From Oscillospiraceae bacterium (lineage in GTDB: Bacteria > Bacillota > Clostridia > Oscillospirales > UBA929), in assembly GCA_031255175.1 (NCBI GenBank), contig JAIRTA010000068.1:1-43883 (forward strand): a stretch of 43,883 nt of DNA. Direction: 5' to 3'. The notes beneath the pieces are model-generated. The model was not told the origin of the DNA. It made no database searches and worked only from the letters and a program-made list of their open reading frames with translations. Each line of letters opens with the position of its first letter. Within the stretch, counting starts at the first letter, position 1. Below, piece after piece: positions 1 through 43,883 of this stretch. The position numbers and the translations under genes are program-made.

Positions 1-747
1 CGCGGCCGCGGCGCCCGATAGGGCCGCTTCCCCCGCGGTCACGCGCACGTCGCCGGCCGCGTCCGCCGTCCGGCCGGCGCGCACCGGCCGGAACCACTGC
101 GCTTGCGGGCCCGGCGGGATCACTCCGTCCCACCCGTCGCCCGCCACCGGGCCAAGCAGGTCCGCCAGCGCCGCCTCGATGTCCGGCGCGGCGGAGAGCG
201 CCGCCTCGTCCGCGGCTTCGGCCGGCGTCCCGGTCGATATCCCGCTCGATATCCCGGTCGATATCCCGCTCGATGTCCCGGCTGTGGTCACGGGCGCGCC
301 GACGGGCACGGCCTCCTCCCACAGGGGCGGCCTGTGCGCCAGCGCCGCCGGCGCGCGCCCGTCGGCCGCCGCGGACACGACCCGGTCCAGCAGGCGCACG
401 GTGTAACCCCAGTCCCCGCGCGCCAGCCGCGGCGCGGCCTCTTCGGCGGCGATGGCGGCCGGGCCCGCCTCGGGCGTCCCGGTTTCTGCCTCCGGAGCCG
501 CCTCCGGGGCCGCCTCCGAGACCGCCGGGAGCGGGAGCGTCATCCACATCGCCTGCGCGGCGGCCAGCTCCGGCAAACCGTCAGGGTTTTCCTGTTTGTC
601 CTCGCCGCGGGCCCGGTCGGCCTCGGCCTCGACCACAGCGGCAAACGACAGGCCGTCCACGGCGTCGGCCCGGAGACCGCTCCGGGCGCTCGCGGGCGCC
701 GCCGCGGGGGAAATCCCCGGCGCCTCCACGGGCAACAAGTCGTTCAT
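1..747 (-). CDS. fliK: Probable flagellar hook-length control protein FliK, N-terminal part (cut by window edge)
   Basis: An open frame of 249 codons starts at ATG 747 behind GGAG and runs off the left edge without a stop. The product begins MNDLLPVEAP and is rich in Ala, Pro and Glu with very low complexity, as is usual for the secreted N-terminal half of FliK. FliK is exported through the flagellar type III system and sets hook length. The assignment rests mainly on context: it follows fliI, fliJ and a MotE-like gene on the same strand, the usual clostridial place for fliK. The conserved C-terminal FliK domain would lie outside the window, so family membership is inferred, not seen. Confidence 0.65.
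   Translation of the reverse strand, partial: MNDLLPVEAPGISPAAAPASARSGLRADAVDGLSFAAVVEAEADRARGEDKQENPDGLPELAAAQAMWMTLPLPAVSEAAPEAAPEAETGTPEAGPAAIAAEEAAPRLARGDWGYTVRLLDRVVSAAADGRAPAALAHRPPLWEEAVPVGAPVTTAGTSSGISTGISSGISTGTPAEAADEAALSAAPDIEAALADLLGPVAGDGWDGVIPPGPQAQWFRPVRAGRTADAAGDVRVTAGEAALSGAAAA
229..276 (-). repeat. Four 12-bp tandem repeats inside fliK
   Basis: Four in-frame copies of a 12-bp unit (CCCGGTCGATAT and CCCGCTCGATAT alternating, last copy CCCGCTCGATGT) encode a GIST/GISS four-residue repeat. Slippage would change the protein length by four residues per unit without a frameshift. Confidence 0.85.
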
Positions 748-879
748 ATGGGGTTCTCCTTCCGCCGGAGGGCTTTGCGGCCCCCCGGCCTTTGTCGTAT
801 TTGTGAATTTTGGCGAAATATATTTCATCAAAATCTATCTATTGTGCCCTCATCCGACACGTTTGGCGGGTGTCGGGGC

Positions 880-1563
880 TCAGCGCAGGCGCTCCAAAAT
901 GTAGGCGGCCTCCTCGGGGGTCATGGTCTCCAGCAGCGCCGACTGGGTGGCCGTCTTCAGCCCGGCGAACACGCGCAGCATGACCTGTTTGTCCCCCATA
1001 GCCTGCAACACCGGGGCCGCGTTCTCGGCGCTCATGCTCTCCAGCACTTTGGTCACGTCAATAGTATCGGCATTTTCTCCGTCCAGTTGAGCGAGCATTG
1101 TCTCGTACTCGGCGATCTTTCCGTCCAGTTCCCGCGCCTTGGCCTCCGCCTCATTCTCGCGGCCCGTGACATCCCTTTCCTTTATGTCCAGCGCGTCCCG
1201 CTCGTTTTTGAGCGTCATGGCGTCGTTTTGCAGCGACGTCTCCCACTCCTGCAGCCGCGCCGCGCGGACGTCCTCCGCCGTCTGCGTGAGCCCCAGCGTG
1301 TCGGCGAGAATCCGCTTCGCGCCAAACACGTCGAAGAAGACGAGCGCCCCCGCCGCGCCGAGCAGCAAAATCACCGCCAGCAGCGCGGCCAGCAGACTTT
1401 TTAAGAGGGACGGCGGCTTTTTTTCTTTTTTCTCCCGCTTCTTCTTCCGCTTGTCCCGCACCAGCACCTTTTCGGGCCGGCCCCGCTTCCCCTTTTTTTG
1501 GTCCACCAGGACGTCGTCGTCCTCCGGCCGCTCGTTTCTCACCCGCGCCGCCTGCTCAGGCAT
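880..1563 (-). CDS. MotE/MgtE-N-like flagellar operon protein
   Basis: 227 aa. The start is the ATG at 1563, because GGAGGT sits 7 nt upstream; the GTG at 1572 overlaps that ribosome site. The protein has a charged, Lys/Arg-rich cytoplasmic N-terminus (residues 1-50), one membrane segment (about 58-80), a long Glu/Lys/Arg coiled coil (about 95-165) and a C-terminal MgtE-N-like helical domain (about 170-225, with 'MSAENAAPVLQAM' and 'MTPEEAAYILERL'). This architecture is common between fliJ and fliK in Firmicutes, where it is annotated as MotE family or MgtE intracellular N domain. Its exact role is not established; an export or stator chaperone role is inference. It overlaps the fliJ end by 8 nt, indicating translational coupling. 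Confidence 0.75.
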   Translation of the reverse strand: MPEQAARVRNERPEDDDVLVDQKKGKRGRPEKVLVRDKRKKKREKKEKKPPSLLKSLLAALLAVILLLGAAGALVFFDVFGAKRILADTLGLTQTAEDVRAARLQEWETSLQNDAMTLKNERDALDIKERDVTGRENEAEAKARELDGKIAEYETMLAQLDGENADTIDVTKVLESMSAENAAPVLQAMGDKQVMLRVFAGLKTATQSALLETMTPEEAAYILERLR

Positions 1564-2014
1564 GTGCCGCACCTCCGCCCCCGTTCAGTTGGTTGGACAG
1601 GAAATCGTCGATCAGCAGGGCCTCCTCCCGGCGGAGTTCCTCCCGGTAGAGATTCCACTGCTTTTCCCTCAGTTTTTCCAATATTTTCCTCTCCCGCATC
1701 GTATCTATCAGCCGGCGCTGTACGCGTCCGGTCTCCTCCTCGGCCGTCTCCACCTTGCGGGCCTGCCGCGCGAGGGCCTCAAAGAGTGTGTTAAACCCGT
1801 TGCTTTGCAACCGCAGCTCCCGCACGCTGACGCCGCGCCGCGCCTTGCTCTCCGCCTCTGCCCGCCGCCGCGCGAGCGCCTCCTGCTTTTCGAGCAGTTC
1901 CCGCCGAAAGCGCTCCTCGCGCCGCCGCGCCTCGGCCAGTTCGGCCCGGATCTGCTTTTCCAGCGCGATCTTCACGCCGAGCAGCGGCTGCATGGTGAAG
2001 ACAAATTTTTTCAT
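1556..2014 (-). CDS. fliJ: Flagellar export protein FliJ
   Basis: 152 aa, almost entirely an Arg/Glu/Leu-rich coiled coil, beginning MKKFVFTMQPLLGVK, the usual FliJ opening ('F.F.l..lL..r'). FliJ is the central stalk-like cofactor of the FliI export ATPase and escorts export chaperones at the cytoplasmic face of the flagellar secretion gate. Length matches the family (about 145-150 aa). Its ATG overlaps the fliI stop codon (ATGA), and its 3' end overlaps the next gene, so the three genes are one translationally coupled operon. Sequence identity within FliJ is always low, so the call depends on coiled-coil pattern, length and position. Confidence 0.88.
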   Translation of the reverse strand: MKKFVFTMQPLLGVKIALEKQIRAELAEARRREERFRRELLEKQEALARRRAEAESKARRGVSVRELRLQSNGFNTLFEALARQARKVETAEEETGRVQRRLIDTMRERKILEKLREKQWNLYREELRREEALLIDDFLSNQLNGGGGAAHA

Positions 2015-3345
2015 CCATCCGTCGCCTCCAGCGCCGCCAGGCGGGCCGTCGTATCCTCAAACAGGCAGGTCTCGTCGGTCTCCTGGCACAAAATCGCCTC
2101 CATCCGGCCGTGCAGGCGGATCGCCTCGTCGATCTCCGCGTTGGACCCCGCCTTGTAGGCCCCGATGTTGATCAGGTCCTCGGCGTCTTTGTAGACGGCC
2201 ATCAGCCGTTTCATGCGCCCGGCGGCCCGGCTGTGCTCCCTTGTTACGATGTCCGGCATCAGGCGCGAGACGCTCGCCAGCACGTCGATGGCCGGGTAAT
2301 GGTTCCGGTTGGCCAGGTCGCGTGAGAGCACGATGTGCCCGTCTAAAATGCCGCGCGCCGTGTCGGTGATCGGCTCGTTCAGATCGTCGCCCTCCACCAG
2401 CACGGTGTACAGCGCCGTGATGGAGCCCTTCTCGGAGTTGCCCGCGCGCTCCAGCAGCTTGGGCATGACCGTGTAGACGGACGGCGTGTACCCCCTCGAC
2501 ACCGGCGGTTCCCCCACGGCCATGCCGATCTCGCGCTGCGCCATAGCGTACCGGGTGAGGGAGTCCATCATCAGCAGGACGTTGAGCCCGCGGTCCCGGT
2601 AATATTCGGCGATGCTCGTGCCCACAAGCGCGGACTTCGACCGCACCAGGGCCGGCTGGTCGGAGGAGGCCACCACAATGACGGAACGGGCCAGGCCCTC
2701 CTCTTTCAGATCTTTTTGCAGAAAATCGTTGACCTCCCGCCCGCGCTCGCCGATCAGTGTGATGACGTTGACGTCCGAACGCGCATTCCGGGCGATCATG
2801 CCGAGCAGTGTGGATTTCCCCACGCCGGACCCCGCGAAGATGCCGATGCGCTGGCCGCGCCCGCAGGTGAGAAGCGCGTCTATGGCGCGCACGCCGAGCG
2901 GCAGGGTCTCGTGGATGCGGGGCCGCGAGAGCGGATTCGGCGGGACGTTTTCCACGGGATAATACTCATTTGTGTACACCGGAGGCCCGCCGTCGATCGG
3001 CGCGCCGAGGCCGTCCAGCACCCGGCCGCGAAAATCCATGCCCACCGGCACGCGCAGCGTCCGGTTTGTCGAGACCACGCGTGAGCCGGGCCCCACACCC
3101 GCCAAGTCGCCGTAGGGCATGAGCAGGATCCGCTTGTCTTTGAACCCCACCACCTCGGCCTGGATGCTCTCATCCCCCCGCAGCGTGAAGATCCGGCACA
3201 TCTCGCCGATCTTCACGGAGGGCCCGGCCGACTCCACCGTGAGCCCCGTGATCATATGCACCTTGCCGGAATAATTGAGGGAATCCATGCCGTGCAGCAG
3301 CGCGGTGGCGGTTTCGAAATCAAACGCGGCGGCGGTGCCCATCAT
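2011..3345 (-). CDS. fliI: Flagellum-specific ATPase FliI
   Basis: 444 aa. FliI hydrolyses ATP to power export of flagellar rod, hook and filament subunits and is related to F1-ATPase beta. The Walker A motif GSGVGKST (about residue 172), the segment 'VITLIGERGREVNDF', Walker B 'LLMMDSLTRYAMAQREIG' and the C-terminal 'YTPSVYTVMPKLLERAGN' block are all intact. Length is normal for the family. ATG 3345 (followed by a second ATG) has GGGGAGGA about 6 nt upstream. It is the first gene of the operon here: no fliH, fliG or fliF lies upstream, where about 880 nt of non-coding DNA separates it from a divergent gene. Confidence 0.97.
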   Translation of the reverse strand: MMGTAAAFDFETATALLHGMDSLNYSGKVHMITGLTVESAGPSVKIGEMCRIFTLRGDESIQAEVVGFKDKRILLMPYGDLAGVGPGSRVVSTNRTLRVPVGMDFRGRVLDGLGAPIDGGPPVYTNEYYPVENVPPNPLSRPRIHETLPLGVRAIDALLTCGRGQRIGIFAGSGVGKSTLLGMIARNARSDVNVITLIGERGREVNDFLQKDLKEEGLARSVIVVASSDQPALVRSKSALVGTSIAEYYRDRGLNVLLMMDSLTRYAMAQREIGMAVGEPPVSRGYTPSVYTVMPKLLERAGNSEKGSITALYTVLVEGDDLNEPITDTARGILDGHIVLSRDLANRNHYPAIDVLASVSRLMPDIVTREHSRAAGRMKRLMAVYKDAEDLINIGAYKAGSNAEIDEAIRLHGRMEAILCQETDETCLFEDTTARLAALEATDG

Positions 3346-3398
3346 ACGTCTTCCTCCCCGGCAGGCTGTGTGAAAATCATTCTTTTGCGTTTGTATCT

Positions 3399-3435
3399 AC
3401 AACATATAGTGCAATATACAATATATAGTATGTGC
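3399..3435 (-). promoter_or_regulatory. AT-rich element upstream of fliI, related to the one at 9763-9800
   Basis: A 37-nt AT-rich block starting ACAACATATAGTGC and ending AATATATAGTATGTGC, 54-90 nt upstream of the fliI start. A perfect 14-bp palindrome, ACAATATATATTGT, lies just beyond it at 3439-3452. A closely similar block occurs at the same distance upstream of the BofC-like gene. It is probably a promoter or operator; the factor is unknown. Confidence 0.5.
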
Positions 3436-3872
3436 AACACAATATATATTGTATTGTGGGCGCGCGAAGACTTTTTACGTTTTCGCTGCGTTTTTGCACG
3501 GTCTGCCCGGCGCGAACGGACAAAAACGGCGTCTCAAGACGGTTTGGCCCGGCCGGAAACATGTGTTTCCCGGCCGCGTGACTCCATCCTTGAAACGCCG
3601 CTATCTCCATACTGTCGGCACAAACGGCCCTCGCGCCGTTCGTCCCGCCTTCATTAATATCGGAAGATTGCGGGCAAATGTTGAGCGGACGCCGCCCGCG
3701 ACTTTGGCGCGGCGCGTATTTGCGGGCGCGCACGGGCGGGTATAAAAAGTGTGCATTTTGGGGCGAAATGTGACCGGATTTATAGAGAAATACCATATAT
3801 CCCTTGAGATAGCAAAACTTTTCCATTTTCTTTCGGAAAAAAGACTTGCATTTTTTCCGCATTTCTTATAGT

Positions 3873-3897
3873 ATAAACATGTTTATAATTGTTATAA
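3873..3897. promoter_or_regulatory. Overlapping palindromes, possible operator for hppA
   Basis: ATAAACATGTTTAT (3873-3886) is a perfect 14-bp palindrome and overlaps TTATAA-TTG-TTATAA (3883-3897), an inverted repeat. They lie just downstream of a possible plus-strand promoter (TTGCAT near 3845, 17-nt spacer, TAGTAT). They could be an operator controlling the pyrophosphatase gene. Confidence 0.4.
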
Positions 3898-3968
3898 GAT
3901 GGCCGGAGTTTCCGCCTTTCCCCTTGTGAGCGCGGCGGACACAGGGCCGTCCTTCCGGCCTCACCAAC

Positions 3969-3990
3969 GTAGGTTGCGTCCGCAACCTAC
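3969..3990. terminator. Perfect hairpin in the hppA leader, terminator-like
   Basis: GTAGGTTGCG pairs perfectly with CGCAACCTAC, followed within a few bases by a short T-rich stretch (AAAATTTTTGTTT). In the plus direction this looks like an intrinsic terminator or attenuator inside the 5' leader of hppA. Confidence 0.45.
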
Positions 3991-4227
3991 GCCAAAATTT
4001 TTGTTTGATTGCCGCTTTGCGGCCATCTGGTGTTAAAGGCCGAGGTCGTGTCCGAAGGAGGGATCGTTTCACATCTGTACCCGCGCGGGGGCCGTCAGGC
4101 ATCCCCCGCGCCGCATGTTGGTCCGGCCGCCGGGGGTCCGGCGTCAGACGGGCGTCTTCTCTCAAAGCCGCGGTGCGCGGCGGGGGAGCGTCCCCAAAAT
4201 TTTACCGGATGGGAGTTGGGATCCACT

Positions 4228-6333
<2,106 letters not shown>

Positions 6334-6360
6334 GCCCGGCAAGACCGGCCCAGAACCGAC

Positions 6361-6395
6361 AAAAACGCCCCGGCCGCGCGGCCGGGGCGTTTTTT
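6361..6395 (+). terminator. Intrinsic terminator after hppA
   Basis: A fully palindromic hairpin: AAAAACGCCCCGGCCGC pairs with GCGGCCGGGGCGTTTTT, beginning 28 nt after the hppA stop. The symmetrical A and T tracts would let it work in both directions. Confidence 0.92.
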
Positions 6396-6413
6396 ATGTC
6401 TCAGGACGCGATG

Positions 6414-6467
6414 ACAGATAACAGTTAACAGATAACAGTTAACAGATAACAGTTAACAGATAACAGT
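6414..6467. repeat. 14-bp (2 x 7) tandem minisatellite
   Basis: Three full copies and one partial copy of ACAGATAACAGTTA, itself made of two heptamers (ACAGATA, ACAGTTA). It lies in the roughly 235-nt gap between hppA and the XRE regulator; the rest of that gap has a few dispersed ATTCGATG motifs and no gene. A related heptamer array lies at 9913-9945. Confidence 0.9.
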
Positions 6468-6568
6468 CTGTTTCTTTTGCGGATGGTGAGGGGTTCGATT
6501 TTTACTTCCGGGCCGGAATTCGATGCCAGAGATTCGATGACTGAATTCGATGACTGCGATTCGGTGTC

Positions 6569-8128
6569 TCAGGATTCGGCGGTCAGGGTTTTTAAGATCC
6601 TCCCGACTCTGGCCATCAGGTCCGCCTTGCTGCCGGCGACGCGGCGCAGGGAGCGGAACCAGTCATCCAGCAGGTGCATCGTGTTCCGGTCCCCCAAAAA
6701 GAAGGCGGACACCGCACTCGGCGCGGCGGGGATCATCAGGGTGCCCGCGTCGCGTTTGCAGGCGATGTTCCAGTTGTCCGGCAGGGTGTCCGACGTGACG
6801 ATGTGCAGGTTGTCGTACCAGCGCAGCACCGTGAGCGCGTTGTCCAGATAGCGGATCAGGTCCTCCCCCTCGAGGACAGCCAGCCTCGGCTCGTCGCTCA
6901 GTTCCCGGCCGTCCAGCTCCAGCCGCCTGTCCCGCTCCAGCGTCTGCAAAAAAGTCTCCGTCCATATCTCTGTCCACGGCGACGAGGCCACGCGCACCTC
7001 GAAGTTCTCCCGGCGGGCGTCCAGCAGCCGGAGCGCCGCCGCCGCCGCGCCGCCGGACGGCAGCCGCCGCACCACCGGGGGCCAGAGCGCCTCCGGCAGC
7101 CAGAGCGTGCCGGGGGACGCGGCCGTGGAGATGTAGTCGCCCGGTTTGTTTTCCAGTTCTGTCAGCGCCCTCATGCAGGAGAGCGGCTCCGCGGCGGGGC
7201 AGGCGTACACCAGCGCGCGCGTGTGCGGCTCCAGGAGGCGGACCATCGTCTCATACAGCAAAATATCGGCCGCGTCGCGGTACAGCGCCGTCGGCAGCGG
7301 CCCGCGCTGGTCCCTGTCGCCGCAGGAGACAAGGGCGGCGAGACCGGGCGCGACGCAGAGCGTGAGCCCCTCCCACCCGGGCGGCGCGTCGGCGGCGCAA
7401 AACGAGAAAAACTGCCCGGTGGCATAGAGCGGCAGATGCCGGGCGAGCAGGGAGAGCAGCGCCGCCGGCGAGGAGGGCGCGGGGTGGACCATGTGAACGC
7501 GGCAGCCCTGGAGCGTCAGCGTCTGCAAACACTGAAACCAGAGCTTAAAAAACGGAGAGTCCTCCGAGATCCACTGCGCGTCCGACGGGAGCAGAATATG
7601 TACGTCGGACGGGCGGCTGTTTGAGAGCACGGTGTGGAAGAAGTTGACGGCCGCCTGCCGCCGGCCGCCCGGCCCGTGGTAGAGCTCGTGCGTCTGGGTC
7701 TGCCCCGAATATACCATATTTTCCCATTCCCGCGGCCGTATCGCCGCCGGGCGGAGCCGGTCGATCGCCGCGAAGCCCCCGCACACGCGGTCCATCAGGC
7801 TCTCGACCGACAGGGGCGCGGGCGGAACGCCGGCGGGGTCGGCGGGCGGCAGCGCGCCCTGCCGCAAGTATCTTTCGAGCGCCGGCAGAAGGCCCGCCTC
7901 GTCGCCGGCCTCGACCAGCCGCATCAGCAGGAGCCTGTCGTGTTCTCTGAGCGGCGCGCCCGCCAAAAAATGCGCGAGGTCTCCGTACACCGCGCCGCCC
8001 AAGGCGGGGACCCTCTCCCCGCTCTTCCATCGGGACACGAGGGAGGGGTCGACGCCGATGCCGCGCGCCAATGTGACGTTGGGCATACGGTACACATCCA
8101 ACAACGTTGACAACCTCTCCGCAAACAT
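6569..8128 (-). CDS. Large XRE-family regulator with uncharacterised C-terminal region
   Basis: 519 aa from ATG 8128, which has GGAGGG 7 nt upstream; the frame extends to 8179 but without a ribosome site. Residues about 1-60 form an XRE-type helix-turn-helix ('VTLARGIGVDPSLVSRWKSG'). The remaining 450 residues have no family I can name: they look soluble, contain no membrane segment, and include 'HTVLSNSRPSDVHILLPSDA', which suggests an alpha/beta fold. It is probably a DNA-binding sensor protein that acts alone, as it has its own promoter and no partner gene on its strand. Ligand and targets cannot be read from the sequence. Confidence 0.75.
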   Translation of the reverse strand: MFAERLSTLLDVYRMPNVTLARGIGVDPSLVSRWKSGERVPALGGAVYGDLAHFLAGAPLREHDRLLLMRLVEAGDEAGLLPALERYLRQGALPPADPAGVPPAPLSVESLMDRVCGGFAAIDRLRPAAIRPREWENMVYSGQTQTHELYHGPGGRRQAAVNFFHTVLSNSRPSDVHILLPSDAQWISEDSPFFKLWFQCLQTLTLQGCRVHMVHPAPSSPAALLSLLARHLPLYATGQFFSFCAADAPPGWEGLTLCVAPGLAALVSCGDRDQRGPLPTALYRDAADILLYETMVRLLEPHTRALVYACPAAEPLSCMRALTELENKPGDYISTAASPGTLWLPEALWPPVVRRLPSGGAAAAALRLLDARRENFEVRVASSPWTEIWTETFLQTLERDRRLELDGRELSDEPRLAVLEGEDLIRYLDNALTVLRWYDNLHIVTSDTLPDNWNIACKRDAGTLMIPAAPSAVSAFFLGDRNTMHLLDDWFRSLRRVAGSKADLMARVGRILKTLTAES

Positions 8129-8169
8129 TCCATGTCCCTCCCCCGGCCCGCATCCCTTCAGCCGCCACC

Positions 8170-8198
8170 ACTGTATCACAGGCGCCGGGGACTGTCAA
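8170..8198 (-). promoter_or_regulatory. Sigma-A promoter of the XRE regulator
   Basis: Minus strand TTGACA, 17-nt spacer, TACAGT, about 42 nt upstream of the start at 8128. Confidence 0.75.
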
Positions 8199-8220
8199 CT
8201 CACGCCGGCAAAGGCCGCGC

Positions 8221-8252
8221 AAAAGGGCCGGGCGCACGCGCCCGACCCCTTT
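8221..8252 (-). terminator. Terminator after rubredoxin
   Basis: On the minus strand AAAGGGGTCGGGCGC pairs with GCGCCCGGCCCTTTT (one mismatch) and ends in a short T run. It follows the rubredoxin stop by about 80 nt. Confidence 0.65.
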
Positions 8253-8332
8253 GTGATTTTGCCGTTGGCCGCGCCGCGGCGCCGCCAAAGCCGGAGAACC
8301 GGGCGCGGCGGCCCGCTCCAAATCGGCCGCGC

Positions 8333-8491
8333 TCACGCTTTGTCGAACAACTCCTTGCCGACGCCGCACATGGGGCAAACGTAGTCTTCGGGGACATCCG
8401 CCCACGCCGTGCCGGCCGCGATGCCGTTGTCCGGGTCGCCCTCGGCCTCCCGATACACAAACCCGCAGACAGAACATACGTATTCGGCCAT
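8333..8491 (-). CDS. Rubredoxin
   Basis: 52 aa from ATG 8491, with GGAGGATG upstream. The sequence has the two classic iron-binding knuckles, CSVCG near residue 6 and CPMCG near residue 39, joined by '[13 protein letters not shown]', and is the exact size of a classic small rubredoxin. It carries one electron on an Fe(SCys)4 centre, in anaerobes usually to rubrerythrin, superoxide reductase or flavodiiron proteins in oxygen and NO detoxification. It is monocistronic, with its own promoter and terminator. Confidence 0.97.
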
Positions 8492-8548
8492 GTTTCATCC
8501 TCCAAATCAGATTTTTCCGCCGCCCGGCGGCGGACCGGGTGCAATTCC

Positions 8549-8576
8549 AGTATACCACACCGCGCCGTTTTGTAAA
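8549..8576 (-). promoter_or_regulatory. Promoter of rubredoxin
   Basis: Minus strand TTTACA, 16-nt spacer, TATACT with an extended TG one base upstream of the -10. It is about 58 nt from the start codon. Confidence 0.75.
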
Positions 8577-8628
8577 GAGCGGACCCCCGCGCGGCGGTGC
8601 GGTTTTGCCGGCGCGGGGCGGCGCGGGC

Positions 8629-8664
8629 AAATAAAAAAAGGCGCTTGCGCGCCTTTTTTTATTT
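8629..8664. terminator. Bidirectional intrinsic terminator ending the structured RNA
   Basis: A perfect 16-bp stem: AAATAAAAAAAGGCGC, loop TTGC, then GCGCC and a T-rich arm. On the minus strand it follows directly on the closing stem of the RNA at 8667-8857. Confidence 0.92.
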
Positions 8665-8861
8665 CAATGCCCCCACTTCGGCCGTGCGAACCCATTTATA
8701 ACCTGCACGCTCCATGCAGGTGGGTCGCCTCTCCGCAGGGTCACGGCTTCCAACATCCGGAAATTCCGGGAGGCCTGCCATCAACAGCAGAAGCCCGGCG
8801 TCCCGTTGTCATCATGTGGGTTTAAAAAGGCCCGTCACGAACCAAGCAGGGAGGCATCTGT
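8629..8861 (-). ncRNA. ssrS: Probable 6S RNA (RNA polymerase-binding RNA)
   Basis: A free-standing minus-strand transcription unit with a consensus promoter, a body of about 190 nt and an intrinsic terminator, without an ORF. The ends pair: AUGCCUCC at the 5' end (8850-8857) with GGGGGCAU at the 3' end (8667-8674). Further helices include CUUGG..CGUG against CACG..CGAAG, AACCCA against UGGGUU, GGCUUC against GAAGCC and the hairpin ACCUGCA/UGCAGGU. Size, closed long structure and gene layout match 6S RNA of Clostridia. The 6S name comes from overall resemblance; a structured ncRNA is much more certain than the family name. Confidence 0.62.
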
Positions 8862-8868
8862 TGTTTTT

Positions 8869-8897
8869 ATTGTAGCACAGGACGGCGGTCTTTTCAA
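8869..8897 (-). promoter_or_regulatory. Promoter of the 6S-like RNA
   Basis: Minus strand TTGAAA, 17-nt spacer, TACAAT. It predicts a start near 8861, a few bases outside the closing stem. Confidence 0.88.
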
Positions 8898-8927
8898 GAC
8901 CAACCTGCGCCGCCGCAAAATTTTTGG

Positions 8928-9212
8928 TCACGTCTCCTCGTCGTCGTCCTCGGAGAGCCTTTGCATAAAGAGCTCGTACACCCGCTCCATCTCCTCGTCG
9001 GAATCCAGCGTGGCCAAGATCTCCTCCCCGTCCTCCTCCGCCGCCTTGAGGATGATCATATCGACCTCCGCCTCATCGTCCGGCGTGTCGGCCGGGATGA
9101 ACGCCATGTACACGGTCCCCCCGTGTTCCAGTGTGTCCAGATGTTCGAGTTCGTACTCCTGCCCCTCGTCGTCCGTCAGGGTGATGATGTCACTGCCGTA
9201 TTCGTCACTCAC
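8928..9212 (-). CDS. DUF1292 family protein (YrzB-like)
   Basis: 94 aa from GTG 9212, with GGAGGAGG about 11 nt upstream; the frame is open to 9323 but the N-terminal extension is Arg-rich and unlike the family. The protein is very acidic and carries the DUF1292 pattern: 'DIITLTDDEGQEYELEHLDT' then 'VYMAFIPA' and a run of Asp/Glu. The function of this small cytoplasmic family is unknown. It lies between the 6S-like RNA and the BofC-like gene on the same strand. Confidence 0.85.
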   Translation of the reverse strand: MSDEYGSDIITLTDDEGQEYELEHLDTLEHGGTVYMAFIPADTPDDEAEVDMIILKAAEEDGEEILATLDSDEEMERVYELFMQRLSEDDDEET

Positions 9213-9341
9213 AGTCCTCGCGCCTCCTCCTGCCCGCCGCCTGGCGCCGCGGCGGACAAACCCTTTTTTATAAGCATACCGCGAGCGGCGGCAGAAAGCA
9301 AGTAAAAATCCTGTCAAGGCCAAAATTCGGACCTTCTCCCG

Positions 9342-9707
9342 TCAGGGCCCAAAGTCCTCCAGCGCCATCTGGAGCGCCTCCCAGCCCAGCACCGCAATGC
9401 CCTCCCTGAGCCGCGCCTGGTCGGCCGCCCGCAGCGACGAGGTCCGGATCTGCGTGACCTGCTCCGGCGCCGCGAGCTCCGGCATCCGGTAGACGGCCAC
9501 GCGCCCGTCCTCGTCTTTCAGCACAAAGACATCCTCCCCCGACACCGCGGCCCCCGCGGGCCACGCCGCCGGCACCGGCGTCGGCGTCTCGCGGCGCGGC
9601 GCGCGGCGCGCCGTGAGATACAGCGCCGGCACGCACAGGCACAGCGTCAGCAGCGCGCACACCCCCGCCAGCCGGCGCATCCGCCCGCGCGCCTCCCTAT
9701 CGAACAT
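9342..9707 (-). CDS. Membrane-anchored protein with BofC C-terminal-like domain
   Basis: 121 aa from ATG 9707, with GGAGGGAGACG directly upstream. A single membrane anchor (about residues 12-33) is followed by a Pro-rich linker and a compact domain with 'FVLKDEDGRVAVYRMPEL' and 'SLRAADQARLREGIAVLGW'. This resembles the BofC C-terminal domain found in many small clostridial membrane proteins. BofC of Bacillus restrains a forespore signalling protease in sporulation, but a sporulation role here is only inference. It carries the same AT-rich upstream element as fliI. Confidence 0.6.
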   Translation of the reverse strand: MFDREARGRMRRLAGVCALLTLCLCVPALYLTARRAPRRETPTPVPAAWPAGAAVSGEDVFVLKDEDGRVAVYRMPELAAPEQVTQIRTSSLRAADQARLREGIAVLGWEALQMALEDFGP

Positions 9708-9762
9708 CGTCTCCCTCCTCCCGCCCCGCCGGCGGACCGTGCGAAAATTACGCCTCATAACC

Positions 9763-9800
9763 ACAACATATGCTACATATATACTATATATAGTATATGC
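9763..9800 (-). promoter_or_regulatory. AT-rich palindromic element upstream of the BofC-like gene
   Basis: A 38-nt block beginning ACAACATATGC and ending TATAGTATATGC. It contains a perfect 20-bp palindrome, ATATACTATATATAGTATAT (9779-9798), and closely resembles the block at 3399-3435. It lies 56-93 nt from the start codon. Confidence 0.5.
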
Positions 9801-9912
9801 GCGCGGACGCTCCCCGGGCTTCGCACGGCCTGTCGGACGTTGCGCGGTTCCACATGGGAATTGTGCCCAAAAACGCGCAGCCCCATACACGCCGCGGGGG
9901 AGGCGAGTTTTT

Positions 9913-9945
9913 AATTGACAATTGACAATTGACAGTTGACAATTG
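9913..9945. repeat. Heptamer minisatellite
   Basis: Nearly five copies of the 7-bp unit AATTGAC (one copy is AGTTGAC). It lies in the 380-nt gap between the BofC-like gene and rplL, which has no gene of its own. Confidence 0.9.
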
Positions 9946-9950
9946 GTGTC

Positions 9951-10020
9951 GCCCCGGCGCGTGCGCATGTAGGGGCGCACCCATGTGTGCGCCCTCGTGT
10001 TCGACGCCCCGGCGCGTGCG
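9951..10020. repeat. REP-like hairpin flanked by 15-bp direct repeats
   Basis: GCCCCGGCGCGTGCG occurs at 9951-9965 and again at 10006-10020. Between them is an inverted repeat, GGGCGCAC (9973-9980) with GTGCGCCC (9987-9994), preceded by GTAG. The arrangement looks like a small dispersed intergenic element next to the heptamer array. Confidence 0.6.
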
Positions 10021-10057
10021 AAAAAGCGGTTTGCGAAGATGTACTCCGCAAACCGCT
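10021..10057 (-). terminator. Terminator of the rplJ-rplL operon
   Basis: Minus strand AGCGGTTTGCG pairs perfectly with CGCAAACCGCT and is followed by a T run. It lies about 35 nt after the rplL stop, so rpoB is not co-transcribed here. Confidence 0.92.
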
Positions 10058-10090
10058 CCCTATGAGGCCGCTGTGTTTGGCAAACGCCTC

Positions 10091-10474
10091 TTATTTGAGT
10101 TCCACGCTGGCGCCGGCGTCTTCGAGCTTTTTCTTGATCTCCTCGGCCTCTTCTTTGCCGATGTTCTCTTTGACGGGCTTCGGCGCGTTGTCAACCAGGT
10201 CCTTCGCCTCTTTGAGGCCCAACGCGGTGATCTCACGGACGACTTTGATCGTCGTGATCTTGTTGGAGCCGGCGGCGGTCAGCATCACGGTGAACTCGGT
10301 CTGCTCCTCCGCGGCGGCGGGCGCGGCACCGGCGGCGGGCGCGGCGGCCACGGCCATAGGCGCGGCGGCGGAGACGCCGTATTTCTCTTCCAGTGCCTTC
10401 ACGAGCTCCGAGAGCTCCAAAACGGTGAGAACGTCGATCTCCTCGAGCAGTTTTGTAATCTTTTCACTGGCCAT
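10091..10474 (-). CDS. rplL: 50S ribosomal protein L7/L12
   Basis: 127 aa from ATG 10474, with GGAGG 10 nt upstream. The N-terminal dimerisation helices ('[20 protein letters not shown]') are followed by the Ala/Pro-rich hinge (about residues 38-55) and the C-terminal factor-binding domain ('[15 protein letters not shown]...[18 protein letters not shown]'). L7/L12 dimers form the ribosomal stalk that recruits and activates elongation-factor GTPases. It is second in a two-gene operon with rplJ and closed by its own terminator. Confidence 0.99.
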
Positions 10475-10532
10475 TGTACACATACCTCCATCAAAATATC
10501 TCGGTGTTGACTCCCGTGTTTCCGGAGCGCGC

Positions 10533-11066
10533 TCAGGCGCCCTTCTTTTCGGCAATGGCGGCGAGCGCCACGGCCAGGCCGCGGATGTTGCCGTTTAGTA
10601 CGTTGACGAGACCCGAAATCGGGGCGTTCAGGCCGCCCAGCATACGGGCCAGCAGGACCTCGCGCGGCGGCAGGTCGGCCAGCGTGCCCACCTCGACGGG
10701 TGTGACGACGCGGCCCTCGACAAAGCCGGCTTTGATCTGGAACTTCCCGTTTGACTTGCGGGCGTACTCGTTGAGGATCTTCGCGGGGGCCACCGGATCG
10801 GCCGCGCTCGTGGCCAGCGCCGTGGGGCCTTTCAGCACCGGGGCCAGCGCGTCGAACCCGACTTCCTCAATCGCGAAGCGAAGCAGCGTATTTTTGACGA
10901 CCGCGTACTCGACGCCCGCCGCCCGCAGCTCCCGGCGGAGCTTGGTGTCGTCGGCCACGTTGATGCCCTTGTAGTCGACCAGCACGCCGGCGCTCGCGTT
11001 CTTTATCTGCTCGGCCAACGCGGCCAGCGCGGCTTTCTTTTCTTCCAATACTTTGGCATTCGGCAT
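10533..11066 (-). CDS. rplJ: 50S ribosomal protein L10
   Basis: 177 aa from ATG 11066 ([14 protein letters not shown]), with GGGAGGTG 6 nt upstream. L10 anchors the L7/L12 dimers to 23S rRNA. The '[13 protein letters not shown]' and '[20 protein letters not shown]' blocks and the C-terminal Ala-rich L12-binding helix are typical. Expression should be autoregulated: an L10 leader and an attenuator lie upstream. rplK and rplA, often directly upstream, are absent, and the operon has its own consensus promoter. Confidence 0.99.
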
Positions 11067-11145
11067 GGATTCACCTCCCGAGACGCAGACGTCCGCCTGC
11101 GTGATGACCGCGGCGCGCTCCGCGCGGCGCGGCGCCCGAAACAAC

Positions 11146-11269
11146 AAAAAACCCCGCGTCCGCATAAGACACGAGGCCACACGGCGCACTGCGTGCGCCG
11201 CCGGTTGCCCCTCGGCAGGACGGCCGGGCCGTTTACCACAAAATTGTGTCCTGCTGTCTACGGAACGCA
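11146..11269 (-). promoter_or_regulatory. Ribosomal protein L10 leader with attenuator
   Basis: The 5' leader of rplJ holds the L10-leader features CGTAGACAGCAGGAC and a matching GTCCTGCCGAGG, followed by a hairpin GGCGCAC-GCA-GTGCGCC. It ends with a terminator stem CCTCGTGTC (11168-11176) with GACGCGGGG (11152-11160) and six T (11146-11151). The L10/L12 complex is expected to bind the leader and stop its own synthesis. Confidence 0.85.
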
Positions 11270-11275
11270 ATTTTC

Positions 11276-11304
11276 AGTATAGCAGTTCCCGCCCGGTCTG
11301 TCAA
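11276..11304 (-). promoter_or_regulatory. Consensus promoter of rplJ-rplL
   Basis: Minus strand TTGACA (11299-11304), 17-nt spacer, TATACT (11276-11281). The transcript would start near 11269, giving the L10 leader. Confidence 0.92.
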
Positions 11305-11440
11305 CTTTTTTTGTCGTCACCGCGTGATATGCGCGCGATACGCGTGAAGTTTCGGGGGGTTTGTTTCGATATTTTTTAAGAACAGTCCCGACAAAACGGC
11401 GTCGGCGCGCCGGCGAAGGCCGCGGCAAAGGAGGACTCCG

Positions 11441-13600
11441 ATGAGACCGAAAAAGCCGTTCGCACAGGCACTTTTATATCGTCTCTCCAACCAACGGCAC
11501 CTGTATGCCGTCAAAGGCGGTTTTGTCTCCCTCATCCCGCTGATGATCTTGGGGTCCTTTGCCGTGCTGGTGAACAACCTGCCGATCCAGGCCTACCAGC
11601 GGGTGATGGTTTCGCTGCTCGGCGCGGACTGGAAGGCGTTCGGCGGCCACATCTACGCCGCCACCTTCTCCATTGTGGCGCTGGCCGCCGTCATGTCCAT
11701 CTCCGGTTCGCTGTCCTCCTGGTACCGCCAGCACAAGGGCGTGAATCTCTCGCCCATCCAGGCCGCGCTGGTGGCGCTGTGCGCCTTTTTGATCATGGGC
11801 CTCGAGACCGACGGGCTGATCGTGACGCGGCTCTCCGGCACCACGGGCCTGTTCAGCGCGATCTTTGTGGGGCTCCTCTCGACCGAATTGCTGGTGCATC
11901 TGATGCAGCACCAGCCGCGCCGGCTGCGCCTGTTCTTTGACGAACCGGACTACCGCATCGCCCGCGTGTTCCACGCGCTGCTGCCGTCGCTCGTCACCGT
12001 GCTGTGTTTCGGCGTTTTGCGCGCCGTGTTCGGCGCCCTCGGGCTCCCGACGCTGCACGAACTCATCTACGCCGGCCTGCAAGCGCCCTTCCGGGGGTTG
12101 TCCGACACCCCGCTCACCGCCCTGCTGTTCAATGTGATCAGCCACGTCATGTGGCTCTTCGGCATCCACGGCAACAACGTGCTGGACCACGTGGCGCAGA
12201 ATGTGCTCGTTCCGGCGCTGCACGTAAACGCGGCCGCCGCGGTGGCCGGGCACATGCCCACGCAGGTTTTTACGAAAACATTTTTCGACGCCTTTGTCTA
12301 CATGGGCGGCTCGGGCGCCACGCTGTGCCTCATCGGGGCGCTGCTGCTGTTTGCCCGCCGCTCGGGGCAGGACCGCCTGGCCCGCATCTCCATTCTGCCC
12401 GGTCTGTTCAACATCAACGAGTTGCTGATCTTCGGGCTGCCCGTCATCATCAACCCGATCTACGCCATTCCTTTTATCCTGGCGCCGCTGTGCATGATGG
12501 GCCTCGCCGCGGCCGCCACACTGCTTCATCTCGTGCCCTACACCACCGTGGAGGTGGCCTGGACCACGCCGATCCTGGTCAGCGGATACCTCGCCACCGG
12601 GCACTGGAGCGGCGTCGCGCTCCAAATCGTCAATCTGGCGGCGGGCATTCTCGTTTACCGGCCCTTTGTGCTGCAAAGCGAGCGGATGAAGGCGCGGCAG
12701 TTTGCCGAAGCCTACGACAAATTGCGCCATCTCTGCGAAGAGGACTACGACATGGCCGTCGGGGTAAAATATTTGCAGCGTGAGGACGACGTGGGCGGCG
12801 TGGCCCGTCTGCTCGCGATGGACCTCCGGCGCGCGCTCGACAAAGAGGACGAACTTTACTACCTCTACCAGCCCTGCGTCACCCCCTCGACGGGCACCGT
12901 GCAGGGCGCGGAGGAACTGCTGCGATGGAAGCACCCGGTGTACGGCCCCATCTCCCCTATGGTGGTGGTGGCGCTGGCCGAGGACATGGGCATTGTCCAC
13001 GAACTGGGGCGCAAGGCCATCGAATCGGCCTGCCGGACCCTGAAACGCTGGCGGGCCGCGGGCCTGCCGGACTCCCTCTTCATCTCCGTCAACATCTCGG
13101 TGACAGAGCTCAAGGAGCCCGGGTTTGCCGACCGGATAGCCCAGATCGCCGCGGACCACGACGTGCCGCCGTCCGGCCTGGAGATCGAGATCACAGAGAC
13201 GCTGGCCGTGTCGAACGAGGAGACCACGTCGCGCAACCTCCTCGACCTGCGGGCGCACGGGTTTGGCATCGCCATCGACGACTTCGGCATGGGGCATTCG
13301 TCCCTCGTGTACCTCAAGCGCTTCCCCATCTCCACACTGAAGGTGGACAAATGCCTCTCAAAAGACGTGACCACAGCGCCGGAAAACCTGGAGATCATCT
13401 CGTCCATCCTCCAGCTCTGCCAGACGCTCAACATCGGCCTCGTCGTGGAATATGTGGAAAACGAAGACCAGCTCCGGCTGCTCGACTCCATCGGCTGCAC
13501 ACACTTCCAGGGCTACCACTTCAGCCGCCCCATCTCAGACGAGGCGTTTTGCCTCTTCGTCCGCGAGATCGAAGTCGGCCCGGAGCACGAGATTCTCTGA
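11441..13600 (+). CDS. PTS EIIC-like membrane domain fused to an EAL (c-di-GMP phosphodiesterase) domain
   Basis: 719 aa from ATG 11441, with AAAGGAGG 6 nt upstream. Residues about 1-410 resemble a cellobiose/lactose-type PTS EIIC permease with around ten membrane helices ('VKGGFVSLIPLMILGSF', 'HVMWLFGIHGNNVLDHV', 'NINELLIFGLPVIINPIY'). Residues about 455-715 are an EAL domain that hydrolyses c-di-GMP. Catalytic residues mostly stand: GAEELLRW (E-E-L where E-A-L is usual), Asn of 'ISVNIS', Glu of 'LEIEITET', DDFG near residue 612, Lys of 'STLKVDK' and 'FQGYHFSRP'. The usual 'AEGVE' reads 'VEYVE'. No EIIA or EIIB lies nearby, so the membrane part may sense rather than import sugar. EIIC-EAL fusions are known in Clostridia. 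Confidence 0.92.
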   Translation: MRPKKPFAQALLYRLSNQRHLYAVKGGFVSLIPLMILGSFAVLVNNLPIQAYQRVMVSLLGADWKAFGGHIYAATFSIVALAAVMSISGSLSSWYRQHKGVNLSPIQAALVALCAFLIMGLETDGLIVTRLSGTTGLFSAIFVGLLSTELLVHLMQHQPRRLRLFFDEPDYRIARVFHALLPSLVTVLCFGVLRAVFGALGLPTLHELIYAGLQAPFRGLSDTPLTALLFNVISHVMWLFGIHGNNVLDHVAQNVLVPALHVNAAAAVAGHMPTQVFTKTFFDAFVYMGGSGATLCLIGALLLFARRSGQDRLARISILPGLFNINELLIFGLPVIINPIYAIPFILAPLCMMGLAAAATLLHLVPYTTVEVAWTTPILVSGYLATGHWSGVALQIVNLAAGILVYRPFVLQSERMKARQFAEAYDKLRHLCEEDYDMAVGVKYLQREDDVGGVARLLAMDLRRALDKEDELYYLYQPCVTPSTGTVQGAEELLRWKHPVYGPISPMVVVALAEDMGIVHELGRKAIESACRTLKRWRAAGLPDSLFISVNISVTELKEPGFADRIAQIAADHDVPPSGLEIEITETLAVSNEETTSRNLLDLRAHGFGIAIDDFGMGHSSLVYLKRFPISTLKVDKCLSKDVTTAPENLEIISSILQLCQTLNIGLVVEYVENEDQLRLLDSIGCTHFQGYHFSRPISDEAFCLFVREIEVGPEHEIL

Positions 13601-13634
13601 GGCACGTTTGCCAACTGGATCTTTGTTTGCGCCG

Positions 13635-13697
13635 GACGATCACAAAACGGGAAGCCTGTCCTCAACGATCAGACAGGCTTCCCGTTTTGTGATCGTC
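13635..13697. terminator. 26-bp perfect inverted repeat between convergent genes, bidirectional terminator
   Basis: The left arm 13635-13660 (GACGATCACAAAACGGGAAG followed by CCTGTC) is perfectly complementary to 13672-13697 with an 11-nt loop. The inner part has GC stem plus TTTT in both directions, as expected between the convergent EIIC-EAL and WG-repeat genes. The stop codon of the WG-repeat gene lies in the loop, so its last residues are encoded by one arm. Confidence 0.85.
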
Positions 13698-14837
13698 GCC
13701 GCACGCGGATTGCGAACGCGTAACAATCAGGACGGCAACTTTGCCATCGTACGGAATGACGATGGCGTCCTCATTCATGAGATAGGGGCTGTATGTCACA
13801 ACCTTATGCTTGCTCTCATAGCTTATCTCATAGCTGGACTCGTCATAGGGGAATACCGGCGGAATCACGACATTGCCTTCCGTGTCCATCAGCCCCACCC
13901 TGCGGTCCTGTACGATCGGCGCCAAACCGCGGTAAAATTCACCGATGCGCTCAAACTTTGTGTCGTTCAGCAGTTGGCCGTCCGCGTCAAAAAGCTGATG
14001 ATAATACGCGCCCGGTTCCCCGAACATGCGGATGAACACCGTTTCGCCCTCCGGCGTGACATTGCCCACAGGTTTCCCGTTTGGGAAATCCGCGTCTGCG
14101 GGATCTCTGATTTCTCCGCTCGCGTCCATGTACACCCATAGGCCGTTCGCGCGTTGTGCCAATGCGTACGCATTGTCGGAGAAGAGCGGGTCGAAGCGCG
14201 CGTCTTTGTAACTTACCGCATCCAGAATCCCGCCGTTTGCGTCCATGTAGACCCATGTGTCGTCCGCGCGCTGCACCAACGCGTGGCCGCCTGCGTCAAA
14301 GGGGCGTGTGTCTTTGTAGTCGCTCACATCCAGAATTTCGCCGTTTTTATCGATAAACAGATCGCCGCCTTGATCCAGCCGCAATCGCGCGAATCCGTTG
14401 CTGAAGAAGAAATTGGCCTTATAGCTGTAAAGGGAGGACCAGTCCGTCTCGGAAACGCGGAGGCACATCGCAATTGTCTGGCCGCGGTATGTCCCGGAAA
14501 CCGGTTCGAGGCCGTCGTCGCTCCCGTTTGGCGCGGGCGTGTCCGCGGGCGGCGGCGTTTCCGTCTCAATCGGCGGAGATGCCTCAAACGGTGCATTGGA
14601 AATGCTTTCCATTTTTTCGTCTATCGCGGCCTCAGGGCTCGACGTCATCATCTCAGTGCGCGAAGACGTCCCGGCACCGACGGCCTCGCCGGCATGGGAT
14701 GCCGGGATCCCGGCGCAGGCGGACACAAAGACGAGTGACCAACACAGCAGCACGGCTGCCGCGCACACCTTTGCCGAGAACCGTCGCAAGCGCGGTGTGC
14801 ATACCTCCGCGAAAGCAGATTCTCCGTTCTTCACCAT
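13662..14837 (-). CDS. Lipoprotein with WG-type beta repeats
   Basis: 391 aa from ATG 14837 (GGGAGGGAACGAGC directly upstream); upstream in-frame codons lack a ribosome site. A lipoprotein signal ends in 'LVFVSAC' (Cys about residue 40), followed by a Ser/Pro/Thr-rich linker and a C-terminal region of WG-like repeats, e.g. 'WVYMDANGGI', 'WVYMDASGEI', 'VGLMDTEGNV'. Proteins of this kind are exported and face the outside; binding is a common guess but no ligand is known. The last 12 or so residues (CGDDHKTGSLSDR) are encoded by one arm of the convergent terminator, which suggests the original stop was lost. Confidence 0.75.
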   Translation of the reverse strand: MVKNGESAFAEVCTPRLRRFSAKVCAAAVLLCWSLVFVSACAGIPASHAGEAVGAGTSSRTEMMTSSPEAAIDEKMESISNAPFEASPPIETETPPPADTPAPNGSDDGLEPVSGTYRGQTIAMCLRVSETDWSSLYSYKANFFFSNGFARLRLDQGGDLFIDKNGEILDVSDYKDTRPFDAGGHALVQRADDTWVYMDANGGILDAVSYKDARFDPLFSDNAYALAQRANGLWVYMDASGEIRDPADADFPNGKPVGNVTPEGETVFIRMFGEPGAYYHQLFDADGQLLNDTKFERIGEFYRGLAPIVQDRRVGLMDTEGNVVIPPVFPYDESSYEISYESKHKVVTYSPYLMNEDAIVIPYDGKVAVLIVTRSQSACGDDHKTGSLSDR

Positions 14838-15048
14838 GCTCGTTCCCTCCCGATATGCCGCCTCCGGGCCCAATGGATTCCGCGGACGTGTCAACTCACT
14901 TCCAATGCCAAAACCGAAGACCACCCCTGTCAGCATTGAAAGCGTATACGGCTCAGGCTACCGCTTTGGTTGGCGAAGCCCCAATTGTGAAATTTTGAAG
15001 GGTGTAACAAAGGGCTGTGCGATTTGTCGCGTTGTCACAAAAAGCCGT

Positions 15049-15360
15049 TTACAATATGTGCGGCAGATCGCGCTTGCTGTATACAAAACGTCGAACTTCC
15101 ATCACATTTCCGATTACCACATAGAACACCGTATAATTCCTGATATTGATGCGGTAATATGGATGCACCCGATCTCGGTTTGAACGATACGGCTCAAAAG
15201 CAAGAGGATTTTCCAAGCGTTTCAGGATGGCCTTTTCCGTATCTGCTACAAGACGCAGAGCTGCGGCAGGATTTTGAAGATTTTGGGCGATATAGTCCCG
15301 TGCGGACGCGATATCCCGCTCAAACAACGGCAGATAGTGAAGTGTGAATGTTTTACCCAC
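15049..15360 (-). CDS. RelE/ParE-family toxin
   Basis: 103 aa from GTG 15360, which overlaps the antitoxin end by 8 nt. The fold signature is clear: 'LPLFERDIASARDYIAQNL' (N-terminal helices), 'ALRLVADTEKAI', 'RINIRNYTVFYVV' and 'VMEVRRFVYSKRDLPHIL', as in RelE/ParE toxins. RelE-type members cut mRNA in the ribosomal A site and ParE-type members poison gyrase; sequence alone does not decide which. Gene order antitoxin then toxin with overlap is standard. Confidence 0.9.
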   Translation of the reverse strand: MGKTFTLHYLPLFERDIASARDYIAQNLQNPAAALRLVADTEKAILKRLENPLAFEPYRSNRDRVHPYYRINIRNYTVFYVVIGNVMEVRRFVYSKRDLPHIL

Positions 15361-15610
15361 GCGCGCCGTCCTTCAGCCGTGAGAAAACCTCTTCATGGGT
15401 ATACCGGACACCGGAAGCGGCAGCGGCGCGGTCGGCTTCATCCAGCTTGAGTTCCGTATCTTCCGTGAGTTCCGCATATTGTTCAAGGCTCATGACGACC
15501 ATCGCGCCATAGCCGTTTTTGGTCAAATAGACGGGCCGTCCGCCGCTGACCGCCTTTTCGATTTCCGGGAACTTGTTCCTGAGATCGGATACAGGTCTGA
15601 TTTGAATCAT
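15353..15610 (-). CDS. Phd/YefM-family antitoxin
   Basis: 85 aa from ATG 15610 (AGGAG 7 nt upstream). The N-terminal DNA-binding part reads 'MIQIRPVSDLRNKFPEIEKA' and continues with 'GRPVYLTKNGYGAMVVMSLEQY', the Phd/YefM pattern. The acidic C-terminus should wrap and neutralise the toxin encoded next. Phd/YefM proteins usually repress their own promoter, and an AT-rich promoter region lies directly upstream. Confidence 0.92.
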   Translation of the reverse strand: MIQIRPVSDLRNKFPEIEKAVSGGRPVYLTKNGYGAMVVMSLEQYAELTEDTELKLDEADRAAAASGVRYTHEEVFSRLKDGARG

Positions 15611-15644
15611 AGTGGCACTCCTATCATGCATTTATTTTATCTTA

Positions 15645-15673
15645 ATTTTATCATAATATTATCTTCCCGTCAA
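15645..15673 (-). promoter_or_regulatory. Promoter of the toxin-antitoxin pair
   Basis: Minus strand TTGACG, 17-nt spacer, TAAAAT in an AT-rich stretch, 35 nt upstream of the antitoxin start. Confidence 0.75.
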
Positions 15674-15715
15674 TCACAAATTTGAGCCTCCGGCATGATA
15701 GAATGCGGTGCAGCC

Positions 15716-15762
15716 AAATAAAGGGAAGTCCGCTCTCATCACTGAGGCGGGCTTCCTTTTTT
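15716..15762. terminator. Bidirectional terminator hairpin
   Basis: GGGAAGTCCGC pairs with GGCGGGCTTCC (one G-U), flanked by AAATAAA on the left and TTTTTT on the right. It can end minus-strand transcription of the Rpn-like gene. Confidence 0.7.
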
Positions 15763-15847
15763 GTGAGGGGCATGGTTATGTCCCATTCCCCATGAAATTT
15801 CGCCTGACTTTCCCGAAAGACATGATCTTCCTCGCGCGCTTTTCGCG

Positions 15848-16288
15848 CTACTCGCCGTCGCGGAGGCGCTTGATTTCATCAAGGGTTAAGTCTGTCGCTT
15901 TCGCGATGTCCGCGTTGGACAGGTTCAGCGCGAACAGATTACGCGCAATCATATTGGCGCGGTTGTGACTGGCTTGATCTTCCCTGATTGCCATCGTCGT
16001 ATTCAAGTCTGTTTGGAACTTCATGCGCGAGCGGTACTTTGCCCGCATATCGGGGTCTGTGCTTATGCTTCTTAATACCGCGTCAGCCACTTTGATCGCC
16101 TCCCGTCTGTTGACTATGTCATTTACCACGTCCGAGTGTTCCGGCTTGTCGGCGTATGAGAAATAGATCCCCCACATCTCCCTGCCGGTCATTTCGCTCA
16201 CCGTCTTTGGCATGATATCCCCCGCTCCGTTGCACTCACTCGCAAGCAGTCCCGCCAATTCCTTTTGCTTTTTGGGCAACTGTACCAT
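15848..16288 (-). pseudogene. 5'-truncated Rpn/PD-(D/E)XK nuclease family gene
   Basis: 146 aa from ATG 16288 (GGAGG upstream; an ATG at 16303 overlaps that site). Only the C-terminal half of a Rpn-family (PDDEXK_2, recombination-promoting nuclease) protein is present: 'GREMWGIYFSYADKPEHSDV', then 'NRREAIKVADAVLRSISTD', and the typical tail 'LNLSNADIAKATDLTLDEI'. Full family members are near 280-300 aa, and the catalytic PD-(D/E)XK part is missing. The frame is intact with a usable start, so a short protein may still be made; it is called a pseudogene because the nuclease core is gone. Confidence 0.65.
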
Positions 16289-16327
16289 GTGCGTTGCCTC
16301 CATTTTTTGCTGTGGAGATTATCCCAT

Positions 16328-17617
16328 TTAATCAACGATCCATTGGCCGTTTCTTCTTGCCCCCTCGCGCCGCAGCAGCCCTGCAGTCTTATATTCCCTT
16401 ATTTCTCTGGCTATCGTGCTTGGGGATTTGCCTGTCAGTTCGGAAAGCGTGGCCATCGTGGCGTTGGGGTGGTCTTTAATCACATCAAGCGTTGACTCCA
16501 GTCTTTCGCTTATCTTGTCAAATATCTTGTCATCTGACATAACAAACGCTTTTTCAAATGGTAACGTCACCACAGTGAAACTCGGCGCCAATTCAAAAAT
16601 GGAACGCTCGTAGGTTTTAAGGATACGGCTCATTCCAGAACCGATCTGTTCAACCAGTTCCATGTCGCGGAACACGCGCATCAGCTCGCGGTTGCGCGGC
16701 ATGGAGCGGCATTTGAAAAAGTCCGCCTCTGACAGCCCTTCCACCAGACCGCCGCATGACGTAACAACAATTCTATCCGTGTAGATTTCGACAAGAGGGA
16801 CGCCCTTTGTGTAGTCGTTGTGGACGATAGCGTTAATCACAACCTCTTTCAGAGCGATGGAGTTCACTCGCTCTTTCTCAATCCGCCTCTTCGCCGTTAT
16901 CTTAGCAAATGTTCGGTTTTCGGAATCAAGGCGGTCAAGGATTCTCTGCGTCGTGGTAATCAGGCAACGGTTGCCGTACTCTCGCGTTTCGAGAAGGTCA
17001 ACTTTATCAGTTCCGGCGTACACGGCAACCTTTATCGAAACTCCATTTTCATCCGCAAGCAGATAAGCGGCATAGTTGAATTTCCCATCGCTCTGCCGCA
17101 AGTCCAAACTCTCAAGGAACTGCTCTGTCGGTTCAAGGTTCTTTTCTGTGTAGTAGATGGCAATCTGCTTGAAAGTCAAATTTTGACGCGGCGACAGCAT
17201 GGATTGGAGCGTTATCTGTTGCCGCTTCGCAATCAGTTCCTCCATCATCTGTTCGCTCATCGGTTGCGTGGAACTGCCGACACGAACGAAACAGCCCTGC
17301 TCCGACATTCCAAACTTGCGGATGTAGTATGGACGTTGCTGGCCACAGGACACTATCACCCGAACAACGTCTTTGCCATCTATTTTGTCCTGCACCACAT
17401 CAAACAGCCCTAGCGTCTGTGGGCGGATATTGTTTCGGATTCTGTCAACGATTTTTAGTTGCTCTGCATCGGCATCCGTTACGCCATAGGCAGTCCCATC
17501 ATCGTCCACACCAATGATAATTTCGCCACCGCCTGCATAGTTGAGAAAAGATACCACCGCCCGCTCGAAGCGGTCATTCAGTTCGCGCTTGAACTCCATT
17601 CGGTTATTCTCTTGCAT
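16328..17617 (-). CDS. AlbA_2 (Schlafen-type) / HATPase-like / winged-helix regulator 1
   Basis: 429 aa from ATG 17617 (GGAGGGAGG 6 nt upstream). Residues 1-110 form an AlbA_2 domain ('NRMEFKRELNDRFERAVVSF', 'GGGEIIIGVDDDGTAYG'). Residues about 270-360 form the ATP-binding-like domain ('LKEVVINAIVHNDYTKG', 'MELVEQIGSGMSRI'). The C-terminus is a winged helix ('MATLSELTGKSPSTIAREI' to 'LLRREGARRNGQWIVD'). Such proteins are annotated as putative DNA-binding or RecG-like regulators, and biochemical roles are unclear. The linker before the winged helix has a small repeat (DDKIFDKI). Upstream lie three copies of an 11-bp motif, so autoregulation is plausible. Confidence 0.85.
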   Translation of the reverse strand: MQENNRMEFKRELNDRFERAVVSFLNYAGGGEIIIGVDDDGTAYGVTDADAEQLKIVDRIRNNIRPQTLGLFDVVQDKIDGKDVVRVIVSCGQQRPYYIRKFGMSEQGCFVRVGSSTQPMSEQMMEELIAKRQQITLQSMLSPRQNLTFKQIAIYYTEKNLEPTEQFLESLDLRQSDGKFNYAAYLLADENGVSIKVAVYAGTDKVDLLETREYGNRCLITTTQRILDRLDSENRTFAKITAKRRIEKERVNSIALKEVVINAIVHNDYTKGVPLVEIYTDRIVVTSCGGLVEGLSEADFFKCRSMPRNRELMRVFRDMELVEQIGSGMSRILKTYERSIFELAPSFTVVTLPFEKAFVMSDDKIFDKISERLESTLDVIKDHPNATMATLSELTGKSPSTIAREIREYKTAGLLRREGARRNGQWIVD

Positions 17618-17652
17618 TTGAATCCTCCCTCCAAAGGACATCGAGTTTTTTT

Positions 17653-17681
17653 ATCATATCATTTATTATGTCAAATGACAA
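17653..17681 (-). promoter_or_regulatory. Promoter of AlbA_2 gene 1
   Basis: Minus strand TTGTCA, 17-nt spacer, TATGAT, about 36 nt from the start. The -35 lies inside the first of the three 11-bp repeats. Confidence 0.65.
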
Positions 17682-17720
17682 GATAAATATTCGTCCGTGA
17701 CAAGATAACTGACAAGATAA
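17676..17720. repeat. Three 11-bp direct repeats TGACAAGATAA, likely operator
   Basis: TGACAAGATAA occurs at 17676-17686, 17698-17708 and 17710-17720, starting at the -35 of the AlbA_2 gene 1 promoter and extending upstream of it. The spacings are 22 and 12 nt. The TGACAAGATA core recurs in the coding sequence near 16515-16540 on the opposite strand. Confidence 0.75.
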
Positions 17721-17832
17721 ATTTGCCTCAAAAATCATATGGCACCTTGACACCCCGCGTTCTGCCATCTCGATGCCTACACTGTCCCCCTGGAGGCCGG
17801 CACTGCGCCGTTTCACCCGCCCGCCGCCTGCG

Positions 17833-18267
17833 CTACGCACGGTTCTTGCGCCGTTCCGTCATGACCTGGGCCAGGGCCACCAATGTGGTTGCGAGGAACA
17901 TCCCGTCGAAAACCAACGCGGCGCCCTTGGCGGAGAGGGCGGAGTTTTCGACCAGCGCCGCGCCTTGGAGCAGGTTTCGCAAGCAGATGCCCGTCAGCAC
18001 GACGGATGCGACGCCAAACAGGCCGATCTGTCTCCACGGCGTTTTTTGCCGCCCGAAATACACGCCTCTGACAAGGGATTCGATCGAGACAACCGTCACC
18101 GCCAGCATACCTATGAGCAGGTTTTGGTTGAAGGGGCTCGCCCACACAACGCCGCTCTCCTGCAAGAACGCGTTGCACAAAATCAGCGCCAGCGCCGACG
18201 CGAACCCGTGGAAGAAGATCTGCCCGCGGGCTTGGAGTTGTCTTTCGTCAAAGCAGTTTGCGTTCAT
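17833..18267 (-). CDS. Small four-helix membrane protein paired with an XRE regulator
   Basis: 144 aa from ATG 18267 (GGAGGACGGAGACG directly upstream). Four membrane segments are visible ('GFASALALILCNAFL', 'NLLIGMLAVTVVSIESLV', 'IGLFGVASVVLTGICL', 'FDGMFLATTLVALAQVM'), with short polar ends. I do not recognise a named family. It overlaps the upstream XRE gene by 20 nt. Small XRE regulator plus small membrane protein is a frequent Firmicute pair of unknown purpose, and the regulator probably controls this operon. Confidence 0.75.
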   Translation of the reverse strand: MNANCFDERQLQARGQIFFHGFASALALILCNAFLQESGVVWASPFNQNLLIGMLAVTVVSIESLVRGVYFGRQKTPWRQIGLFGVASVVLTGICLRNLLQGAALVENSALSAKGAALVFDGMFLATTLVALAQVMTERRKNRA

Positions 18268-18469
18268 CGTCTCCGTCCTCCCAAAATAAGTCGTTTAGGG
18301 TCTTGCCGAGCGCCTTGCAGATCGCCGTGCAGAGCTTGATCGACGGGTTGTAGTCGCCGAGCTCGATGAGATTGACGGTCTGCCGCGCGACGCCCACCGC
18401 GTCCGCGAGTTGCTTTTGCGACATGTCCATAGAGGCTCTCGCCGCCTTGAGCTTGAGATTTTTTGCCAC
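18248..18469 (-). CDS. Small XRE-family regulator (YozG/Cro type)
   Basis: 73 aa from GTG 18469, preceded by GGGAGGTGGAGGA; the frame extends upstream but lies inside the promoter. The helix-turn-helix is 'MSQKQLADAVGVARQTVNLI' followed by 'GDYNPSIKLCTAICKALGKT', the compact single-domain pattern. It should bind DNA as a dimer and repress its own operon with the overlapping membrane-protein gene. A short direct repeat (TTCGTAGTT twice, 18485-18508) lies just after the promoter and could be its operator. Confidence 0.92.
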   Translation of the reverse strand: MAKNLKLKAARASMDMSQKQLADAVGVARQTVNLIELGDYNPSIKLCTAICKALGKTLNDLFWEDGDDERKLL

Positions 18470-18517
18470 TCCTCCACCTCCCGGTTCGTAGTTTGTCGTT
18501 CGTAGTTCACAAGCCAC

Positions 18518-18546
18518 AGTATACACTGTTCATGTCATAATGTCAA
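18518..18546 (-). promoter_or_regulatory. Consensus promoter of the XRE/membrane pair
   Basis: Minus strand TTGACA (18541-18546), 17-nt spacer, TATACT (18518-18523), about 50 nt upstream of the GTG start. Confidence 0.9.
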
Positions 18547-18637
18547 GTATATATTGCATTTAATCTTAAATATTTTTCTTCCCTGCCTTGCGGGCCTCGT
18601 CGGCGCCGCCGCCGGGCCGCGCGGGACGGCGCGGCGA

Positions 18638-18677
18638 GGACCGGGGCCGGCCGTGTAAATGCGGCCGGCCCCGGTCC
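18638..18677 (-). terminator. Strong hairpin after the GH3 gene
   Basis: GGACCGGGGCCGGCCG pairs perfectly with CGGCCGGCCCCGGTCC around an 8-nt loop, about 40 nt after the GH3 stop. There is no T tract on the minus strand, so it may act as a 3'-end stabiliser or a non-canonical terminator. Confidence 0.6.
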
Positions 18678-18715
18678 CCGTTGGCTTCCATGTTTCTAAA
18701 GTGTCACTCTGTCAA

Positions 18716-21700
18716 TCACGCGTCGGCGCGCGGCCAATCGACCGCGCGGGAAATGCTGTCAAGCAGAACCTCGTAGGAATCGCCGTCCCACAGGAAGGCC
18801 CTGACCAGCGCCGTCTCTTCCGTCACCGGCAGCGACACGCGCAGCGAGACGGCCGCATCGGTCGCGTCGGCCATGCCGGCCACGCCGGGTTGGATGTCGG
18901 CGCCGACATCCAGCAGCCTGTCCTTTTCATCAAAAAGCCCTATGAGCAGCATGGGGTTTGCCGGCTGGGAGGCGTCGTTGCCGTATATGACGGACGCCGT
19001 CGCCTCGCCGCCGTCCAGCACTATTTCGATCGGGTTTCTCCGGGCCTCAAACGTCTTATCTCCGGCCGTCACGACGTCGGACACCTCCACGGCCGCCCCT
19101 GTCCCGGCGTCAACCCAGCGGTAGCCGGCCGGAAGCGCCGGGAGGTAATTGTACGCGCCGCCGTACAGCGCGTATGCTCTCTGGAAGGCGGCCCCGCGCG
19201 GCGGCGCAAACGTGACCGTCACGCTGTTCGGGTCGAACTCATCGACGGCCACTCTGGGGGCGGCCGCGTTTTTGTCCACCGTGGTGACGACGATCTCTTC
19301 GGGCACCTCAAACGATCTGACCTCTCTGATGTCCTGCGACGAGGCCGCGAAATACACCGCGTAGTGCCCGGGCTCGACGACCCAGTTCCCCGTGTCGGGA
19401 TCGTAGGAGGCGAGGGACATCGCGTCGAACTCCGCGCGTATGACCTCGCTGCCGCCCGGCGCGAGCGTCCCCGTCTTTTCGTAGCCCTTCAGCTCCTTCA
19501 CGGGTTTCTTCATCGAAAGGCCCGGGGCGCCGATGTAGAACTGCACGACTTCTTTGCCCGCGGTCCCGCCCGCGTTGGTGACCGTCACGCCGGCCGTCAG
19601 TGTGTCGTCCTTGTCCGCGAACACCGCTTTGTCGAGCGCCGCGCCGACGTAATCGAACGTCGTGTAGCTGAGGCCGTGACCGAACGGATACGCAACGGGG
19701 ACATTGTATGTATCGTAGTAGCGGTAGCCCACAAAAATGCCCTCGTTGTAGGTGGAGCCGCTGCTCGAGCCGAACCGCCCCTCCGTGGGGTTGTACTTCT
19801 GTCCGTTCGGCGCGCTGCCGACGATGTCAACCGGCACCGAGGTGGGCGTCTTGCCCGACGGGGACTCCAGTCCGAAGAGCACCCGGGCCGGGGGTCTACC
19901 GCCGGCCATGCCCTGTTCCCACATCATCAGCACGGCGTCGGCCTTGTCCTCCCAGTCGCTGACCTTGATCCATGTCCCCATGTTCAGCACCACGATGAAC
20001 GGAATGCCCTTCGCGCGGGCGAAGGCGGACGCCTGGTTGATGATGTTCGATTCCGCGTCGGAGATATAATAGGCGCCCTTCTCCGTGGGGACGTCGGCCC
20101 CCTCGGCGGACCCCCGCTGGATGACGAAGGTCAGCGCGCCGACGTCTTCCGCGGCCCATGCGTCAAACTGGGACGGCGGGATCACCATCTCGCTTCTGGC
20201 CTCGATGGTCGTGCCTGTGAGGTTGGCGATTGAGCTTTTCACTTCCAGAATGCTCGCCGTCTGGCTAAAGCCCAGCGCCGCGGTGTTGATCAGGTTTGCC
20301 CCGATGATCTCCGCCATAGCCGCGTTCAGCGTGGGAATGGCGGCCGCGTCCGCCGCCGACATGTTCACGGATCCGCTGCCAAGGCCGCCGGCGATGAGTT
20401 TGTCTGCGGCGTTCCCCAGCGAAAGAACCTTCCCGGACGCGCCGGGGTCCAACGGAAGCGCGGGTTTGCCGTTTGCGAGCGAATCGTTCTTCAGCAAGAC
20501 GACGCCCTCGGTCCCGATGTCCTGCCCCAAGGCGCGGTTTTCCGCCTTCATGTCCGGGTCCGTCGCGCCGCTGCTGATCGGCTGGTCATTGAACACCGGC
20601 GTCTTGACAACGTACTGCAAGATCCGCTTGCAGGCCAGATCCACGTCGTCCTGCGTCAGCGGGTGCGAAGCGTCGTTGAGCGCGGATGTGACCTGCGCTT
20701 GGCTTCCGGCCCACTGCGCCAACTCGTTGCCGGATTTGACCCGGCTTCCGTGGTTTGACGAGATGGGGCGGTCGTTGTTCCAGCCGGGGTAAATATCGGC
20801 CGCGTTGCCCGCCGAGGAACCGGCCAGCCCGCCGAGCCAGTCTGTCATGACAAAGCCTTTGAATCCCCACTCATTGCGGAGAATCGTCGTGTTCAGCGCA
20901 TAGCTCTGCGCGGTGCTCACGCCGTTTACCTGGTTGTACGAGTCCATGACCGCCCAGGGCTGCGCGTCCTCAATGGCGTACTGGAAGTTCCTGAGATAGA
21001 TCTCGCGCAGCGCCCTTGTGCCGACGACGGTGGGCAGGTTGTACCGGCTGGTCTCCTGGTTGTTCATGGCGTAATGCTTGATTGTCACGCCGACGTCTTG
21101 AGACTGAATGCCTCTGATCTCGGCCGCCGCCGTGTAGCCGGAAAGGTAGGGGTCTTCCGAATAATATTCAAAGTTGCGCCCGTTCAAAACACTCCTGTGA
21201 ATGTTCATGCCGGGCGCCAAGATGATGTCGTTGCCAAAATAGTACTGCTCCTTGCCCCAGGCCGTTCCCATCTCCTCCGTCAGCGCCCTGTTCCAGGCGG
21301 CCGCCCGCGCGCTGCCGTTCGGCCAGAATGTGGCGTTTCTCTCCGTGCCCGAGCTGCTGACAGTGAGCCGCAGACCCGCCGGGCCGTCCGACATCGTCGT
21401 CATGGGGATGCCAAACGCGGCAAAGGCGCGGGTTGCCCCGGCACTGCCGGGCAGCCTGCCGCTGCCGGGCAAAATGCCTCCCAATGTATTGACGCCTTCG
21501 AGCAGCTGCACCCTTTGGGCGATGCTCATCCTGCCGACAACCGCGGTGATGATGTCATCCACAGACTGCGGCACATCGCCCTGAAAATGATTGGCCTTCC
21601 AAGCGATGAAGTCCGGGTCTGTTTTGACGTCGGTCAACAGTTCGTCCGCCGCCATGACCGGGACAACCGGCACCATCGCGATCACGAGGACCAAGCTGAT

Positions 21701-21736
21701 GGCCAGCGCTATGCATTTTCTTACGCTTTGTTTCAT
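18716..21736 (-). CDS. Secreted glycoside hydrolase family 3 (beta-glucosidase-like)
   Basis: 1006 aa from ATG 21736 (AGGAG about 8 nt upstream). A signal peptide (residues 1-29, ending 'VPVMA') directs export. The GH3 N-terminal barrel shows 'TMSDGPAGLR' (about 115-123), 'KHYAMNNQETSRYN' (220-233) and the nucleophile Asp299 in 'GFVMTDWLGG'. The GH3 C domain and the fibronectin-III-like domain follow ('YPFGHGLSYTTFDYVG', 'VTNAGGTAGKEVVQFYI'), then about 200 extra residues of unclear fold. It releases terminal sugars from beta-glucosides or xylosides outside the cell; substrate cannot be assigned. The protein lacks SLH domains, so it is probably released. It has its own promoter and a very long 5' leader. 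Confidence 0.95.
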   Translation of the reverse strand: MKQSVRKCIALAISLVLVIAMVPVVPVMAADELLTDVKTDPDFIAWKANHFQGDVPQSVDDIITAVVGRMSIAQRVQLLEGVNTLGGILPGSGRLPGSAGATRAFAAFGIPMTTMSDGPAGLRLTVSSSGTERNATFWPNGSARAAAWNRALTEEMGTAWGKEQYYFGNDIILAPGMNIHRSVLNGRNFEYYSEDPYLSGYTAAAEIRGIQSQDVGVTIKHYAMNNQETSRYNLPTVVGTRALREIYLRNFQYAIEDAQPWAVMDSYNQVNGVSTAQSYALNTTILRNEWGFKGFVMTDWLGGLAGSSAGNAADIYPGWNNDRPISSNHGSRVKSGNELAQWAGSQAQVTSALNDASHPLTQDDVDLACKRILQYVVKTPVFNDQPISSGATDPDMKAENRALGQDIGTEGVVLLKNDSLANGKPALPLDPGASGKVLSLGNAADKLIAGGLGSGSVNMSAADAAAIPTLNAAMAEIIGANLINTAALGFSQTASILEVKSSIANLTGTTIEARSEMVIPPSQFDAWAAEDVGALTFVIQRGSAEGADVPTEKGAYYISDAESNIINQASAFARAKGIPFIVVLNMGTWIKVSDWEDKADAVLMMWEQGMAGGRPPARVLFGLESPSGKTPTSVPVDIVGSAPNGQKYNPTEGRFGSSSGSTYNEGIFVGYRYYDTYNVPVAYPFGHGLSYTTFDYVGAALDKAVFADKDDTLTAGVTVTNAGGTAGKEVVQFYIGAPGLSMKKPVKELKGYEKTGTLAPGGSEVIRAEFDAMSLASYDPDTGNWVVEPGHYAVYFAASSQDIREVRSFEVPEEIVVTTVDKNAAAPRVAVDEFDPNSVTVTFAPPRGAAFQRAYALYGGAYNYLPALPAGYRWVDAGTGAAVEVSDVVTAGDKTFEARRNPIEIVLDGGEATASVIYGNDASQPANPMLLIGLFDEKDRLLDVGADIQPGVAGMADATDAAVSLRVSLPVTEETALVRAFLWDGDSYEVLLDSISRAVDWPRADA

Positions 21737-22224
21737 GTCTCGCTTCTCCTTCTTCGAACAATTGTGCATGTGCGATTTTGTTGCGTATGGACGCGACGCC
21801 CGCTGCGCGCGGCACCGCGCGGTGTAGGCGGCCACATGGGGCCAACACCCCGGCGTGCGCGGCGCCGTGTTTTCTGTGCGCGCAGAGAAATTGAAAAATA
21901 CGGCCCATCCCCGGCGTGCGCGGCACTATGTCCCGTTCGTTGGTTGATGGCGCTGGCCCCGACATCCCCGGCGCGCGCGGCGCCGCGCTCCGTCTTGGGT
22001 GAGCGGCCGTCTACACACGGCCTCACCCGGCGGCGGCTCTGTCTGCACACAGAGCGGCTGCTTTTCCGGGCCGCGGCAACGTCTACCCGCCCGGGATGTC
22101 GATGGTTCGGAGGTCACGGGACTCCCTGGGATGCCGTTTGGCGGGACGCGCCTTTCGGCCTGCCATTTGGAAGGCACATTTGAAACGGCGCGTCTTTTCG
22201 CGCGCGCGTAATTCATACTACAAC
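21737..22224 (-). promoter_or_regulatory. Long repetitive 5' leader of the GH3 gene
   Basis: About 490 nt separate the predicted transcript start from the GH3 start codon, with no credible ORF. A motif CCGCGCACGCCGGGG (with small variations) recurs near 21966, 21909 and 21848, about 57-60 nt apart, with a weaker fourth copy near 21800. Each copy is followed by a GGCC-containing stretch. Two hairpins precede them: GCTCTGT/ACAGAGC and GGCCGT/ACGGCC near 22010-22055. A structured regulatory leader is plausible; I recognise no known riboswitch. Confidence 0.5.
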
Positions 22225-22230
22225 ACTTGC

Positions 22231-22259
22231 ATTTTACCATATATTGCTTATGATGTCAA
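22231..22259 (-). promoter_or_regulatory. Promoter of the GH3 gene
   Basis: Minus strand TTGACA (22254-22259), 17-nt spacer, TAAAAT (22231-22236). Confidence 0.88.
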
Positions 22260-22419
22260 GATGATCCTGTTTTGTTTTCGTATATTCGTACAAATTCGGT
22301 TGAATTCAAACGTCTACAAAGCGTTTTCCGTCATGTCCGTATCGAAACAATGCTGTCACAGATTTTTTTGATTTTTCCATTTTTCCGCTCTTTTTGTTGT
22401 GTTTCGCGGCCATTGGTGA

Positions 22420-22425
22420 TATAAT
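22420..22425 (+). promoter_or_regulatory. Extended -10 promoter of the GNAT gene
   Basis: TATAAT preceded by TGA (extended -10), about 105 nt upstream of the acetyltransferase start. No clear -35 at 17 nt. The leader between holds a GCCGCCG/CGGCGGC hairpin. Confidence 0.55.
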
Positions 22426-22530
22426 GCGCTTGCCGCCGCGCACGGCGGCGGCGAAGCCGGGCAGAGGCAACACGGCAGACGGGAAGCGCGCGAAACAAAT
22501 GCCGCAAAGGACAATTGGTGGATAGAAATT

Positions 22531-23079
22531 ATGGAAAATCAAGAAAATATAACGATCAAACCGGTGGATAGAGACACTTGGGCGGATTTTGAATCACTAT
22601 TTGAATCAAAAGGCGGACCAAGTTATTGCTGGTGCATGGTGTGGCGCATGACAAAAGACGAATTGAAACAAAACAACTCGACCTGCAGAAAAGAATTCAT
22701 AAAACAACGGGTTTTTTCAAACATACCCATTGGAATATTGGGATATTCTAAAAACGAGGCGGTTGCCTGGTGTTCAATTGCTCCAAGAGAAACACATCAG
22801 CGGCTGGGCGGAGAGGAAACTATAGAAAACGTTTGGTCTATTACTTGTTTTTACATAAAAAAAGGATACCGGAAACAGGGCCTCACAAAATTTCTCATCA
22901 AAAATGCCAAAGAGTATGCCAAAGAGAACGGCGCCGCATATATCGAGGCGTATCCCGTTGAAGAAGCGTCTCCCAGTTATAGATTTATGGGCTTTGTTAA
23001 AACCTTTGAAAAAGCCGGGTTTGCATACATAAAAATGGCGGGCACAAGAAGGCATGTGATGGTTTGCAAATTGACATGA
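22531..23079 (+). CDS. GNAT-family N-acetyltransferase
   Basis: 182 aa from ATG 22531. The GNAT acetyl-CoA-binding motif A is visible as 'ITCFYIKKGYRKQGLTKFLI' (about 108-127), followed by 'NAKEYAKENGAAYIEAYPVE' and the C-terminal 'FMGFVKTFEKAGF'. It transfers acetyl from acetyl-CoA to an unknown acceptor; the Cys/Trp-rich 'SYCWCMVWRM' near residue 31 is typical of a subgroup of small-molecule acetyltransferases. Base composition is clearly more AT-rich than the flanking genes, as is the next gene, suggesting recent transfer. Confidence 0.9.
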   Translation: MENQENITIKPVDRDTWADFESLFESKGGPSYCWCMVWRMTKDELKQNNSTCRKEFIKQRVFSNIPIGILGYSKNEAVAWCSIAPRETHQRLGGEETIENVWSITCFYIKKGYRKQGLTKFLIKNAKEYAKENGAAYIEAYPVEEASPSYRFMGFVKTFEKAGFAYIKMAGTRRHVMVCKLT

Positions 23080-23186
23080 AGATGTTGTTGTGAGCAACTG
23101 CCCCCGCAGCTGGTTTCCCGTGCGCACGGTGCGATGTCGCGGATTTTCATGCAGAAGAATTGTGTATATAGGAGTCAAGCGTTACT

Positions 23187-23798
23187 ATGGAAACTTTTTT
23201 ACAATACTGGGGCGGAGTTGGATATTTTCTGGCCAAAGTTTTGCTTGTGCGTGCAGAATTTGTTGAAAAAGACAGAAGTTTGCGCCTTATCGGATGGTTT
23301 GTTTATTTGCTGGGTTTACCGGCATGGGTTATTCTTTTGGCAGGTAGACAAAATTGGATTGCCGCTGCAATTGAAACAGCCGGGGTTCCCGCAATAATAC
23401 TTGGTATCACAATGACCTGGAAACAAAATAATAATCCGAATAGAATCGTTGATTGGAGTATTAGAATATTTACTTTTTCAATGATAATATTAGGTGTTTT
23501 ATATAGTGTTCACTTATTTAATGGCATAAGAACAATTTCGCAAATATTGGAAATAATAATTATTTTTGGTTATCTTGTGAGTAATTATTTGCTTGCAAAA
23601 CGGAATCCGTTTGCATGGCTAATGTTTATGGTGGGACTTGTTAGCATGAGCATTTTAATGTATATACAGGATAAACCCGTATTGAGTATACAGCAATTGG
23701 TTTCATTAATACCCGCAATTATAGGGTTTGTAAAAAATATGAATCAGGCAAAATTAAATAAAACAAATATAAATAATGTGCAGCAAAGCGGCATATAA
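23187..23798 (+). CDS. PnuC-like integral membrane protein
   Basis: 203 aa from ATG 23187; AGGAG lies rather far upstream (12 nt). About seven membrane segments are seen, including 'LRLIGWFVYLLGLPAWVILL' and 'QILEIIIIFGYLVSNYLLA'. The C-terminal half ('LAKRNPFAWLMFMVGLVSMS', 'QQLVSLIPAIIGFVK') resembles nicotinamide-riboside transporters of the PnuC fold. The similarity is by pattern and the substrate is uncertain. It is AT-rich like the preceding GNAT gene, and the pair is followed by a terminator. Confidence 0.65.
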   Translation: METFLQYWGGVGYFLAKVLLVRAEFVEKDRSLRLIGWFVYLLGLPAWVILLAGRQNWIAAAIETAGVPAIILGITMTWKQNNNPNRIVDWSIRIFTFSMIILGVLYSVHLFNGIRTISQILEIIIIFGYLVSNYLLAKRNPFAWLMFMVGLVSMSILMYIQDKPVLSIQQLVSLIPAIIGFVKNMNQAKLNKTNINNVQQSGI

Positions 23799-23854
23799 CA
23801 ACTCTGCCAGCGCTTCGGCCCTAAAGGCTCTGGAGATCCTATAACACAACTGCC

Positions 23855-23899
23855 AAAATCCCGTTGGAACTTGATTTCTCAGGTTTCAACGGGATTTTT
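23855..23899 (+). terminator. Intrinsic terminator after the PnuC-like gene
   Basis: AAAATCCCGTTGGAAC pairs with GTTTCAACGGGATTTTT. It ends the AT-rich island. Confidence 0.85.
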
Positions 23900-23949
23900 G
23901 TGCTCGATTGAAACATACATGCCATCCGGCGGGGGAGAGGCGCGCCGTT

Positions 23950-23998
23950 ATATTGGTGCGGATTTTGCGAATGACTCCCACAAAATCCGCACCAATAT
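23950..23998. repeat. 18-bp perfect inverted repeat just upstream of the ATPase promoter
   Basis: ATATTGGTGCGGATTTTG (23950-23967) and its exact complement (23981-23998) surround a 13-nt loop. The right arm ends 4 nt before the -35 of the next gene. It could be an operator, a terminator remnant or the edge of a mobile segment. Confidence 0.85.
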
Positions 23999-24001
23999 GT
24001 G

Positions 24002-24030
24002 TTGACGCATTGCGTTTTGCGTGTTATACT
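24002..24030 (+). promoter_or_regulatory. Promoter of the DUF4143-type ATPase
   Basis: TTGACG, 17-nt spacer, TATACT, 23 nt upstream of the GTG start. Confidence 0.88.
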
Positions 24031-24052
24031 GCTTCCAAGGGAAGGTGATGTT

Positions 24053-25363
24053 GTGCGGCGGGTTATGATGGAGCAGTTGGTGGCATGGAAGCACAACCCC
24101 GCAAAGAAGCCTCTGATTCTGCGCGGGGTGCGTCAATGCGGCAAGACATATCTTCTGCGGGCGTTTGGGCGGCTTCACTATGGCGACGTGGCGTATTTCA
24201 ACTTTGAGGACAACCCCAAGTTGGGCGAAACGTTCGCGCGCGACCTGCGCCCGGAGCGAATTGTCAAGGAACTCAGCATCCTGCGCGACAAAACCATTTT
24301 GCCCGGCAAAACGTTGATCATTTTCGATGAGATCCAGCTTTGCGGCAAGGCGCTCACCGCTTTGAAGTATTTTTACGAAAACGCGCCGGCGTATCATATC
24401 CTTTGCGCCGGTTCGTTTTGGGGGGTGGCACTCGCCGAGAAAACCTCGTTTCCGGTTGGCAAAGTGTCGTTTTTGACGCTCCGGCCCCTGAGCTTTTACG
24501 AGTTCCTGCTGGCCGACCGCAAAGACCTGCTCCTTGCCTATTTGCGGGAAAACGACGCGTCGCCGGGCCCCTTTGCGGACGAGCTGCGGGAGAAACTGCT
24601 GGACTATTACATTGTCGGCGGTATGCCGGAGGCGGTCAAGACGTGGATGGATTCCGGGTTCAACCTGGAGAAGACGGAGGAAGTGCAGCAGCGGATCTTG
24701 GACAGCTACGAAGTGGATTTTGTCAAGCACGCGCCGCGAAAGGACTTTCCAAAGCTGTCCGCCATCTGGCGGTCGATTCCCAATCAGTTGGCCAAAGAAA
24801 ACAGCAAATTTATCTTCAGTCAGGTGAAGGACAGCTGGCGGGCGAAGGATTTGGAGGACGCGCTGGAGTGGTTGATACGCGCCGGGCTGGCGTACAAGGT
24901 GGAGAAAATTGAAAAGCCGTTCATCCCCCTGTCCGCCTATGCCGACCACGCGCACTTCAAGTTGTACATGTGCGACGTGGGCCTGCTCCGCTGCATGGCG
25001 GGCCTGCCGCCCAGCGCGCTCTACGGCGCAAACAAGGCGTATACGGAGTTCAAGGGCGCGCTGACGGAAAACTATGTGCTGTGCGAACTGATGAATCTCT
25101 ACCGCGAGACGCCGTTCTATTGGAGGTCCGGCAACCGCGCGGAGGTGGATTTTATTGTCCAAAACGACGCGGACATCATCCCCCTTGAGGTAAAAGCGGA
25201 ACGCGCCGCTCACGCGCGTTCTCTTTCTGAATATTGCAAAAAGTACACACCGCGCCTATCTTTTGTCACCTCTATGGAGCAAAAACCGGGCGCGATTCCG
25301 CTGTATCTGCTTTGGAATTTCAAGGCGTATGCCCAGGGCGGGCCTCTTCACACAGATGCATAA
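24053..25363 (+). CDS. AAA/DUF4143-family ATPase
   Basis: 436 aa from GTG 24053 (GGAAGG 7-8 nt upstream; ATG codons at 24065 and 24068 are alternatives). The N-terminal AAA-type P-loop reads 'LILRGVRQCGKTYLLRAFG', with Walker B 'KTLIIFDEIQLCGKALTAL' and sensor 'HILCAGSFWGVAL'. The C-terminal DUF4143 domain has the nuclease-like signature 'FYWRSGNRAEVDFIVQNDAD' and 'IPLEVKAERAAHARSLSEY'. These proteins are widespread in anaerobes and often mobile; their role is unknown, with defence or toxin-like functions proposed. A decayed copy of its C-terminal end lies at 33489-33669. Confidence 0.93.
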   Translation: MRRVMMEQLVAWKHNPAKKPLILRGVRQCGKTYLLRAFGRLHYGDVAYFNFEDNPKLGETFARDLRPERIVKELSILRDKTILPGKTLIIFDEIQLCGKALTALKYFYENAPAYHILCAGSFWGVALAEKTSFPVGKVSFLTLRPLSFYEFLLADRKDLLLAYLRENDASPGPFADELREKLLDYYIVGGMPEAVKTWMDSGFNLEKTEEVQQRILDSYEVDFVKHAPRKDFPKLSAIWRSIPNQLAKENSKFIFSQVKDSWRAKDLEDALEWLIRAGLAYKVEKIEKPFIPLSAYADHAHFKLYMCDVGLLRCMAGLPPSALYGANKAYTEFKGALTENYVLCELMNLYRETPFYWRSGNRAEVDFIVQNDADIIPLEVKAERAAHARSLSEYCKKYTPRLSFVTSMEQKPGAIPLYLLWNFKAYAQGGPLHTDA

Positions 25364-25394
25364 AACCGTCCGCCTGCGGGGTTGTTGTGCCGCG

Positions 25395-26060
25395 TCAGGC
25401 CCATGCGCTCACGGCGGCCATCAGGCCCAACATGCCGATGCCTATGCTGGGCATACAGATACCCGGCAGATCGGCAAACACCCTGCCATTGACGGCCCGA
25501 AGCAGAACGCCCACCAACACCAGGCACAGCGGCGTGAGCAAAATAAAGAGCCAGGATATGGCCAGGACGCCCGACAAAATGGCATAGATCACAATGCCGG
25601 ACAGCCCCGCCACAAGGATCAGCCACAGGACAAGAAACGGAACTATCATGGCGCGGTACAAGGCGCCGACGGCTTTCCCGACGGTATCCCGCGGCACCTT
25701 TTCCGCGGACAACGTCTTGCTGATGATCGGCAGATAGCACAGCGTCGCGTGGATGAACATCGTGCCGCAGCTTCCGACCACCGCGCAGATGCCAAATATA
25801 CCGCCTGTGACCGCGCTGCCCCGCGCTATCTGACGGTACATCGCCGCGCAACCCATCAGATACATCGGCACCGCGACGGCCGCCAGCCAGATTGAGGCCT
25901 TGAAACGCCACAGCGGCATCTTTCCCCAATTTGTGTCCATAACGCCGCTTGGGCCGTACTTCTCGTTCCCCCTGCCCTTGTAATCCAGCAAAATATCCGC
26001 GACGGCGCACAGCAGCCCCCCGCACAAGCCTATGATACCCAACACAAAATCCGTATTCAT
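25395..26060 (-). CDS. DUF6796-like integral membrane protein
   Basis: 221 aa from ATG 26060 (GGGAGGCG 6 nt upstream). About six membrane segments: 'VLGIIGLCGGLLCAVADILL', 'IWLAAVAVPMYLMGCAAMY', 'IFGICAVVGSCGTMFI', 'IVPFLVLWLILVAGLSGIVI', 'ISWLFILLTPLCLVLVGVLL' and 'IGIGMLGLMAAVSAWA'. The loop 'RGNEKYGPSGVMDTNWGKMP' looks like the DUF6796 family; that name is from memory. Function is unknown. It stands alone behind a promoter with an inverted-repeat operator. The 3' end is convergent with the DUF4143 ATPase. Confidence 0.7.
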   Translation of the reverse strand: MNTDFVLGIIGLCGGLLCAVADILLDYKGRGNEKYGPSGVMDTNWGKMPLWRFKASIWLAAVAVPMYLMGCAAMYRQIARGSAVTGGIFGICAVVGSCGTMFIHATLCYLPIISKTLSAEKVPRDTVGKAVGALYRAMIVPFLVLWLILVAGLSGIVIYAILSGVLAISWLFILLTPLCLVLVGVLLRAVNGRVFADLPGICMPSIGIGMLGLMAAVSAWA

Positions 26061-26079
26061 AAGGATCGCCTCCCATGTG

Positions 26080-26122
26080 GTTAGTTTTATCTAACTATAT
26101 ACCAATATGCCGCTCTTGTCAA
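26080..26122 (-). promoter_or_regulatory. Promoter with inverted-repeat operator for the DUF6796-like gene
   Basis: Minus strand TTGACA (26117-26122), 17-nt spacer, TATAGT (26094-26099). GTTAG-TTTTAT-CTAAC (26080-26095) is an inverted repeat covering the start site, a likely repressor site. Confidence 0.78.
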
Positions 26123-26176
26123 GACTCAAAATAACGCGCGGAACCGGTCGAGCTGCCAAACGCTCCGCAAAAACCC

Positions 26177-26860
26177 TTATTGCGCGCAGGAATCGGCGAG
26201 TGCAAAATGGCTCTTACGGTAATCGATAATGCCCTCTGCCTTGAGGCGGCTCATTTCAGCCGACAGCGCGCTCCGCTCGACGGAGAGATAGTCGGCAAGC
26301 CCCTGCCGGTCAAACGGTATCTCAAAGCTGCGCGTGCCGTGCCGCCGCGCCTGCTCCGACAGGTACGACAGGAGCTTTTCGCGGGTGGTTCGTTTTGTGA
26401 TGTGCTCCATCTTGCCTTGCAGCATGATATTTTTCCGGGCAAGTACGCCGACGACATTGCGGATCAGCAGGCCATGAAACACACAGGCGCTTCCACACTG
26501 CGTGATAACCCGTTGAAAGTCCGCGAACATGATCTCGCAGCCGCAAGCCGCGACAACACTCACGGGCAGAACGCCCACCCCACCGCATACGAACGCCTCC
26601 GCGAACATCTCGCCCACACCGATCTCCGCGATGATATTCTGGTTGCCCCACGCGTCGTCCCTGACGATGTGCACCCGGCCGTCCAGGACAATTCCGATTT
26701 CGCGCGCGAAATCACCGGCGGCATAGATGAAGTCACCCTTGCCGTACGTCTTTTCCCTCGCGCCGAGGCACTTTGTCATCTTAACAAGCTCGGAATCGCT
26801 TATGCCCTGAAACAGCGGAGAATTTCGAAGCGCCTGAAAAATATTTTTCAATTTTACCAC
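26177..26860 (-). CDS. Crp/Fnr-family regulator
   Basis: 227 aa from GTG 26860; the TTG at 26851 has the better ribosome-site spacing (GGAAGTGG) and would remove three residues. The cyclic-nucleotide-binding-like fold spans residues 10-130 ('GDFIYAAGDFAREIGIVLDG', 'IGVGEMFAEAFVCGG'). The C-terminal helix-turn-helix is 'FDRQGLADYLSVERSALSAE', with Ser/Arg contact positions as in Fnr-like proteins. It lies divergent to the ferredoxin-hcp pair, the classic HcpR-type arrangement, so it probably senses NO or a related signal and controls hcp. No N-terminal Cys cluster of Fnr type is present. A GTTGTTTTTACAAC site in its leader suggests autoregulation. Confidence 0.9.
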   Translation of the reverse strand: MVKLKNIFQALRNSPLFQGISDSELVKMTKCLGAREKTYGKGDFIYAAGDFAREIGIVLDGRVHIVRDDAWGNQNIIAEIGVGEMFAEAFVCGGVGVLPVSVVAACGCEIMFADFQRVITQCGSACVFHGLLIRNVVGVLARKNIMLQGKMEHITKRTTREKLLSYLSEQARRHGTRSFEIPFDRQGLADYLSVERSALSAEMSRLKAEGIIDYRKSHFALADSCAQ

Positions 26861-26864
26861 TTCC

Positions 26865-26922
26865 GTTGTAAAAACAACTGATTTACATTTTTCATTATAG
26901 TATCATACGATCAAGAAGTCAA
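26865..26922 (-). promoter_or_regulatory. Promoter and operator of the Crp/Fnr gene, shared divergent region
   Basis: Minus strand TTGACT (26917-26922), 17-nt spacer, TATAAT (26894-26899). A perfect inverted repeat, GTTGT-TTTT-ACAAC (26865-26878), lies about 10-22 nt after the predicted start. It has Crp/Fnr half-site spacing and is a good candidate autoregulatory site. Confidence 0.75.
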
Positions 26923-26926
26923 GGAG

Positions 26927-27643
26927 GTGGTCAAACTGCATGCGGTCAGGGGGAAGCGCCGGATCATTGAGATCGACGAATCCAAATGCAACGGCTGCGG
27001 ACTTTGCGCGGATGCCTGTCAAGAGGGCGCCATCGGCATCGTCGGCGGCGTGGCGAAGCTGTTGCGCGACGATTACTGCGACGGGCTTGGAAAATGCCTG
27101 CCCGCGTGCCCCGCGGGAGCGATCACGTTTACCCGGCGGGAGGCGGATGCGTATGACGAGGAGGCGGTAGAGATGAACCGGCAGAAAATGACGGGCAAAG
27201 GCACTTGCCCCGGTTCCAACGCGCACAGCATTGAGCGCTTGGCCGAGCCGGCCCCCGCCGGCGTTGGCGCGGCGGTCAGCGAACTCAGGCAGTGGCCCGT
27301 GCAGATCAGGCTCATTCCCGTGAACGCGGGATTCTTCGACGGCGCGCACCTTCTCGTTGCCGCCGACTGCGCCGCTTACGCAAGGACCGGATTTCATTCT
27401 GAGTTTATGCGCGGCAAAATTACGCTTATCGGCTGCCCCAAGCTCGACGGGCTGGACTACACCGATAAACTCACGGAAATTATAGCGCAAAATGCCATCA
27501 AATCGCTCACCGTGGCGCGGATGGAAGTGCCCTGCTGCTGTGGCATCGAACAGGCGGCTGTCGCCGCGCTGAAAAACTCCGGCAAGTTCATCCCGTGGCG
27601 GGTCGTGACGCTGGGAACCGACGGAGAAATACGGGAGGGCTAA
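26927..27643 (+). CDS. 4Fe-4S ferredoxin-domain protein upstream of hcp
   Basis: About 238 aa. It has two [4Fe-4S] motifs: CNGCGLCADACQEGA (near residue 22) and CDGLGKCLPACPAGA (near residue 51). A C-terminal domain follows with 'LLVAADCAAYARTGFHSEF', 'ITLIGCPKLDG' and a Cys cluster 'VPCCCGIEQAAVAAL', common in ferredoxins paired with hcp. It likely passes electrons to the hybrid-cluster protein. The start is uncertain: the GTG at 26927 overlaps the AAGGAGGTG ribosome site, CTG 26936 is correctly spaced, and the only nearby ATG (26940) is in another frame. The C-terminal sequence 'ALKNSGKFIPWRV' recurs as fragments downstream. Confidence 0.88.
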   Translation: MVKLHAVRGKRRIIEIDESKCNGCGLCADACQEGAIGIVGGVAKLLRDDYCDGLGKCLPACPAGAITFTRREADAYDEEAVEMNRQKMTGKGTCPGSNAHSIERLAEPAPAGVGAAVSELRQWPVQIRLIPVNAGFFDGAHLLVAADCAAYARTGFHSEFMRGKITLIGCPKLDGLDYTDKLTEIIAQNAIKSLTVARMEVPCCCGIEQAAVAALKNSGKFIPWRVVTLGTDGEIREG

Positions 27644-27735
27644 AGTTTGAACCCCGCATCAAATGGCGTCGACACGCCCGCGTGTGCTGCCGGGGAACTC
27701 TGCGGCAAGTTTATGAAAGCGGAGGGAATTTGAAA

Positions 27736-29232
27736 ATGGATACCCAAATGTTTTGTATGCAATGCGAACAAACGGCGGGCGGAAAAGCCTGCGCAAACAC
27801 CGGTGTCTGCGGCAAGTCGGCGAATACGGCGCGGCTTCAAGACGAACTGACGGGCGCGCTCATCACCGCGAGTCGCGGGGGCACGGACGTGTCCGACAAG
27901 CTGTTGCTTGAAAGCCTGTTCTCGACGCTGACCAACGTCAACTTCGACGATGACGCGCTTAAAAGGCTCATCGCGGCGGTTGGCACGGGGTTTTATGACT
28001 TATACAAAGTTCGAGACGCGGAGGAGGACACGCGTAGCCTAAAGACCCTGCTCCTGCTCGGCTGCCGCGGCGTGGCGGCGTATGCGTACCATTCGCTCGC
28101 GCTGGGTTACGACGTCGCGGAGATTTGCGCGTTTCTCAAAAAGGCGCTGTCGGCTATCGGCGAGGATGGCTACGGTCTGCCGGAGCTGCTGCCGCTCGTG
28201 ATGGCGTGCGGCAAGGTCAACATTGACGCGCTTGCTCTGCTCGACAAAGCGAACAACGAGAGTTTCGGCACACCCACGCCCACCACCGTCAGCCGCGTGA
28301 CCCTACCGGGGCCATTCATCGTGATCAGCGGCCACGACTTGCGGGATTTGAATCTCCTGCTCGAACAGAGTGCGGGCAAGGGCGTGGACATATACACCCA
28401 CGGCGAAATGCTGCCCGCTCACGCATACCCCGAACTGAAAAAACACCCGCATTTGAGAGGCAATTTCGGCACGGCATGGCAGAATCAGCAGAAAGAGTTT
28501 GCCGATGTTCCAGGCGCGTTTTTGTTCACGACCAACTGCCTGATGCCGCCGAAACCGTCGTACTCCGACCGCGTGTTTACGACCGCCGTCGTGGGCTATC
28601 CAGGGCTTGTGCATATCGGCGCGGACAAGGACTTCACGCCCGTCATCGATAAGGCTCTCGCACTCGGCGGTTACACGGAACCAAAGGGCAGCGGCACGTT
28701 TGCAACGGGCTTCGGACACAATGCCGTGCTGTCCGTCGCGGACAAAGTGATCGCCGCGGTGAAGTCGGGCGCGATTAAACGTTTCTTTCTCGTCGGCGGT
28801 TGTGACGGCGCGCGTCCGGGGCGAAATTATTACACCGAATTCGTGAAACAAGCGCCGCCCGACACGGTGATACTCACGCTCGCTTGCGGTAAATATCGCT
28901 TCAACGATTTGGACATCGGTGAAATTGGCGGCCTGCCCCGCATAATGGATATGGGCCAGTGCAACGACGCGTACAGTGCGGTGCAGGTGGCGCTCGCTCT
29001 CGCCGACGCTTTTGGCTGCGGCGTGAACGATTTGCCTCTGACGCTTGTGCTGTCGTGGTATGAACAGAAAGCGGTCGCCATTTTGTTGTCGCTTTTATCC
29101 CTCGGCATCAAAAACATCCGGCTCGGTCCGACACTCCCCGCGTTCGTGTCTCCGAACGTGCTGAACTACCTTGTTGAAACCTTCGGCGTCACGCCAACAA
29201 CCACGCCGGAGGCGGATCTGGCGGGGATATAA
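27736..29232 (+). CDS. hcp: Hybrid-cluster protein (prismane, hydroxylamine/NO reductase)
   Basis: 498 aa from ATG 27736 (GGAGG 8 nt upstream). The N-terminal cluster motif is CMQCEQTAGGKACANTGVC (C-x2-C-x7-C-x5-C, the strict-anaerobe class). The hybrid-cluster ligands are all recognisable: His in 'SGHDL', Glu in 'THGEM', Cys in 'TTNCLMPP', 'GGCDGARPG', 'LACGKYRF' and 'MGQCNDAYS', and Glu/Lys in 'WYEQKA'. The enzyme reduces NO and hydroxylamine and protects anaerobes from nitrosative stress; it is cytoplasmic. It follows the ferredoxin gene by 92 nt and is divergent from the Crp/Fnr regulator. Its last codons (TPEADLAGI) fall within a repeat found twice more downstream. Confidence 0.97.
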   Translation: MDTQMFCMQCEQTAGGKACANTGVCGKSANTARLQDELTGALITASRGGTDVSDKLLLESLFSTLTNVNFDDDALKRLIAAVGTGFYDLYKVRDAEEDTRSLKTLLLLGCRGVAAYAYHSLALGYDVAEICAFLKKALSAIGEDGYGLPELLPLVMACGKVNIDALALLDKANNESFGTPTPTTVSRVTLPGPFIVISGHDLRDLNLLLEQSAGKGVDIYTHGEMLPAHAYPELKKHPHLRGNFGTAWQNQQKEFADVPGAFLFTTNCLMPPKPSYSDRVFTTAVVGYPGLVHIGADKDFTPVIDKALALGGYTEPKGSGTFATGFGHNAVLSVADKVIAAVKSGAIKRFFLVGGCDGARPGRNYYTEFVKQAPPDTVILTLACGKYRFNDLDIGEIGGLPRIMDMGQCNDAYSAVQVALALADAFGCGVNDLPLTLVLSWYEQKAVAILLSLLSLGIKNIRLGPTLPAFVSPNVLNYLVETFGVTPTTTPEADLAGI

Positions 29233-29328
29233 TTCACCCTTGCCGCGTGACTTTTCTCACGCGTCGAAAAACTCCGGCGCGTTCATCCCGCGGGGGATCG
29301 TGATTCCGGGAACCAGTGGAAAAATATG
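29206..29328. repeat. Dispersed repeat copy 1 (covers the hcp 3' end)
   Basis: About 120 nt from CCGGAGGCGGATC to GTGGAAAAATATG, roughly 90 percent like copy 2 at 30476-30597. It spans the hcp stop. Its second half (GAAAAACTCCGGCGCG..) matches the 3' end of the ferredoxin gene at 27567-27634. The remaining 210 nt before the MerR gene show no gene. Confidence 0.85.
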
Positions 29329-29470
29329 TAATTTCCGGGGTCTGATAACCCTATGCCTCGGCGCGGCGCGGCTGACAGGCACTGTGTAAGGGCAACAGGA
29401 TTGATGGATTTTATTCGACTCCGTCGGATTTGACTGAGTCCCAAAAACGCAAAAATTTTCAAAAACCCCA

Positions 29471-29501
29471 TTGACTCTGCCACAATGTCAAGGTGTATCC
29501 T
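29471..29501 (+). promoter_or_regulatory. MerR-type promoter with 19-bp spacer
   Basis: TTGACT, a 19-nt spacer, then TATCCT. TTGAC and GTCAA form an inverted repeat 11 nt apart overlapping the -35 and the spacer. Over-long spacers are the hallmark of MerR-family-controlled promoters, so the downstream regulator probably controls itself here. Confidence 0.8.
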
Positions 29502-29543
29502 TAATTTGCAATCCGGAATTGCAGAGAATTGAGGTGAGGTTGC

Positions 29544-30359
29544 TTGTTCAAAATCGGCGAATTTTCAAAAATGGTTCGGGTGTCGGCCCGTATGCTGCGC
29601 TACTATGAGCGAAATGGCCTGTTATGCCCAACCGAGGTTGACCGCTTCACGGGCTATCGTATGTATAGCGCCGCGCAGATTCCGCTTCTTTCCCGCATTG
29701 TTGCCCTGCGCGATATGGGCTTTGGCGTGGAGGAAATCAAGGCGCTTTTACCGTGTTTTGACGATACGGCGGTCATGCTGAACGCTTTGGAGCGGAAAAG
29801 CCGTGAAATCCACTCCCTCATTGCCGATGAGCAAAGCAAACTCGAAAAAATCGCCGCTTTACGCGGGAAATTTGCAAAGGAGCATATCAATATGGTTTAC
29901 GAAGTCGAACTGAAATCGCTGTCCGCCGAAAGGGTGCTGTCATTGCGGGAGATTATCCCCACGCCGGAGGAAGAACCCGCACTGTGGGAAAAGCTGTCCG
30001 CATTCGTCGGAGGGCATGGCATTGAAGCCGCGGTTGTCGGCTACTCCATCTATCACGATGGGGACTACAAGGAATCCGACGTGGATGTGGAAATCGCGGT
30101 TCCCGTGCCGAAATTCGGGACGGACGAGGGCAACTTCCGCTATAAGGAACTGCCCGCCATCCCGCAAGCCGCCACGATTCGTTTTTCCGGCCCTTATGAG
30201 GGCTACAGCGAGGCGATGGAAAAACTGGCGGGGTGGGTCGAGAAAAACGGTTACGCCTTTGACGGTTCAATTCGCGGATTGGCTATCAAATCATACGCCA
30301 ATGCCGAAAACCCGATTGACTTTCTAACCGAGTTGCAAGTGCCTGTGCGGAAAGCGTAA
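29544..30359 (+). CDS. MerR-family regulator with GyrI-like effector domain
   Basis: 271 aa from TTG 29544 (GAGGTGAGG 4 nt upstream). The N-terminal MerR helix-turn-helix is clear: 'FKIGEFSKMVRVSARMLRYY' continuing 'ERNGLLCPTEVDRFTGYRMY'. A dimerisation coiled coil follows (about 75-115), then a GyrI-like/BmrR-type ligand-binding domain (about 120-270, 'DVDVEIAVPVPKF', 'ATIRFSGPYEGYSEAMEKLA', 'IRGLAIKSYANAENP'). Such proteins bind amphipathic drugs and activate efflux genes by untwisting a 19-bp promoter. No transporter lies next to it, so targets may be elsewhere or it acts only on itself. Confidence 0.94.
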   Translation: MFKIGEFSKMVRVSARMLRYYERNGLLCPTEVDRFTGYRMYSAAQIPLLSRIVALRDMGFGVEEIKALLPCFDDTAVMLNALERKSREIHSLIADEQSKLEKIAALRGKFAKEHINMVYEVELKSLSAERVLSLREIIPTPEEEPALWEKLSAFVGGHGIEAAVVGYSIYHDGDYKESDVDVEIAVPVPKFGTDEGNFRYKELPAIPQAATIRFSGPYEGYSEAMEKLAGWVEKNGYAFDGSIRGLAIKSYANAENPIDFLTELQVPVRKA

Positions 30360-30375
30360 GTGAGAATCCGCGCGC

Positions 30376-30418
30376 AAAAGCAAGCCGCCGCCGCTTCAAG
30401 CGGCGGCGGCTTGCTTTT
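30376..30418. terminator. Long bidirectional terminator after the MerR gene
   Basis: AAAAGCAAGCCGCCGCCGCTT pairs perfectly with a downstream arm ending GCTTGCTTTT. The stem is about 20 bp with almost no loop. Confidence 0.9.
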
Positions 30419-30475
30419 GGCCCTGCACGGACCCGATGCTGCACGAGGAAAGTGTTTTAACAAAAAGCTGTGATG

Positions 30476-30597
30476 CCAGAGGCAGATTCGGCGGGATATC
30501 ATTCACCCTTGCCGCATGACTTTTCTCACGCGTCGAAAAACTCCGGCGCGTTTATCCCGTGGCGGGTCGCGATTCCGGGAGTTAGTGGAAAAATATG
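30476..30597. repeat. Dispersed repeat copy 2
   Basis: From CCAGAGGCAGATTCGGCG to GTGGAAAAATATG, roughly 90 percent identical to 29206-29328. Read in frame it encodes PEADSAGYHSPLPHDFSH then KNSGAFIPWRV, recalling the ends of hcp and the ferredoxin gene. It lies between the MerR terminator and the AlbA_2 gene 2 stop. Confidence 0.85.
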
Positions 30598-30615
30598 GTA
30601 TTGCGAAATGCCGTC

Positions 30616-32064
30616 TCAATCCGTCCTCTTCACAATCCAGCGGCCGTTTTTCTTTGCGCCCTCGCGGGTCAACAAGTCTTTTCCCTTCAGGGATCGGATA
30701 GCGGCTTGCGTTGTCCTGAGTGATTTGCCAATCGCCTCGGCTATGTCTTCTTGACTCGCTGAAGGCTGTTCTTTCAGAAATTCTAAAATGGCGCGTTCAT
30801 TTATCCCGCAGTTTATCCCGCAGTTTATCCCGCAGTTGTTGCGGGATAAACTTGCAGGCTTTTGCGGTTTACCAATCAACGCGTCAAAAGAATAATTATC
30901 ATCCAGCGGCACAATGATACGGAACACATCGCCGTCAATCAACTTCGGGGTTTGGCCGGAGTAGATTTTTCCGTAGCGGTAGAGGTTGCGGACACCGGAG
31001 CCAAGCTCGTCCGCCATCCAGATATTGCGGAAGAAAGCTGCGATGATAGGGTTTTTCGGATTCGGCCTGAAGTTGTCTGGCGTTATCATTTCGCCCGTTT
31101 CGGCGCGGTTGGCGTTGGCGGTGTACATACGGTCTTTTTCAATCACAAACTGCGCGATATAAGAGCTGGAGAATTCACGATGCATCAGGCAGTTGACCAG
31201 CATCTCGCGGCTGATGGCGCTGCTGAGGCTGAACCGTCTGTCGTCCTCCAGGTAGAACTTGTCCAGCAGATGTTTCGCGGCGAAGCCCATCAGCAAGTCG
31301 TAGCTGTCAATCAGGTTCGTTTCTACAATCAGCCGGTCATCATAGCGGTCCATGTTCACCTTACGCAAAAGGGCATCGGTGCGGTAGGCGGGTGACACGG
31401 ATTTGATGACCTCGTCCCGCCCCAGTAGCATGACCGCCGCGAGGTTGTACCCCTTGTCGCCGGTCGCTTTATCCTCGCCAATCAATCCCGCGCTTCGCAG
31501 TAATTCCGCATCGCTCATCGCCTTCCACTGATGATTCGGGTCGCGGTTCAGCGCAAGCCGCCGGATGCGGGGCAGAATATCAAACCGAAGGTCGCCATCA
31601 TGGACATACGGGTATACGCGTTTTTCGGTGAATATGCTTTGCTTGCGGATGTACATTTGGGCAATTTTACCAGTGGCGGTGACCTTAATATCGGCATCGT
31701 CCACACGATCGTAGATAACTTTTTTGAAGCTGTGAACCTCCGAACTCGGGGGAACGTGAATGCGGATAATTTTCTTGTCCTTATAGTTCAGAATCTCTGG
31801 AGCAAGATAAACTGTGGGCGTGAGGACAGCCGGATTGCTCACCATCGAAATGAAGTTCTTGATGATGTCCCGGGCGGCTTTCGGTAGAACACCTAAAACT
31901 TCTCCATTGTCTTTCACCCCGAGGTAAATGTCGCCGCCGAAACGGTTGAGAAAGGAGCACACGGTTTCATAGGTGTCGTCTTCGGTTTTTCCGCCACAGC
32001 GTTTGAACTCGACGGCGACTGTTTCGCCGACCGAGAGTATCGTCTCGAATTTGCTCGTGTCCAT
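30616..32064 (-). CDS. AlbA_2 (Schlafen-type) / HATPase-like / winged-helix regulator 2
   Basis: 482 aa from ATG 32064 (GGGAGGGA upstream); the longer frame reads through the preceding HTH gene. The AlbA_2 domain spans residues 1-130 ('GETVAVEFKRCGG', 'FLNRFGGDIYLGVKDNGEVLG'). The ATP-binding-like part has 'AISREMLVNCLMHREFSSSY' and 'WMADELGSGVRNLYRYGKI'. A linker with three CGIN repeats (about residues 410-421) leads to the winged helix 'SQEDIAEAIGKSLRTTQAAI'. It is a distant relative of the gene at 16328-17617 with the same order. The ATG overlaps the HTH gene stop (TAATG), so both are co-translated. Confidence 0.85.
   Translation of the reverse strand: MDTSKFETILSVGETVAVEFKRCGGKTEDDTYETVCSFLNRFGGDIYLGVKDNGEVLGVLPKAARDIIKNFISMVSNPAVLTPTVYLAPEILNYKDKKIIRIHVPPSSEVHSFKKVIYDRVDDADIKVTATGKIAQMYIRKQSIFTEKRVYPYVHDGDLRFDILPRIRRLALNRDPNHQWKAMSDAELLRSAGLIGEDKATGDKGYNLAAVMLLGRDEVIKSVSPAYRTDALLRKVNMDRYDDRLIVETNLIDSYDLLMGFAAKHLLDKFYLEDDRRFSLSSAISREMLVNCLMHREFSSSYIAQFVIEKDRMYTANANRAETGEMITPDNFRPNPKNPIIAAFFRNIWMADELGSGVRNLYRYGKIYSGQTPKLIDGDVFRIIVPLDDNYSFDALIGKPQKPASLSRNNCGINCGINCGINERAILEFLKEQPSASQEDIAEAIGKSLRTTQAAIRSLKGKDLLTREGAKKNGRWIVKRTD
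30800..30835 (-). repeat. Three 12-bp tandem repeats encoding CGIN
   Basis: TTTATCCCGCAG three times in a row, in frame, giving Cys-Gly-Ile-Asn repeats in the linker before the winged helix of AlbA_2 protein 2. Confidence 0.9.
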
Positions 32065-32297
32065 TATGCCGTTCCCTCCCTGAGGCACTCCGTTTGTTTT
32101 GCCTCTGAACCGGTTTTGCGACCCGGCTTCAGCTTTCCGGTACGCGTGGGTTTCGGCGCGTCCTGTGGAATCGCCCAGGCATTCCCGAAACGAAACACTC
32201 CTGGAATCTTGTCCTCCAAGCACAGCTTTTGCACCTGGCGGATGGATATATTCCATCGCGCGGCTATCTCATGCACTGTAACGAAATCATCTTTCAT
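32064..32297 (-). CDS. Small helix-turn-helix (excisionase-like) protein
   Basis: 77 aa from ATG 32297 (GGAGG 9 nt upstream). The N-terminal 45 residues form a MerR/excisionase-type helix-turn-helix, 'VTVHEIAARWNISIRQVQKL' followed by 'CLEDKIPGVFRFGNAWAIPQ', as in DNA-binding helix-turn-helix domain proteins. The tail is basic (RTGKLKPGRKTGSEAK). It is translationally coupled to AlbA_2 gene 2 and probably acts with it, or regulates it. An AT-rich promoter region lies near 32300-32400. Confidence 0.85.
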   Translation of the reverse strand: MKDDFVTVHEIAARWNISIRQVQKLCLEDKIPGVFRFGNAWAIPQDAPKPTRTGKLKPGRKTGSEAKQTECLREGTA

Positions 32298-32402
32298 CTG
32301 CAAGAGCCTCCATCGTTTCTTTGTGCCTTCACTATCATTGAAACAGCATGTATATTATATTCGTATTCGCGTCAGATCGCAAGCTGTTTTTTACACATCG
32401 CA

Positions 32403-32436
32403 CCGGAGGCAGATTCGGCGAAGTTATCATTCACCC
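32403..32436. repeat. Dispersed repeat copy 3 (partial)
   Basis: CCGGAGGCAGATTCGGCG then TTATCATTCACCC: only the left third of the repeat. It reaches into the stop codon region of the XRE-pentapeptide gene. Confidence 0.75.
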
Positions 32437-33336
32437 GTTGGGGGAGGCGTCAGACCCTTCGTGCACCGTCACATCGGACAGGTTCGCTTTGCAGGCTTTC
32501 AAAAAAGCGTAGGTCAGCCGATCTGCCTGACAGTTTATGAATTTGGCTCTCCGGAGCTTGGCGTTTTTGAAGAAACACCGGTAAAGGCGCGCGCCGTCAA
32601 AGGTCACGCGGGTAAAATCGCAATTTTCAAACGCGCACTCGGTCAGATCTCCGGTGAAGGTCATCTCGGTCAGCTGCCCGAAGGCAAATTTTGTCCGCGA
32701 CAGCACGGCGCCGTCGAGGCGGACCTTTTTGAAGTGGCTCCATTTTGTCGACAGATCCGTCAGATCGGCGCCGGAGAGGTCACAGTCCGCCATATGGCTG
32801 CCGGAGAATACGCTTCCGCTGAAATCGCTGCCCGCAAACGCGTCATGTTCCATTTTGACGCCGCTGAACCGGCAGCCGCTGAGGTCCGAGCGGGAAAAAT
32901 CGCTGCCCCGAATGTGGTTGCCCTTCATGGTCAGCCCCGACAACTCGGAGCCGACGAACTGGCAGCGCTCAATGTTCGCGCCGCTGAACCGCTCGGCGAG
33001 GCCCGAAAGCCCGGAAAAATCGGCGTCTGCCCAACGCCCGCCGGACAGATTCCACCCCGGCCGTTCGGGCGCTTCCCCGGCCCCGGTAGCCACAGACGGC
33101 CCGGCCGGCTCAGGGGCGGAGGCGTCGGCCTCTTCGCCTGCCAAATACTGTAAATTCGTATCAAGCGCCGCCGCGATGCGCCGGAACATGAAGATGTCGG
33201 GCACGGACTCGCCGCGCTCCCATTTGCCCACCGCCTGCGCGCTCACCGCCAGCCGCGCCGCCAGCTGCGCCTGGGAGAGATTTTTCAGTTTTCTTGCCAC
33301 GGCAATTTTTTTGCCGATCTCGATCTGTGTCAGCAT
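32431..33336 (-). CDS. XRE domain fused to pentapeptide repeats
   Basis: 301 aa from ATG 33336 (AAGGTGGG about 6 nt upstream). Residues 1-65 form an XRE helix-turn-helix ('LSQAQLAARLAVSAQAVGKW'), followed by an Ala/Pro-rich linker and about 190 residues of pentapeptide repeats (e.g. 'ADFSGLSGLAERFSGANIER', 'GSDFSRSDLSGCRFSG', 'LSGADLTDLS'). Pentapeptide proteins form a right-handed square beta helix; some mimic DNA and shield gyrase. Here the helix may bind a ligand or partner while the XRE part binds DNA; this is inference. It stands alone on the minus strand; the stop lies within a dispersed repeat. Confidence 0.88.
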   Translation of the reverse strand: MLTQIEIGKKIAVARKLKNLSQAQLAARLAVSAQAVGKWERGESVPDIFMFRRIAAALDTNLQYLAGEEADASAPEPAGPSVATGAGEAPERPGWNLSGGRWADADFSGLSGLAERFSGANIERCQFVGSELSGLTMKGNHIRGSDFSRSDLSGCRFSGVKMEHDAFAGSDFSGSVFSGSHMADCDLSGADLTDLSTKWSHFKKVRLDGAVLSRTKFAFGQLTEMTFTGDLTECAFENCDFTRVTFDGARLYRCFFKNAKLRRAKFINCQADRLTYAFLKACKANLSDVTVHEGSDASPNG

Positions 33337-33488
33337 ACAGCCCACCTTGCCTTTCCGATGATTGGATTGCGGCGCCCGAAACCTTCGGCCCCGCTGCAAG
33401 ATGATTATAGCCGACAGCGGGCCGTTTCTCAAGAGAGATTCGACAACCGTCGGTTGTATTTCGCCTCACATCGTTGTTTTCTGCCGCG

Positions 33489-33669
33489 GAGGTGGTGTTT
33501 GCTGTCCAAACCGACGCGGACACCCTCCCATTGAGATGAAAAGGAGAGCGTCTCTCACGCGCGTTTGGCTTCCTGATATTGTAAGAATACGCGCCGCGCC
33601 TGTCCGCTGTCACATCCATGAGACAAAAAATGGGCGCGCCTCCCCCGTGTCTGTTTGGCGGTTTAAGGG
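33489..33669 (+). pseudogene. Decayed 3' fragment of a DUF4143-type ATPase gene
   Basis: Reading from 33489 the translation EVVFAVQTDADTLPLR, stop, KGERLSRAFGFLIL, stop, EYAPRLSAVTSMRQKMGA tracks the C-terminus of the intact ATPase (EVDFIVQNDADIIPLEVKAE.., ..YTPRLSFVTSMEQKPGA) almost without gaps. In-frame stops are at 33537 and 33582. Only the last 60 or so codons remain. It lies in a 770-nt gap between two genes and ends about 110 nt before a terminator. Confidence 0.82.
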
Positions 33670-33780
33670 GCGCGAGGGAGAAAGAATTTTGACGCGGCTT
33701 TGCGGCGCTCCCGCTCCCGCGCGTCCGCCCTCTTTGTGTAACAATCGGCGCGCGCAGGGGAGCGCGGGTCCGCATGACGC

Positions 33781-33835
33781 AAACCAGCAAAAAGCGCCGC
33801 TTTGTGATGAAAAGCTGTGCTTTTTGCTGGTTTTT
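33781..33835 (+). terminator. Intrinsic terminator downstream of the ATPase remnant
   Basis: AAACCAGCAAAAAGC pairs with GCTTTTTGCTGGTTT around a 23-nt loop, followed by more T. It may have belonged to the decayed ATPase gene. Confidence 0.8.
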
Positions 33836-33925
33836 ATAAGGTATAGGTTTTCAAAACTATATTTTTAAGCGATATAGGCCTGTCCGGTTTGGTGGAAACA
33901 CATAAGAAAGTGCCGCGGGCAACCC

Positions 33926-33954
33926 TTGACATTGCAAATTACGTGCAATATAAT
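33926..33954 (+). promoter_or_regulatory. Consensus promoter of the SLH protein gene
   Basis: TTGACA, 17-nt spacer, TATAAT. The spacer contains an inverted repeat, ATTGCA-AATTACG-TGCAAT, a possible operator. The leader is about 145 nt. Confidence 0.92.
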
Positions 33955-34105
33955 AGGAGCGCCGAGTGTTGCGCTGTGTTTTTACAAAGCATTGAAAATG
34001 TATACGATAACAGGACGCATCCTGCGCTCGGGGTTTCATGTTTTTTTCGTGCTCTTGGGGGCCGCGGCGCCCCCTGAAAATTTCAATTCAAAAGGGGAGA
34101 GCGCA

Positions 34106-37100
34106 ATGAAAACTTTCCAAAAGGCGTTGGCTCTGGTTCTGACGCTGGCGTTGGTGCTTGGCGCCGCGCCTGTCGCGTTGGCGGACGATCCACCGCCGCC
34201 GCAACCGCTCAGACTGGTGGAAGCCAGGCTGGTCACCGAGGTGCTCGACTGGGGCGAGAGTGTCACCGCCATACGGATCGAGTACGACGACGAGATCTCG
34301 TGCAGCGCCATCGAGTACTCGCTGGAACACGCAAACAGAATGACCTACAAGATGGTCAGCAACAGGGACATCGTCAACCTGTACGTCAACAACAGCGGCA
34401 GGAAGGACGACGTCCAGCTGAAAGGCAGGTATGTGTTCATCAACCTCGGCATCGAAAATGAGGACTTCGCCACATACCGCGACCAGATCGTCTTCAGGGG
34501 CAACAGGCTGGAGCCGGACGACCTGACGCTGCACCTGACGCAATCCCTGCCGATCACCTCGGTGAACGGGAAGGTGTGCGGACCCAGCACGTTCAGCACA
34601 ACCACCGGTCAGATGACCGCCGAGAAGGACCGGGTTCTCCCCGCCTTGACGGCGGATCTTCTCGGGCCGGACGTGATTGAGGTGCGCACCGCGTCGACGG
34701 AAGTGCGCACGGTGCTGGACGACTTCCGGACCTTCATTTACAGAAACCCCGCCAGGCGCACCAATACTGACCCTGACGACAACAACTATTATCTGAAATT
34801 CCACCTCTACATCCCGCCGGGATATGACGTGGCCAAAGCAAGCAGCGACGAAGACCCCCTGCCCCTTGTCGCCCACTACCCCAACACCGGCGACAGCAGC
34901 CTTGAGGACGACATGCACATCGCAAACGGCGTCCTGCCGGCCTGGCCGACAACGGGGAGCACCGTCTCGAACCTGAAACGGCATATGGGCGCGCTGATGG
35001 CCCACCCCGAGGCCGTGTACTGGGCCGACGCGGAGGCGCAGGAGAGGAACCCGAGCTTTGTGCTGAGCATTGCCGGGCCGACCTCGGGCGGATACCCCGG
35101 CAGCCCCGCGTTTTCGATCTTTTCGCCGCCGGGCGGCGCCAACTGGGACCGCTGGTATCATCAGTCCCCCATGCAGCAGGACTACATCCAGGTCATGCAC
35201 TGGATCATGGACACGTTCAACGTCGATACGAGCCGCGTCGTCGGCATGAATCTGATGGACGGCGCGACGTCTCTCTACGCCACCCTGATCCCACGTTGGG
35301 ATTCCGTGGCCAAAGGGGGCGATGACTTCCCCGAGGTGGACATCTTCTCCGCTTTGGTCATCAACGGGATGGACGGGTACAACACCTTTGCCAACAACAC
35401 CTCCCTGCCCGGCCCGCTGTGCGCCCCTCCCGACGAAAAGCCGGTGGTCCTTTTCCCGCCTCCCACCGGAGCGGATCAGGTTCAGCTCGTTCCGGACAAG
35501 AACTTTGAGGAATGGCTGCAGTACGCCGACGAACAGATCACCAAAATTTTCGACATGACGCCGATGTGGCTGATCGGCGGCCACACCGACCGCACCGGGC
35601 CGGTGTACGGCGACCAAACCTACGTGGGCCAAGACATCGGCGACGGCTTCGGCGGCTTTTTCAGCGGGCAGGCCGTCGGCCGCATCAAGGGCGAGCGGAT
35701 GTTCGATTTCGCCCACAGACTGAACACCGCGGCGGGGGAAACCGTGGTTGTGGCCAACGACTGGAACTCCATGTGGAACGGCCTTGTCAACCAAAACCCC
35801 ACGTCGAACCCGGCGCTGAAGGGGGACGCGACGGAAAAGATGGCGAAGGCCCAGTGGGATGCGGCAAAGGCGCTCGGGGTAAATGTGATCTACTCCTCCG
35901 TGATGCCGGGCACTCTCCCGCAGACCTCGCACTGGGTCTGGAACGCCGCGAACCGCAACCGCGTCGTACAGGACTGGGCCTTCTCCCAGGTAAAAGGCAC
36001 GCACGAAGGCTTCGACAGAGACGTCCTCGACAAGGTGGACTACGACGTGCATCTCAATGCCGAGGGCGGCGGCACCGTCTCCTATGCGGGGATGAGCCCC
36101 CGGACCCCGCGGGTGATCCCGGACAACGCGCCGAGGCTGGAAGGGAAAGCCGGGATCGTGGAGGCCAGACTGGTCACCGAGGTGCTCGACTGGGGCGAGA
36201 CCGTCACGGCGATCCGCATTGAATACGCCGAGGAAATCCTCTGCGACGCAATAGAGTATTCCGTCGAACACGCCAACAGGCAGAGCTATCAACTGGCCTC
36301 CGACCGCGACATCACCAACCTGTACGTCAACAACAGCGGCAAAAAAGACGACTACCAGCCGCAGGGCAAGTATGTATTTATCAACCTGGGCCTGAACAGC
36401 TGGGACTTCACCTCCTACCGCGACCAGGTCTGCTTCGACACCAGCCTGCGCATCAGGCCGCGGATCAACCCCTACTATGTCTACCAGGCCTTCCCGGTCA
36501 TGACGGTGGAGGGGAATGTGATCGAGCCCACACGCATTGTCACCGAGATCAGCCCGATCTCCGGGACGCTGCTGACCGCGGACGGGAAGTGGCTGCCGAA
36601 CATCGAGCAGATGGACGTCTGGTCCACCGAGGTGCGCACGGTCATAGACGAGTTCAGATCGTTCCGCTACACGAACCCGGCGGACGACAGCCAGACGAAG
36701 TTCCACCTGTACATCCCGCAGGGCTATGAATCCCGCAAAGCCAGCCTCGAAGACATCCCGCTGGTCGTACACTTCCCCTCCGGCGACACCGCGTACGTCG
36801 ACGACGTTCTCGGCAACGCGGACGCCAGCCGGCAGATGGGCTCGCTGTTCACCCACGCCGACGCCTCCATCTGGGCCAGCGAGCGGGCGCAGGCGCAGCA
36901 AAAGGCCTTCGTGCTGACGCCCGGCCCCAATTGGAACGGCAATTACATGTACATCGTCAAAGCGCTGGCGGAAAATCTCAACATCGATATCGGCAGGATC
37001 TACGCCATCAGCCTGGCGGCCGGCTCGACGCCCATGTGGAACACCATCCTGGCCAACCCCGGCGTCTTCGCCGCCTACATCAGCACCGCGTACGACCCCT

Positions 37101-38680
37101 ACCACGCCTTCGCCGGCGGCACGGGCGACTACGCGGACAGGGCCAAGAACGCCGAAGATAAGTTCGAACAGCTTTTGGAAGAACTGCCCGGCTGGAACTT
37201 TGCCGGCTTGACGGACGGCTCCGGCAGCCCCGTGACCGGCGACCCCCAAGCCCGCCTGAAGGGCGAGCGCTGGCGCGACATCGGCCTGCTCATGAACACC
37301 GAAGCGCATAAAATCGACGTCAGCTGGGGCCAAGAGGGCGAGCTGATGTGGAACGGTATGCTGCGCGGCAAGAAGGCGGAAGCGGAGGCCGAGGCACAGC
37401 TCGCCCGGGCCGAAACCGCCGGCGCGGACACCTTGGTCACCCTGTTCATTCCGGGTACCGTCCTGCAAACGATGCACTGGTCCTGGATGGCCGCCTACAC
37501 CAACGCGGTCACGTGGGAATGGCTCTATTCGAATGTGCGGGAGGACGCCGTCGGGACGGCGAATATCGTCGCGCCGACGCCCGCGTACATCATAACGTTT
37601 GAGCCGAACAACGGCACGGCCGCGACGAGCTCAACAACGGGGCCGGACGGCAAACTGTCCTCCCTGCCCACGCCCTCGAGATCAAACTACCGGTTCGGCG
37701 GCTGGTACACGGCGTCGAACGGCGGGACGCCTGTCACGACGAGTTACGTGTTCGACCGCGACACTGTGATCTACGCGCAGTGGGCATACGTCAGCGGCGG
37801 CAGCGGCATCCCCGTCACCGGCGCGCCCAGGAGCTTCACCGTGGCCTTCAACAGCACCGGCGGGAGCGCCGTGTCGAACCAGAACGTCGCGTCGGGCGGC
37901 AAGGCCGTAAAGCCCGCCGACCCGACCCGTGAGGGCTACGCCTTCGCCGGCTGGTACACGGACGCGGCGGGCACAACCGCCTACAACTTCAACAACGCCG
38001 TGACGGCCGGCCTCACCCTCTACGCCAAGTGGACCCCGTCCGACGGCACAGGGGAGAGCCCGGACGACGGGACGGCGGGCGCCCCCAACGAGACGCCGTT
38101 TGCGGACGCCGCCGGGCACTGGGCCTATGAGGACATCAAGTACGCCCACGACGCCGGTTTGATGAACGGCATCTCCGCGAACCAATTCTCGCCCAATGTC
38201 CCGACCGAGCGCGGGATGATCGTCACGGTGCTGTGGCGGATCGAGGGTTCCCCCGTCCCGGAGGCGACGTCGCCGTTCAACGATGTGGCGGTGGACGCCT
38301 ACTACACCCCCGCGGTGACTTGGGCGGCGGAGAACAATGTGGTGAACGGCATAAGCAGCGGCATATTCGCGCCGCGCCGCCCGGTGACGCGTGAGCAGGT
38401 GGCCACGATCCTCTACCGCTACGCGCAGTATAAGCAGTACAATGTGAGCGCGCAGGGCGACCTGACCGCGTTCCCGGACGCCTCGGCCATCTCCGAGTAC
38501 GCGGACGCCCGCGCGTCCGTCACATGGGCCGTGGGCGCCGGTCTGCTCCGCGGCCGCTCGAACGGCGCGCTGGACCCGCAGGGCACCGCCACCCGCGCCG
38601 AGCTGGCCGCACTGCTGCACCGCTTCCTCCTCGCCTTCGCCCCCCCGGCGGACGGCGAAGGGGCCGGCGCGGAACAATAA
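34106..38680 (+). CDS. S-layer-anchored protein with two tandem esterase-like units, InlB repeats and SLH domains
   Basis: 1524 aa from ATG 34106 (AAAGGGGAGA 4-5 nt upstream). The signal peptide ends near residue 27 ('APVALA'). Two homologous units follow (about 36-680 and 685-1150). Each has an Ig-like N-terminal domain ('VEARLVTEVLDWGE..VTAIRIEY', 'NLYVNNSG') and an alpha/beta-hydrolase-like domain similar to esterases of the Est1/EstA type. At the expected nucleophile elbow unit 1 reads RVVGMNLMDG (about residue 376) and unit 2 RIYAISLAAGS (about 962), where the family has G-x-S-x-G, so both look inactive. Then come two InlB-type repeats (about 1161 and 1244) and three SLH domains (1331, 1390, 1455) that bind cell-wall polymer. 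Probably a surface binding or structural protein. Confidence 0.93.
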   Translation: MKTFQKALALVLTLALVLGAAPVALADDPPPPQPLRLVEARLVTEVLDWGESVTAIRIEYDDEISCSAIEYSLEHANRMTYKMVSNRDIVNLYVNNSGRKDDVQLKGRYVFINLGIENEDFATYRDQIVFRGNRLEPDDLTLHLTQSLPITSVNGKVCGPSTFSTTTGQMTAEKDRVLPALTADLLGPDVIEVRTASTEVRTVLDDFRTFIYRNPARRTNTDPDDNNYYLKFHLYIPPGYDVAKASSDEDPLPLVAHYPNTGDSSLEDDMHIANGVLPAWPTTGSTVSNLKRHMGALMAHPEAVYWADAEAQERNPSFVLSIAGPTSGGYPGSPAFSIFSPPGGANWDRWYHQSPMQQDYIQVMHWIMDTFNVDTSRVVGMNLMDGATSLYATLIPRWDSVAKGGDDFPEVDIFSALVINGMDGYNTFANNTSLPGPLCAPPDEKPVVLFPPPTGADQVQLVPDKNFEEWLQYADEQITKIFDMTPMWLIGGHTDRTGPVYGDQTYVGQDIGDGFGGFFSGQAVGRIKGERMFDFAHRLNTAAGETVVVANDWNSMWNGLVNQNPTSNPALKGDATEKMAKAQWDAAKALGVNVIYSSVMPGTLPQTSHWVWNAANRNRVVQDWAFSQVKGTHEGFDRDVLDKVDYDVHLNAEGGGTVSYAGMSPRTPRVIPDNAPRLEGKAGIVEARLVTEVLDWGETVTAIRIEYAEEILCDAIEYSVEHANRQSYQLASDRDITNLYVNNSGKKDDYQPQGKYVFINLGLNSWDFTSYRDQVCFDTSLRIRPRINPYYVYQAFPVMTVEGNVIEPTRIVTEISPISGTLLTADGKWLPNIEQMDVWSTEVRTVIDEFRSFRYTNPADDSQTKFHLYIPQGYESRKASLEDIPLVVHFPSGDTAYVDDVLGNADASRQMGSLFTHADASIWASERAQAQQKAFVLTPGPNWNGNYMYIVKALAENLNIDIGRIYAISLAAGSTPMWNTILANPGVFAAYISTAYDPYHAFAGGTGDYADRAKNAEDKFEQLLEELPGWNFAGLTDGSGSPVTGDPQARLKGERWRDIGLLMNTEAHKIDVSWGQEGELMWNGMLRGKKAEAEAEAQLARAETAGADTLVTLFIPGTVLQTMHWSWMAAYTNAVTWEWLYSNVREDAVGTANIVAPTPAYIITFEPNNGTAATSSTTGPDGKLSSLPTPSRSNYRFGGWYTASNGGTPVTTSYVFDRDTVIYAQWAYVSGGSGIPVTGAPRSFTVAFNSTGGSAVSNQNVASGGKAVKPADPTREGYAFAGWYTDAAGTTAYNFNNAVTAGLTLYAKWTPSDGTGESPDDGTAGAPNETPFADAAGHWAYEDIKYAHDAGLMNGISANQFSPNVPTERGMIVTVLWRIEGSPVPEATSPFNDVAVDAYYTPAVTWAAENNVVNGISSGIFAPRRPVTREQVATILYRYAQYKQYNVSAQGDLTAFPDASAISEYADARASVTWAVGAGLLRGRSNGALDPQGTATRAELAALLHRFLLAFAPPADGEGAGAEQ

Positions 38681-38754
38681 CAGCCAACCAACCCCGGCGC
38701 GCCGGCTAAAAGACATCTGACAACAGCCACAACAACCAAAGAAGAAGCTGTGCA

Positions 38755-38791
38755 GGGGCCCGCGGCAATTCCCCGTTTTGCCGCGGGCCCC
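38755..38791. terminator. Hairpin after the SLH protein gene
   Basis: GGGGCCCGCGGCAA pairs perfectly with TTGCCGCGGGCCCC. It has only a weak T tract; probable transcription end of the SLH gene. Confidence 0.65.
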
Positions 38792-38834
38792 CTCTTCGCG
38801 CCGCCGCGCGGGCACAAAAGGCAGCCCGCAACGC

Positions 38835-38863
38835 TTGACACAGGGCCGGTTTTGTGGTATTTT
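38835..38863 (+). promoter_or_regulatory. Promoter of the aspS2-gatCAB operon
   Basis: TTGACA, 17-nt spacer, TATTTT. The transcript starts just before two small hairpins and the T-box. Confidence 0.85.
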
Positions 38864-38871
38864 GGGAGCGT

Positions 38872-39168
38872 GGCGGGCGAGATGTCCCGCCGGGGCCCGG
38901 AAGCGGGCCCCTCAATAGCGAACAACGGCGAGGAACAAGAGCAGTACCGGAGAGAAACGCGACAGAGACCGGCCGCGCGGCGGGCTGAGACGCGGCGGCG
39001 TGAACGCTCTGCGGGAAGAACACTTGGGAGCCGGCCCGTCGAAATGACAGTAGGCGGGTCCGCCCGCGCGGCGTTATCGCGCGCGAGAGGACGGCGGCAG
39101 CGCCGTCAACTTTGGGTGGTACCGCGGATTCACAGAGAATTCGTCCCGAAACGCCGGGGCGGATTTTT
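38872..39168 (+). promoter_or_regulatory. T-box riboswitch (Asn specifier candidate) of aspS2-gatCAB
   Basis: The T-box core TTTGGGTGGTACCGCGG (39111-39127) is followed by a terminator stem AATTCGTCCCG (39138-39148) with CGGGGCGGATT (39155-39165) and T's. Stem I occupies roughly 38912-39030. The segment GGGAAGAACACTTGGGAG (39013-39030) has the layout of the 3' side of a specifier loop with AAC (39019-39021), the Asn codon. It overlaps GAA (Glu). A second GAAC lies at 39002-39005. Two extra hairpins (38872-38891 and 38892-38911, GGGGCCCG/CGGGCCCC with a GAAG loop) precede stem I. Uncharged tRNA(Asn) should favour the antiterminator and switch the operon on. Confidence 0.92.
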
Positions 39169-39251
39169 CTTTATTTTCGCAAAGCCCGCGGCGCCGCGCC
39201 GCGCACGGAGCGGCGGGCGCCCGCGGCCAAAAGAGAGGGAGGAAACCGGCA

Positions 39252-40571
39252 ATGACGACGGAAACAGGCGGCGCGCCTCTGCGCCTCGCGGCGGGGCTGG
39301 CGGACAAACCGGCGGGGACGCGTGTGACGCTTCACGGCATGCTCCACGCCGTGCGCGACATGAAGGACTTTGCTTTTCTCATCCTGCGCCTCGAGGACGG
39401 GCTGGTCCAGTGTGTGTACGACACGGCGGGCGGGGAGGAGCCGCCGCCGCGGGAGGAGTCGGCCGTGCGCGTCAGCGGCGCGCTGCGCCCGGAGGCCCGG
39501 GCCGTGGGCGGCGTGGAGCTCGTCGCCGACGCGCTCACGGTGCTCTCCGCGCCGCATGAGGCGCTGCCCGTGCCCGTGGGGAAGCGCCGGCTGAACTTAC
39601 AGATTGAGACGGAACTGACGCTGCGCCCGGTGACGCTCCGCAACGACGCCCGGCGCGCCGTGTTTAAGCTGCGCGAGGGTCTCGTGCGGGGTATGCGGCG
39701 GCATCTCGAGGAGAGCGGTTTTACCGAGATCTTCACGCCCAAGCTGGTCTCGGCCGGCGCGGAGGGCGGGTCCAACCTGTTTGGTTTGGAATATTTTGGT
39801 AAAAAAGCCTTCTTGGCCCAGAGCCCGCAGGCCTACAAGCAGATGCTGATCCCCGTCTACGGGCGCGTGTTTGAGATCGGCCCGGTGTTCCGGGCGGAGA
39901 AGCACAACACGCCGCGCCACCTGAGCGAATACATCAGCGTCGACTTCGAGATGGGTTTCATCGAGAGTTTTTACGACATCCTCCGCGAGGAGACGGACAT
40001 GCTGCGCGGCGCGCTGGCGATGCTGGCCGGGCCGTACGCCGGCTACGCGCGGCAGCTCGGTGTGACGCTGCCCGAGATCGGAAGCGAGATCCCCTGTCTG
40101 CGTTTTGCCGAGGCCAAGGAACGGGTGGCCGCCCGTTACGGGCGCAAGATCCGCAACCCGTTTGACCTGGAGCCCGAGGAGGAGCGGCTGATCGGGCGGC
40201 TCGCCCTGGAGGAGTACGGCAGCGACTTTGTATTTGTCACGCACTACCCGGCGAAGAAGCGCCCGTTTTACGCGATGGACGACCCGGAGGACCCGCGCTA
40301 CACGCTGAGCTTCGACCTCCTGTTTCGCGGCCTCGAGGTCACAACGGGCGGGCAGCGCATCCACGACTTTGCCGCGCAGACGGAGAAGATGCGCGCGAAG
40401 GGGCTTGACCCGGCGGATTTTGAGAGCTACCTGATGCTTCACCGCTACGGCTGCCCGCCGCACGGCGGTCTGGGGCTGGGCCTTGAGCGGCTGCTGCTGC
40501 AGCTGCTCGGCGAACAAAACGTGCGCGCCGCCTCGATGTTCCCCCGCGACACCACGCGCCTCGAACCGTGA
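39252..40571 (+). CDS. aspS2: Non-discriminating aspartyl-tRNA synthetase (archaeal-type AspRS2)
   Basis: 439 aa from ATG 39252 (GGGAGGAAACC upstream). It has an N-terminal OB-fold anticodon domain (about 15-110) and a class II catalytic core: motif 2 'GPVFRAEKHNTPRHLSEYIS' and motif 3 'GGLGLGLERLLLQLLGEQNV' with 'YTLSFDLLFRGLEVTTGGQR'. At about 440 aa it is the short archaeal/genre AspRS lacking the bacterial insertion domain. This type charges both tRNA(Asp) and tRNA(Asn) with Asp. The downstream GatCAB genes and the Asn-type T-box agree that it supplies Asp-tRNA(Asn) for amidation. Confidence 0.93.
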   Translation: MTTETGGAPLRLAAGLADKPAGTRVTLHGMLHAVRDMKDFAFLILRLEDGLVQCVYDTAGGEEPPPREESAVRVSGALRPEARAVGGVELVADALTVLSAPHEALPVPVGKRRLNLQIETELTLRPVTLRNDARRAVFKLREGLVRGMRRHLEESGFTEIFTPKLVSAGAEGGSNLFGLEYFGKKAFLAQSPQAYKQMLIPVYGRVFEIGPVFRAEKHNTPRHLSEYISVDFEMGFIESFYDILREETDMLRGALAMLAGPYAGYARQLGVTLPEIGSEIPCLRFAEAKERVAARYGRKIRNPFDLEPEEERLIGRLALEEYGSDFVFVTHYPAKKRPFYAMDDPEDPRYTLSFDLLFRGLEVTTGGQRIHDFAAQTEKMRAKGLDPADFESYLMLHRYGCPPHGGLGLGLERLLLQLLGEQNVRAASMFPRDTTRLEP

Positions 40572-40602
40572 CGGCCGCCGATGCTTGAAGCCGATGCCTG
40601 AA

Positions 40603-40630
40603 TTTGACTTGAATTTGATTTGTGTATAAT
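40603..40630 (+). promoter_or_regulatory. Possible internal promoter before gatC
   Basis: TTTGAC, 16-nt spacer, TATAAT in an AT-rich patch of the 126-nt gap between aspS2 and gatC. It could allow gatCAB expression independent of the T-box. Confidence 0.5.
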
Positions 40631-40697
40631 TGGGAATCAATAAGATTTCGGCCGGCCCCGCCCCGCCGGGCGCCCGGACACGAAGGAGGTCTCCGAG

Positions 40698-40985
40698 ATG
40701 ACGATTGACGACGCGTTGATACAATATTTAGAGGAGCTGTCGAAACTGCGGCTGGCGCCGGAGGAGCAGGCGGCGGCGAAGGAGGACCTGGGGAAGATTT
40801 TGGGGTATATGCAGACGCTGTCGGCGCTGAACACGGAGGGCGTCGAGGGGCTGTCTCACCCGCTGGCCAACGAAAATGTCTTTCGGGAGGACGCCGCGCG
40901 CCCCAGCGCCGCGCGCGCGGCGATCCTGGACAACGCGCCGCGCCAAAAGGACGGCTGCTTTGTCGTCCCGAAGACCGTAGAATAG
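40698..40985 (+). CDS. gatC: Asp/Glu-tRNA(Asn/Gln) amidotransferase subunit C
   Basis: 95 aa from ATG 40698 (AAGGAGG 7-8 nt upstream). The conserved GatC pattern 'LSKLRLAPEEQAAAKEDLGK' and 'VEGLSHPLANENVFREDAAR' is present, and the length is normal. GatC is the small belt subunit that wraps around GatA and stabilises the GatA-GatB complex. It is followed by gatA after 12 nt. Confidence 0.97.
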   Translation: MTIDDALIQYLEELSKLRLAPEEQAAAKEDLGKILGYMQTLSALNTEGVEGLSHPLANENVFREDAARPSAARAAILDNAPRQKDGCFVVPKTVE

Positions 40986-40997
40986 GGGGTGCGCCGG

Positions 40998-42467
40998 ATG
41001 GATTTGAGAGATTACACCGCGCTGGAAGCCGGGAAGATGGTGCGCGAGAGGCAGATCGGCTGCGAGGAACTCACGCGCCACGCGCTGCGCGCCATCGCGG
41101 AGACGGAGCCGGCGCTGAACGCCTGCGTCACCGTGCTGGAGGAGGAGGCGCTCGCGTCGGCGCGGGCCGTGCAGGCGCGCCTCGACGCGGGGGAGACGCT
41201 CTCCCCCCTCGCCGGCGTGCCGATGGTGATCAAAGACAACATCTGCACCGCCGGGATCCCGACCACCTGCGGCTCGAAGATGCTGGAGACCTTCCGCCCG
41301 CCGTACAACGCCACCGTGTACGCGCGCTTGCTGGCGGCCGGGGCCGTGCTGGTGGCCAAGACAAACCTGGACGAATTCGCGATGGGCGGCTCCAACGAGA
41401 CGTCCCACTTCGGCCCCGTACACAACCCGTGGGATACGACACGCGTCCCCGGCGGGTCCTCGGGCGGGTCTGCGGCGTCCGTCGCGGCGGGGCAGGCCTT
41501 CTACGCCCTCGGCAGCGACACGGGCGGGTCGATCCGCCAGCCCTGCGCCTTCTGCGGCGTCAGCGGCGTCAAGCCCACATACGGGGCGGTGTCCCGGTAC
41601 GGGCTGATCGCCTACGCCTCCTCCCTCGACCAGATCGGAACCATCGGGCGCGACATCCGCGACTGCGCGGCCGCGCTGCGGCTGATCGAGGGCCGCGACG
41701 AGCGGGACTCCACGTCCGTCGCCCGCCCGCCGGAGCCGGAGGCGCCGGCCGGGGTCCGGGGGTTGAAGATCGGCATTCCGGCCAACTACTTCGGCAAAGG
41801 GATCGACCCGGCCGTGGCCGCGCCGGTGCAAGCGGCCGCACGGACCTTTGAGGAGATGGGGGCGGCACTCGTCGACATCGAGCTGCCGCTGGCTGAGTAC
41901 GCGATCCCCGCTTACTACGTGGTCGCCTGCGCCGAGGCGAGTTCCAACCTGTCCCGCTACGACGGCGTCAAGTACGGGTTCGCGGGCGCCGGGGCGGAGA
42001 GCCTGGAGGAACTCTATCTGCGCACCCGCAGCGAGGGGTTCGGCATAGAGGTCAAGCGCCGCATCATGCTGGGCGCGTTTGTGCTGAGCGCCGGCTACTT
42101 CGACGCCTACTACAAAAAGGCCATGCAGGCGCGCGAGCTGATCCAGCGGGACTTCGACCGCGTGTTCACCCGGTGCGACGTGATCCTCTCCCCCAACGCG
42201 CCGACGACGGCCTATAAGATCGGCGAAAACATCTCCGACCCGCTCAAAATGTATCTGGGCGACGTCTACACGGTCTCGGTCAACCTGGCGGGGCTGCCCG
42301 GGGTGACAGTCCCCTGCGGCTTTGCCGACGGGCTGCCGGTGGGCCTGCAGCTCATCGGGCGCGCCTTCGACGAGGCGACCCTCTTTCGGGCGGCCGCGGC
42401 GTTCCAGTCGGAGACGGATTTCCACAGACAACGGCCGAACAGGCCCGGAGAGGAGGCGCGCGCATGA
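40998..42467 (+). CDS. gatA: Asp/Glu-tRNA(Asn/Gln) amidotransferase subunit A
   Basis: 489 aa from ATG 40998 (GGGGG 8 nt upstream; a GTG at 40989 is less well placed). It is an amidase-signature enzyme with the Ser-cisSer-Lys triad: Lys in 'MVIKDNICTAG', cis-Ser in 'PGGSSGGSAASVAAG' and the nucleophile Ser in 'GSDTGGSIRQP'. It releases ammonia from glutamine (or asparagine) and channels it to GatB. The stop overlaps the gatB start (ATGA). Confidence 0.98.
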   Translation: MDLRDYTALEAGKMVRERQIGCEELTRHALRAIAETEPALNACVTVLEEEALASARAVQARLDAGETLSPLAGVPMVIKDNICTAGIPTTCGSKMLETFRPPYNATVYARLLAAGAVLVAKTNLDEFAMGGSNETSHFGPVHNPWDTTRVPGGSSGGSAASVAAGQAFYALGSDTGGSIRQPCAFCGVSGVKPTYGAVSRYGLIAYASSLDQIGTIGRDIRDCAAALRLIEGRDERDSTSVARPPEPEAPAGVRGLKIGIPANYFGKGIDPAVAAPVQAAARTFEEMGAALVDIELPLAEYAIPAYYVVACAEASSNLSRYDGVKYGFAGAGAESLEELYLRTRSEGFGIEVKRRIMLGAFVLSAGYFDAYYKKAMQARELIQRDFDRVFTRCDVILSPNAPTTAYKIGENISDPLKMYLGDVYTVSVNLAGLPGVTVPCGFADGLPVGLQLIGRAFDEATLFRAAAAFQSETDFHRQRPNRPGEEARA

Positions 42468-43883
42468 ATTACGAGATGGTGGCGGGGCTCGAAGTGCACG
42501 TGGAGCTGTCCACGGCCTCCAAGATCTTCTGCGGTTGTGTCACCGATTTCGGCGGGGAGCCGAACACACACGTCTGCCCCGTCTGCACCGGGATGCCGGG
42601 CACACTGCCCGTGCTGAACCGCGCGGTGGTGGAATTTGCCGTGCGCACGGGGCTGGCGCTACGCTGCGACATCACGCGCCGCGGCAAATTTGACCGCAAG
42701 AACTATTTCTACCCCGACCTGCCGAAGGCCTATCAGGTGTCGCAGCTCTACCTGCCGATCTGCCGCAACGGCGCGCTGGACATCGGCGGCGGCAAAACGA
42801 TCGGCATCCACGAGATCCACATGGAGGAGGACGCGGGGAAGCTGATCCACGACCCGTGGGACGACTGCACGCTGGTGGACTTCAACCGCTGCGGGGTGCC
42901 GCTGCTGGAGATCGTCTCCGAGCCGGACTTTCGCAGCGCCGGGGAGGTCATCGCTTACCTCGAAAAGCTGCGCGAGATCCTTCTCTACCTCGGCGTCTCC
43001 GACTGCAAGATGCAGGAGGGCTCGATGCGCGCGGACATCAACCTGTCGGTGCGCCCCGAGGGCCAGGCCGCGCTCGGCACCCGCACCGAGATGAAAAACA
43101 TGAACTCCTTCAAGGCCATCGCCCGGGCCGTCGAGAGCGAGACGAAGCGGCAGATTGAGGTGCTGCGGGCCGGCGGGCGGGTGCGCCAGGAGACACGCCG
43201 CTGGGACGACAACAAGGACGCGAGCTTTGCGATGCGCTCGAAGGAAAACGCCCAGGACTACCGGTACTTTCCCGAACCGGACCTGCTGCCCGTGCACATC
43301 GACGACGCGTGGATCGACCGGGTCCGCCGGGAGATGCCCGAGCTGGCGGAGGACAAGCGCCGGCGCTACCGGGAGGACTTCGGCCTGCCCGAATACGACG
43401 CCCGGCAGCTCACCTCCGAGCGGGCGTGGGCGCGCCTCTTTGAGGAGACGGCGGCCCGCACAGGCCGCCCCAAGGCGGCGGCGAACCTGATCATGACGGA
43501 CATCATGCGCATGACGGGCGACAGCGGCCTGCTGCCGGAGGCCCTGACGCTGGACCCCGCCAAGCTGGCCGCGCTGATCGACCTGATCGAGGGGGGGAAG
43601 ATCAACCGCACCGTGGGCAAGAAGGTGCTCGAGCAGGTGTTCTTCCACGACGTGGACCCCGGGACCTACGTACAGGCGCAGGGCCTGCTCCTCGTCGGCG
43701 ACCCGGACCTCATACGCGCGGCCGTCGAAAAGGCGCTGGGCGACAACCCAAAGTCCGTCGAGGACTACAAGAGCGGCAAAGAGAAGGCCTTCGGCTTCCT
43801 GGTGGGCCAAACCATGCGCGCCCTCGGCGGCAAAGCCGACCCGCAACTCGTAAACCGCCTGGTGCGCGAAGCCCTGACGGGGG
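42464..43883 (+). CDS. gatB: Asp/Glu-tRNA(Asn/Gln) amidotransferase subunit B (last residues beyond window)
   Basis: 473 codons from ATG 42464 (GAGGAGG upstream) run to the window edge without a stop, almost the full family length of about 475-480 aa. GatB phosphorylates and amidates Asp- or Glu-tRNA; the 'VAGLEVHVELSTASKIFCGC' N-terminal motif, the zinc-site cysteines (CGC and 'HVCPVCTGMPG'), 'NYFYPDLPKAYQVSQ' and 'MRADINLSVRP' are intact. The C-terminal YqeY-like tail domain that grips tRNA is present ('INRTVGKKVLEQVF', 'GFLVGQTMRALGGKADP'). Confidence 0.98.
   Translation, partial: MNYEMVAGLEVHVELSTASKIFCGCVTDFGGEPNTHVCPVCTGMPGTLPVLNRAVVEFAVRTGLALRCDITRRGKFDRKNYFYPDLPKAYQVSQLYLPICRNGALDIGGGKTIGIHEIHMEEDAGKLIHDPWDDCTLVDFNRCGVPLLEIVSEPDFRSAGEVIAYLEKLREILLYLGVSDCKMQEGSMRADINLSVRPEGQAALGTRTEMKNMNSFKAIARAVESETKRQIEVLRAGGRVRQETRRWDDNKDASFAMRSKENAQDYRYFPEPDLLPVHIDDAWIDRVRREMPELAEDKRRRYREDFGLPEYDARQLTSERAWARLFEETAARTGRPKAAANLIMTDIMRMTGDSGLLPEALTLDPAKLAALIDLIEGGKINRTVGKKVLEQVFFHDVDPGTYVQAQGLLLVGDPDLIRAAVEKALGDNPKSVEDYKSGKEKAFGFLVGQTMRALGGKADPQLVNRLVREALTG

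Follow-up and report, generated by a model that had tools for sequence, protein, structure and literature searches.

A predicted surface pseudo-esterase of an Oscillospiraceae bacterium with two EstA-type units, both lacking the catalytic serine

The locus and its tandem units

The window, that is, the whole stretch of 43,883 nucleotides that was analysed, contains on its forward strand a frame of 1524 residues (34106-38680) with zero internal stops, and inspection of the upstream sequence places AAGGGGAG at 34092-34099, directly 5' of the ATG at 34106. In Pfam the product matches the EstA Ig-like domain twice (PF18435), the Listeria-Bacteroides repeat twice (PF09479) and the SLH domain three times. 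PF18435 scores 99.2 bits over both units, and 52.8 and 49.7 bits singly, for a cut-off of 26.7. The features are the following.

34106-38680, + strand: coding sequence of the putative SLH-anchored tandem pseudo-esterase, 1524 amino acids, ATG at 34106
34106-34183, + strand: signal-peptide-like N-terminus, residues 1-26, recognized by eye without a prediction tool
34223-34579, + strand: unit 1 EstA Ig-like domain (PF18435), residues 40-158, from Pfam
34688-35995, + strand: unit 1 alpha/beta-hydrolase-like domain, about residues 195-630, from profile match and model, limits set by us
35249-35263, + strand: unit 1 elbow N382-L-M-D-G386, with Met384 at the nucleophile position (codon 35255-35257)
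35588-35590, + strand: unit 1 kept acid Asp495 (GGHTD), from the alignment
35930-35932, + strand: unit 1 kept His609 (TSHWVW), from the alignment
36164-36523, + strand: unit 2 EstA Ig-like domain (PF18435), from Pfam
36617-37540, + strand: unit 2 alpha/beta-hydrolase-like domain, about residues 838-1145, from phmmer, profile and model, limits set by us
37010-37024, + strand: unit 2 elbow S969-L-A-A-G973, with Ala971 at the nucleophile position (codon 37016-37018)
37214-37216, + strand: unit 2 kept acid Asp1037 (GLTDGSG), from the alignment
37475-37477, + strand: unit 2 kept His1124 (TMHWSWM), from the alignment
37586-37783, + strand: first Listeria-Bacteroides (InlB-type, Flg_new) repeat, a Pfam match in two stretches, limits by eye
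37835-38029, + strand: second Flg_new repeat, residues 1244-1308, from Pfam
38096-38608, + strand: three SLH domains (38096-38212, 38273-38404 and 38471-38608), from Pfam

The two units are about 42% identical, and insertions in unit 1 account for the difference in their lengths (645 versus 465 residues). The first-pass annotation of this DNA, made from the sequence alone, had given each unit an Ig-like domain and a hydrolase-like fold; both are recovered here, through the two PF18435 matches and the alignment of both units to 3doh, a structure of EstA. Neither unit passes any hydrolase model of Pfam or NCBIfam, and unit 2 weakly matches PHB-depolymerase-type esterase models (E 0.0023 and 0.022) over a span that includes the elbow region. 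Among solved structures 3doh is the best match both in phmmer (E 1.4e-10) and with a profile built from nine unit sequences (hmmsearch, E 2e-23). The phmmer alignment pairs IYAISLAAGS of unit 2 with IYITGLSMGG of 3doh, without gaps at that place, and the two-unit profile agrees. AlphaFold2 models were computed from shallow alignments of nine rows and serve at the level of the fold only, their mean pLDDT being low (unit 2, 52.5; unit 1, 43.9). With these low-confidence models VIA-align 2 ranks 3doh first for both units, above acetyl xylan and feruloyl esterases, with Z 17.2 over 300 aligned positions (rmsd 9.5) in one case and Z 15.3 over 230 (rmsd 3.5) in the other. Foldseek also ranks 3doh first for the unit 2 model; for the unit 1 model it puts S-formylglutathione hydrolase-type chains first, and 3doh is absent among the matches listed. 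EstA (3doh and 3doi), which we take to be the Thermotoga maritima protein, has an N-terminal Ig-like domain and an alpha/beta-hydrolase domain with Asp and His, as do the window units, but it is a single unit with GLSMGG, whereas the window protein has two units with Met or Ala in place of Ser, has lost the oxyanion His-Gly and has SLH anchoring in addition. Thermotoga maritima is the sole control genome that matches PF18435.

The genome encodes a CsaB pyruvyl transferase (234.5 bits for a cut-off of 213.1; 8 of the 14 control genomes match, four of them over the cut-off) and yields 74 SLH matches. Together these make SLH anchoring plausible, and we infer that the window protein is attached to the wall by its SLH domains. 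That these domains and the InlB-type repeats are kept, as had been noticed at first reading, is borne out by the orthologs described below: all three sequences that reach the C-terminus (window, L002 and L005) retain them and end at a stop codon. Among 10 neighbouring frames scanned with Pfam, matches were obtained for a MerR/GyrI-like regulator, a Prismane protein, a Schlafen-AlbA protein, an HTH-pentapeptide protein, a class II tRNA synthetase and an amidase; nothing among them hints at a polysaccharide locus. The HTH-pentapeptide frame (32434-33432, - strand) fuses an HTH domain to pentapeptide repeats. The neighbourhood varies among relatives, as a frame that looks GyrA-like by eye lies upstream of the gene in L003 and L041 and not in the window. 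In L002 a large SLH-type surface protein (5585-9988, + strand, 1467 amino acids, by eye) adjoins the ortholog; it is absent from that place in the window.

State of the active-site positions

The two units and their orthologous counterparts (nine window-family rows, four of unit 1 and five of unit 2) were aligned with 25 other EstA-type units, fetched from PF18435 matches in the class and phylum and from related matches. Two candidates were left out of this count: G890, a 171-amino-acid frame without hydrolase part, and G645, which is below the cut-off and whose frame resembles a cell-wall-type protein. The nucleophile column holds Ser in 25/25 other units, Met in all four unit-1 rows and Ala in all five unit-2 rows, so that the catalytic serine is missing in both units of the window protein, as initially claimed, at Met384 and Ala971. 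Two columns before it, the elbow Gly of 25/25 other units is replaced in the window family by Asn (unit 1) or Ser (unit 2), and two columns after it the Gly is present in 25/25 other units and 9/9 window-family rows. The motifs first proposed for the elbow, GMNLMDG and AISLAAG, thus correctly pointed to the loss of Ser but not to the exact register, the aligned pentapeptides being NLMDG (382-386) and SLAAG (969-973). In the low-pLDDT models the substituted residue falls in a strand-helix turn in either unit: Met at 346, between strand 335-344 and helix 350-364, in unit 1, and Ala at 286, between strand 275-284 and helix 290-298, in unit 2. The initial claim would have fallen had another Ser occupied the elbow; the alignment places none there in either unit, the nearest being S389 (+5) in unit 1 and S969 and S974 (-2 and +3) in unit 2, and by alignment neither unit has a replacement nucleophile.

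The active-site loss exceeds what had been claimed, as the oxyanion motif is missing as well: its first His, present in 20/25 other units, is Pro in 9/9 window-family rows, and the region reads HYPNTGD and HFPSGD in the two window units. The two other catalytic positions are kept. The acid column is Asp in 25/25 other units and 9/9 window-family rows. The catalytic His is found in 19/25 other units, with a His one or two columns off in the remaining six, and in the 8/8 window-family rows that reach the column, unit 2 of L004 stopping short of it. The three Ser-bearing units closest to the window family have 199 invariant positions in common, of which unit 1 keeps only 82 and unit 2 only 86, which indicates that the ancestral surface is largely altered. 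Judging from these residues, both units presumably lack esterase activity.

Orthologs, selection and the history of the loss

Orthologs were collected by a contig search (L002 to L005, from bins that are presumably termite-gut MAGs) and from genomes of the same genus (G002 to G004). Duplicates were counted once: G002 is L004 (identical Ig-region values), and G004 and contig C363 of G449 are L003 and L005, respectively (same lengths, places and read sequence). After merging, six distinct sequences remain, five of which contain unit 1. All of them read NLMDG in unit 1 (n=5) and SLA[A/G]G in unit 2 (n=6), with the codons ATG and GCG, and the Asp and His motifs are present wherever the sequence extends that far. 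Nei-Gojobori dN/dS medians are 0.10 for the Ig-like part and 0.18 for the hydrolase part of unit 1 (10 pairs), and 0.07 and 0.14 for those of unit 2 (15 pairs), with dS between 0.33 and 1.42 in the ortholog pairs. Such values point to purifying selection on the serine-less protein rather than decay and, together with the fixation of the loss in all distinct orthologs, agree with the early suggestion that the serine-less state is maintained by selection.

The gene has a narrow distribution. It occurs in 4/394 genomes of the order, all in a single genus (4/18 genomes of the family, 4/6 of the genus), the two genus members without it being 83-87% complete. One ortholog, L005 (also L040, on contig C363 of G449), comes from a genome assigned to a different family within the class, and its record shares the sample code Gx485 with L002; a misplaced contig (misbinning) and a transfer are both possible. 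PF18435 itself is sparse, with matches in 9/291 genomes of the class and 13/398 of the phylum. The profile search over the 398 phylum genomes matched six genomes, of which the useful one was G1051, and a search of plasmid proteins was uninformative, returning 21 records with 24-26% identity among the matches listed and none covering 80%.

No further serine-less EstA-type unit was found among the 25 aligned units or, by motif, among three units of G104; the Ser-bearing units include those of a tandem paralogue encoded by the window's own genome, described below. In a tree of 34 units, computed with the nucleophile column kept in the alignment, the two units form sister groups (100/100), and the stem that carries them is 1.65 changes per column long. 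Next to them (99/95) stand L053 (G1051) and L088/L089 (G1062), which make up a subclass of single units from another order with the Ser in place. This subclass shares with unit 2 a WNG...EAEAQ-type insert and an H-x-SWM end; unlike the window units it keeps GLSMGS or GLSAGS and HGxGE, and the frames read show neither tandem nor SLH. Topologies that join these three Ser-bearing units to just one of the two window units are rejected (p-AU 3e-48 for unit 2, 7e-40 for unit 1), and a single change of the Ser state is the minimum that the tree requires. Since the units are sisters on a long stem and the oxyanion loss is common to both, a single loss that preceded the duplication is the simplest account. 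The serine was probably lost once on this stem, after which the unit would have been duplicated and the dead position would have diverged to Met and Ala. Two independent losses are not favoured, given the rejected trees and the minimum of one change; losses after duplication, along the separate branches of the two units, are less likely but compatible with these tests. For the same reasons, sister units and a common oxyanion loss, the treatment of the loss in both halves as two independent pieces of evidence, as in the first-pass annotation, is not supported.

The genome of the window also encodes a tandem EstA-type paralogue of 1006 amino acids (L038, 1906-4926, - strand, on contig C34 of G000). 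Both of its units bear Ser (GCSMGG) and it has an HWSWVP motif; it adjoins a partial frame that looks GH3-like by eye and offers itself as a control for the window protein. It sits in a different subclade of the tree and is thus not the parent of the window protein.

Possible function of the serine-less units

The window protein has presumably lost the capacity for standard ester cutting, yet it is preserved intact in close relatives of the bacterium, suggesting that it probably binds rather than digests. The retention of Asp and His over the long stem further suggests that the old pocket still matters. Several fold neighbours of the models (1gkl, 7xrv, 6syv, 6t0e) have titles that describe feruloyl or glucuronoyl esterases in which the Ser was mutated to Ala in the laboratory and ferulate or uronate is bound, which indicates that a pocket with Ala for Ser can still hold a ligand. 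The retained Asp and His and these ligand-holding pockets lead us to favour, with reasonable though not high confidence, a cell-surface pseudo-esterase that serves as an SLH-anchored, tandem and hence bivalent ligand-binding module. An exported EstA-type unit would have lost its catalytic serine, elbow glycine and oxyanion His-Gly; the serine-less unit would have been duplicated in tandem and would have gained the InlB-type repeats and the SLH anchor, in either order. The SLH domains would hold the protein on the pyruvylated secondary wall polymer, with the two former active-site clefts facing outward. These clefts, with Asp and His and without nucleophile, would most likely bind an ester-bearing or carbohydrate ligand with no turnover, and the module would act as an adhesin or capture module. 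Ligand binding by the units is thus predicted from the residues that they keep; plant polysaccharide esters, also named at first reading, are a guess at the ligand by analogy with the fold neighbours. Several observations weigh on the other side: with its oxyanion motif altered, the pocket may have taken another shape and may no longer fit the ester that its ancestor bound; the greater part of the ancestral surface has been replaced; the elbow Met of unit 1 is bulkier than Ser; the models are of low confidence, and Foldseek prefers other esterases for unit 1; and no gene neighbourhood conserved among relatives points to a polysaccharide. A narrower version, which we put forward tentatively, is a natural substrate trap, in which the nucleophile-less Asp-His pocket, with Ala for Ser in unit 2, duplicated and mounted on SLH domains, would grip acylated polysaccharide uncut, in a bivalent, lectin-like manner. 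If true, it would represent a route from a carbohydrate esterase to a binding module.

The alternative that survives best, although we regard it as unlikely, is an inert spacer or S-layer-like scaffold, a non-binding folded stalk that keeps the repeats off the wall. The loss of the oxyanion motif and elbow while SLH domains and repeats persist would suit such a stalk, as would the abundance of SLH surface proteins in this genome; yet a bare spacer has no need of an Asp and a His that are conserved in 9/9 and 8/8 rows over a long stem, nor does it readily explain the low dN/dS of the hydrolase parts. The same Asp and His raise the prospect of another chemistry, by which they would activate water, or Asp385 of unit 1, one residue past the elbow position, or some other residue would act as the nucleophile. 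We give this little credence, as unit 2 reads Ala-Ala at the equivalent place, a shift by one residue in unit 1 puts the +2 Gly conserved in all rows out of register, and the oxyanion motif is lost. The window protein might also be a pseudo-enzyme that regulates or partners the Ser-bearing paralogue on contig C34, as the shared two-unit layout of the two proteins in one genome suggests, but this appears very improbable, the two belonging to different subclades of the tree and to different contigs, and the read sequence of the C34 protein showing no SLH domain by eye. Finally, a decaying gene or an assembly error, conceivable for metagenome-type assemblies, can practically be dismissed in view of the open frames, the identical residues and codons in all distinct orthologs and dN/dS medians of 0.07-0.18.

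A wall-anchored binding module, the reading that we favour, would have parallels in other families, where alpha/beta-hydrolase pseudo-enzymes are already known. MPT51 (FbpC1) of Mycobacterium tuberculosis is a non-catalytic alpha/beta-hydrolase of the antigen 85 family, and like the window protein it is a secreted protein with a serine-hydrolase fold and no catalysis; it belongs to another family, is set beside the window protein here by description, and is not known to have an Ig-like domain, tandem or SLH. Neuroligins are cholinesterase-like adhesion molecules in which an esterase fold has been turned to binding after loss of a catalytic residue; they differ from the window protein in being animal proteins of another esterase family. 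For a serine-less EstA or PF18435 protein, including an SLH-anchored tandem, we found no description in our searches of open-access papers. Serine-less relatives of hydrolases that are under selection show how an enzyme changes into a binding protein, and here the Ser-bearing tandem paralogue in the same genome and the single-unit relatives make a stepwise test of the passage from esterase to binder possible. Should the ligand be acylated hemicellulose, the protein would also exemplify a new type of surface module for binding fibre among gut-type Clostridia.

Two further observations concern other EstA-type proteins. One subclade (L080, L081, L082, L083, L090 and L055) has the Ser (GQSxG), while its oxyanion His-Gly is gone (e.g. 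FVADASAN) and its His is shifted (NHMYTW), a combination that possibly reflects altered catalysis. The other is an open frame of 2750 residues (L087, from 393 onward, + strand, in G039; also in G104), in which an N-terminal carboxylesterase-like part is followed by three EstA-type units alternating with parts that look metallo-beta-lactamase-like by eye (HxHGDH).
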